Shown here: positions 1 through 29,729 of the stretch, one piece after another
How positions within the stretch are numbered: position 1 is the first letter of the stretch
Layout: the number at the start of each line of letters is the position of its first letter
Virus record (IMG/VR): IMGVR_UViG_3300045135_001070
Span: 1 to 29,729 of that record
Strand: one strand, 5' to 3'
DNA: 29,729 nt
Origin: a virus
Position numbers and translations under genes: made by a program
Notes under the pieces: model-generated
What the model was told of the DNA's origin: nothing
The model's database searches: none
The model's input: the letters and a program-made list of their open reading frames with translations, nothing else

Positions 1-11
1 TTGGGTGCGCT

Positions 12-416
12 GTGAAAGAGGTTGAGCAGATGATTTACACGACGCTGGCTAACGACGCCACGTTGACATCGCTTGCGCCCGGTGGGGTGTGGCGAGGTGT
101 TGCCCCGACTGGGACAGACGATGTGTTCGTGGTGTTCAACCTGCAAGGTGAGGTTGACCAATACACCTTTGGCGTCAGGGCGATGCTTGATGGGGTTTAC
201 CAGATCAAGGCTGTTCAGGCTGGCGGGTCTGCTTCTGGTGCGTGGGATGCAGCAGAGCGGATTGACGCGCTGATCACTGATCAATCTCTGACGTGCAGCA
301 ACGGCACCGTGCTGCTTGCTCGTCGTCAGCAGATTGTCTCGTTCACTGAGACTGACGGTGGCGAGATGTACCAGCACGTTGGCGGGCTGTTCTCGCTGAT
401 CGTGCAGGAGGACTGA
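12..416 (+). CDS. tail terminator/completion-like protein
   Basis: A 134-aa protein starting with GTG. Size, predicted alpha/beta character and position directly before the tail-tube genes fit the DUF3168-type tail terminator/completion family, which caps the tail tube at the head-proximal end. The N-terminus has a helix followed by the segment GVWRGVAPTGT. The middle reads YQIKAV, then a helix (AWDAAERIDALI), and the end has the strand pattern YQHVGGLFSLIV, which is how such proteins usually close. Its stop overlaps the next start (TGATG), so translation is probably coupled. The family assignment rests on pattern and position, not on a catalytic motif. Confidence 0.75.
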   Translation: MKEVEQMIYTTLANDATLTSLAPGGVWRGVAPTGTDDVFVVFNLQGEVDQYTFGVRAMLDGVYQIKAVQAGGSASGAWDAAERIDALITDQSLTCSNGTVLLARRQQIVSFTETDGGEMYQHVGGLFSLIVQED

Positions 417-583
417 TGAGCGAGGAAAAGAAGCGCAAGTTTGTCGTTGTCACAGGGATCTCTTACAAGACCCCGAACGGCGAGAAGCGTGCAAAGCCGG
501 GCGACGTTGTTGACGATCTTCCCAAGCGATCAGTTGGTTGGTTGAAGCGGCAGAAGATCATCAGGGAAGTTGACCGCGATTAG
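416..583 (+). CDS. small tail-region protein, 55 aa
   Basis: This short frame encodes 55 residues and begins with an ATG that shares one base with the preceding stop (TGATG). The product is very basic at its start (EEKKRKF), then has a strand (VVVTG) and the segment KPGDVVDDLP, and ends with WLKRQKIIREVD. The PGD and W-L-x-x-x-x-I-I pattern resembles short proteins of Mu-like and other phages encoded in head-tail regions, where a small beta-fold ends in a helix. Its function is not known to me. Coupling to the tail terminator-like gene and position before the tail tube suggest a virion-assembly role. Confidence 0.65.
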   Translation: MSEEKKRKFVVVTGISYKTPNGEKRAKPGDVVDDLPKRSVGWLKRQKIIREVDRD

Positions 584-626
584 TGGCAAACTACAACTGT
601 TAGGTCAGAGGCAGTAAGGAGGTGCT

Positions 627-1343
627 GTGCCAACTTTCACACATGGCAAGAACGCAAAGGTTCTGATCAACGGCTACGACGTGAGCGATCACCTCAGCAG
701 TATCACTGTCTCTGGCGAGGCAGACACGGTTGAGGTCAGCACACTGGGTAGCAGCGACAAGAGTTACATCGTCGGTATGCGCGATGCAACCGTTTCTGCT
801 GAGGGGTACTACGCAGGTGTCTCGTCTGACATTGAGAGCCTGCTGTTCACGAACCTTGGCGTTGAAACAACGTGGACGGCTGTGATGGGAAGCGACACTG
901 TTGGCGGAACCGCCATCGGGGCGCAGGCCATCGAAACTACTTACGAGACTGGTGCTGAGATTGGTGGGGCCGTGGCCATCACCATTGAAGGCCAGACGAC
1001 TGGGGGGCGCAACGCGGGAGTTGTCCTGCATCCCCTTGGTTCGGAAACGGCGACAGGCTCAGGATCGTCGGTTGACGGTTCTGCGGCAACGTCGCTTGGA
1101 GCGGTGGCGTACCTTCACGTCACGGCTGCAAGTGGCACCACGCCGACTCTGGATGTGAAGGTGCAGCACTCGTCGGATGGTTCGACGTGGGCAGATCTCA
1201 TCACCTTCACGCAGGTAACTGCTGCGAATGCCTACGAGCGCGTTGCGGTCACGGGCACGGTCAACCGTTACCTCCGGGCTGACTTCACCATTGGTGGCAC
1301 GTCCCCGGATTTCACTTTCCATCTGGCTGCGGCCCGACTTTAG
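627..1343 (+). CDS. major tail tube protein, copy 1, with extra C-terminal domain
   Basis: A 238-aa protein starting with GTG behind a strong SD (AAGGAGG at 616-622). Residues 1-130 hold the tail-tube-like part: MPTFTHGKNAKV, then a VSDHLSSITVSGEADTVEVS stretch, SSDKSYIVG and a late AEIGGAVAITIEG strand. From about residue 135 a separate domain follows (LDVKVQHSSDGSTWADL, then YLRADFTIGG near the end). It looks like an immunoglobulin-like or carbohydrate-binding decoration domain of the kind often appended to tail-tube proteins. The next gene encodes a shorter paralogue with the same N-terminus but no such domain. Confidence 0.82.
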   Translation: MPTFTHGKNAKVLINGYDVSDHLSSITVSGEADTVEVSTLGSSDKSYIVGMRDATVSAEGYYAGVSSDIESLLFTNLGVETTWTAVMGSDTVGGTAIGAQAIETTYETGAEIGGAVAITIEGQTTGGRNAGVVLHPLGSETATGSGSSVDGSAATSLGAVAYLHVTAASGTTPTLDVKVQHSSDGSTWADLITFTQVTAANAYERVAVTGTVNRYLRADFTIGGTSPDFTFHLAAARL

Positions 1344-1352
1344 GAGGCACAA

Positions 1353-1763
1353 GTGCCTACTTTCACTCACGGCAAGGACGCCGTTTTCAAGGTTGATGAT
1401 TCTGGCGGGACTATCCGGGACATCAGCGACATCCTCAGCAGCGTCACGCTTTCGCGCGAGGCTGACACGGCAGAGGTTTCTGCTCTGGGGTCCAGCGACA
1501 AGTCTTACATCGTGGGACTCAAGGACGCCACGATCTCCATTGAGGGGATGGCCGACGTGACTACCTCTGGCTACCTTGAGGGAATCTTTGGTGGCTCTGC
1601 GGTTGACTTTGAGTATTACCCGGCTGGCGAGGGGACCGGTGAGGTCAAGTATTCCGGTACGGCGATTCTGATGTCGTTTGAGACTGCTGCCGAGTTGGGT
1701 GGCGCTGTCTCTGTGTCCGGTGAGTTTCAGGTGACTGGCGGCGTGACCCGCGCGACGGTCTGA
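1353..1763 (+). CDS. major tail tube protein, copy 2 (paralogue)
   Basis: A 136-aa protein starting with GTG, with AGGAGG at 1342-1347 overlapping the stop of copy 1. It shares with copy 1 the start MPTFTHGK, then ILSSVTLSREADTAEVSALG, SSDKSYIVGLKDATIS and the final AELGGAVSVSGEFQVTGG strand. It lacks copy 1's extra 100-residue C-terminal domain, so it is a minimal tube subunit. Either copy could be the main tube protein. The longer one may be a minor ring or decoration variant. The chaperone gene follows directly, as is usual for a tail-tube gene. Confidence 0.82.
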   Translation: MPTFTHGKDAVFKVDDSGGTIRDISDILSSVTLSREADTAEVSALGSSDKSYIVGLKDATISIEGMADVTTSGYLEGIFGGSAVDFEYYPAGEGTGEVKYSGTAILMSFETAAELGGAVSVSGEFQVTGGVTRATV

Positions 1764-1765
1764 CC

Positions 1766-2113
1766 ATGAGCAAGGTACTGAGCGTTGACGAGATCATTGC
1801 TGCCAACGACCTTGGCGAAAAGACGCTTGAGGTTCCCGAGTGGAAGGGAAGCGTCACGATTCGCGGGCTTGGCTACGGTGAGTTCGTAACGATCAGGGAA
1901 TCTGCAAACGTCGGCGGTCAGCAGGACGAGCGCATCTTTGGGCGACTCCTGCTGGCTGCGTCGTTTGTTGATCCTGTTCTGACTGAGGATCAGGCTGACG
2001 CGCTGTTCAACAAGAGCAGCGCAGCAGTCCTGCGCCTCACCACTGAGATCATTGATCTGAGCGGAATCGGCAGCGATGCCTTCGTGGAGAACGAGGCCAC
2101 GTTTCCGGGGTGA
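1766..2113 (+). CDS. tail assembly chaperone (G-type, unshifted product)
   Basis: A 115-aa protein lying between tail tube and tape measure, the standard place for the lambda G/T-type chaperones that coat the tape measure during tail assembly. It begins MSKVLSVDEIIAANDLGEKT and contains VPEWKGSVTIRGLGYGEFV, a pattern common to phage tail chaperones of this type. The stop at 2111-2113 follows the codons CCG GGG, and an open second frame follows (next entry). The start ATG lies 2 nt after the preceding stop, so translational coupling is likely. Confidence 0.78.
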   Translation: MSKVLSVDEIIAANDLGEKTLEVPEWKGSVTIRGLGYGEFVTIRESANVGGQQDERIFGRLLLAASFVDPVLTEDQADALFNKSSAAVLRLTTEIIDLSGIGSDAFVENEATFPG

Positions 2114-2285
2114 TTCTGAGAAGGTCTTTGCCTTCCGGCTGTGCCGGGATCTGGGGATAACATACGCTGAGTTGAAAGCAAAGATGAGCAACCGCGAGTT
2201 CAACGAGTGGGTTGCCTTCTATTCCTACGAGGCAAAGATGCGGGAAGAAGCAGAGCGGAAGGCCAACAGAAAGCAGCGTAAGTAG
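1766..2285 (+). CDS. tail assembly chaperone G-T fusion by +1 frameshift
   Basis: The second chaperone frame (codons starting at positions divisible by 3) continues past the G stop to TAG at 2283-2285, but it has no plausible ribosome binding site of its own. A +1 slip on GGG TGA (2108-2113), re-pairing the glycyl-tRNA from GGG to GGT, would join ...EATFPG to DSEKVFAFRLCRDLG and give about 172 aa. The T part contains FAFRLCRDLGITYAEL and FNEWVAFYSYEA, typical of T-type segments that contact the tape measure, and ends in a basic tail. Conserved frameshifting here is established for tailed phages. The +1 direction and exact slip site are inferred. The T frame ends in TAGTG, overlapping the tape-measure start. 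Confidence 0.68.
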
Positions 2286-5200
2286 TGGAAGTATCACGCA
2301 TAACCGCTGTTGTAACGGCTAACACCGCTGGCTTCATGCGGGGCATGGCGCAGGTGGACGCTGCCACCAAGCGCACCGCAGCGCAGATGAACGGCATGAC
2401 CACCGCTGTCAGCCGGGCGTCAACGCGCATGACAAGCATTGGGTCTGTTCTGACCAAGCGCCTGTCGCTGCCAATGCTTGCAATCGGTGGCGCGTCTGTT
2501 GCTATGGCTGCGTCTTTTGAGACAAGCATGGCCAAGATCCAAGGTCTTGTGGGCGTTGCTGGCAAGGATGTTGAGAAACTGGCCGCTGACGCACAGCGGA
2601 TTGGACCGGCCTACGGCAAGAGCGCCAACGAGGCTGCTGAGGCGCTGTTCTACATTACCTCTGCTGGCATTGACGCATCTGAGGCAGCAAGCGTTCTTGA
2701 GGCATCAGCCAAGGCATCTGCTGTTGGGCTTGGCGACACTGCGACTGTGGCGGATCTTGCGACTTCTGCCATGAACGCATACGGCTCGTCCGTCCTTCCG
2801 GCTGCTGGCGCAACCGATGTGATGGTCAAGGCCGTCAAGTTGGGAAAGTTGCAGTCAGAAGAGTTGGCCGGGTCAATGGGCCGCGTGCTTCCTGTTGCGT
2901 CTGCAATGGGTGTGTCGTTTGATCAGGTCGGTGCTGCGTTCGCTGCCCTGTCTCGTACCGGCACCAACGCGGCTGAGGCTGCCACTCAGATCCGTGGAAT
3001 CTTGGCCAGCATCCTTCGCCCGACAAGGATGGCGCAAGAAACTCTGGCTGAGTACGGCACCAGCGCAGGTGAGTTGCGTAAGCAGGTTCGTGAGAAGGGG
3101 CTGCTGTCTGTCCTCCAAACGCTGACCAAGACGTTTGGCGACAACGAGGAAGCACAGGCGCGAGTGTTCGGAAACATCCGTGCGCTTTCCGGTGTCATGG
3201 ACTTGATGGGCAAGAACACCAAGACCACGCAGAAGATCTTTGACGAGATGAGCGACAGCACCGGGGCGCTTGACGATGCGTTCGCGGTGACTGAGCAGAC
3301 TTCTGCTTTCAAGATGGCCAAGGCAATGGAGTCCATAAAGACTGCGTTGCTTGGCGTTGGTAGCGCGATTGCTCCCGTTATCGGAATGATTGCAGATGGA
3401 TTCACAAAGATTGGATCTGTTCTTTCTGCACTCCCTGGCCCTGTCAAGCAGTTTACTGCCGCGCTGATTGGGCTTGCTGCTGTGGCTGGCCCGACCATGC
3501 TGATCATGGGCAAGTTGGGCGGGGCGTTTACAAAGGTGGGCGCAGCAAGCGCAGCAGCGGGGGCCGCATCAGCCGGAGCAGCAGGCAAGGTTGGCTTGCT
3601 TGCGCGGGCGCTTCCGCTTATGACCAACCCGCTTGGGCTTGCCACGATTGCGGTCGGCGCTGGCATTGCTGCTCTGTTCGCTTTCCGTAACGAGTTGTCC
3701 CACGGTGAGCGTGCAATCAAGGCAATGTCAGAGCGGCAGCAGGCGTTCAAGGATGCCGTATCTGCTGTGGGCGCAGCGTTTACCGCGTCTGGTCAGGGCG
3801 TTCGTAGCGCAACTGAGGCAAGGAATAAGCAGGCAGAAGCCGCCAAGAAAGCAACTGAGGCAGAGGACGCTTACCTCAGAGCGGCTAACAACGGTCGCAA
3901 GGCCAACGAAACTCAGGCTCAGTTCTTGGAGCGGCTTGCCAAGTTGCGTCGTGACGCTACTGAGGCTCAGGCAGCACAGACTCAGGCCGGGGCGATGAGC
4001 AACGCTGCTGTTCGCAACTCAGTTGACGCGCTTTCCAAGTTGGAGCAGGCTGGCAAAGATGAGTTGGAGACTGCGCGGGAGCGGGCTGAACAGTCAAGGA
4101 AGCAGATTCAGGCTCACGCGCTTTACGGCAAGACTGAGGCTCAGCGCACCAAACTGATCAATGAAGCAGAGATGGCGCAGGCCGATCTTGCTGTTGTTGA
4201 GTCTCGTCGGGTCAGCCGCCTCAAAGATCTTGAAAACAACTACAAAAGCAACATCAAGCAGGTTCAGCAGTCAAACCTTTCTGACTCTGAGAAGAGCGCA
4301 ACGATTGACAGCCTGAACCGCAGACTGAGCCGCACCCGCAGTCGCATCAAGGATCTCCAAGGCGGCAAGGGTAAAGCGACGGTCAAGGTCAAGGAAGAGG
4401 TTGAGCAGGCAGAGATTCTTGCTGCTAAGCGACTTCTTGAGGGCCTAAACAACAAGGTGTTCAAGGTAACGCTAAAGGCAATGAAGCAGGGCTTTTCTTT
4501 TGGTGGCTTTGCTCAGGGCTTTGCCAGCGGCGGAACTGTCCGTGGGCCGGGAGGGGTGGACAAGATCCCCGCCATGCTCACTGCCGGGGAAGCGGTGCTG
4601 ACCAAGAAGCAGCAGGCAATGGTCAACAGCGGCATGACTATCGAAGATGCCTTCCGTGCTACTGGCGCAATCGGATTTGCCAAGGGCGGCACCACCGACA
4701 AGAAGGAAGCCGCCAAGAAGCGACGTGAGCGAGTGTCGAAGGCCGGGCGCGGGCTGATAGACGCCATGCGCGACCAGTTGACTGACCGGATCACCGCCAA
4801 GTTTTCCGGTGGGTTTACTGGCAAGGGCGCAACCGGATTCACCCTTGGTCTGATCGAAGAGTTGCGGCGCAAGCAGGAGCAGAACCTAAAGAACATTGAA
4901 GCGTCTTTTGACATGGCCGGTTTGCAGACAACGATGCAGAACGCCATGAACGCGCTGAGCAAGACGCACCGAACCGCTATGCGCGAGTTTGACAAGACCA
5001 ACGAGGCGTCCTTGCAGGTCTTTCAGACCAACGCAGAGAACGCCATTGAGGCCATCAACGAAAAGTTTGAGGGCCAGCGCAAGGTCATTCAGGAGACATA
5101 CGATGCTCTGACTCCCGCTGAGGAGGCGTTGAAGAGCCTGAACGAACAGGCTGAGGCCACCAACCTTGCCAGCGGGATTGCCGACGCTCAGAAGGCTCTA

Positions 5201-6124
5201 GAGGAAGCACGCAAGTTTGGCTCTGCTTCCCAGATCAAAGACGCGCAGAAGGCTTTGGACGATGCCCTTCTGGCGCAGCAGCGTGCCGACCTTCAGAAGC
5301 AGGCAGAGGAACAGCGCAAGCAGAAGGAAGATGCCCGCGAACAGGCGCTCTCAGATCTTGAGGACGCGCAGGAAGCGGAACTCAAGGCAAGCCGTGAGCA
5401 TCACGCTGGTCTGATTGCTGCTGAGCGTGAGCGCATTGAGATCGCTCGTGAGGCTTTGTCTGAGTCGCAGGCTGCTGAGGTGGCCAGCACTCAGGCTCAC
5501 TACAACGCTCTTGCCGCTCAGAAGCAGGCGCAGATTGACGCAGCGTTGCAGAGGCAGCGCGATGCCGACGCGCAAGAGATGGCCATGCTGCAACACCAGC
5601 AGGAGCAGGAGAAGGCCGCTCTTGACAGGCGCTTGAACAAGATGGGGCAGCACTTTGACCGTGCGGCAGACATTGGCGTAAAGGGAACAAGGAAGGCAGT
5701 GAACCAACTCAACTGGTTCAGGAATCAGTTTGAGCGTTCTGGCCACATCTTGATTGGATCGTTTGCACGGGGAATGTCAAAGCAGTCTCCTGCAATCGCC
5801 AAGGCTGCGCGTCAGATCTCTTCCATCTTGCGTGACTACCTCAAGTTGAACAGCCCTGCTGACAAGGGGCCGCTGTCCACGCTTGACCACTGGTTCGATG
5901 CGCTTGGCCCGACGCTGATGAGCGGCGCAGATTTCACTGAGGTTGAGCGCGGGCTGAACGGCATCTCTGCCGGGGGCGGAAACAGGGCAAGGTCTGGCAG
6001 CACGGTTACAATCAATCTGAACGTAAGCGATCAGACGTTTGCTGGCATGAGTCGTGATCAGGCAGACAGGGTTGCGCGGGAGATCCAAGCAGCGATTGAC
6101 CGTCAGGTTCGCTTCACCATTTAG
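2285..6124 (+). CDS. tape measure protein, 1279 aa
   Basis: The largest gene in the window, starting with GTG overlapping the chaperone stop. Residues about 1-120 hold the N-terminal pattern of TP901-type tape measures (ITAVVTANTAGFMRGMAQVD, later FETSMAKIQGLVGVAGK). Residues 100-330 contain the segment SANEAAEALFYITSAG and GKLQSEELAGSMGRVLP. Hydrophobic, glycine/alanine-rich stretches around residues 355-470 look like membrane-insertion segments. A GGTVRGPGGVDKIPAMLTAGE motif lies around residue 750, followed by long glutamine/alanine/glutamate-rich coiled coils to about residue 1130. By the usual length rule, 1279 residues suggest a tail near 190 nm. It sets tail length and is ejected with the DNA. 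Confidence 0.95.
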   Translation: MEVSRITAVVTANTAGFMRGMAQVDAATKRTAAQMNGMTTAVSRASTRMTSIGSVLTKRLSLPMLAIGGASVAMAASFETSMAKIQGLVGVAGKDVEKLAADAQRIGPAYGKSANEAAEALFYITSAGIDASEAASVLEASAKASAVGLGDTATVADLATSAMNAYGSSVLPAAGATDVMVKAVKLGKLQSEELAGSMGRVLPVASAMGVSFDQVGAAFAALSRTGTNAAEAATQIRGILASILRPTRMAQETLAEYGTSAGELRKQVREKGLLSVLQTLTKTFGDNEEAQARVFGNIRALSGVMDLMGKNTKTTQKIFDEMSDSTGALDDAFAVTEQTSAFKMAKAMESIKTALLGVGSAIAPVIGMIADGFTKIGSVLSALPGPVKQFTAALIGLAAVAGPTMLIMGKLGGAFTKVGAASAAAGAASAGAAGKVGLLARALPLMTNPLGLATIAVGAGIAALFAFRNELSHGERAIKAMSERQQAFKDAVSAVGAAFTASGQGVRSATEARNKQAEAAKKATEAEDAYLRAANNGRKANETQAQFLERLAKLRRDATEAQAAQTQAGAMSNAAVRNSVDALSKLEQAGKDELETARERAEQSRKQIQAHALYGKTEAQRTKLINEAEMAQADLAVVESRRVSRLKDLENNYKSNIKQVQQSNLSDSEKSATIDSLNRRLSRTRSRIKDLQGGKGKATVKVKEEVEQAEILAAKRLLEGLNNKVFKVTLKAMKQGFSFGGFAQGFASGGTVRGPGGVDKIPAMLTAGEAVLTKKQQAMVNSGMTIEDAFRATGAIGFAKGGTTDKKEAAKKRRERVSKAGRGLIDAMRDQLTDRITAKFSGGFTGKGATGFTLGLIEELRRKQEQNLKNIEASFDMAGLQTTMQNAMNALSKTHRTAMREFDKTNEASLQVFQTNAENAIEAINEKFEGQRKVIQETYDALTPAEEALKSLNEQAEATNLASGIADAQKALEEARKFGSASQIKDAQKALDDALLAQQRADLQKQAEEQRKQKEDAREQALSDLEDAQEAELKASREHHAGLIAAERERIEIAREALSESQAAEVASTQAHYNALAAQKQAQIDAALQRQRDADAQEMAMLQHQQEQEKAALDRRLNKMGQHFDRAADIGVKGTRKAVNQLNWFRNQFERSGHILIGSFARGMSKQSPAIAKAARQISSILRDYLKLNSPADKGPLSTLDHWFDALGPTLMSGADFTEVERGLNGISAGGGNRARSGSTVTINLNVSDQTFAGMSRDQADRVAREIQAAIDRQVRFTI

Positions 6125-6132
6125 GAGGGTCT

Positions 6133-6558
6133 GTGGCAGACGACATCACACTCAATACGATGAGCGGCGGTTCAGTCGTCGCAACGGACGACTCTGGTAC
6201 TGGTCACGTTCAGGTTGTCAAACTGGCGTACTCTGCTGACGGCTCAAGGGTTCACATCCCTGCTGATGCAAACGGTATCTCGGTCATCGAGCGCGGTGCC
6301 ACGATTGACTCCGGCTCTACTTCGGTCAGCACCAGCGCGGCGGTCATCAAGGCTGCCGACGCCACGCGGCGTTCTCTTGTCCTGACGAACCTCGGCACGG
6401 ACTATGTGTTCATCGGTGACTCCACCGTTGCGGTGAACACAGGCATCCGGCTCGCGCCAGCGCAGGCGCTCACGGTGGACAAGTCCCCCACGGCAGCGGT
6501 CTATGCGATTGCCAACTCCGGCACGCAGACTGTGGCGTGGTTCTCAGAGGAGGACTAG
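6133..6558 (+). CDS. small virion-associated beta protein
   Basis: A 141-aa protein starting with GTG; the SD TAGGAGGG overlaps the tape-measure stop. It begins MADDITLNTMSGGSVVATDD and continues VQVVKLAYSADG, a start I recognise from small structural proteins beside phage tail genes. The second half (RRSLVLTNLGTDYVFIGDS, then TGIRLAPAQALTVDKS) resembles the short all-beta domain found in many virion and fibre proteins. No enzymatic motif is visible. Its position just after the tape measure suggests a distal tail or tip component. The next gene begins directly after its stop. Confidence 0.62.
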   Translation: MADDITLNTMSGGSVVATDDSGTGHVQVVKLAYSADGSRVHIPADANGISVIERGATIDSGSTSVSTSAAVIKAADATRRSLVLTNLGTDYVFIGDSTVAVNTGIRLAPAQALTVDKSPTAAVYAIANSGTQTVAWFSEED

Positions 6559-7020
6559 ATGACCGGGTTGTTCGATTCTCCGGCTTACGCGGCGTGGACT
6601 TCGTGGACCCCGACACTTACACTGACCAGTCTTTCCCTGACCTACGCTGAGAGGACCGGAGAGTACAGAGTCGAAGATGACTGGTGTACGGCGACGTTCA
6701 CCATCCGGGCGTCAATCACCGGCACGCACGGCGTCCCGTATGACTGGGTGGTAAACCTCCCGACGGCATCTTCGATTACCAGCGGCTTCAGGCAGAACGT
6801 CGGGACAATGCTCTCCAACTTGCATGTGTACCCTGCCGGGTGGGGCGTCGCCTCTTGTGAGAATACGAGTTCGTCGCAGAACATCCTGTTCTACCTCGAC
6901 TCCTCCACCACCGTGAAGATGCGTACCGCCTCGCACAACTCGAACGTATGGAGCCCAAGCCCGGACCAGTTCACGGGGCCGGAAGTGATGGTGTCGGGGA
7001 CACTTCAGTACAAGGTATAA
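6559..7020 (+). CDS. distal tail / baseplate-type beta protein
   Basis: A 153-aa protein whose ATG immediately follows the preceding stop, with GAGGAGG inside the end of the upstream gene as SD. The N-terminal segment AYAAWTSWTPTLTLTSLSLT is the W-x-x-W-T-P-T-L-T pattern common at the start of phage fibre and baseplate domains. The rest is beta-rich (GEYRVEDDWCTATFTIRASI, FYLDSSTTVKMRTA). This fits an appendage domain. The partner and receptor cannot be told from sequence. Confidence 0.6.
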   Translation: MTGLFDSPAYAAWTSWTPTLTLTSLSLTYAERTGEYRVEDDWCTATFTIRASITGTHGVPYDWVVNLPTASSITSGFRQNVGTMLSNLHVYPAGWGVASCENTSSSQNILFYLDSSTTVKMRTASHNSNVWSPSPDQFTGPEVMVSGTLQYKV

Positions 7021-7029
7021 GGTGGCCTG

Positions 7030-8061
7030 ATGAGTAGTATATCCGACACAAGCATCGTCGTTGCTTCTGGCGGTCTGGTGGAGTTGGGGTACAGCCAGTT
7101 CACTAGCAACGTCGCTATTACATCAACGACTGCTGGTTCCGGTGACACGGTTATTTCGCCGCTTACGGTTGTGTGCGACGGCAGCCCCATTGTTGTTGAG
7201 TTCTTTGCCCCGCAAGTGCGGCCCGGTACCAACTCAAACGAAGAAATGTCTATTTCTCTTTATGAGGACGGGTCAGAGGAAACGCGCCAGTGGGGTCGCT
7301 TCTACAATGGTGCTGGCGGGTTTGACAACAAGCCAGCGCATCTTGCCCGCCGACTTACGCCGTCAGCGGGAAGTCACACTTACAGCGTCAAGGCTTATGT
7401 CAACGCCGGATCGGGGTCTGTCGGGGGTGGCTCAGGTGGGACCAGCAGCGCCCCCGGCTTTCTCCGCGTTAGCAAGATCGTAGAGGCAACCCAATGGCCC
7501 GCTGTCACCACCGGCACGATCATCTGCACCAGCAGCACGCGGCCCGCGTCCCCGTTTGAGGGGCAGGTCATCTACGAGACTGACACCGGGCTATCGCTTA
7601 TCTACGACGGGAGTGCGTGGGTATCGCCGTCTGTGACGCACAAGCCGCCGAGTGTCAAGTTGGAGCGAACGACCGGGCAGGTCGTCTATGACGCAAGCGC
7701 GGCCATCATAGTCTGGGACAGCGAAGTGTGGGACACGGACGGGATGCACGACAATGCGACCAACCAAGATCGCATTACCATCAACACTCCGGGCATCTAC
7801 CTCGTGATTGGTGCGGTCAGGTACAACGCTGGCATCAGCGACGACAGTTCCGTGACTATCTGGCAGAACGGCAGCACCTTTATCGTCCGTGACGAAGGAG
7901 GCCCCGCCAACACGGCGGGAGGGCGCACCGTGTCAGCATTGGTGAACATGAACGCCAACGATTACCTGCACTTGCAGGTGTACCAGAACAACAGCGCGAA
8001 TACGTCGCGCACGACTACAAGCGGCACTTTCTTTTCGGCAGCGTGGATAGGGCAGGCGTAA
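7030..8061 (+). CDS. tail fibre / receptor-binding type protein with C1q-like head
   Basis: A 343-aa protein with AAGGTGG as SD. Residues 1-140 are a beta-sandwich-like domain (VVCDGSPIVVEFFAP, then SYSVKAYVNAG-type strands), followed by a glycine/serine hinge (GSGSVGGGSGGTSS). Around residues 160-196 it carries CTSSTRPASPFEGQVIYETD followed by YDGSAWV, a linker module repeated in three downstream fibre genes. The last 140 residues resemble a C1q/TNF-like trimeric head (ITINTPGIYLVIGAVRYNA, SALVNMNANDYLHLQVYQN). It is probably an appendage protein. Which copies bind host receptors is unknown. Confidence 0.68.
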   Translation: MSSISDTSIVVASGGLVELGYSQFTSNVAITSTTAGSGDTVISPLTVVCDGSPIVVEFFAPQVRPGTNSNEEMSISLYEDGSEETRQWGRFYNGAGGFDNKPAHLARRLTPSAGSHTYSVKAYVNAGSGSVGGGSGGTSSAPGFLRVSKIVEATQWPAVTTGTIICTSSTRPASPFEGQVIYETDTGLSLIYDGSAWVSPSVTHKPPSVKLERTTGQVVYDASAAIIVWDSEVWDTDGMHDNATNQDRITINTPGIYLVIGAVRYNAGISDDSSVTIWQNGSTFIVRDEGGPANTAGGRTVSALVNMNANDYLHLQVYQNNSANTSRTTTSGTFFSAAWIGQA

Positions 8062-8064
8062 ACC

Positions 8065-8100
8065 ATGACCCCCGACCCCAAGTGGCCCGTTAGCGCATGA
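8065..8100 (+). CDS. possible 11-aa leader peptide before the hub gene
   Basis: ATG at 8065 opens an 11-codon frame (MTPDPKWPVSA) whose TGA (8098-8100) overlaps the ATG of the next large gene as ATGA. That large gene has no good SD, so reinitiation from this mini-frame could supply its ribosomes. The SD of the mini-frame itself is weak. This may be chance. Confidence 0.22.
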   Translation: MTPDPKWPVSA

Positions 8101-9395
8101 GCATCATTCTTCTTCTTGGCGGGACAGAGCCGGGGCTTGGGACAATCACCTACACCGTTGAGGCTCAATGGCAGGGTGCTGCTACCAGCCCGATCATCTT
8201 TGACACCTGCCTGTTCGGTGACGGCTGCGAGTTCGTTGATCCGCTTGACGTGGACTGGACGAGCGCAGAAGTAGCAGAGATCCAAAACATCAGTCGCATC
8301 AGGATTGTTCGCGGGCGTGACGACAACTTGACCTCGTTGGGGATGGGCGAATGCCAGATCACCGTTGAGGACAACGCTGGCGTCTATAACCCCAACAACT
8401 CGTCAAGCCCGCTGGCTGCTGTGCTGCGTCCTATGCAGTGGGTCCGGGTCACGGCTGAGGTGATTGACTCTGGTGGCGTGTCGCTTGGCGTGCAGACCAT
8501 GTACGAGGGGCTGATTCGCAGCATTGATTACAAGCAAGAGCCTGGCCGTGGCTTTGCGACTATCACTTGTGGTGATGCGTTCTTTTGGTTCAACCGCAAC
8601 GTACCTGTGTTCGTCAACCAAGGGCGCGACACAACGACTGGCGAGGTTGTCACGACTGCGCTTGACGTTGTTGGCTGGTCGTCAGCCAAGAGAACAGTTG
8701 ACACTGGCGACGTAATCCCATCTCCGGGTGTGTCGAATCCGCAGGGAGGATCCACCGCACTCAACATCTTCCAACAGTTGATGGAGATTGCGCGAGGGGA
8801 TCTGTTCGTTACTCGTGACGGTGACGTTGTGTTCTACGACCGCGACCGCAGGGCGCTGGCTGCTGACTCTGCCTCATACAACAACTCTGCTGTTGCGGCC
8901 ACGGGAACCACTGACGTTGAGCGCGTGAGAAACAAAGCCACTGTCACGAGGCAGACAGACGTTGGCGATTTTACAAGCACTTGGACTGATGGGCTAAGCG
9001 TTGCCGACTATGGGCAGCAAGACTTTGGCGAGATCTCGTCGGCAATCATTTACGATCAGGCTCAGGCGCTTGGTCTTGCTCAGTGGCTTGTGTTCCAAAG
9101 GTCTAACCCCAACGTGCCGTTCCGCGCTTTGCGCGTTGTGGTCAATACGCTTGGCACGGCAGCAAAGGCAAACGCCGCAATCACGACTGAGATCTCAGAC
9201 AGGCTGACGATCACAGACGCTACGATTGGAACCAGCGGCAAGGCGTATTACGTCGAAGGCTTGCAGCACGACATTATTGCCAGCGGAACCACCAAGCATG
9301 ATGTGACTATGGCTCTGGCTCCAAACTACATTGACGCTCTGGTGCTAGACGACGCATCGCGCGGGCGTCTTGGCTACGAGGCTCTGGCTTACTGA
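8097..9395 (+). CDS. minor tail protein, baseplate hub-like
   Basis: A 432-aa protein. After a short glycine-rich N-terminus it contains RIRIVRGRDDNLTSLGMGEC, ITVEDNAGVYNPNNSSSPLA and LRPMQWVRVTAEV. This combination is typical of actinophage minor tail proteins that form the hub or tip, where a strand pair carrying RGRD-N leads to an N-P-x-N-x-x-S-P-L loop. The second half (residues 200-430) includes a helix FQQLMEIARGDLF followed by VTRDGDVVFYDRD, as in hub and Tal-like beta domains. It has no clear SD; see the 11-codon leader frame that overlaps its ATG. It lies between tape-measure-linked genes and the fibre array, as expected of the hub. Confidence 0.72.
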   Translation: MSIILLLGGTEPGLGTITYTVEAQWQGAATSPIIFDTCLFGDGCEFVDPLDVDWTSAEVAEIQNISRIRIVRGRDDNLTSLGMGECQITVEDNAGVYNPNNSSSPLAAVLRPMQWVRVTAEVIDSGGVSLGVQTMYEGLIRSIDYKQEPGRGFATITCGDAFFWFNRNVPVFVNQGRDTTTGEVVTTALDVVGWSSAKRTVDTGDVIPSPGVSNPQGGSTALNIFQQLMEIARGDLFVTRDGDVVFYDRDRRALAADSASYNNSAVAATGTTDVERVRNKATVTRQTDVGDFTSTWTDGLSVADYGQQDFGEISSAIIYDQAQALGLAQWLVFQRSNPNVPFRALRVVVNTLGTAAKANAAITTEISDRLTITDATIGTSGKAYYVEGLQHDIIASGTTKHDVTMALAPNYIDALVLDDASRGRLGYEALAY

Positions 9396-9973
9396 TGGCG
9401 TGGACTGACCCACCGGCTGTCACTGAGGGTGACTCGTTCGATGAAACGACGTGGAACACCTACATCAAAGACAACTTTGAGTTTGTGTTTGGTCCCAACG
9501 TGGCAGCGTTTGGCTACAACAACCCGCAGACTTGGAGTGTGGGGGTTGGATCCTTTGCCTTTTCTCCTTACGTTCAGTCGTACTATTACGTTGGTATTGG
9601 ATACAACTGGCCTTATGTCAACAACCAGATCAGGATTGACGACAACACCAACTACCTTGCTCATTGCGGGTTCACATGGACAGTGACATCAGGTGCGATC
9701 AGCGAGATTGGGCTTGAGGTGGTTTCCGGTACTGCGCCCACCCTTGGGGGGGCTTTTAGTTTTGGGACTGTCGGCGCTGCTGCCTACGACCGTGGAGGGG
9801 TGGGCTACCCATCGTCTGTTATGACCACCGGAACACTTGCCGCAAGCGGTGGGTTGGTGTCAAGTTCAAGTAACTCAGCAGTGACTCTTTACCTTTCCGC
9901 TAACGTCACATCCTCTGCCACTATTTCTTTCACTGACATCTATCTGTCATTCAAGAAGTTGAAGCAAGCGTGA
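9395..9973 (+). CDS. tail fibre paralogue 1 of 6 (short anchor)
   Basis: A 192-aa protein whose ATG overlaps the hub stop (TGATG). It opens with MAWTDPPAVTEGDSFDETTW followed by NTYIKDNFE, the short version of the anchor shared by six genes in this array (W/Y-T-x-P-P, an acidic turn, W-N-x-x-x-x-x-N). The C-terminal 140 residues are tyrosine/serine/glycine-rich beta structure (QSYYYVGIGYNWPYVNNQIR, TLYLSANVTSSATISFTDIY) and look like a separate head domain. The role is inferred: a fibre subunit held by the conserved anchor. Confidence 0.66.
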   Translation: MAWTDPPAVTEGDSFDETTWNTYIKDNFEFVFGPNVAAFGYNNPQTWSVGVGSFAFSPYVQSYYYVGIGYNWPYVNNQIRIDDNTNYLAHCGFTWTVTSGAISEIGLEVVSGTAPTLGGAFSFGTVGAAAYDRGGVGYPSSVMTTGTLAASGGLVSSSSNSAVTLYLSANVTSSATISFTDIYLSFKKLKQA

Positions 9974-10521
9974 CCTATTCAACCCCGCCAACCAAGACCG
10001 CAAGCGACCTCATCACGTCGTCGGATTGGAATACCTACCTCCGCGACAACATGGAAGAGATCGCCGGTTCGGCAACCTGCTCTGCCACAAGCACGACCGC
10101 CGTGACTCTGAACACCGGGCTTGGAGTTGATACCGGGTCGCTGGTCTGGGACACAGTTGTTTGGGACAACAACACGATGCTCGTTGCGCCACGGTCAGAG
10201 ATTCAAGTACCTGCGCTTGGTCGGTATGAGGTGGCTGTGTATGTCACCGCCGACTACACCCCAAAGAAAGTGACCTTTGCCGTCTATACGTCAGCGGGTA
10301 TTGGCCAGCCGCCAAACACCAACTACTCAACTTCGCAGACGTTCTACCCATTTGCTTCCCTGCCCTTCTGGCACGGGACAACTGGCGAGGCGCACCTAAT
10401 GGCAAGCGGAACAGTCAACTGTTATGCCAATGATGTGATCAGAGCCAACGTGACGTTTGGTGCTTCCGGGGTATCACCTGTTCCGAACGCGCGGATTGTG
10501 GTCACGAGGTCTTTGTTCTGA
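9970..10521 (+). CDS. tail fibre paralogue 2 of 6 (short anchor)
   Basis: A 183-aa protein starting with GTG in a GTGA overlap with paralogue 1. Its anchor is MTYSTPPTKTASDLITSSDW followed by NTYLRDNMEEIAG, close to that of paralogue 3 (TPPTK, ADWN). The head has WDTVVWDNNTMLV and an aromatic, glycine-rich beta region ending in NARIVVTRSLF. The W-D-t-x-V-W-D segment also occurs in the 7030-8061 protein (WDSEVWDTDGM), which suggests related C1q-like heads. Confidence 0.66.
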   Translation: MTYSTPPTKTASDLITSSDWNTYLRDNMEEIAGSATCSATSTTAVTLNTGLGVDTGSLVWDTVVWDNNTMLVAPRSEIQVPALGRYEVAVYVTADYTPKKVTFAVYTSAGIGQPPNTNYSTSQTFYPFASLPFWHGTTGEAHLMASGTVNCYANDVIRANVTFGASGVSPVPNARIVVTRSLF

Positions 10522-11117
10522 TGCCGTACTACACCCCGCCTACAAAGAGTGATGGCGACCTTTTGACGGTTGCCGATTGGAACGTCTTTGTCAAGGGCAA
10601 CTTTGACCAGATCGCTTCTAACGCTGGATTTTCGGTAATGAGTTTTGGAGATGGCAGCACGCACCCTCCAAACCTGTGGACTCCCGTACCAATCAACGCA
10701 TCAAGCAATGCGGATTACTTTTCTTCCGGTACACCCACGCGCATCTTGGTCCCCGCCGCAGGCATTTACAGCATCAATGGCAAGGTGCTTCTGACTATCA
10801 ACAGCCCGTTGAACGACGATGATGTGATGGTCAGGGTTTCCAAGTTCACTTCCACCGGGCTTGACCACTACTGGCAGACGGGGCGATTCAAGGGTTCAAC
10901 TTTGGCCGTGCCTATTGACGGTGATTTGACAATCCCTGTTGCGGCTCAGTTCAACATGCTGGCCACTGACTACTTGGAGGTCAGTGTTCTGGTCAACCAA
11001 GCGTCGGCGCCATACGGTGACTTTGATTTGCCCGCATCATTTCAATCAAGGACATCGCCATCAGTTCTCAACGTGCTGTCGTCGGCAACAATCGTCTGGC
11101 TTAGAGATGGCATCTGA
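10521..11117 (+). CDS. tail fibre paralogue 3 of 6 (short anchor)
   Basis: A 198-aa protein; TGATG overlap with paralogue 2. The anchor is MPYYTPPTKSDGDLLTVADW followed by NVFVKGNFDQIAS. The head region (RILVPAAGIYSINGKVLLT, AAQFNMLATDYLEVSVLVN) has the A-A-G-I-Y strand and late D-Y-L-x-V strand of C1q-like heads. The conserved N-terminus and divergent remainder suggest gene duplication followed by head replacement or divergence. Confidence 0.66.
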   Translation: MPYYTPPTKSDGDLLTVADWNVFVKGNFDQIASNAGFSVMSFGDGSTHPPNLWTPVPINASSNADYFSSGTPTRILVPAAGIYSINGKVLLTINSPLNDDDVMVRVSKFTSTGLDHYWQTGRFKGSTLAVPIDGDLTIPVAAQFNMLATDYLEVSVLVNQASAPYGDFDLPASFQSRTSPSVLNVLSSATIVWLRDGI

Positions 11118-11758
11118 TGGCGTGGACTGACGTAGGCACGTTCGCTGTCGGGCAGGTCTTGGACGCTGCCACTATGAACGCGCTGCGCGGCAACCAGAAC
11201 ATCGGCCACCGGGTATGCACGAGCAGCACCCGCCCGTCCACCCCGGACGAGGGAACGATGATCTATGAGACTGACACCAAGAAGGTGTACGTCTGGGATG
11301 GGTCGTCGTGGAGTCAAGTCGCTACTGAGGGCGCACCTATTTCCGGTTCTGTGGTTCAGATAGCGTTCGGTTCAACCTCTACTCAGGTTCAGAACACATC
11401 GTCAACGCGCATTGCTACCGGGCTGCAAGCAACAATCACCCCCAAGTTCGCCAGCAGTCAGATTGTCATTCAGGCATCGCAGCAGTTCCGCACCCTGACC
11501 AATCTTGAGGAAGGCGTAGGGCTTGACATTCGCAGGAATGGAACGGTTATCTACAACGACTCAGGAAACTACAGGGCATACAACAACCCCGCTGCCTACA
11601 CCGCGTACACCGTTCCGCTTTTCCACGTTGACTCACCTGCCAGCACTTCTGCCCTGACGTACAGCGTTTTCTTCGGCGCCTACGCAAGCAGGAACGCAGA
11701 AGCACAGGACGACAACCACTACGCATCTACCATGCTGCTTCTTGAGGTTGCAGCGTAA
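11117..11758 (+). CDS. tail fibre paralogue 4 of 6 (full anchor plus linker)
   Basis: A 213-aa protein; TGATG overlap. It has the full two-part N-terminus: MAWTDVGTFAVGQVLDAATM then NALRGNQNIGHRVC (residues 1-34), followed by the linker TSSTRPSTPDEGTMIYETDT and VYVWDGSSW (35-65). The remaining 140 residues form a head of the kind found at the ends of actinophage fibres (FASSQIVIQASQQFRTL, LTYSVFFGAYASRNAEA). Head sequence is unrelated by eye to paralogues 5 and 6, although their N-termini match closely. Confidence 0.68.
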   Translation: MAWTDVGTFAVGQVLDAATMNALRGNQNIGHRVCTSSTRPSTPDEGTMIYETDTKKVYVWDGSSWSQVATEGAPISGSVVQIAFGSTSTQVQNTSSTRIATGLQATITPKFASSQIVIQASQQFRTLTNLEEGVGLDIRRNGTVIYNDSGNYRAYNNPAAYTAYTVPLFHVDSPASTSALTYSVFFGAYASRNAEAQDDNHYASTMLLLEVAA

Positions 11759-11767
11759 GGAGTACCA

Positions 11768-12025
11768 ATGGAGTTCACCATCACACTAGACGAGGTACAG
11801 GTGAAGGCCCTGTCTTACGTCATGGCAGACCCGGAAGCGTGGACGCGCAACGCAATCAGTGAGCGCGCCCGCATCGCCAAAGAGGATCTGGTGGCCAAGG
11901 AAACGGCGCGGCTGCTGGCTGACCCTGACGTTGCAGAGATCCCGGCTGACGCTGACACCATCGTAATGAACGCGCCTGAGTTCGTGCCGCCTGAGATGCC
12001 GACCCCTCCTGAGTCGCCCGCCTAA
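11768..12025 (+). CDS. 85-aa helical protein inside the fibre array
   Basis: An 85-aa protein with SD AAGGAG 9 nt upstream of ATG. It begins MEFTITLDEVQVKALSYVMA then DPEAWTRNAISERARIAKED, a single helical unit, and ends in a proline/glutamate-rich tail (PPEMPTPPESPA). I recognise the D-x-x-x-W-x-x-N-x-x-x-x-R-x-R-I-A pattern from small proteins next to fibre genes in many environmental phages, without a known function. A fibre chaperone or adaptor is a guess based only on position. Confidence 0.62.
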   Translation: MEFTITLDEVQVKALSYVMADPEAWTRNAISERARIAKEDLVAKETARLLADPDVAEIPADADTIVMNAPEFVPPEMPTPPESPA

Positions 12026-12675
12026 TGGCATGGACTGACATCCCAGACTTCACCGTGGGGCAGGTGCTTACCTCGTCACGGATGAACGAGATGCGCGACA
12101 ACGCCAACATCGGGCACGTTGTTTGCACGTCTGCGACCCGTCCTTCATCTCCTGACACCGGGGCGATGATCTACGAAACGGACACGGGCAAGTCGTACAT
12201 CTGGGACGGCAGCGCGTGGCAGCAGATTGCCGTTAGCGGTTCATCGCCAACGCTGGACACCCTGACAGTCAGCGGCTATCGGTACTCACCGAACATTCCT
12301 ATGTTCAGCGCAAGCGGCACAGTCGGGACGGCGGGGGCAAACTGGAACACCTACGTCACGGTCACTGCCAACGTGGGCAGCCATTTCAACACAACGACCG
12401 GCATCTTTACCGCGCCTGTGGCTGCTTTCTACTTCTTTATTGCAACAGGTTTCAAGGAGTATTCAGCGGCAGGCCCAACTCAGTATTACCTCAGCGTGAA
12501 CGGCGTTGGGTACAAGAGGTCATACACTGATGCTCCGGTCAATCGTTACGCTGCCACTCCGGGAACAAACGCCATTTTCAATCTTGCTGCCAACGATACT
12601 GTCGCTGTCCTCCAAACCAACGGCACGATGCACACTGGCGCAAACATGCACTTTTCTGGTTGGATGATCGCATGA
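12025..12675 (+). CDS. tail fibre paralogue 5 of 6 with C1q-like head
   Basis: A 216-aa protein; TAATG overlap with the 85-aa gene. The N-terminus is MAWTDIPDFTVGQVLTSSRM then NEMRDNANIGHVVC, followed by TSATRPSSPDTGAMIYETDT and YIWDGSAW. The head is a clear C1q/TNF-like pattern: TVTANVGSHFNTTTGIFTAP, VAAFYFFIATGFKEY, then AIFNLAANDTVAVLQ and a closing FSGWMIA strand. Such heads form trimers at fibre tips. Its first 65 residues align with paralogues 4 and 6. Confidence 0.7.
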   Translation: MAWTDIPDFTVGQVLTSSRMNEMRDNANIGHVVCTSATRPSSPDTGAMIYETDTGKSYIWDGSAWQQIAVSGSSPTLDTLTVSGYRYSPNIPMFSASGTVGTAGANWNTYVTVTANVGSHFNTTTGIFTAPVAAFYFFIATGFKEYSAAGPTQYYLSVNGVGYKRSYTDAPVNRYAATPGTNAIFNLAANDTVAVLQTNGTMHTGANMHFSGWMIA

Positions 12676-13409
12676 GTTGGACTGACATACCGGATTTTGT
12701 TCCCGGTCAGGTGCTTGACGCCGCGACTATGAACCAGTTGCGGAACAACGCGGACATTGGCCATCAGGTCTGCACCAGTTCGACGCGGCCATCAAGCCCT
12801 TCTGAGGGCACCATGATCTACGAGACTGACACTGACCTTGCCTACATCTGGCACGGATCATCGTGGGTTCAGGTTGTGCAGAACGGCGATACATTTGGCG
12901 GCACGTTTACCGGCACCGTCACCGGCACCGTCAATAGCACTACGAACATCACAACGACTGCTGACGCCAACATAACCGGGGCCATCAACGGCGGATACAT
13001 AACCTCAAGCGCGACCCCATACGTCTATGCGACTAACCCAACGCCGGGAAGTTCTGGAAGCATTGTCCGGTACACCTACGTCTATCAGCAGCGGGGCAGC
13101 GCGTACAACACAAGCAACGGATACTTCACTTGCCCGGTAGCCGGGTTGTATCACTTCTACGCATCTGTCCTTGCGAAGATTACAACCAGCGGCTCCTTCT
13201 ACCACTACCTTGGTTTCTACGTCAACGGTGGTCAGAAAGCGTTTGTCCACTGGAACGTCCACACAAACGAGTGGACACAGACGGCAGTTAGCGCAGTCTG
13301 GCAAGCCAACGCGGGAGACTATTTCTACCCCTACTTTTGGTCTGTCGGGGGCGCTTACTACTACACGGGCGGGAACCATTGCCAGATGCACATTACCCGT
13401 CTTGTATGA
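12672..13409 (+). CDS. tail fibre paralogue 6 of 6 with C1q-like head
   Basis: A 245-aa protein. ATG at 12672 is chosen over an in-frame ATG at 12660 because MSWTDIPDFVPGQVLDAATM aligns with the starts of paralogues 4 and 5 and gives an ATGA overlap. The full anchor and linker follow (CTSSTRPSSPSEGTMIYETD, IWHGSSW). A threonine/glycine-rich stalk (FGGTFTGTVTGTVNSTTNIT) spans about residues 75-105. The C1q-like head includes NTSNGYFTCPVAGLYHFYAS and ends CQMHITRLV. It is the last gene of the virion module. Confidence 0.7.
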   Translation: MSWTDIPDFVPGQVLDAATMNQLRNNADIGHQVCTSSTRPSSPSEGTMIYETDTDLAYIWHGSSWVQVVQNGDTFGGTFTGTVTGTVNSTTNITTTADANITGAINGGYITSSATPYVYATNPTPGSSGSIVRYTYVYQQRGSAYNTSNGYFTCPVAGLYHFYASVLAKITTSGSFYHYLGFYVNGGQKAFVHWNVHTNEWTQTAVSAVWQANAGDYFYPYFWSVGGAYYYTGGNHCQMHITRLV

Positions 13410-13410
13410 T
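13405..13410 (+). promoter_or_regulatory. possible -10 box for a leaderless lysis transcript
   Basis: TATGAT lies 8 nt upstream of the ATG at 13419, in a gap with no SD. Leaderless mRNAs with a TANNNT box 6-9 nt before the start are common in Actinobacteria. No convincing -35 was found (TTGCCA at 13379-13384 is 20 nt away), so this is tentative. Confidence 0.28.
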
Positions 13411-13418
13411 TTCGTTTT

Positions 13419-13661
13419 ATGACGCAACGTGACATTGAAATCCTGCACGACCGCATGAAGTCGCTCTACGACCAGAAGCGGACTCAGTGTGAGCAACTTG
13501 ACCGCATCGAAGAGTTGGCAAAGCAGACCAACGGGCGGGTCAGGGAGTTGGAGATGTGGCGGGCACGCTGGCAGGGCGCGGCTTACACCTCACGTTTCGT
13601 CTGGCTTCTCATGGGTGGATTGCTGACCGCCGCTGTGATAGAAGTAATCAGGTCTATCTAA
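13419..13661 (+). CDS. coiled-coil plus C-terminal TM protein, holin-like
   Basis: An 80-aa protein. Residues 3-50 form an amphipathic coiled coil (MKSLYDQKRTQCEQLDRIEE, then LAKQTNGRVRELEMW). Residues about 57-76 are one membrane segment (FVWLLMGGLLTAAVIEVI) followed by RSI. Coiled coil plus C-terminal TM is the architecture of XhlA-type lysis proteins and some minor holins. It opens the cassette that later contains endolysin and a two-TM holin, so a lysis role is likely, though a membrane tether for another protein is possible. There is no SD before its ATG. Confidence 0.6.
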   Translation: MTQRDIEILHDRMKSLYDQKRTQCEQLDRIEELAKQTNGRVRELEMWRARWQGAAYTSRFVWLLMGGLLTAAVIEVIRSI

Positions 13662-13954
13662 TGGCACCACGCTACGGACCACAGACCAGAAGCGGCACAG
13701 GTAAGAGGACCGTCCTGAGCGCGGGGGCGGACCCCTCAAGCAAAGCGTGGGCACGCAAGGGCGCGTTCCTCGTTCGTCACTTTTCGCCCAATGCTGCGGG
13801 TGCGCTCAAGAAGCCAAACGGCGACCCAACCCCTCGCGCTCTTGGTGCCCAACGGTGGGGCGAGAAGATCCCCAAGAACGACCGTGACCGCGCAGCCCTG
13901 TACCAGAAGGGCAAGCGAATGCTGGCCGCGCACCAGAAGGCCAACAAGAAGTGA
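13661..13954 (+). CDS. basic 97-aa protein of unknown function
   Basis: ATG at 13661 shares one base with the upstream stop (TAATG), which fixes the start even though the frame is open further upstream. The product is strongly basic throughout (GKRTVLSAGADPSSKAWARK, GAFLVRHFSPNAAGALKKPN, QKGKRMLAAHQKANKK). No domain is recognised with confidence. The S-S-K-A-W-A-R-K-G-A-F motif reminds me of a short uncharacterised family in aquatic phages, but I cannot verify this. A nucleic-acid-binding role would fit the charge. Confidence 0.58.
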   Translation: MAPRYGPQTRSGTGKRTVLSAGADPSSKAWARKGAFLVRHFSPNAAGALKKPNGDPTPRALGAQRWGEKIPKNDRDRAALYQKGKRMLAAHQKANKK

Positions 13955-14181
13955 GCGATCTCTACGACGAGATTCTGAACGAGCAGCCAATCAAGCGTTG
14001 CAAGTTCGGGATGATCTTGGACGACCTTGACCCCGGCGACAGGGCGGGGCTTGAGCGGGCGCTGACTGACCCCAAGATCACCAACATCTCTGTCGTCAAC
14101 GTACTCACCCGGCGCGGGATGCATTGCGACCGTGACACTATGAGCAGGCACATGAGAGAGAAGTGTGTCTGCTTCCGATGA
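13951..14181 (+). CDS. small DNA-binding-like protein
   Basis: A 76-aa protein starting with GTG in a GTGA overlap. Residues 20-70 read LDDLDPGDRAGLERALTDPK, then ITNISVVNVLTRRGMHCDRD and TMSRHMREKC, consistent with a helix-turn-helix: a helix, a turn, then a recognition helix starting D-R-D-T-M-S-R-H. Small proteins of this pattern occur beside phosphoesterase genes in other phages, where they act as unknown partners. It overlaps the phosphoesterase gene by 17 nt, which suggests joint expression. Confidence 0.58.
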   Translation: MSDLYDEILNEQPIKRCKFGMILDDLDPGDRAGLERALTDPKITNISVVNVLTRRGMHCDRDTMSRHMREKCVCFR

Positions 14182-15184
14182 ATACAACGCAGAGCAGCGC
14201 GTTGCTGAGTTGGAGCAAGCATCGCGCCGCTTGCAGCGTCAGTTGGCACAGGCCAAGGCCAAGACTGCTGATCTGGTCACTGCTGTCTATGAGGCCGCTC
14301 ACGATGCCGCGCTGGTCGCTGGCGTCCCCGGCCCTGTAAAGCCACCCAAGGCTGACCGCAGGAAGGGTGGGGAGGTTGCCCTTCTGCACCTCACGGACAC
14401 CCATGTAGGGGCTGTCACGGCTTCCTACGATACGTCTGTTGCTCAGCAGAGGATCAGAGAGACTGTCGCCAAGACGATCTCGCTCACTGAGATCCAACGG
14501 GCTGACCACCCTGTTGAGGGTTGCGTGCTGATGTTGGGCGGGGACCACATCGAACAGACGGGGCAGTTCCCCAACCAAGCGTGGCAGGTTGACGGGTCCA
14601 CGTTCAAGCAGATGTTCGACGCTTCCGCGTTCATTCAGGAAGCGATCCTTACGCTGCTGGCTGAGTTCCGTTGGGTGCAGGTCTATTCCGTTCCGGGCAA
14701 CCACGGGCGCGTTGGTCGTGGCAAGGGCAGGCAGTCGGTTGATTACGAGAGCGCAACCAACTGGGATTCAATCCTGTTCAAGATCTGCCGCGATCAGTTG
14801 GCTGACCAGAACAGGCTTGAGTGGATTGACTCTGACGACTGGTATCAGGTTGTTGAGATCGGTGAATACAGGGCGCTGCTTCACCACGGCGACACCATCC
14901 GGGGATTCGGCGGGAACATCCCGGCCTACGGGATTCTCCGCAAGCACCTGAGTTGGAGTGCCGGTGTGATGCCTGAGTTCAGGGACGCATACCTTGGCCA
15001 CTTCCACACAGCCATGACCCTGCCGCTGACCAACGGCACAGGGAGAGTGTTCGTCACCCCATCGCTTGTCAGCGACTCTGCGTTTGCTAAGGAGTGGGTG
15101 GGCGCAACCAGCGTGCCAGCGCAGCGGCTTCATTTCGTACATCCAACCAAGGGCGTGACAGGAGAGTTCTTGCTGTGGCTTTGA
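14165..15184 (+). CDS. calcineurin-like metallophosphoesterase
   Basis: A 339-aa protein starting with GTG. After an N-terminal coiled coil (residues 8-55) all five metallophosphoesterase motifs are present: D78-T-H80, G-G-D127-H-I-E, G-N179-H180, H240-H241-G-D and G-H279-F-H281. These bind two metal ions and hydrolyse phosphodiester or phosphomonoester bonds. The family includes SbcD/Mre11-type nucleases and phosphatases. No SbcC partner is encoded here, so the substrate is open. It lies between fibre and lysis genes rather than with replication genes, and is coupled to the small HTH-like protein before it. Confidence 0.8.
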   Translation: MSASDEYNAEQRVAELEQASRRLQRQLAQAKAKTADLVTAVYEAAHDAALVAGVPGPVKPPKADRRKGGEVALLHLTDTHVGAVTASYDTSVAQQRIRETVAKTISLTEIQRADHPVEGCVLMLGGDHIEQTGQFPNQAWQVDGSTFKQMFDASAFIQEAILTLLAEFRWVQVYSVPGNHGRVGRGKGRQSVDYESATNWDSILFKICRDQLADQNRLEWIDSDDWYQVVEIGEYRALLHHGDTIRGFGGNIPAYGILRKHLSWSAGVMPEFRDAYLGHFHTAMTLPLTNGTGRVFVTPSLVSDSAFAKEWVGATSVPAQRLHFVHPTKGVTGEFLLWL

Positions 15185-15450
15185 CAAGAGATGAGATGCT
15201 GACCTCTGAGCGTCTGTGGCCCTTAGTTGCGGCGCAGTTGCCAGCGGCGATCAGGCAGGCTCAGGCTCTTGTCAACAGACCGCCAGACGACCTTGTACGA
15301 TCTCTTGGGACCAGATACGAGATGGGCGAACGGTTGCACAACCGGGAATACGTCCACTGGTCAGAGGATCAGTTCGACCAGATGATTGCTTGCGAGATCG
15401 CAGATGTGTTTCTGTTCCTCGCAATGAAGCGCGTCATGTATGGAGCGTGA
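15175..15450 (+). CDS. 91-aa helical protein of unknown function
   Basis: Start set at GTG 15175 because GGAGA at 15161-15165 is well placed and it overlaps the phosphoesterase stop; ATG 15196 is an alternative. The product is mainly helical (LWPLVAAQLPAAIRQAQALV, then DQFDQMIACEIADVFLFLAM). The acidic/hydrophobic C-terminal helix pair recalls small MazG-like or structural helical proteins, without conserved catalytic residues that I can point to. It precedes the endolysin and may be part of the same transcript. Confidence 0.55.
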   Translation: MALTRDEMLTSERLWPLVAAQLPAAIRQAQALVNRPPDDLVRSLGTRYEMGERLHNREYVHWSEDQFDQMIACEIADVFLFLAMKRVMYGA

Positions 15451-15451
15451 A

Positions 15452-16210
15452 ATGACACCGGGCGAGAAGGTCGCAGCACAGGCAGAGAAGTACGTCGGGG
15501 TTCGTGAGAATCCGATGGGAAGCAATCGCGGCAAGCCGTACCCTGAGAAGTGGCAGGCACCTTGGGGCATGGGCACAGGCTGGCCGTGGTGCGCGGCATT
15601 TGCCGACGCTATGTATAAGGAGGTTGGCGTATCCGACGACGGGATCGGGCATCCATCAACCGCAGTGATGTACCAGAGGGCGAAGGCTCGTGGTGCGATT
15701 GTCAAGAACCCAATGGTCGGTGCGTACATTCTGTGGCCGGGGGTCCACGTTGGAATCGTGGTCCGGGTGTACGGAAACGGCGTCGTCCTTACGGTGGAGG
15801 GCAACGCAGGGGATGGCGTCCGGTATAAGCGCCGGTCAACTTCTGGCTGTGTGTTCGTTGCACCGAAGGCCGTGCGCGTCGGCAACAACCCCGCCGCAGC
15901 AGTTCGCAACTACTACCTTGAGGATTTGCGCGTCAAGTCTCCCCGGTTCGTTGGCCCGTGGCGCACCAAGGCGCAGCGTGAACGCGCACTCAAGAACGTC
16001 AAGACCCACGTTCGCCGGGTCCGGGTCGGCAGAAAGTATGCGGCCTACATTGGCCCGCCCAAGATCTATGGACCGTGGGCAACGCTGTCGCAGCGCAACG
16101 CTGCCAAGCGCGTGCTTGAGGACAGGCTTGGGCGCAGGCTGCGTCCGTACTCTCGTCCGGCAAAGGGAGCGCCGGGTGGCAGGGCACAGTCAATGGGCAA
16201 GACAACTTAG
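15452..16210 (+). CDS. endolysin with CHAP-type peptidase domain
   Basis: A 252-aa protein; ATG 15452 is preferred over 15440 because GGAG at 15442-15445 is correctly spaced. Residues 1-135 form a CHAP/NlpC-like peptidase: catalytic C47 in WPWCAAF, H99 in PGVHVGIVV, and E116-G-N118 as the likely third position. It should cut peptide bonds in peptidoglycan. The basic C-terminal part (residues 160-240) has two related half-motifs, VGPWRTKAQRERA at 167 and YGPWATLSQRNAA at 206, probably a cell-wall-binding region. No signal peptide is visible, so it needs the holin encoded next. Confidence 0.85.
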   Translation: MTPGEKVAAQAEKYVGVRENPMGSNRGKPYPEKWQAPWGMGTGWPWCAAFADAMYKEVGVSDDGIGHPSTAVMYQRAKARGAIVKNPMVGAYILWPGVHVGIVVRVYGNGVVLTVEGNAGDGVRYKRRSTSGCVFVAPKAVRVGNNPAAAVRNYYLEDLRVKSPRFVGPWRTKAQRERALKNVKTHVRRVRVGRKYAAYIGPPKIYGPWATLSQRNAAKRVLEDRLGRRLRPYSRPAKGAPGGRAQSMGKTT

Positions 16211-16218
16211 GAGTTGAG

Positions 16219-16494
16219 ATGCAGCAGAAGGTGAGTGTTGGAGTTTCGACGTGGGCGCTAGTCACTGGTGCTGTTGGTGCGCTGGCCGCGTTCATCATCG
16301 GTTGGGCGCAGACGGGGCAGGCCCCGATGTGGCTGGCCGGGATTGCGGCTGGCCTGTCGGCAGTGATGGCGTGGCTGCGCTCGTGGCAGCAGGTCAACAT
16401 GGATCAGAACCAGATCAGCGTTGAGGTGCCTGAGATGCCGGAAGAGGATCCGGTTGTGCCCGACGACTACCCGGACGCGGATCCGGCTGCGTAG
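16219..16494 (+). CDS. holin, two TM segments
   Basis: A 91-aa protein with AGGAGTTGAG just before its ATG. TM1 spans about residues 11-29 (TWALVTGAVGALAAFIIGW) and TM2 about 36-53 (PMWLAGIAAGLSAVMAWL), followed by an acidic proline-rich tail (EVPEMPEEDPVVPDDYPDAD). This is the usual pattern of short actinophage holins that open the membrane and release the endolysin. It lies 8 nt after the endolysin. The coiled-coil/TM protein at 13419 could be a partner or antiholin. Confidence 0.82.
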   Translation: MQQKVSVGVSTWALVTGAVGALAAFIIGWAQTGQAPMWLAGIAAGLSAVMAWLRSWQQVNMDQNQISVEVPEMPEEDPVVPDDYPDADPAA

Positions 16495-16496
16495 CC

Positions 16497-16682
16497 ATGA
16501 AGTGCCGAGTGTGCCGACAGCCCGGCAGGAATCGTGATGGTCTGATTCTCTGTCGTGGCTGTCGGCAATCTCTTGAGCGATCAATCCGCAAGTGGAGGAT
16601 TGACCTTGAGCGTGACCTTGCCACGATGGAAGCGTTTGATGCTTACTGCTTCCAACGTGAGCAAGAAGTCAGTCCCGCATAG
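16497..16682 (+). CDS. 61-aa zinc-ribbon protein
   Basis: ATG lies 2 nt after the holin stop. C3-x2-C6 and C19-x2-C22 form a compact zinc ribbon (CRVCRQPGRNRDGLILCRGC), followed by a basic and amphipathic helix (RSIRKWRIDLERDLATMEAF). It probably binds one zinc ion. Function unknown. It ends the long rightward gene series, and its last 14 nt overlap the end of the convergent leftward gene. Confidence 0.62.
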   Translation: MKCRVCRQPGRNRDGLILCRGCRQSLERSIRKWRIDLERDLATMEAFDAYCFQREQEVSPA

Positions 16683-16914
16683 GACCCCACTCGTTCATGT
16701 GCAGCCGGGCTGATGTGCCGTCAGGCAGGTTGCACACCTCGTCCATCAGGTAGGAAGCGTCCTCAGTGTCCGCGACGACCCCTGCCCCCATCAGCCGCCC
16801 CATCGCTTCCACGATTTCGACGCGCTCAGCAGAAGTCAGGTGAGCAATGCCGGGGTAAGCCTTCAACTCGTACCAGTCGGCAGGCTCGCTGACAATGTAT
16901 GCGTTGACCTTCAT
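16669..16914 (-). CDS. 81-aa protein of unknown function
   Basis: The last gene of the leftward block, convergent with the zinc-ribbon gene. Its SD (GGGAGAG) lies directly after the stop of the 52-aa gene upstream. The product starts with a strand (MKVNAYIVSE), has a helix (TSAERVEIVEAMGRLMGAGV) and ends beta-rich (TSARLHMNEWGPMRD). No family is recognised. It is probably cotranscribed with the 52-aa gene from the promoter at 17115-17144. Confidence 0.6.
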   Translation of the reverse strand: MKVNAYIVSEPADWYELKAYPGIAHLTSAERVEIVEAMGRLMGAGVVADTEDASYLMDEVCNLPDGTSARLHMNEWGPMRD

Positions 16915-16925
16915 GTGTCTCTCCC

Positions 16926-17084
16926 TTACTTGACCTTGACCGTGCCGCCGTGGCGGTAGTGAATGGGCTGAACGGCAACCCGGTCCTTGACGATCCGGTG
17001 AGTCTTGATCCTGTCGTAGCGGACCCGGATCTCCTTGTGACCGACCTTCTTGGCGGTGATCCTGTATGCGGTGATGTCGGTCAT
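16926..17084 (-). CDS. 52-aa basic beta protein of unknown function
   Basis: ATG (complement of 17082-17084) follows AAGGAGA at 5-nt spacing. The product is rich in basic residues and beta-branched residues (MTDITAYRITAKKVGHKEIR, VRYDRIKTHRIVKDRV) and ends VQPIHYRHGGTVKVK. The frame is fully open between a strong promoter with SD and the SD of the next gene, which supports it despite its length. No homology recognised. Confidence 0.6.
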   Translation of the reverse strand: MTDITAYRITAKKVGHKEIRVRYDRIKTHRIVKDRVAVQPIHYRHGGTVKVK

Positions 17085-17096
17085 TGCTTCTCCTTG

Positions 17097-17137
17097 TCTC
17101 TCCCTTACAACTGGTATCTAACCAGAGAAGGGAGAGA
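17097..17137. repeat. 10-bp inverted repeat spanning a leftward promoter
   Basis: TCTCTCCCTT (17097-17106) and AAGGGAGAGA (17128-17137) are perfect inverted arms. A nested palindrome CTGGT-ATCTA-ACCAG (17111-17125) covers the -10 box. One arm lies in the promoter spacer and the other in the SD region of the transcript. Possible operator sites. Confidence 0.5.
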
Positions 17138-17144
17138 ATGTCAA
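17115..17144 (-). promoter_or_regulatory. leftward sigma70-like promoter
   Basis: On the minus strand: TTGACA (17139-17144), 18-nt spacer, TAGATA (17115-17120), then GTTGTAAG, the downstream element shared with other promoters here. It drives the 52-aa and 81-aa genes. Confidence 0.68.
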
Positions 17145-17149
17145 GGGGA

Positions 17150-17335
17150 TCAGATCATTTCTTTTGGGGACTTGATCATCAGGACGATCTTGCCCGCCAT
17201 CCAGTTTGCCTCACACACTGCCTTCCGCAGCATCTCTTCCGTAGCGCCGTACTCTTCGTAGTCGTGATCGCCGCTGGCGTCCGGTGAATACATGGCGCTT
17301 GCGGCCCAACCGTCAATCCAAACTGAGATGATCAT
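17150..17335 (-). CDS. 61-aa protein of unknown function
   Basis: Start ATG preceded by GGAGG, which overlaps the stop of the upstream 53-aa gene (TAGGAGG), so the two are coupled. The product has a hydrophobic, aromatic start (MIISVWIDGWAASAMYSPDA) then an acidic stretch (GDHDYEEYGATEEML) and ends GKIVLMIKSPKEMI. No domain recognised. It is too polar overall to be a membrane protein. Confidence 0.58.
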   Translation of the reverse strand: MIISVWIDGWAASAMYSPDASGDHDYEEYGATEEMLRKAVCEANWMAGKIVLMIKSPKEMI

Positions 17336-17346
17336 TGCTGCCCCTC

Positions 17347-17508
17347 CTAGATGGTCAGCAGAAGCGTGGCCTCTGCGTAGTCGGCCCGGATCTGGTCAGC
17401 GAGAGCGATGTCCCCGTCCATCTCAGCGTCAAGGGCAGCGATGGCAACAGCCGCGTCGTACTCCTTGGTCCCGATCCAGTAAGTGTCTGTGATGTCAATG
17501 GCGGGCAT
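17347..17508 (-). CDS. 53-aa acidic protein of unknown function
   Basis: ATG preceded by a GAGAGAGAGA purine tract in the leader of a strong promoter. The product is acidic and helical: MPAIDITDTYWIGTKEYDAA then VAIAALDAEMDGDIALADQI, ending RADYAEATLLLTI. Its TAG lies in the SD of the next gene. The short length, clean SD and dedicated promoter support it. No function can be assigned. Confidence 0.58.
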   Translation of the reverse strand: MPAIDITDTYWIGTKEYDAAVAIAALDAEMDGDIALADQIRADYAEATLLLTI

Positions 17509-17540
17509 TTGGTGTCTCTCTCTCTCTTGCTTACAACTTC

Positions 17541-17569
17541 ATTCAACAGGATCGTAAACAGAAATGCAA
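17541..17569 (-). promoter_or_regulatory. leftward promoter, TTGCAT type
   Basis: On the minus strand: TTGCAT (17564-17569), 17-nt spacer, TTGAAT (17541-17546), then GTTGTAAGCAA. About 34 of 42 bases match the rightward promoter at 26617-26645, including the GATCCTGTT spacer segment. It drives the 53-aa/61-aa pair. Confidence 0.68.
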
Positions 17570-17613
17570 GGGGTATGGAGAGATCTTTACATTTGCCGCG
17601 CCGGGCTGATCAC

Positions 17614-17619
17614 TAAGAT
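17614..17619 (+). promoter_or_regulatory. -10 box for a leaderless forward gene
   Basis: TAAGAT ends 6 nt before the ATG at 17626, and there is no SD. The spacing matches actinobacterial leaderless transcripts. TTGCCG at 17593-17598 is a weak -35 with a short 15-nt spacer. Confidence 0.42.
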
Positions 17620-17625
17620 GCAGCA

Positions 17626-17826
17626 ATGCCATACGGTTGGCGACCAGAGGGCACCGCAACTTTTCAGTCCGGGGAGGCTGCGCTTGCGTCGTTTGTTCAG
17701 ACGCAAAGCGAGAGGCAGTTGTGCGCGTGGTGTTGGGGGCAGGGCTACCTCGTGCAACGCTCCCTGTTGGGATGGCTGCCGGTAGCCTGCCCCATCTGCG
17801 TCAACCACGCAGACGACGTGAACTAA
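17626..17826 (+). CDS. 66-aa zinc-ribbon protein, lone forward gene
   Basis: The only forward gene within the leftward block. C33-A-W-C36-W-G-Q-G, followed 19 residues later by C55-P-I-C58, is a DnaJ-like C-x2-C-x-G-x-G...C-x2-C zinc ribbon with a glutamine/serine-rich N-terminal half. A metal site this well formed is unlikely by chance, and the opposite strand in 17600-17826 has no better candidate. Expression would be leaderless (see the TAAGAT box 6 nt upstream). It is convergent with the leftward gene ending at 17828, with a 1-nt gap. Confidence 0.6.
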   Translation: MPYGWRPEGTATFQSGEAALASFVQTQSERQLCAWCWGQGYLVQRSLLGWLPVACPICVNHADDVN

Positions 17827-17827
17827 G

Positions 17828-18019
17828 TCACTTCCTGCGGGTTCGCTTGGTCTTGGCAGGCGGGGGAGGTGGCCACGCCACAACCCGGTCCACGGTCGTC
17901 CACGTCTGACGCTCCTGACCCTTGCGCTGCAAGGCAACGCGCTTGTGCCCGATGTGAGTCAAGTGCCCGAACACACAGCCAGTGTCCGTTCGGGCCATGA
18001 CCAGATCTCCAACCTTCAC
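17828..18019 (-). CDS. 63-aa SH3/KOW-like basic protein
   Basis: Its ATG overlaps the stop of the upstream gene by 4 nt (ATGA). It begins MKVGDLVMARTDTGCVFGHL, then THIGHKRVALQRKG and WTTVDRVVAW: a small beta-barrel pattern (V-G-D-x-V, turns, V-x-x-V) as in SH3-like and KOW nucleic-acid or protein-binding domains. The C-terminus is a proline run followed by KTKRTRRK, a basic tail likely to touch nucleic acid. Function unknown. Confidence 0.6.
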   Translation of the reverse strand: MKVGDLVMARTDTGCVFGHLTHIGHKRVALQRKGQERQTWTTVDRVVAWPPPPPAKTKRTRRK

Positions 18020-18294
18020 CCCATCACCTCCACGGGGTAGTCAACGTATCCGGTGGGGTATCCCCAGTCACCGTCGTAGTAGCCGTCCTGCTCTTGCGGA
18101 TCCTCGTCGTACTGGTTCTGCATCTCAGTCCACTCCTGAGCCGCGTCGTCCGTGGCGTCCCGCTCGTCCTGCTGCTGCTTGACGAGATCCGCGTTGTCCT
18201 GCTCCGGGTCAGACATCTGCATCATCTCCATCATCATCTGGTACTCGTTGTAGTCAATGGCGTCGTCTGCGTCGTAAAGGGCTGCGATCCACAT
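18016..18294 (-). CDS. 92-aa acidic, methionine/glutamine-rich protein
   Basis: ATG at 18294 is chosen because AAGGAGAGAG precedes it; an upstream in-frame TTG (18330) lies inside the promoter repeat. The product begins MWIAALYDADDAIDYNEYQM, has a methionine-rich helix (MMEMMQMSDPEQDN), a long Q/D/E-rich segment and a tyrosine/glycine C-terminus (GYYDGDWGYPTGYVDYPV). It is strongly acidic and probably partly disordered. Small acidic phage proteins can act as DNA mimics or inhibitors of host enzymes, but no evidence here selects that role. Confidence 0.58.
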   Translation of the reverse strand: MWIAALYDADDAIDYNEYQMMMEMMQMSDPEQDNADLVKQQQDERDATDDAAQEWTEMQNQYDEDPQEQDGYYDGDWGYPTGYVDYPVEVMG

Positions 18295-18325
18295 GACTGT
18301 CTCTCTCCTTGCGTGGTGAACTGCT

Positions 18326-18362
18326 GACAACAGGGATACAAGCAGATCGTACCCCTGTTGTC
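18326..18362. repeat. perfect 10-bp inverted repeat around a leftward promoter
   Basis: GACAACAGGG (18326-18335) and CCCTGTTGTC (18353-18362), 17 nt apart. One arm overlaps the -35 and the other ends in the downstream TTGTCAGCA element. The repeat begins 10 nt past the stop of the 55-aa gene, so it could also form an RNA hairpin at the end of that transcript. Confidence 0.62.
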
Positions 18363-18364
18363 AA
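18336..18364 (-). promoter_or_regulatory. leftward promoter inside an inverted repeat
   Basis: On the minus strand: TTGACA (18359-18364), 17-nt spacer, TTGTAT (18336-18341), then CCCTGTTGTCAGCA. It drives the 92-aa and 63-aa genes. Confidence 0.62.
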
Positions 18365-18371
18365 GTGGTGA

Positions 18372-18539
18372 CTACGACAGGATGGGGTTAGCCTCAGCCG
18401 CCCCGACCACAGCCAGCCGCAGGGCCTCAGCCTTGGTCCCGGCAGCGCCGCCGTAGTGGTCGCCAGCGCACTCAATGACGACCCACCAAATGCCGTCCTG
18501 CTTGACGCTGTTGACGATGGTGTAGTAAGCGGGGTTCAT
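18372..18539 (-). CDS. 55-aa protein of unknown function
   Basis: ATG (complement of 18537-18539) follows AAGGAG at 6-nt spacing. The sequence MNPAYYTIVNSVKQDGIWWV then VIECAGDHYGGAAGTKAEAL is a strand-turn-strand followed by a helix (EALRLAVVGAAEANP), a compact alpha/beta fold reminiscent of double-stranded-RNA-binding or DUF-type mini-domains, without a firm match. It has its own promoter (18586-18614) and ends just before the next promoter repeat. Confidence 0.58.
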   Translation of the reverse strand: MNPAYYTIVNSVKQDGIWWVVIECAGDHYGGAAGTKAEALRLAVVGAAEANPILS

Positions 18540-18585
18540 GGGGAACTCCTTGGTAGGAAGAGTGTAGTGATCCCTTACAACACAT

Positions 18586-18614
18586 ACTCAAGCAGATCTC
18601 TTTGGAGATGTCAA
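18586..18614 (-). promoter_or_regulatory. leftward promoter within the end of the zinc-finger gene
   Basis: On the minus strand: CCCTTGACAT with -35 TTGACA (18609-18614), 17-nt spacer, TTGAGT (18586-18591), then GTTGTAAGG. The -35 lies inside the 3' end of the upstream coding region. The spacer has a small hairpin (ATCTC...GAGAT). Confidence 0.58.
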
Positions 18615-19139
18615 GGGTGTGTTGGTGTAGCACCGCTGGCAACGCCACGGCTGACGAACCTTGTCCCGCACAATGTCGTCCAGTCTGCTTGTCCCTGTGC
18701 GGAAGCAGGTGGCGCACTTGCACTCCACGCGCCGAGTGCCGTCCACCACAAGCAAACGAATGGGGTTGTGTCCCTTGCTTCTGATTATCTGCATCAAGCA
18801 ATCATCGCACCGCTTGACTCCCCCGGCTCTTGGGACAAACTGCTCACCACACTCATGGCAAGGCTGAGGTTTCTTGGGCCGGTGCGTCTTGCCAATGCGG
18901 TCCTTGCCAGCACAGGCATTGCACTTCTTTCCATTGCCCTTCCGGTAGTTGCCGGGCTTGACAACCCGGTGCTGCTTGCAGCCGGGGCACTCAACCATCA
19001 GATGCTTGTTCCACTGCTTCCCGTTGTGTTCCCGCACAATCCCGACGGGAACCATGCCGTGAGCCTTGGCATCTTCGATGAAGCAATCATCGCACCATGA
19101 CTTCCCGCGCTTGGTGGCTCTGCACTCACACGATTCCAT
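18588..19139 (-). CDS. multi-zinc-ribbon protein, 183 aa
   Basis: The protein contains four cysteine clusters, each a potential zinc site: C4/C6/C16/C19, C51-x2-C54 with C73-x2-C76, C94-x2-C97 with C111-x2-C114, and C142-x2-C145 with C167-x2-C170. Between them are basic loops (KPGNYRKGNGKKCNAC, RIGKTHRPKKPQPCHECG). The first and third clusters share the W/R-C-D-D-C pattern, suggesting internal duplication. The regular spacing argues that this minus-strand frame, not the long overlapping plus-strand frame, is the gene. Function unknown; RNA or DNA binding is plausible. Confidence 0.68.
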   Translation of the reverse strand: MESCECRATKRGKSWCDDCFIEDAKAHGMVPVGIVREHNGKQWNKHLMVECPGCKQHRVVKPGNYRKGNGKKCNACAGKDRIGKTHRPKKPQPCHECGEQFVPRAGGVKRCDDCLMQIIRSKGHNPIRLLVVDGTRRVECKCATCFRTGTSRLDDIVRDKVRQPWRCQRCYTNTPLTSPKRSA

Positions 19140-19266
19140 TGATCGCTCTCACTCCTACGATTGCCAACATGATTGCGGTGACGATCAGGAACAGCGTGGG
19201 CGGGGTCCACGGGGGAACCACCGCCACTGCTGCCATGACCAGCGTAAGCCAAGTTGTCGTGGTCAC
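19126..19266 (-). CDS. 46-aa membrane protein with two TM segments
   Basis: GTG overlaps the stop of the upstream gene as GTGA, and the frame runs 14 nt into the zinc-finger gene, so three genes are coupled. The sequence MTTTTWLTLVMAAVAVVPPW then TPPTLFLIVTAIMLAIVGV gives two hydrophobic segments separated by a proline turn, followed by RAINGIV. It lacks an obvious catalytic or binding motif. In the leftward block a membrane-acting early function is possible. Confidence 0.55.
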   Translation of the reverse strand: MTTTTWLTLVMAAVAVVPPWTPPTLFLIVTAIMLAIVGVRAINGIV

Positions 19267-19967
19267 GCTGCCACCTCCTGCGCTGCCTGCTGCGCCTGCG
19301 CCTCAACGTGCTTGCGGTCCCACCGCCACTTGGCCATTGACTTGGTTGCCGACTCCATCTCCTTGATGCTGTCGTGCAGGTCGTACCAGCCGTCGTCCTG
19401 CGGCATCATCTCGTCGCCGTTAGCCAGAGCCGCAAGGAACTTCTTGGCGGCAGCCTCCATCTGGTCAACCATCTCCTGCGTCTTGGCGACAGTCTGCTCA
19501 CCGGCAGCGATGCGGTCGTTGGCCTGCTGGTTCTTCTCATTCGACCGGAACTCAGCAACGGCATCCTTGACGTGCTTGACCGGGATAACGTCAACGATCT
19601 TCCACAGGTCAACCTCGTTCCACTGGCCAGCCATCTTCTCAGCGAAGATCTTGTGGTAAGGCGCAGCCCTGTAGCCGTACCACATCCCGTGGCCGTCCGT
19701 GGTGCGCGAGGGCCAGATGTGCTGACCGCGCGTGACCATCATGTTGCCCCGCTTGGGCTGAATGGTGGCGTACCCCTTGTCAATCAAGCCATTGATTGCC
19801 TTGTCCAACTGGCCCTTGGGAACGCTCTTGCCGCGCTCACGGCTGTAGATGCTGATGTCGTTCCACACGCTTGAGGTGCGGGAGATGTCGTATTTGACAC
19901 CTGCCGCGAACAGCAGCACCGCACGCTCGTTGTTGGTCAGCGGTTGCAGATAATCCTGAATGTCCAT
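19263..19967 (-). CDS. 234-aa protein with N-terminal winged-helix-like domain
   Basis: Residues 10-75 read as a winged helix: NNERAVLLFAAGV, then DISIYSRERGKSVPKGQLDK, AINGLIDKGYATIQ, with a possible wing at KRGNMMVTRG. The middle is aromatic and basic (GQHIWPSRTTDGHGMWYGYR). From about residue 130 it is a long coiled coil (NEKNQQANDRIAAGEQTVAK, MVDQMEAAAKKFLAAL). This fits a dimeric DNA-binding or replication-initiation-type protein, but no family is certain. Its promoter is at 20008-20036. Confidence 0.62.
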   Translation of the reverse strand: MDIQDYLQPLTNNERAVLLFAAGVKYDISRTSSVWNDISIYSRERGKSVPKGQLDKAINGLIDKGYATIQPKRGNMMVTRGQHIWPSRTTDGHGMWYGYRAAPYHKIFAEKMAGQWNEVDLWKIVDVIPVKHVKDAVAEFRSNEKNQQANDRIAAGEQTVAKTQEMVDQMEAAAKKFLAALANGDEMMPQDDGWYDLHDSIKEMESATKSMAKWRWDRKHVEAQAQQAAQEVAA

Positions 19968-20007
19968 TTGATGTCTCCCTCAGTGAGTGGTGATTGGTTA
20001 CAACTGC

Positions 20008-20036
20008 ATTGAACATGATTTACAACAAGATGTCAA
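20008..20036 (-). promoter_or_regulatory. leftward promoter
   Basis: On the minus strand: CCCCTTGACAT with -35 TTGACA (20031-20036), 17-nt spacer, TTCAAT (20008-20013), then AGTTGTAACC. A second copy of GTTGTAA lies in the spacer (complement of 20020-20026), giving a direct repeat that may be an operator. Confidence 0.65.
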
Positions 20037-20046
20037 GGGGATCCGC

Positions 20047-20091
20047 AAAAAAGTTGGGGCCGGATCTCAGTCAGGAAAAAGATCCGGCCCC
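20047..20091 (-). terminator. intrinsic terminator after the DUF932 gene
   Basis: Perfect 11-bp stem GGGGCCGGATC/GATCCGGCCCC (20056-20066 and 20081-20091) with a 14-nt loop. On the minus strand it is followed by AAC and six T (complement of 20047-20052). This is the clearest intrinsic terminator in the window. Confidence 0.8.
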
Positions 20092-20097
20092 GCGCCT

Positions 20098-20125
20098 GCC
20101 TGCCACTAGCCCCTAGTGGTCAGGC
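20098..20125 (-). terminator. second hairpin just after the DUF932 stop
   Basis: GCCTG+CCACTAG (20098-20109) pairs with CTAGTGG (20113-20119) and CAGGC (20121-20125), with a CCC loop and one bulged base. It precedes the main terminator in the transcript and may stabilise the 3' end or aid termination. Confidence 0.45.
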
Positions 20126-20127
20126 GG

Positions 20128-21102
20128 CTAGACCATCGCAACCTCCTTGGCGATGGTCAGGCTGCGCTCCTTGACGGCAGCGGTGCCGAACAGGATGCGG
20201 TCTGTGCGAACGTCTGCGTTCTTGGCAGAGCGGTAGTGGTCGTCCCAGTCAGCGACCGCCTGAACGAATCCCCATGCCGTGTCCTTGACGTTGGCGAGGT
20301 CGTCAGCCTTGAGGCAATCCATGATGGCCTCGCGGCGGTTGAGCGTCATGGTCTTAGCGCGACCGTCCTCAACCTCGTCCACGCGCTTGCCGTCAGGCAT
20401 CGGCAGCAGATCGTTCACCATCTTGTTCATCTGCCACCCGCTGACCTTGGTGTTGATCAGCGTGTTGCCAATCTGCTCAAGGTCGTCGAAGTACCGGCTG
20501 GCAATGCCAAGCATCTGGCGGGCGTCCATAAACTTGCCCGTCACGTTCTTGGTGTGGCGTGCCTTCCACGAACGCTTTGCGCTCTTCATGCTGTACGTCA
20601 GCGCGTTCCAGCAAGCCAGACGGATCGGAGTGATCCACGCGCTCACCGCCATTGTCCCGTCGTGGGAGTTGGCGAACATGATGTAGGGCTGGATTTTCTC
20701 GTCAGGGTCGCCCCCGATGAAGATGTCCCGGTCCATCTCCGCGCCAAGCCAGATGCGCTTGCCGCCGTTGAGCGAACCGCCTGTGGTGAACCGGAGGTCC
20801 GGGCCACCAAGGATGTCGTCCACGAATCCGAACGCCTGCGTGTTCTGGACAACCTCGTAGGTGTCGCTCATCACGCTCAGCACTTTGCCCGTGTCGCTAC
20901 GGACCAAAGCCTTCTTGCCGTCAATGGCAACCTGCTGGCCGTTGATGTCGGCGCTGATGTCAGCCTTCTCAACGGTCCAATCCAGACCGGCCAGAGCGAT
21001 AGCCTCAGCCGCGCTCTTGGGCTGGTCAACGATGGTCGTGGCAGCGCCGTGCCACGGCTGACGCTCACTGCTGTAGAACTGCTTGTTGTCGTAGTTGCTC
21101 AC
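20128..21102 (-). CDS. DUF932 (TIGR03299-type) phage/plasmid protein
   Basis: A 324-aa protein starting with GTG after GAGAGAGACAGCA. It matches the DUF932 layout: WHGAATTIVDQPKSAAEAIA, LDWTVEKADI, then TGKVLSVMSDTYEVVQN, QAFGFVDDILG, KRIWLGAEMD, IMFANSHDGTMAVSAWITPI and RLACWNALTYS. The family is common on plasmids and phages. Its biochemical role is not established to my knowledge. The F-x-N-S-H-D-G-x-x-x-x-x-x-x-T-P-I-R-x-x-C-x-N core is intact. It has its own promoter and a strong terminator, so it is a separate, probably highly expressed unit in the leftward block. Confidence 0.85.
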   Translation of the reverse strand: MSNYDNKQFYSSERQPWHGAATTIVDQPKSAAEAIALAGLDWTVEKADISADINGQQVAIDGKKALVRSDTGKVLSVMSDTYEVVQNTQAFGFVDDILGGPDLRFTTGGSLNGGKRIWLGAEMDRDIFIGGDPDEKIQPYIMFANSHDGTMAVSAWITPIRLACWNALTYSMKSAKRSWKARHTKNVTGKFMDARQMLGIASRYFDDLEQIGNTLINTKVSGWQMNKMVNDLLPMPDGKRVDEVEDGRAKTMTLNRREAIMDCLKADDLANVKDTAWGFVQAVADWDDHYRSAKNADVRTDRILFGTAAVKERSLTIAKEVAMV

Positions 21103-21136
21103 TGCTGTCTCTCTCTCTTGCTTGGTTGTGGTGACT

Positions 21137-21164
21137 ACTTTACTTGGAACTGATTAGAAGTCAA
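21137..21164 (-). promoter_or_regulatory. probable leftward promoter for the DUF932 gene
   Basis: On the minus strand: TTGACT (21159-21164), 16-nt spacer, TAAAGT (21137-21142). It overlaps the last codons of the upstream 75-aa gene. It lacks the TTGTAAGC element, although ACCAAGCAAGAG follows. Confidence 0.48.
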
Positions 21165-21381
21165 TCCATCCGGCAGGACGATTGACGCTCTTTGCGGGAA
21201 CTTCCGGCTGGTCGAAAATCGTGTCCTCGTAAGGGACCAGACCGGCTGCGAAGCACGCCTGCTCGTACTTCCACTCAGCCTCAGCGTTGCTGTCGTCCAT
21301 GCAAGCCATCTCGTACTCGTACTCTCCACCGTAGAAGGAGATAGTGTTGCCGGTGTCCGGGTTGATTGCCTGCTTATACAT
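21154..21381 (-). CDS. 75-aa protein with TGN...GGEY motif
   Basis: ATG at 21381 is chosen (GAGAGAG precedes it); a longer in-frame start would lie inside the promoter. The N-terminal half, YKQAINPDTGNTISFYGGEY then EYEMACMDDSNAEAEWKYEQ, resembles the 99-aa protein at 26865-27164 (TGNWVPYQGGGEYGMDCQLD...QAEWDAM). Shared order: TGN, G-G-x-Y, M-x-C-x-x-D, A-E-W. The C-terminus (FDQPEVPAKSVNRPAGWIDF) is unrelated. Function unknown; the pair looks like distant paralogues. Confidence 0.6.
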   Translation of the reverse strand: MYKQAINPDTGNTISFYGGEYEYEMACMDDSNAEAEWKYEQACFAAGLVPYEDTIFDQPEVPAKSVNRPAGWIDF

Positions 21382-21419
21382 TGCTCTCTCGTTCCCTCGT
21401 GGTGATTGCTTACAACAGG

Positions 21420-21448
21420 ATTGAACCACAGGGGCTAACGAATGTCAA
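21420..21448 (-). promoter_or_regulatory. leftward promoter
   Basis: On the minus strand: TTGACA (21443-21448), 17-nt spacer, TTCAAT (21420-21425), then CTGTTGTAAGCAA. It drives the 75-aa gene. Confidence 0.65.
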
Positions 21449-21457
21449 CCCCTGTGG
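21426..21457. repeat. perfect 9-bp inverted repeat flanking the -35 box
   Basis: CCACAGGGG (21426-21434) and CCCCTGTGG (21449-21457) with a 14-nt gap that holds the -35. It lies 7 nt beyond the stop of the regulator gene, so it may be an operator, a transcript-end hairpin, or both. Confidence 0.55.
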
Positions 21458-21464
21458 CCAATCG

Positions 21465-21911
21465 CTACGAGATTTTGGGGAACGGCTTGTCGCTCTTGGC
21501 AAAATCCCGGCCAGCCTCAGTGAGAGTCCACAGCCCCGCGAAGTTGTCGCCAAGACGGGCAACAAACGATGCCTTCCGCAGACGGGTCAGCGTGCTGCTC
21601 ACCGTCGTTGCGTCAAGACCAGTTGAAGCAATGATCTCCTGTCGCGGCTTGGGTCCATCGTTCAAGTCGTCAAGGATGCGGCGCACGATGTTGGTCTGGC
21701 GCGGCTTGCGACGGCTGCGCTGCTCCTGCTCGTACTGGATGCGTGCCTGCTTGCGCTCAGCACGCGCCTCTGCCAACTGGCGCTTGGCCTGCTCAAGATT
21801 CTCCTGCGCCTCAACAACTCGCTGCTGCCAGATGATGAACAGCCGCTCAGTCTCCTGCTTGTGGGCAAGTGCCCCGCTCTCCACCATCTCGCTCAGAATG
21901 TCCGTACTCAT
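21465..21911 (-). CDS. coiled-coil winged-helix regulator, 148 aa
   Basis: ATG at 21911 follows GAGAGG in the promoter leader; the open frame upstream of it is not used. Residues 1-75 form a charged coiled coil (FIIWQQRVVEAQENLEQAKR, QLAEARAERKQARIQYEQEQ). Residues 80-140 are a winged helix: NIVRRILDDLNDGPKPRQEI, IASTGLDATTVSSTLTRLRK, ASFVARLGDNFAGLWTLTEAG. The TTVSSTLTRLRK helix is the likely recognition helix. It is transcribed from one of two back-to-back promoters, so it is a natural candidate for regulating the divergent block. Confidence 0.75.
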   Translation of the reverse strand: MSTDILSEMVESGALAHKQETERLFIIWQQRVVEAQENLEQAKRQLAEARAERKQARIQYEQEQRSRRKPRQTNIVRRILDDLNDGPKPRQEIIASTGLDATTVSSTLTRLRKASFVARLGDNFAGLWTLTEAGRDFAKSDKPFPKIS

Positions 21912-21948
21912 TGAGTCCTCTCTAGTCTCTCTACCAAACAGTTGCAGC

Positions 21949-21977
21949 AACCTACATCGTTGCAAGCAAGATGTCAA
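21949..21977 (-). promoter_or_regulatory. leftward promoter of the regulator gene
   Basis: On the minus strand: TTGACA (21972-21977), 17-nt spacer, TAGGTT (21949-21954). Its -35 is separated by one base from the -35 of the divergent rightward promoter. Confidence 0.62.
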
Positions 21978-21978
21978 C

Positions 21979-22008
21979 TTGACATCGGCGCTGTTCTTTG
22001 ATTGAATC
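21979..22008 (+). promoter_or_regulatory. rightward promoter of the replication/recombination block
   Basis: TTGACA (21979-21984), 18-nt spacer, TTGAAT (22003-22008). With the leftward -35 it forms the 13-bp palindrome TGTCAACTTGACA (21972-21984). Confidence 0.6.
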
Positions 22009-22041
22009 TTGGCGACATAACCACTACCCCAAGGGAGAGAG

Positions 22042-22686
22042 ATGGGTAGCGAAATGACCGTAAGTGGCGGGCCGCTGGCCACGCCATCTGAGATCGTCAG
22101 CAACGCCAGCGAAGTGGCAACGCTGCTGACAACGATCCTGCGAGAGCAGAACCTTGTTGTCAACATTCAAGGCAGTGAGCATGTTCTGGTTGAGGGGTGG
22201 ACGCTCCTTGCCGGGATGATGGGGCACAGCGTTGGCACGACCAACACCCGTCCCGTTGAGGTTGACGGCAAGCCGGGCTTTATCGCTCACGCTGAGGTGT
22301 ACGACCAGAGTGGCAACGTGGTCGGTTCGGCAGACGGCATCTGCACGCGCGGTGAGCGGGCGTGGAGTAAGCGCGACGACTACGCGCTGTCGGGCATGGC
22401 GCAGACGCGGGCCATCAGCCGGGCGTGCCGTCAGCGGTTTGGGTTCATCGTGCGGCTGGCTGGCTACAACCCAACACCTGCGGAAGAGATGGGGTACGCA
22501 GTCGTTGAGGACGAATACAGCGTTGACGCGCTTGTTCAGTTGACCAGAGAGAGAGGCATACCAGTGGAAAAGGTGAAGGAAGTCATTGCGGGTCAGGGCG
22601 TGGAAAAGGCAGCGGATCTCACCAAGGATCAGTTGCAGGAAGTTATTGACCTACTCAAACAGGAGTTCAGCGCAACGATGGAGTAG
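22042..22686 (+). CDS. single-strand annealing (ERF/RecT-like) protein candidate
   Basis: A 214-aa protein with GGGAGAGAG as SD. Residues 95-150 (DGICTRGERAWSKRDDYALS, then GMAQTRAISRACRQRFGFIV, RLAGYNPTPAEEM) match a conserved block I know from actinophage recombination proteins, where M-A-Q-T-R-A-x-S-R-A is followed by the L-A-G-Y-x-x-T-P-A-E-E-M tail. Those proteins are usually placed with ERF or Rad52-like annealing proteins. The C-terminus ends in helices (EVIAGQGVEKAADLTKDQLQ). It is first in the rightward block, directly before a RusA-like resolvase, which supports a recombination role. Confidence 0.62.
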   Translation: MGSEMTVSGGPLATPSEIVSNASEVATLLTTILREQNLVVNIQGSEHVLVEGWTLLAGMMGHSVGTTNTRPVEVDGKPGFIAHAEVYDQSGNVVGSADGICTRGERAWSKRDDYALSGMAQTRAISRACRQRFGFIVRLAGYNPTPAEEMGYAVVEDEYSVDALVQLTRERGIPVEKVKEVIAGQGVEKAADLTKDQLQEVIDLLKQEFSATME

Positions 22687-22695
22687 GATCAGCGC

Positions 22696-23109
22696 ATGAC
22701 TACCGCTGCGGGGAAGAGGATGCATCTCAACAGGGGTGCGTCCTCTTTCTCTTTGTGGTTCGACATTGAGCCGCGTGGGCAAGAGCGGGTGCGCTTTACC
22801 AAGCAGGGCCGTGCGTACACACCGGCCAAGACCCGGCAAGCCACAAAGGAGATCCAAGACCAGTGGCGTGAAATGGGATCTCCCGAAGTTGAAACTGAGT
22901 GGTTTAGCGTCAGGATCGTGGCAGTCATTCCGATGCCCAAGAATCAGCAGCACCCAATCCCTCCCCGCCCGGACGCAGACAACATCGCCAAGTTGATGAT
23001 GGATGCGTTGCAGGGGCACGCTTTCCCTAACGACTCACGCTGTTGGTCGCTGTCGGTTGCCAAGCGTTACGGCGAGAAGCCCGGAGTGAGCGTCACGTTC
23101 GGAAAGTAA
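22696..23109 (+). CDS. rusA: RusA-like Holliday junction resolvase
   Basis: A 137-aa protein, 9 nt after the annealing-protein candidate. The RusA core is intact: D93-A-D95-N96-x2-K99, then D103 in MMDALQG and N112-D113. In E. coli RusA the equivalent D70-x-D72-N-x2-K76 and D91 form the metal site, and the spacing is matched. Upstream strands (WFDIEPRGQERVRF, WFSVRIVAVIPMPK) fit the fold. It should cut branched DNA during recombination or packaging preparation. A strong hairpin follows its stop. Confidence 0.85.
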   Translation: MTTAAGKRMHLNRGASSFSLWFDIEPRGQERVRFTKQGRAYTPAKTRQATKEIQDQWREMGSPEVETEWFSVRIVAVIPMPKNQQHPIPPRPDADNIAKLMMDALQGHAFPNDSRCWSLSVAKRYGEKPGVSVTFGK

Positions 23110-23110
23110 T

Positions 23111-23142
23111 GGGGCAGGGCCGTCACCACACGACCCTGCCCC
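23111..23142 (+). terminator. hairpin after the resolvase gene
   Basis: GGGGCAGGG (23111-23119) and CCCTGCCCC (23134-23142) are perfect arms, with 2 further inner pairs past a mismatch. It begins 1 nt after the stop. No U-tract follows, so termination strength is uncertain. Confidence 0.55.
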
Positions 23143-23256
23143 GAACCCGCGAGGGGAGAGAGACTGTACCCTCAAGCGGTTGCGGGCAGCATACACCCTT
23201 TGTCAAGGCTGCGACGAACCGATGTCGCTCTTTGCGGTTTCTTTATCTGGTAGGGG

Positions 23257-23285
23257 TTGACAGGGAACGTGGCCGGGAGTAGGTT
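23257..23285 (+). promoter_or_regulatory. rightward promoter
   Basis: TTGACA (23257-23262), 17-nt spacer, TAGGTT (23280-23285), the same -10 and spacing as the leftward regulator promoter at 21949-21977. It drives the operon starting at 23372. Confidence 0.6.
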
Positions 23286-23303
23286 GCCGATCACCCTCAC
23301 AAT

Positions 23304-23322
23304 GGGGGGGGTTTGGGGGGGG
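23304..23322 (+). repeat. double G8 tract in an mRNA leader
   Basis: Two runs of eight G separated by TTT lie about 12-30 nt after the predicted transcription start and about 50 nt before the ATG. This can be read as four GGG runs, a G-quadruplex-capable motif, and could also be slippage-prone. Confidence 0.6.
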
Positions 23323-23371
23323 CTTCAACTTGATTCCCTTCTCTATTCACCACAGGGAAAGAGAGAGATGA

Positions 23372-23914
23372 ATGGCAGATGAGATTGTCCTTGCCTTCCT
23401 CAAGAGGATTGAAGGAATGTGGCCAATCCTGAAAAAGAACGATGAGCATAAAGAGGCTATTGTGCTGCTCGTTTCCGAAAAGGCTGCGAACGCAAAGCCC
23501 AAAGACTTTGACCGCGCGTTCAGGATGCTGGTGCAAAACTGCCCGACATCAAACAAGGATGGCGGTCCTGCTTGGCCACCGAATCCAAACGAGATCTTGG
23601 GGATCTTGCTTTCCGCGATGCGCGATGGTTCGACCAACACCAAGGTCAGGATTCCCTACCACGGTCCACGCAAGATCGCGGGCCGTCTGTGCCGCAAGTG
23701 CAGCAACGGACTCACCCTGTTTGAGAACGTGATGTATTGCCAGACGTGCAAGAGCGTGCAGGCAATCGAAGGTGACAGGACTCAGTTGACCCCTCACGAG
23801 ATCCACACCCTTGAGTTCACTGATTCGTCAGACGTTGATTACGACGAGGCAGAGGACGCCAAGGCTGAGGCGCTTGAGAAGGTTCGCGCTCTTCTGAACG
23901 GGAGGAAGAAGTGA
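23372..23914 (+). CDS. 180-aa protein with zinc ribbon, replication-associated by context
   Basis: The N-terminal half is helical (IVLAFLKRIEGMWPILKKND, KPKDFDRAFRMLVQ) and reaches PAWPPNPNEILGILLSAM, a W-P-P-x-x-x-E-I pattern that recalls helicase-loader or replisome-organiser N-termini. I regard that only as a suggestion. A zinc ribbon follows: C107-x2-C110 and C123-x2-C126. The C-terminus is acidic and helical (DYDEAEDAKAEALEKVRALL). It heads an operon with tightly overlapping genes reaching the nuclease. Confidence 0.62.
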   Translation: MADEIVLAFLKRIEGMWPILKKNDEHKEAIVLLVSEKAANAKPKDFDRAFRMLVQNCPTSNKDGGPAWPPNPNEILGILLSAMRDGSTNTKVRIPYHGPRKIAGRLCRKCSNGLTLFENVMYCQTCKSVQAIEGDRTQLTPHEIHTLEFTDSSDVDYDEAEDAKAEALEKVRALLNGRKK

Positions 23915-24270
23915 CAAGCGAAGAGTACGCGCGGCAGGTTGGCATGTTCATGCTCAGCGTTGCCCGCGATCAGGGAGTCAGCCGCGAACACTATGCGTAC
24001 CGCCGCCTGTTTTCTTTGGCTGCCACGCGCATCATGTTTCAGGGCAAGGACGAATACGCAGAACGTGACGACACTGTTCAGTTGGTGGAGACTAAGCCGC
24101 TTCCTGCTTTGGTTCAGGACATCGAAGAAGAGGTTACTGATCTGACCGCCTACGCAGTGGCGCTGTCTCACCGCTTGTCAGAGAAGCACCGCGATGCGTG
24201 CGAAGAGATCGTGTTTCTCGCCATGCAGATAATGGAGTTGACCGGGAAGATGCGGGAGGACGAGGAATGA
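23911..24270 (+). CDS. 119-aa helical protein of unknown function
   Basis: GTG in a GTGA overlap with the zinc-ribbon protein. The product is nearly all helix: EEYARQVGMFMLSVARDQGV, then AYRRLFSLAATRIMFQG, PALVQDIEEEVTDLTAYAVA and EIVFLAMQIMELTGKMREDE. The D-I-E-E-E-x-x-D-L-x-x-Y segment resembles small acidic helical proteins common in actinophages. No catalytic motif is evident. Confidence 0.62.
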   Translation: MTSEEYARQVGMFMLSVARDQGVSREHYAYRRLFSLAATRIMFQGKDEYAERDDTVQLVETKPLPALVQDIEEEVTDLTAYAVALSHRLSEKHRDACEEIVFLAMQIMELTGKMREDEE

Positions 24271-24527
24271 GGCGTGCCAAGAGGATTCGGCAGATTCGCC
24301 AGCGGCTTGACCGCGCTGCGGCAAGGCCGTGGTATGTCCACGTTTCCGGCAAGGCGTGGCTCAGAATCGCCAACCTTGATGATGAGCAGATCATTCGGTT
24401 CCTCAAGGGCGACCAAGATTCTGCGTCCGTTGACTTTATCTGCCACGCGCCAGACGACGTTGCGTTTTTGCTGGCTGAGATTGACAGGTTGAAAAAGCCA
24501 AGGTGGTGGCGTAAGGTAGAGGAATGA
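24267..24527 (+). CDS. 86-aa basic phage protein of unknown function
   Basis: ATG overlaps the previous stop (ATGA), so 24267 is used rather than the longer open frame. It starts with an arginine-rich helix (MRRAKRIRQIRQRLDRAAAR) and then reads PWYVHVSGKAWLRIANLDDE and DFICHAPDDVAFLLAEIDRL. The F-I-x-x-A-P-x-D-V-x-x-L-L-x-E-x-D-R-L ending is widespread in actinophage hypothetical proteins, which I recognise without a function. It shares ATGA coupling with the nuclease gene. Confidence 0.66.
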   Translation: MRRAKRIRQIRQRLDRAAARPWYVHVSGKAWLRIANLDDEQIIRFLKGDQDSASVDFICHAPDDVAFLLAEIDRLKKPRWWRKVEE

Positions 24528-25330
24528 GAGAGACACAAGAAGCGTTAGAGCGTCTTGACATTCACCACGTCAGCGCAACACAGATCAGCATGTACCAGCG
24601 GTGTCCTCGTCAGTGGGCGTACCGCTACGTCTTGAAGATGAAGAACCCGCCAGATGCCGCGCTGCTTTGCGGGTCGGGAATGCATCACGCTGCTGAGGTC
24701 GGGATGATCTCCAAGACTCTGACCGGGGAGAACCCCAAGCCGGACGACGCAGCAGACGCAGCGCGTGATTACGTCGCTGATGAGTTCGCCACGGGCGAGG
24801 TCGTGCTTAGCAGCAAGGATACCCGTGGGGGTATCGTGGACAAGACGGTAAGGCTGACCCGGACGTGGGCAGAGGAAGCGGCACCGCGCGTTGACCCTGT
24901 TGAAGTAGAGCAGGAGTTCAGCATTGAGGTGGCTGGCGTCACTGTCGTCGGCAGGTACGACGTAAAGACTGATGGCACCGTCATTGATTGGAAGTCGTCC
25001 AGTCGCGCACCGTCGCGCACGCAGGTTTCCAACAGCCCACAAACTGAGGTGTATGCGCTGGCGTCTGGTCTTGACGTTGAATACATCTACGTTGTGGACT
25101 CTGTACGCAATGGGCCGCGCGTCGTTCCGCAGGCGCTTGACCAGACTGAGATGGACACAGCCCGGAGCATGGCTGAGTTGACCATTGGCGACGTTGCCGA
25201 CGGCATGGCGCGTGGCGTCTGGCCGCGCAACAGGAACGGCTGGCATTGCTCACCGGACAAGTGCGGCTACTATCGCCGCTGCATGGCAGGCAAGGACGAC
25301 GCTACGTTGAGGGAGATAGCAGTTGGGTAG
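24524..25330 (+). CDS. Cas4/RecB-like PD-(D/E)xK nuclease with Fe-S cysteines
   Basis: A 268-aa protein with an ATGA overlap at its start. Near the N-terminus it has SMYQRCPRQWAYRYV (C27). The nuclease core GRYDVKTDGTVIDWKSSSR supplies D146, D155 and K157, followed by the QTEVYALA helix (Q-x-x-x-Y). Near the end are C242-x4-C247-x5-C253 (CSPDKCGYYRRC). Together with C27 these give the 4Fe-4S arrangement of Cas4/AddB-type exonucleases. It probably processes DNA ends for the annealing protein and resolvase upstream. No cas1/cas2 or CRISPR array is in the window. Confidence 0.86.
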   Translation: MRETQEALERLDIHHVSATQISMYQRCPRQWAYRYVLKMKNPPDAALLCGSGMHHAAEVGMISKTLTGENPKPDDAADAARDYVADEFATGEVVLSSKDTRGGIVDKTVRLTRTWAEEAAPRVDPVEVEQEFSIEVAGVTVVGRYDVKTDGTVIDWKSSSRAPSRTQVSNSPQTEVYALASGLDVEYIYVVDSVRNGPRVVPQALDQTEMDTARSMAELTIGDVADGMARGVWPRNRNGWHCSPDKCGYYRRCMAGKDDATLREIAVG

Positions 25331-25520
25331 GCCAGCAGGTTGCCAGTGTAAGCGCGGCTGCTTGTTCCCGTGCAAGTCACGCAGAGTGGACACGCCTATG
25401 TGTACCCCTTGCGGTTGCGGGCGAACCTACCTGTGCCCGTCTTGCTCTGCGCTGATCAGGCGCGGTGAGATCTGCCCGGAGTGCAAGTGGCACGACAGGA
25501 GCATCTGGCGTGAGGCGTGA
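25323..25520 (+). CDS. 65-aa cysteine-rich protein, 11 Cys
   Basis: TTG start with GGGAG 9 nt upstream, overlapping the nuclease stop. It contains eleven cysteines in 54 residues: C7, C9, C13, C17, then C27-x2-C30-x-C32, C38-x2-C41 and C51-x2-C54. The last two pairs form a standard zinc ribbon (YLCPSCSALIRRGEICPEC). The first group could bind a second metal. Function unknown; adjacent nuclease and HNH genes suggest a nucleic-acid role. Confidence 0.58.
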   Translation: MGRPAGCQCKRGCLFPCKSRRVDTPMCTPCGCGRTYLCPSCSALIRRGEICPECKWHDRSIWREA

Positions 25521-25800
25521 TTGGAAAGCAGCACGCGCCAAGGTGGAGGCAGACAACGAGTGCCGGGTGTGCGGCCAGTGGGGAGTTGAGGCGGCGCACA
25601 CAATCGGGCGCAAGCACGATCCGGCCAACGGCAAGGTGCGACCAGTTGACGTGGTGGGTTTGTGCCCGGAGCATCACCGGCTGTACGATGCGCGGAAGTT
25701 CAACCTGCTTCCCTATCTAACCTACGAAGAGCAAGCGGCGGCGGTGGAGCATGTTGGCATCGTCCGTGCGCTCAGGAGACTGACCAGTGGCCAAGAGTGA
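25510..25800 (+). CDS. HNH endonuclease, 96 aa
   Basis: GTG 25510 is chosen with AGGAG at 25498-25502; a longer in-frame region upstream overlaps the cysteine-rich gene and is unlikely. The protein has C18-x2-C21, A-A-H30-T and C52-P-E-H55-H56-R-L-Y, the HNH/His-Me layout with a structural zinc (CRVCGQWGVEAAHTIGR, VVGLCPEHHRLYDARKF). HNH proteins nick or cut DNA. Many act next to terminase, whereas this one is in the replication/recombination block. It could also be a homing remnant, though its operon coupling argues against that. Confidence 0.8.
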   Translation: MRRDWKAARAKVEADNECRVCGQWGVEAAHTIGRKHDPANGKVRPVDVVGLCPEHHRLYDARKFNLLPYLTYEEQAAAVEHVGIVRALRRLTSGQE

Positions 25801-26026
25801 TGAGAAGCCCGCGCTTGTAGTGAGTGCAGAGAGACTGCGCGATCTTCACCAGTCGGGCAAGGACAAAGAGATGTACGAGTCTGCGCTTGGTGTGTTCTAC
25901 GGGATCAGCGAGATCATGGTGAGGGCTGAGGACGAGAAGAACGACAGGCTTGTGACCTACGCTGCGCCCCAGATTGCTGACCTTGCAATCAGGCTTGGAT
26001 GGTTGGAGAGAGAAACGAACAAGTAG
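25787..26026 (+). CDS. 79-aa helical protein of unknown function
   Basis: GTG overlapping the HNH gene by 14 nt. It reads MAKSDEKPALVVSAERLRDL, HQSGKDKEMYESALGVFYGI and ends QIADLAIRLGWLERETNK: helical and mildly acidic. No family recognised. It is the last gene before the hairpin at 26025 and the gene-free RNA region. Confidence 0.58.
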   Translation: MAKSDEKPALVVSAERLRDLHQSGKDKEMYESALGVFYGISEIMVRAEDEKNDRLVTYAAPQIADLAIRLGWLERETNK

Positions 26027-26061
26027 TTTGTCGCTATTTGCGGGAATAACGCTGACAAACT
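26025..26061 (+). terminator. long hairpin closing the operon before the RNA gene
   Basis: AGTTTGTC (26025-26032) pairs with GACAAACT (26054-26061). Inside are 2 and 4 further pairs with a small bulge and a TGCGGG loop. It begins within the last codon's stop. No U-tract follows, but its position between the operon and the next promoter suggests a terminator or processing hairpin. Confidence 0.55.
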
Positions 26062-26074
26062 TCTCCCAAACCCC

Positions 26075-26102
26075 TTGCATTTCTGGTGAGATCAGGTAAC
26101 TT
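26075..26102 (+). promoter_or_regulatory. promoter of the gene-free RNA region
   Basis: CCCCTTGCATTTCTG with -35 TTGCAT (26075-26080), 16-nt spacer, TAACTT (26097-26102). The first 14 bases match the leftward promoter at 17541-17569. The predicted start is near 26108. Confidence 0.58.
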
Positions 26103-26600
26103 ACTTATTGCAGAGAGGGACCGGGGAGTTGGAACCGCAATCACTCTCAGCAGGGTCAAGGTGATGTTCACTTGTCATCCAGCCGGGGGCACACCACTCC
26201 CTTGACCTAGCAAGCAGCAGGATCGCTTGTAGGAAGGCTCTAGTAGCCAGTGTCCCTCAAACGGGGACGGGTTGGTTCCGGGACGCGCCCGTGATCAAAG
26301 TCAACCCAACGGCCAACGAGCCTCCGGGCTTTTTCTCCCTCCGGGGGCAGGCTCCTAAGATGCAAAGGCGGGCAGCGGCAGCGTAAGTCCCATAAGACCA
26401 CCGCTGAGCCAAGAACCGGAGACAGGGAAGAGGTAGCGCCGACTCCGTTGAGGGTCAGTCGTGAGTGCCTGTCACTGTTCGGCACATGCAACCGGACAAA
26501 CGTAAGCGCAACGAGCGGGTGGACTCAGCGGGGCGGCATAACTAATACGAAAGACAGAGCGGGTCGGGGTCCAACTCCCGGCCCGTTCGTATTTGTAAAG
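26103..26600 (+). ncRNA. candidate large structured RNA, about 500 nt
   Basis: No supported gene lies here. Many complementary segments do: TGC-A-GAGAG with CTCTC-A-GCA (26109-26152), GGTCAAG with CTTGACC (26154-26160/26201-26207), GCAAGC with GCTTGT (26210-26230), GTCCC with GGGAC (26252-26268), GGGTTG with CAACCC (26269-26274/26302-26307), GAGCCT with AGGCTC (26318-26323/26349-26354), CCGCTGAG with CTCAGCGG (26401-26408/26524-26531), GACAGG with CCTGTC (26421-26426/26468-26473), GTTCGG with CCGGAC (26477-26497), and a 3' hairpin combining 8-bp and 9-bp stems (26544-26593). It has its own promoter and is followed by another. Large ornate phage RNAs such as GOLLD and ROOL are known, but no match is claimed. 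The ends are approximate. Confidence 0.5.
26544..26593 (+). terminator. 3' hairpin of the RNA region
   Basis: AATACGAA (26544-26551) pairs with TTCGTATT (26586-26593). Above an 8-nt one-sided internal loop, CGGGTCGGG (26560-26568) pairs with CCCGGCCCG (26577-26585), with one G-U pair and an 8-nt loop. It may be the RNA's 3' domain or its terminator; the U-tract is weak. Confidence 0.5.
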
Positions 26601-26616
26601 ATGTCTCCCGTTGCCC

Positions 26617-26645
26617 TTGCATTTTTGTTTGTGATCCTGTTTACT
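26617..26645 (+). promoter_or_regulatory. rightward promoter, TTGCAT type
   Basis: CCCTTGCATTTTTG with -35 TTGCAT (26617-26622), 17-nt spacer, TTTACT (26640-26645), then GTGTAAGCAA. It is closely similar over 42 bases to the leftward promoter at 17541-17569. Confidence 0.66.
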
Positions 26646-26677
26646 GTGGGTGTAAGCAAATGAGGGGGACAGCAGAA

Positions 26678-26848
26678 ATGGGCAAGGCAGAAATGATCCG
26701 AGAGGCAGTCGCCGCCAAGAAGGCGTACCTGCTTCGGGAGCACGGTGCCGGTGGTCGTCTGCTGGACATCAAGCGAGTTGCCAACCAGCAGGACAACGAG
26801 ACTCGCGTTGCGATCTACAAGGCAATCAACACCACCACCAAGCCCTAA
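26678..26848 (+). CDS. 56-aa basic protein of unknown function
   Basis: ATG 26678 is chosen because AGGGGGA precedes it at 8-9 nt; the in-frame ATG at 26660 is too close to the transcription start and lacks an SD. The sequence MGKAEMIREAVAAKKAYLLR then EHGAGGRLLDIKRVANQQDN ends TRVAIYKAINTTTKP, with a basic helical first half. It is the first gene downstream of the strong promoter. Function unknown. Confidence 0.6.
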   Translation: MGKAEMIREAVAAKKAYLLREHGAGGRLLDIKRVANQQDNETRVAIYKAINTTTKP

Positions 26849-26864
26849 GAGAAAGGCAGCGGCG

Positions 26865-27164
26865 ATGAGCGACAAGATGATCTACAACGACGCTACCGGC
26901 AACTGGGTTCCTTATCAGGGCGGTGGCGAGTACGGGATGGACTGCCAGTTGGACGAGGACACTCGTGAGCAGGCAGAGTGGGACGCAATGATGGAGGACG
27001 ACGTTGCCGACACCACGCTTCCCCTCAAGACGCGGCTCAAGTACTTGATGGTTCTGGCCAAGGACCGTCAGCGCCGCGAGATCAACAAGGCAAAGCAGGC
27101 AGCGGTTGACGCTGAGCGTGCCGCGATCATGGCCAAGCCAATCACTTGGACTGAGAGCATCTAA
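26865..27164 (+). CDS. 99-aa protein with TGN...GGEY motif
   Basis: ATG 26865 after AAAGGCAGCGGCG; longer open frames upstream overlap the previous gene. The start MSDKMIYNDATGNWVPYQGG followed by GEYGMDCQLDEDTREQAEWD resembles the 75-aa leftward protein at 21154-21381. The C-terminal half is a basic helix pair (TRLKYLMVLAKDRQRREINK, AKQAAVDAERAAIMAK). Function unknown. The shared motif, with a central cysteine and acidic residues, hints at a small binding fold. Confidence 0.6.
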   Translation: MSDKMIYNDATGNWVPYQGGGEYGMDCQLDEDTREQAEWDAMMEDDVADTTLPLKTRLKYLMVLAKDRQRREINKAKQAAVDAERAAIMAKPITWTESI

Positions 27165-27204
27165 CCGCTACACTCACCACACACCACAGAGAGAGAGGCC
27201 AAAG

Positions 27205-27474
27205 ATGGTTCGCAGGTTTTATTACCGGGGCGTTTGCGGTGGCAACAAGGTGACTGGCGCACGCATCAAGGGCGATTGGATCATCAATCACGTCGCTCAG
27301 ACCATGCGTACGGCAACCGGGTTCTGGGACAAGCCGGGTCAGTACGTTGGCATTGTTCGCAAGCGTCGCGGCAAGTGGTACGCAGAACACGACCGGGCGG
27401 GCGGGTACGAGAGGGAGTGCAAAACTCTGACCGCTGCCGTTGAGTATCTGATGTGGAGGGACGCCATCGTATGA
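27205..27474 (+). CDS. 89-aa basic protein of unknown function
   Basis: ATG 27205 follows AGAGAGAGG. The product begins MVRRFYYRGVCGGNKVTGAR and contains IKGDWIINHVAQTMRTATGF, YVGIVRKRRGKWYAEHDRAG and ECKTLTAAVEYLMWRDAIV. The strands followed by a C-terminal helix (TLTAAVEYLM) and strong positive charge suggest a small alpha/beta nucleic-acid-binding fold resembling AP2-like or dsRBD-like mini-domains. No firm family. Confidence 0.6.
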   Translation: MVRRFYYRGVCGGNKVTGARIKGDWIINHVAQTMRTATGFWDKPGQYVGIVRKRRGKWYAEHDRAGGYERECKTLTAAVEYLMWRDAIV

Positions 27475-27995
27475 CGAACGACAAGATCGTGAACGGGGTC
27501 AGGGCCGTCAAGTGGTCACTGACCCCGACGGGGTTGCCAATCGTTAGCGTGATCTCAATGAACGGGCTGTCGCCAAATCAGGCTCAGCAACTTGCGCTTG
27601 CGCTGGTGGAAGCGGCAGAGGACGCGCACGCTGCATCTATCGTGCAACTGGAACAGGACACAGGCGGGCAGATGAGCATGGACGCGCCGCTTGACTTTCC
27701 TGTTGCCGTCGGGGCAACGCTGCCTTCGACATCGCATGAGGCCGCTGACAGCATGGAGCCTGTCATTGCTCAGGTTCGTCAGCGGATCGTTGAGTTCCTT
27801 GGCTCGTCAGTAAACGGGGCCACGGATGATGAGATAGAGGAACGGTTGGGCATGAAGCATCAAACCGCGTCAGCAGCACGGCGCGGTCTGGTTGTCGCGG
27901 GACTGGTGGAGGACTCAGGCCAGACCCGTAAGACCCGCAGCGGTCGCAATGCGATTGTTTGGGTTCTCGTGCAAGCAAACAAGGACACTGTATGA
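27471..27995 (+). CDS. 174-aa protein with C-terminal winged helix
   Basis: ATG overlaps the preceding stop (ATGA). The N-terminal half contains VRAVKWSLTPTGLPIVSVIS and a helix NQAQQLALALVEAAEDAHAA. The C-terminal 70 residues form a winged helix known from phage proteins: RQRIVEFLGSSVNGATDDEI, EERLGMKHQTASAARRGLVV, AGLVEDSGQTRKTRSGRNAI. The E-I-x-x-x-L-G-M-x-x-Q-T recognition pattern and the R-K-T-R-S-G-R wing support DNA binding. It is probably a regulator or replication accessory. It is followed directly by a secreted protein. Confidence 0.7.
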   Translation: MTNDKIVNGVRAVKWSLTPTGLPIVSVISMNGLSPNQAQQLALALVEAAEDAHAASIVQLEQDTGGQMSMDAPLDFPVAVGATLPSTSHEAADSMEPVIAQVRQRIVEFLGSSVNGATDDEIEERLGMKHQTASAARRGLVVAGLVEDSGQTRKTRSGRNAIVWVLVQANKDTV

Positions 27996-28459
27996 AGATC
28001 GCCGTTGGGATTCTTACCGCTGCCGCAACGCTGGCCTTTGCGTCTGGCGCACAGGCAAAGCCGTGCAGCAGTCACCCTGTCAAGGCTGAGAAGGGCAAGG
28101 TCAGCAAGGCCGCGTGCCTCAAGCAGTACAAGCGCAACAAGATGGACTGGCCACCCAATCCAAAGGAATGGGAAATCAAGCGGCGGGTTGGTGCCTACCA
28201 CTGGAACAAGGCAGCGCGAGTTGCCAACTGTGAGACAGGCGGGACGCGGGGCGCAACGCGCAACAGGGGAAATCTCAACTGGCACTTGACTGGGACGTAC
28301 CAAGGCCCGCTGGGGATGTACCGCAAAACGGCTGCGTACGGGAAAGCGCGAACGAAGTATTGGGGGCCGCGTCTGACGTGGCAGCAGTGGGTAGCAGTAG
28401 CAGTGGCCTCGCATCCGATTACGCAAGGTTGGTCAGGATGGGGATGTCGTGGGGCGTAG
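27992..28459 (+). CDS. secreted Rpf-like transglycosylase
   Basis: A 155-aa protein; ATGA overlap. Residues 1-22 are a Sec signal peptide (MKIAVGILTAAATLAFASGA, cleavage after AQA at 22). After a basic linker, residues 70-155 fit the Rpf/transglycosylase pattern: W71 then N-C80-E81-T-G-G, N-W-H-L-x-G-x-Y-x-G-P-L-G-M-Y, WQQWVAVAVAS and a final QGWSGWGC152. E81 corresponds to the catalytic glutamate of Rpf proteins, and C80 and C152 match their conserved disulfide. It would cleave peptidoglycan outside the membrane. It is encoded far from the lysis cassette, amid regulatory genes, which is unusual. Confidence 0.75.
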   Translation: MKIAVGILTAAATLAFASGAQAKPCSSHPVKAEKGKVSKAACLKQYKRNKMDWPPNPKEWEIKRRVGAYHWNKAARVANCETGGTRGATRNRGNLNWHLTGTYQGPLGMYRKTAAYGKARTKYWGPRLTWQQWVAVAVASHPITQGWSGWGCRGA

Positions 28460-28518
28460 ATCAGTTCCTAATGGTGATCATGGCGATAGCAGTTCTGCTG
28501 TTTCTGTGGTCGCCGTAA
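28444..28518 (+). CDS. possible 24-aa single-TM peptide
   Basis: ATG 28444 follows AGGATGGGG. The short frame reads MSWGVDQFLMVIMAIAVLLF then LWSP, a single hydrophobic segment long enough to span a membrane. It overlaps the ends of both neighbours in another frame, so it competes with the longer N-terminus of the next gene for the same SD. Plausible but unproven. Confidence 0.35.
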   Translation: MSWGVDQFLMVIMAIAVLLFLWSP

Positions 28519-28916
28519 AGCGACCCGTTGCGGGTGTCCGGTTTGGGGATGACGACCTCATTCCCCCGGACACCTTGCGGCGCTGCAAGATCTGTCAGCA
28601 GCCCATTGAGCATCTGGACATTCGGCGCGTCTGCTGTGGGCACCCCAAATGCCAGCGTGCGAACAGGAACAACAAGCGGCTGAGAAAGAAGCCGGGGCAG
28701 CCACCGGCACCTCGCTCATGGAAAGAGCATTACGAGCGCAGGCACCAATCGGAGCAGGATGCTGTTGAGCGCAAGGTGCTTCTGGGCTATCGCTATGCCA
28801 CGGCGCGTGGGGCAGACAAGACGACTGCGTTGACGTGGATCTCTCGCAATGTTGAGATCCCTGTCAATCAGGTGATGGAGATTCTGGGGAGGAAGTTGAA
28901 TGACGAAGATTCTTGA
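28449..28916 (+). CDS. zinc-finger protein with C-terminal helical domain
   Basis: Up to 155 aa from GTG 28449; the first 19 residues look unstructured, and GTG 28506 is an alternative coupled to the small TM frame. The zinc site is C46-x2-C49, C62-C63 and C68 (CKICQQPIEHLDIRRVCCGH then PKC). A basic linker follows (RANRNNKRLRKKPGQPPAPR), then helices (WKEHYERRHQSEQDAVERKV, TALTWISRNVEIPVNQVMEI) that resemble an HTH. It is likely a DNA-binding protein. It overlaps the ParB-like gene by 17 nt. Confidence 0.62.
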   Translation: MGRRSVPNGDHGDSSSAVSVVAVKRPVAGVRFGDDDLIPPDTLRRCKICQQPIEHLDIRRVCCGHPKCQRANRNNKRLRKKPGQPPAPRSWKEHYERRHQSEQDAVERKVLLGYRYATARGADKTTALTWISRNVEIPVNQVMEILGRKLNDEDS

Positions 28917-29496
28917 CGACATCGCTCACCTCGCTGTTGAGATTGACGAGGTTCGTCCGTACCACAACAACGCGCGACAGGGCGACGTTGGGCTGATCTC
29001 TCAGTCGCTTGCCGTCAACGGGCAATACAAGCCCATCATTGTTCAGGACAGCACAGGGAAGATCATCGCGGGCAATCACACTTGGCGTGCTGCGCGTGCG
29101 CTCAAGTGGGAAAAGATTGCGGTGCAGCGTCTTGCTTGCACGGACGAGCAGGCAGAGAAGATCCTGCTTGTTGACAACCGTTCCGCTGACGTTGCTTCCT
29201 ATGACTACGACGTTCTCAAGGATCAGTTGTCGCTGCTTCCCGATCTGGTCGGGACTGGATACGAGTTGGACGATTTGGCAACGCTTGGCGATCTGGTGGA
29301 AGAGCCGCTTGACCTGAGCAGGACTGACACCGGGCACAAGGCGCAGATGCTCAGCCACACCATCTTCTTTGACGACGAGACGCAGCAGACCGCTTGGCAG
29401 CAGTTCGTGTCGTGGCTGCGAGACAATGGGACGGGATCAACCGACAGCGCCAAGATCATCAACTTTGTTGCAGAGGCCATCAGTGACCAGACGTGA
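28900..29496 (+). CDS. ParB/sulfiredoxin-fold protein
   Basis: A 198-aa protein. Residues 14-95 form a ParB N-terminal-type domain: EIDEVRPYHNNAR, then GLISQSLAVNGQYKPIIVQD, G58-N59-H60-T61-W62-R63-A64-A and DEQAEKILLVDNRSAD. The G-x-H-x-x-x-A box is the nucleotide-binding/nuclease motif of ParB-like proteins. The rest (residues 100-198) is helical and acidic. A full HTH for centromere binding is absent, so this is more like phage ParB-domain nucleases or the ParB part of methylase/adaptor systems than a partition protein. No parA is seen. Confidence 0.78.
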   Translation: MTKILDDIAHLAVEIDEVRPYHNNARQGDVGLISQSLAVNGQYKPIIVQDSTGKIIAGNHTWRAARALKWEKIAVQRLACTDEQAEKILLVDNRSADVASYDYDVLKDQLSLLPDLVGTGYELDDLATLGDLVEEPLDLSRTDTGHKAQMLSHTIFFDDETQQTAWQQFVSWLRDNGTGSTDSAKIINFVAEAISDQT

Positions 29497-29647
29497 CTTC
29501 ATCTTGATTGCGTCTGTGATTCGTGACGCTGAACTGTCGAACACTGGGCGCAGGCGTTTGGCTCTTGCCTTCGCCGCTCAGTTAGCAGCCACGCATGAAA
29601 GGTTTGACCGGGACAAGTTTCTCTCGTATGTGCTTGACAATCAGTAG
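29483..29647 (+). CDS. 54-aa conserved small phage protein
   Basis: GTG overlaps the ParB-like stop by 14 nt; the longer open frame upstream is antisense or out of frame with real genes. It reads MTRRDFILIASVIRDAELSN, TGRRRLALAFAAQLAATHER and FDRDKFLSYVLDNQ. This R-x-D-F-x-L-I-A-x-x-I-R-D...A-x-x-F-A-x-x-L-A-x-x-x-x-x-F-D-R-x-x-F pattern is very common in actinophages and their relatives and is a good marker of the phage type. Function unknown. Confidence 0.72.
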   Translation: MTRRDFILIASVIRDAELSNTGRRRLALAFAAQLAATHERFDRDKFLSYVLDNQ

Positions 29648-29663
29648 AGCGTCTGCTTAGATA
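29634..29663 (+). promoter_or_regulatory. rightward promoter at the window end
   Basis: TTGACA (29634-29639), 18-nt spacer, TAGATA (29658-29663), then CTGATTGTAAGCAA. It matches the leftward promoter at 17115-17144 in both boxes, spacing and the TTGTAAG element. It drives the gene starting at 29696. Confidence 0.68.
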
Positions 29664-29671
29664 CTGATTGT
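29637..29671. repeat. perfect 10-bp inverted repeat spanning the last promoter
   Basis: ACAATCAGTA (29637-29646) and TACTGATTGT (29662-29671), 15 nt apart. The arms overlap the 3' half of the -35 and the TTGTAAGC element, the same geometry as the repeat at 18326-18362 although the arm sequences differ. Confidence 0.6.
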
Positions 29672-29695
29672 AAGCAAACGGGAAGGGAGACAGAG

Positions 29696-29729
29696 ATGAA
29701 CGCAGTTGACCTCATTATGTGGATCAGCC
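29696..29729 (+). CDS. start of a gene cut by the window edge
   Basis: ATG 29696 lies behind GGGAAGGGAGACAG and a strong promoter. The visible residues are MNAVDLIMWIS. Too short to identify. Confidence 0.55.
   Translation, partial: MNAVDLIMWIS

Follow-up and report, generated by a model that had tools for sequence, protein, structure and literature searches.

A candidate promoter-headed, non-coding transcription unit, approximately 485 nt long, in a phage of actinobacteria

Introduction

Phage early leader or antiterminator RNAs of the put and nut types are rich in hairpins and lie directly behind an early promoter, before the early genes. The RNAs GOLLD and ROOL are often encoded near tRNA islands (PMC12286853), and phage-encoded sRNAs have been the subject of a recent review (PMC12197685). 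Here, we examined a 29,729-nt fragment of an uncultured actinobacteria phage (IMG/VR record IMGVR_UViG_3300045135_001070), referred to below as the window, in which a gene-free stretch follows one of three related putative promoters (P1, P2 and P3; Table 1).

Like GOLLD and ROOL, the candidate RNA, proposed here from sequence alone, lies in a phage genome, spans several hundred nucleotides and comprises long-range pairings, but it has no Rfam match at any threshold and no tRNA nearby, and its fold energy appears ordinary for its genome. With phage-encoded tmRNA it shares complementary 5' and 3' ends and a similar size range, though neither a tRNA-like end nor a recognised tag frame. Richness in hairpins and a location between promoter and early genes recall the put- and nut-type leaders, from which the stretch differs in being much longer and absent from the P2 and P3 transcripts. 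Intergenic, non-coding and with its own (predicted) promoter, it resembles phage-encoded sRNAs, most described ones being shorter. We propose that the stretch may be an autonomous (orphan) promoter-driven non-coding transcription unit of the phage, of about 485 nt, a reading to which we assign a probability slightly below one half (about 0.48).

Coding potential and putative promoters

Codon usage, scored after training on genes of the phage itself, placed the longest run without coding signal in the six frames of the 29.7-kb window at approximately 25969-26725, around a gene-free gap of ~630 bases (26027-26659). ORFs within 26100-26600 scored from -0.22 to +0.05 per codon, compared with 0.26 for the neighbouring gene at 25787-26026 and 0.31 for that at 26660-26848, and had no match beyond chance in Pfam or PHROGs; neither did these databases reveal, in any frame, a trace of a former gene. 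The roughly 500 nt without a supported gene reported in the preliminary description is thus borne out, and a codon-biased, conserved ORF covering it was sought by coding score, Pfam and PHROGs and not found. That phages spare little DNA for unused stretches, as also argued there, is a prior and not evidence. The base composition of the stretch is close to that of the genome, and the first small gene behind P2 would encode 62 rather than 56 amino acids if it started at 26660. ARAGORN and Rfam detected no tRNA in the window.

The pattern CCCTTGCATTT[C/T]TG occurs at exactly three sites in the window, namely 26072 (P1), 26614 (P2) and minus-strand 17572 (P3), and allowing up to two mismatches revealed no other. 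Exact matches to a longer version of the promoter motif, of which 0.02 were expected, occurred twice, at P2 and P3. P2 and P3 display 80% identity over 66 bp (E 6e-11) and each lies shortly 5' of a small gene with a ribosome-binding-like sequence; this conservation and this placement argue that both are promoters. P1 lies 542 bp from P2 in the same direction and has only the upstream part in common with it (~24 nt at 79%); it contains CCCTTGCATTTCTG, common to P2 and P3, while its spacer is shorter than theirs by one base and its TAACTT is poor in a family whose -10 hexamers are weak. Since a strict sigma70 scan detected none of the three, their promoter activity is deduced from conservation and position and should be regarded as putative. 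Of the sigma70-like promoter of the phage's own family previously placed at the start of the stretch, the three-member family stands, whereas P1 belongs to it by its upstream part only and escapes the sigma70 scan. Transcription from P1 would start at ~26109-26112.

Two promoter/operator regions of 66 bp that head divergent operons, 17527-17591 (minus strand) and 26594-26659 (plus strand), are nearly duplicates of each other. Both retain the boxes GTAAAGAT, TCTCC, TTGCATTT and GATCCTGTT, and they probably form one regulon with a common regulator.

Table 1. Predicted features of the stretch and of the related promoter regions in the window
Feature	Position	Strand	Details
P3	17541..17582	-	third family member, at 17569; heads leftward genes (17508 and lower)
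Upstream hairpin	26025..26061	+	inverted repeat; -11.6 kcal/mol, 1/200 shuffles as good
P1	26062..26102	+	TCTCCC box; -35 TTGCAT 26075-26080; 16-nt spacer; candidate -10 TAACTT 26097-26102
Candidate non-coding transcript	26109..26598	+	~485-490 nt, ends inferred; bounded by P1 and 3' hairpin
5' strand of 10-bp pairing	26124..26133	+	pairs with 26570-26579 (GGGAGTTGGA / TCCAACTCCC)
pgsA-like segment	26131..26158	+	27/28 identical to antisense of 5' coding part of pgsA
Predicted hairpin	26154..26207	+	8-bp base GGTCAAGG/CCTTGACC
UCCG-tetraloop hairpin, then UUUUU	26318..26335	+	-7.5 kcal/mol, 9/200 shuffles as good
Long-range 8-bp helix	26401..26531	+	CCGCTGAG (26401-26408) / CTCAGCGG (26524-26531)
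Two-part 3' hairpin	26544..26595	+	AATACGAA/TTCGTATT and GC-rich upper stem
P2	26604..26645	+	TCTCCC box; -35 TTGCAT 26617-26622; candidate -10 TTTACT 26640-26645
First small gene behind P2	26678..26848	+	56 aa, ATG 26678, SD-like AGGGGG; score 0.31 per codon

Predicted folding

Folding of the whole 491 nt, one of the checks initially suggested, gave -198.8 kcal/mol (z -2.16) with only 2 of 100 shuffles as stable, but the contrast fades against the phage itself: 28 other plus-strand windows of 487 nt had a mean z of -0.86, and six of them an equal or lower z than the stretch. The fold of 160-nt windows within the stretch was ordinary in a local scan. In these predictions, the fold energy appears ordinary for the genome, as a whole and locally. 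Watson-Crick stems of at least 6 bp numbered 21, versus 24.9 in shuffles, and those of at least 7 bp 6, versus 6.0; at 8 bp and above a weak excess appeared (4 versus 1.5, p=0.07). The ten or more complementary pairs of 5-9 bp initially picked out by eye are thus at chance level and constitute no evidence.

Individual elements fared differently. The two-part 3' hairpin noticed at the outset is real and unusual (-29.5 kcal/mol, z -5.6, none of 200 shuffles as good) and is a probable 3' end or terminator; it is listed as terminator-like in a region whose count of such hairpins is no higher than in shuffles, and the tail that follows it (GTATTTGTAA) is a poor U tract. A group II domain V look-alike at this hairpin was rejected, having no Rfam support. 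The longest stem of the region is the 10-bp pairing, which brings the 5' end together with sequence in the loop and the upper stem of the 3' hairpin and lies within an imperfect 24-nt pairing retrieved by an inverted-repeat search; 5.5% of shuffles have a longest stem of at least 10 bp. As modelled, the 3' hairpin and this end-to-end pairing provide mild evidence of structure. The terminator-like hairpin described upstream also exists, between the stop of the upstream gene and P1; its U tract is poor, and it is a candidate terminator of the upstream operon. The UCCG-tetraloop hairpin is a weak candidate for an internal terminator, which would shorten the RNA to ~225 nt.

The strongest local plus-strand fold of the window (z -5.8) lies elsewhere, at 19968-20127, where two genes of the minus strand (19263-19967 and 20128-21102) leave a gap; the minus strand also folds strongly there (z -4.0), and the element is probably a long palindromic hairpin.

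Searches for RNA families and homologues

The Rfam 15 covariance models yielded no match at gathering score over the whole window, and a search of 26000-26700 with E up to 10 returned three chance matches only, below the cut-offs. GOLLD, ROOL and HEARO are excluded at Rfam thresholds, tmRNA and tRNA by the lack of a tRNA-like domain according to ARAGORN and Rfam, and a group I intron by the lack of an Rfam match and by the position of the stretch between genes rather than inside one. No leader or riboswitch family of Rfam matched either. The earlier view that nothing identifies a known class thus holds for all five models then named (GOLLD, ROOL, HEARO, tmRNA, group I intron). Antisense action on the phage's own genes was rejected as well: the stretch has a 16-nt perfect match to 7547-7562, but an equally long one is present in 12 of 60 other windows of 487 nt.

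No homologue of the stretch was found by blastn among GenBank phages and plasmids, nor in IMG/VR by promoter pattern, exact RNA words or translated pieces of the stretch. True relatives in IMG/VR came from exonuclease scans only, and neither the more than 80 loci of exonuclease relatives nor the complete records of the closest among them carry the RNA. These nearest relatives, with 58-66% identity in the exonuclease and almost nothing else in common, are so distant that absence of the RNA there says little; the searched collections may also leave out very near records. Three sets of actinobacterial genomes (395 + 395 + 390, i.e. ~1,200) contained no homologue, pattern scans of genome contigs gave none either, one of them producing 88 chance loci on which nhmmer was negative, and Pontimonas phage phiPsal1 has long gaps without genes that resembled the stretch no more than shuffles did. 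The collection of homologues from virome contigs, recommended initially, therefore came back empty from IMG/VR, and with no homologue found nothing shows selection on the stretch.

Protein similarities place the phage more broadly. Its tape measure protein is closest to that of Pontimonas phage phiPsal1 (42%), its calcineurin-like exonuclease to that of Actinomycetia phage DSL-LC01 (43%), and its tail and ParB-like proteins to those of Microcystis and Arthrobacter phages, while relatives of its DUF932 protein occur mostly in Mycobacterium, Streptomyces and Microbacterium phages. These sequence relationships point to a phage of actinobacteria, possibly of aquatic Microbacteriaceae and other actinobacteria. 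The DUF932 protein (20128-21102) and a winged-helix protein (21465-22166) belong to a minus-strand gene block (16669-22166) within an otherwise rightward genome.

A segment resembling pgsA

The 28-nt pgsA-like segment first matched one of 395 actinobacterial genomes (E 8.4e-6 per genome), against a best E of 0.005 for the reversed query in the same genomes. The matched gene is pgsA (TIGR00560), at the codons for LTLLRVIAVP and antisense to the candidate RNA, and the sole mismatch is synonymous (V codon). With up to three mismatches, 6 of 148 family genomes matched, versus 0 for the backward control; according to sequence and genus listing all six belong to one tight genus and are therefore to be counted as a single event. 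Beyond the 28 nt the match does not continue, and no relative of the phage exonuclease was found in this genus. Most of the segment is base-paired in the predicted ensemble, and on the minus strand a GTG start lies nearby in frame (GTG AAC ATC ACC TTG ACC CTG CTG AGA...). Over the searches made, the chance of a match of this kind is ~0.3-1%; found post hoc, it is probably due to chance.

Interpretation

As an arrangement of predicted sequence elements, a promoter-headed, hairpin-ended non-coding unit is real. We infer the transcription, ends, timing and function of its RNA as follows. RNA polymerase would start at P1, a variant of the promoter heading the operons that run rightward (P2) and leftward (P3), and the ~485-nt RNA would end at or just after the 3' hairpin, directly before P2. 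Pairing between the 5' end of the RNA and that hairpin, at its loop and upper stem, could close the molecule or compete with hairpin formation. Made together with the P2 and P3 genes, the RNA might act in trans or control read-through into the P2 operon. An autonomous unit is favoured because the stretch is the longest non-coding run, is devoid of any protein family, and combines a three-copy promoter motif with a strong 3' hairpin and 10-bp 5'-3' complementarity; it is weakened because its folds are not outliers in the genome, no homologue is known from the searches, the -10 of P1 is poor, its spacer shorter and the sigma70 scan negative, and the tail has a poor U tract. The large phage RNA of the preliminary description thus persists as a non-coding, promoter-headed and hairpin-ended unit, but its fold energy does not set it apart within its genome. 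The unit may encode a large structured RNA; that this RNA represents a class so far undescribed in phages, characterised by closure between 5' end and 3' hairpin loop and by an early promoter family, and in its strongest form also by the 28-nt antisense to a host phospholipid gene (pgsA), appears improbable. If transcribed and conserved, the unit would add to the few large non-coding RNAs of phages, and do so in viruses of poorly studied environmental actinobacteria; the present merit of this single-sequence candidate is its clear transcription-unit anatomy.

The same elements could serve in cis. P1 and P2 would then drive one early operon in tandem, and the 500 nt would form a long 5' leader. 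Its hairpins at 26318-26335 and 26544-26595 would attenuate read-through or serve to load an antitermination complex, with no separate trans-acting RNA. This fits the motif and direction common to P1 and P2, 542 bp apart, the position of the hairpins 5' of the operon and the complementarity of the 5' end to the 3' hairpin (left arm and loop), which would allow pairing of the antiterminator kind. However, P2 alone is enough for the operon, as P3 is for the leftward genes, antitermination across 430 nt would be unusual, and no leader or riboswitch of Rfam matches, so that we regard a cis-acting control region as rather unlikely. We would say much the same of untranscribed or functionless DNA, whether a decayed gene, an insertion remnant or a spacer that keeps duplicated copies of the promoter/operator apart and might carry protein-binding sites or a replication origin. 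The lack of homologues, the ordinary folding energy, the shuffle-like number of complementary pairs and the genome-like base composition are what such DNA would display, but a former gene has left no trace in any frame, iteron-like repeats are missing, and a promoter and a terminal hairpin stand in order at opposite ends. A replication origin with iterons was rejected, as the stretch has no repeats.

Two further readings depend on the pgsA-like segment, and both strike us as very improbable. That the RNA might silence host pgsA (phosphatidylglycerophosphate synthase) by antisense pairing is suggested by the 27/28 match, its E value of 8.4e-6 against 0.005 for the reversed query, the synonymous mismatch and the 6 of 148 family genomes against none for the backward control. 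This is offset by the post hoc probability of ~0.3-1% for what amounts to one event in one genus, by the lack of extension, by the largely paired state of the segment in the predicted ensemble, and by a genus that harbours no relative of the phage exonuclease, whereas the phage's own relationships indicate aquatic Microbacteriaceae and other actinobacteria. Alternatively, the segment might be the core of an attP site, the 5' end of pgsA being repaired on integration by the phage-borne GTG. Such a site would fit the near-identity over 28 nt with a host gene that is conserved and the start codon lying close by, in frame, on the minus strand, but no integrase family was recognised among the window genes tested, arm-type repeats are absent, a reachable start codon is common by chance, and no lysogen was found.

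Finally, Pontimonas phage phiPsal1 (MG835450.1) was found to contain an unannotated tmRNA-like stretch of 82 nt at 5569-5650, which ARAGORN missed and which the Rfam tmRNA model scores at 54.6 bits over model positions 1-374. It comprises both halves of the tRNA-like domain without the mRNA-like domain, and could be a tmRNA mimic or decoy.
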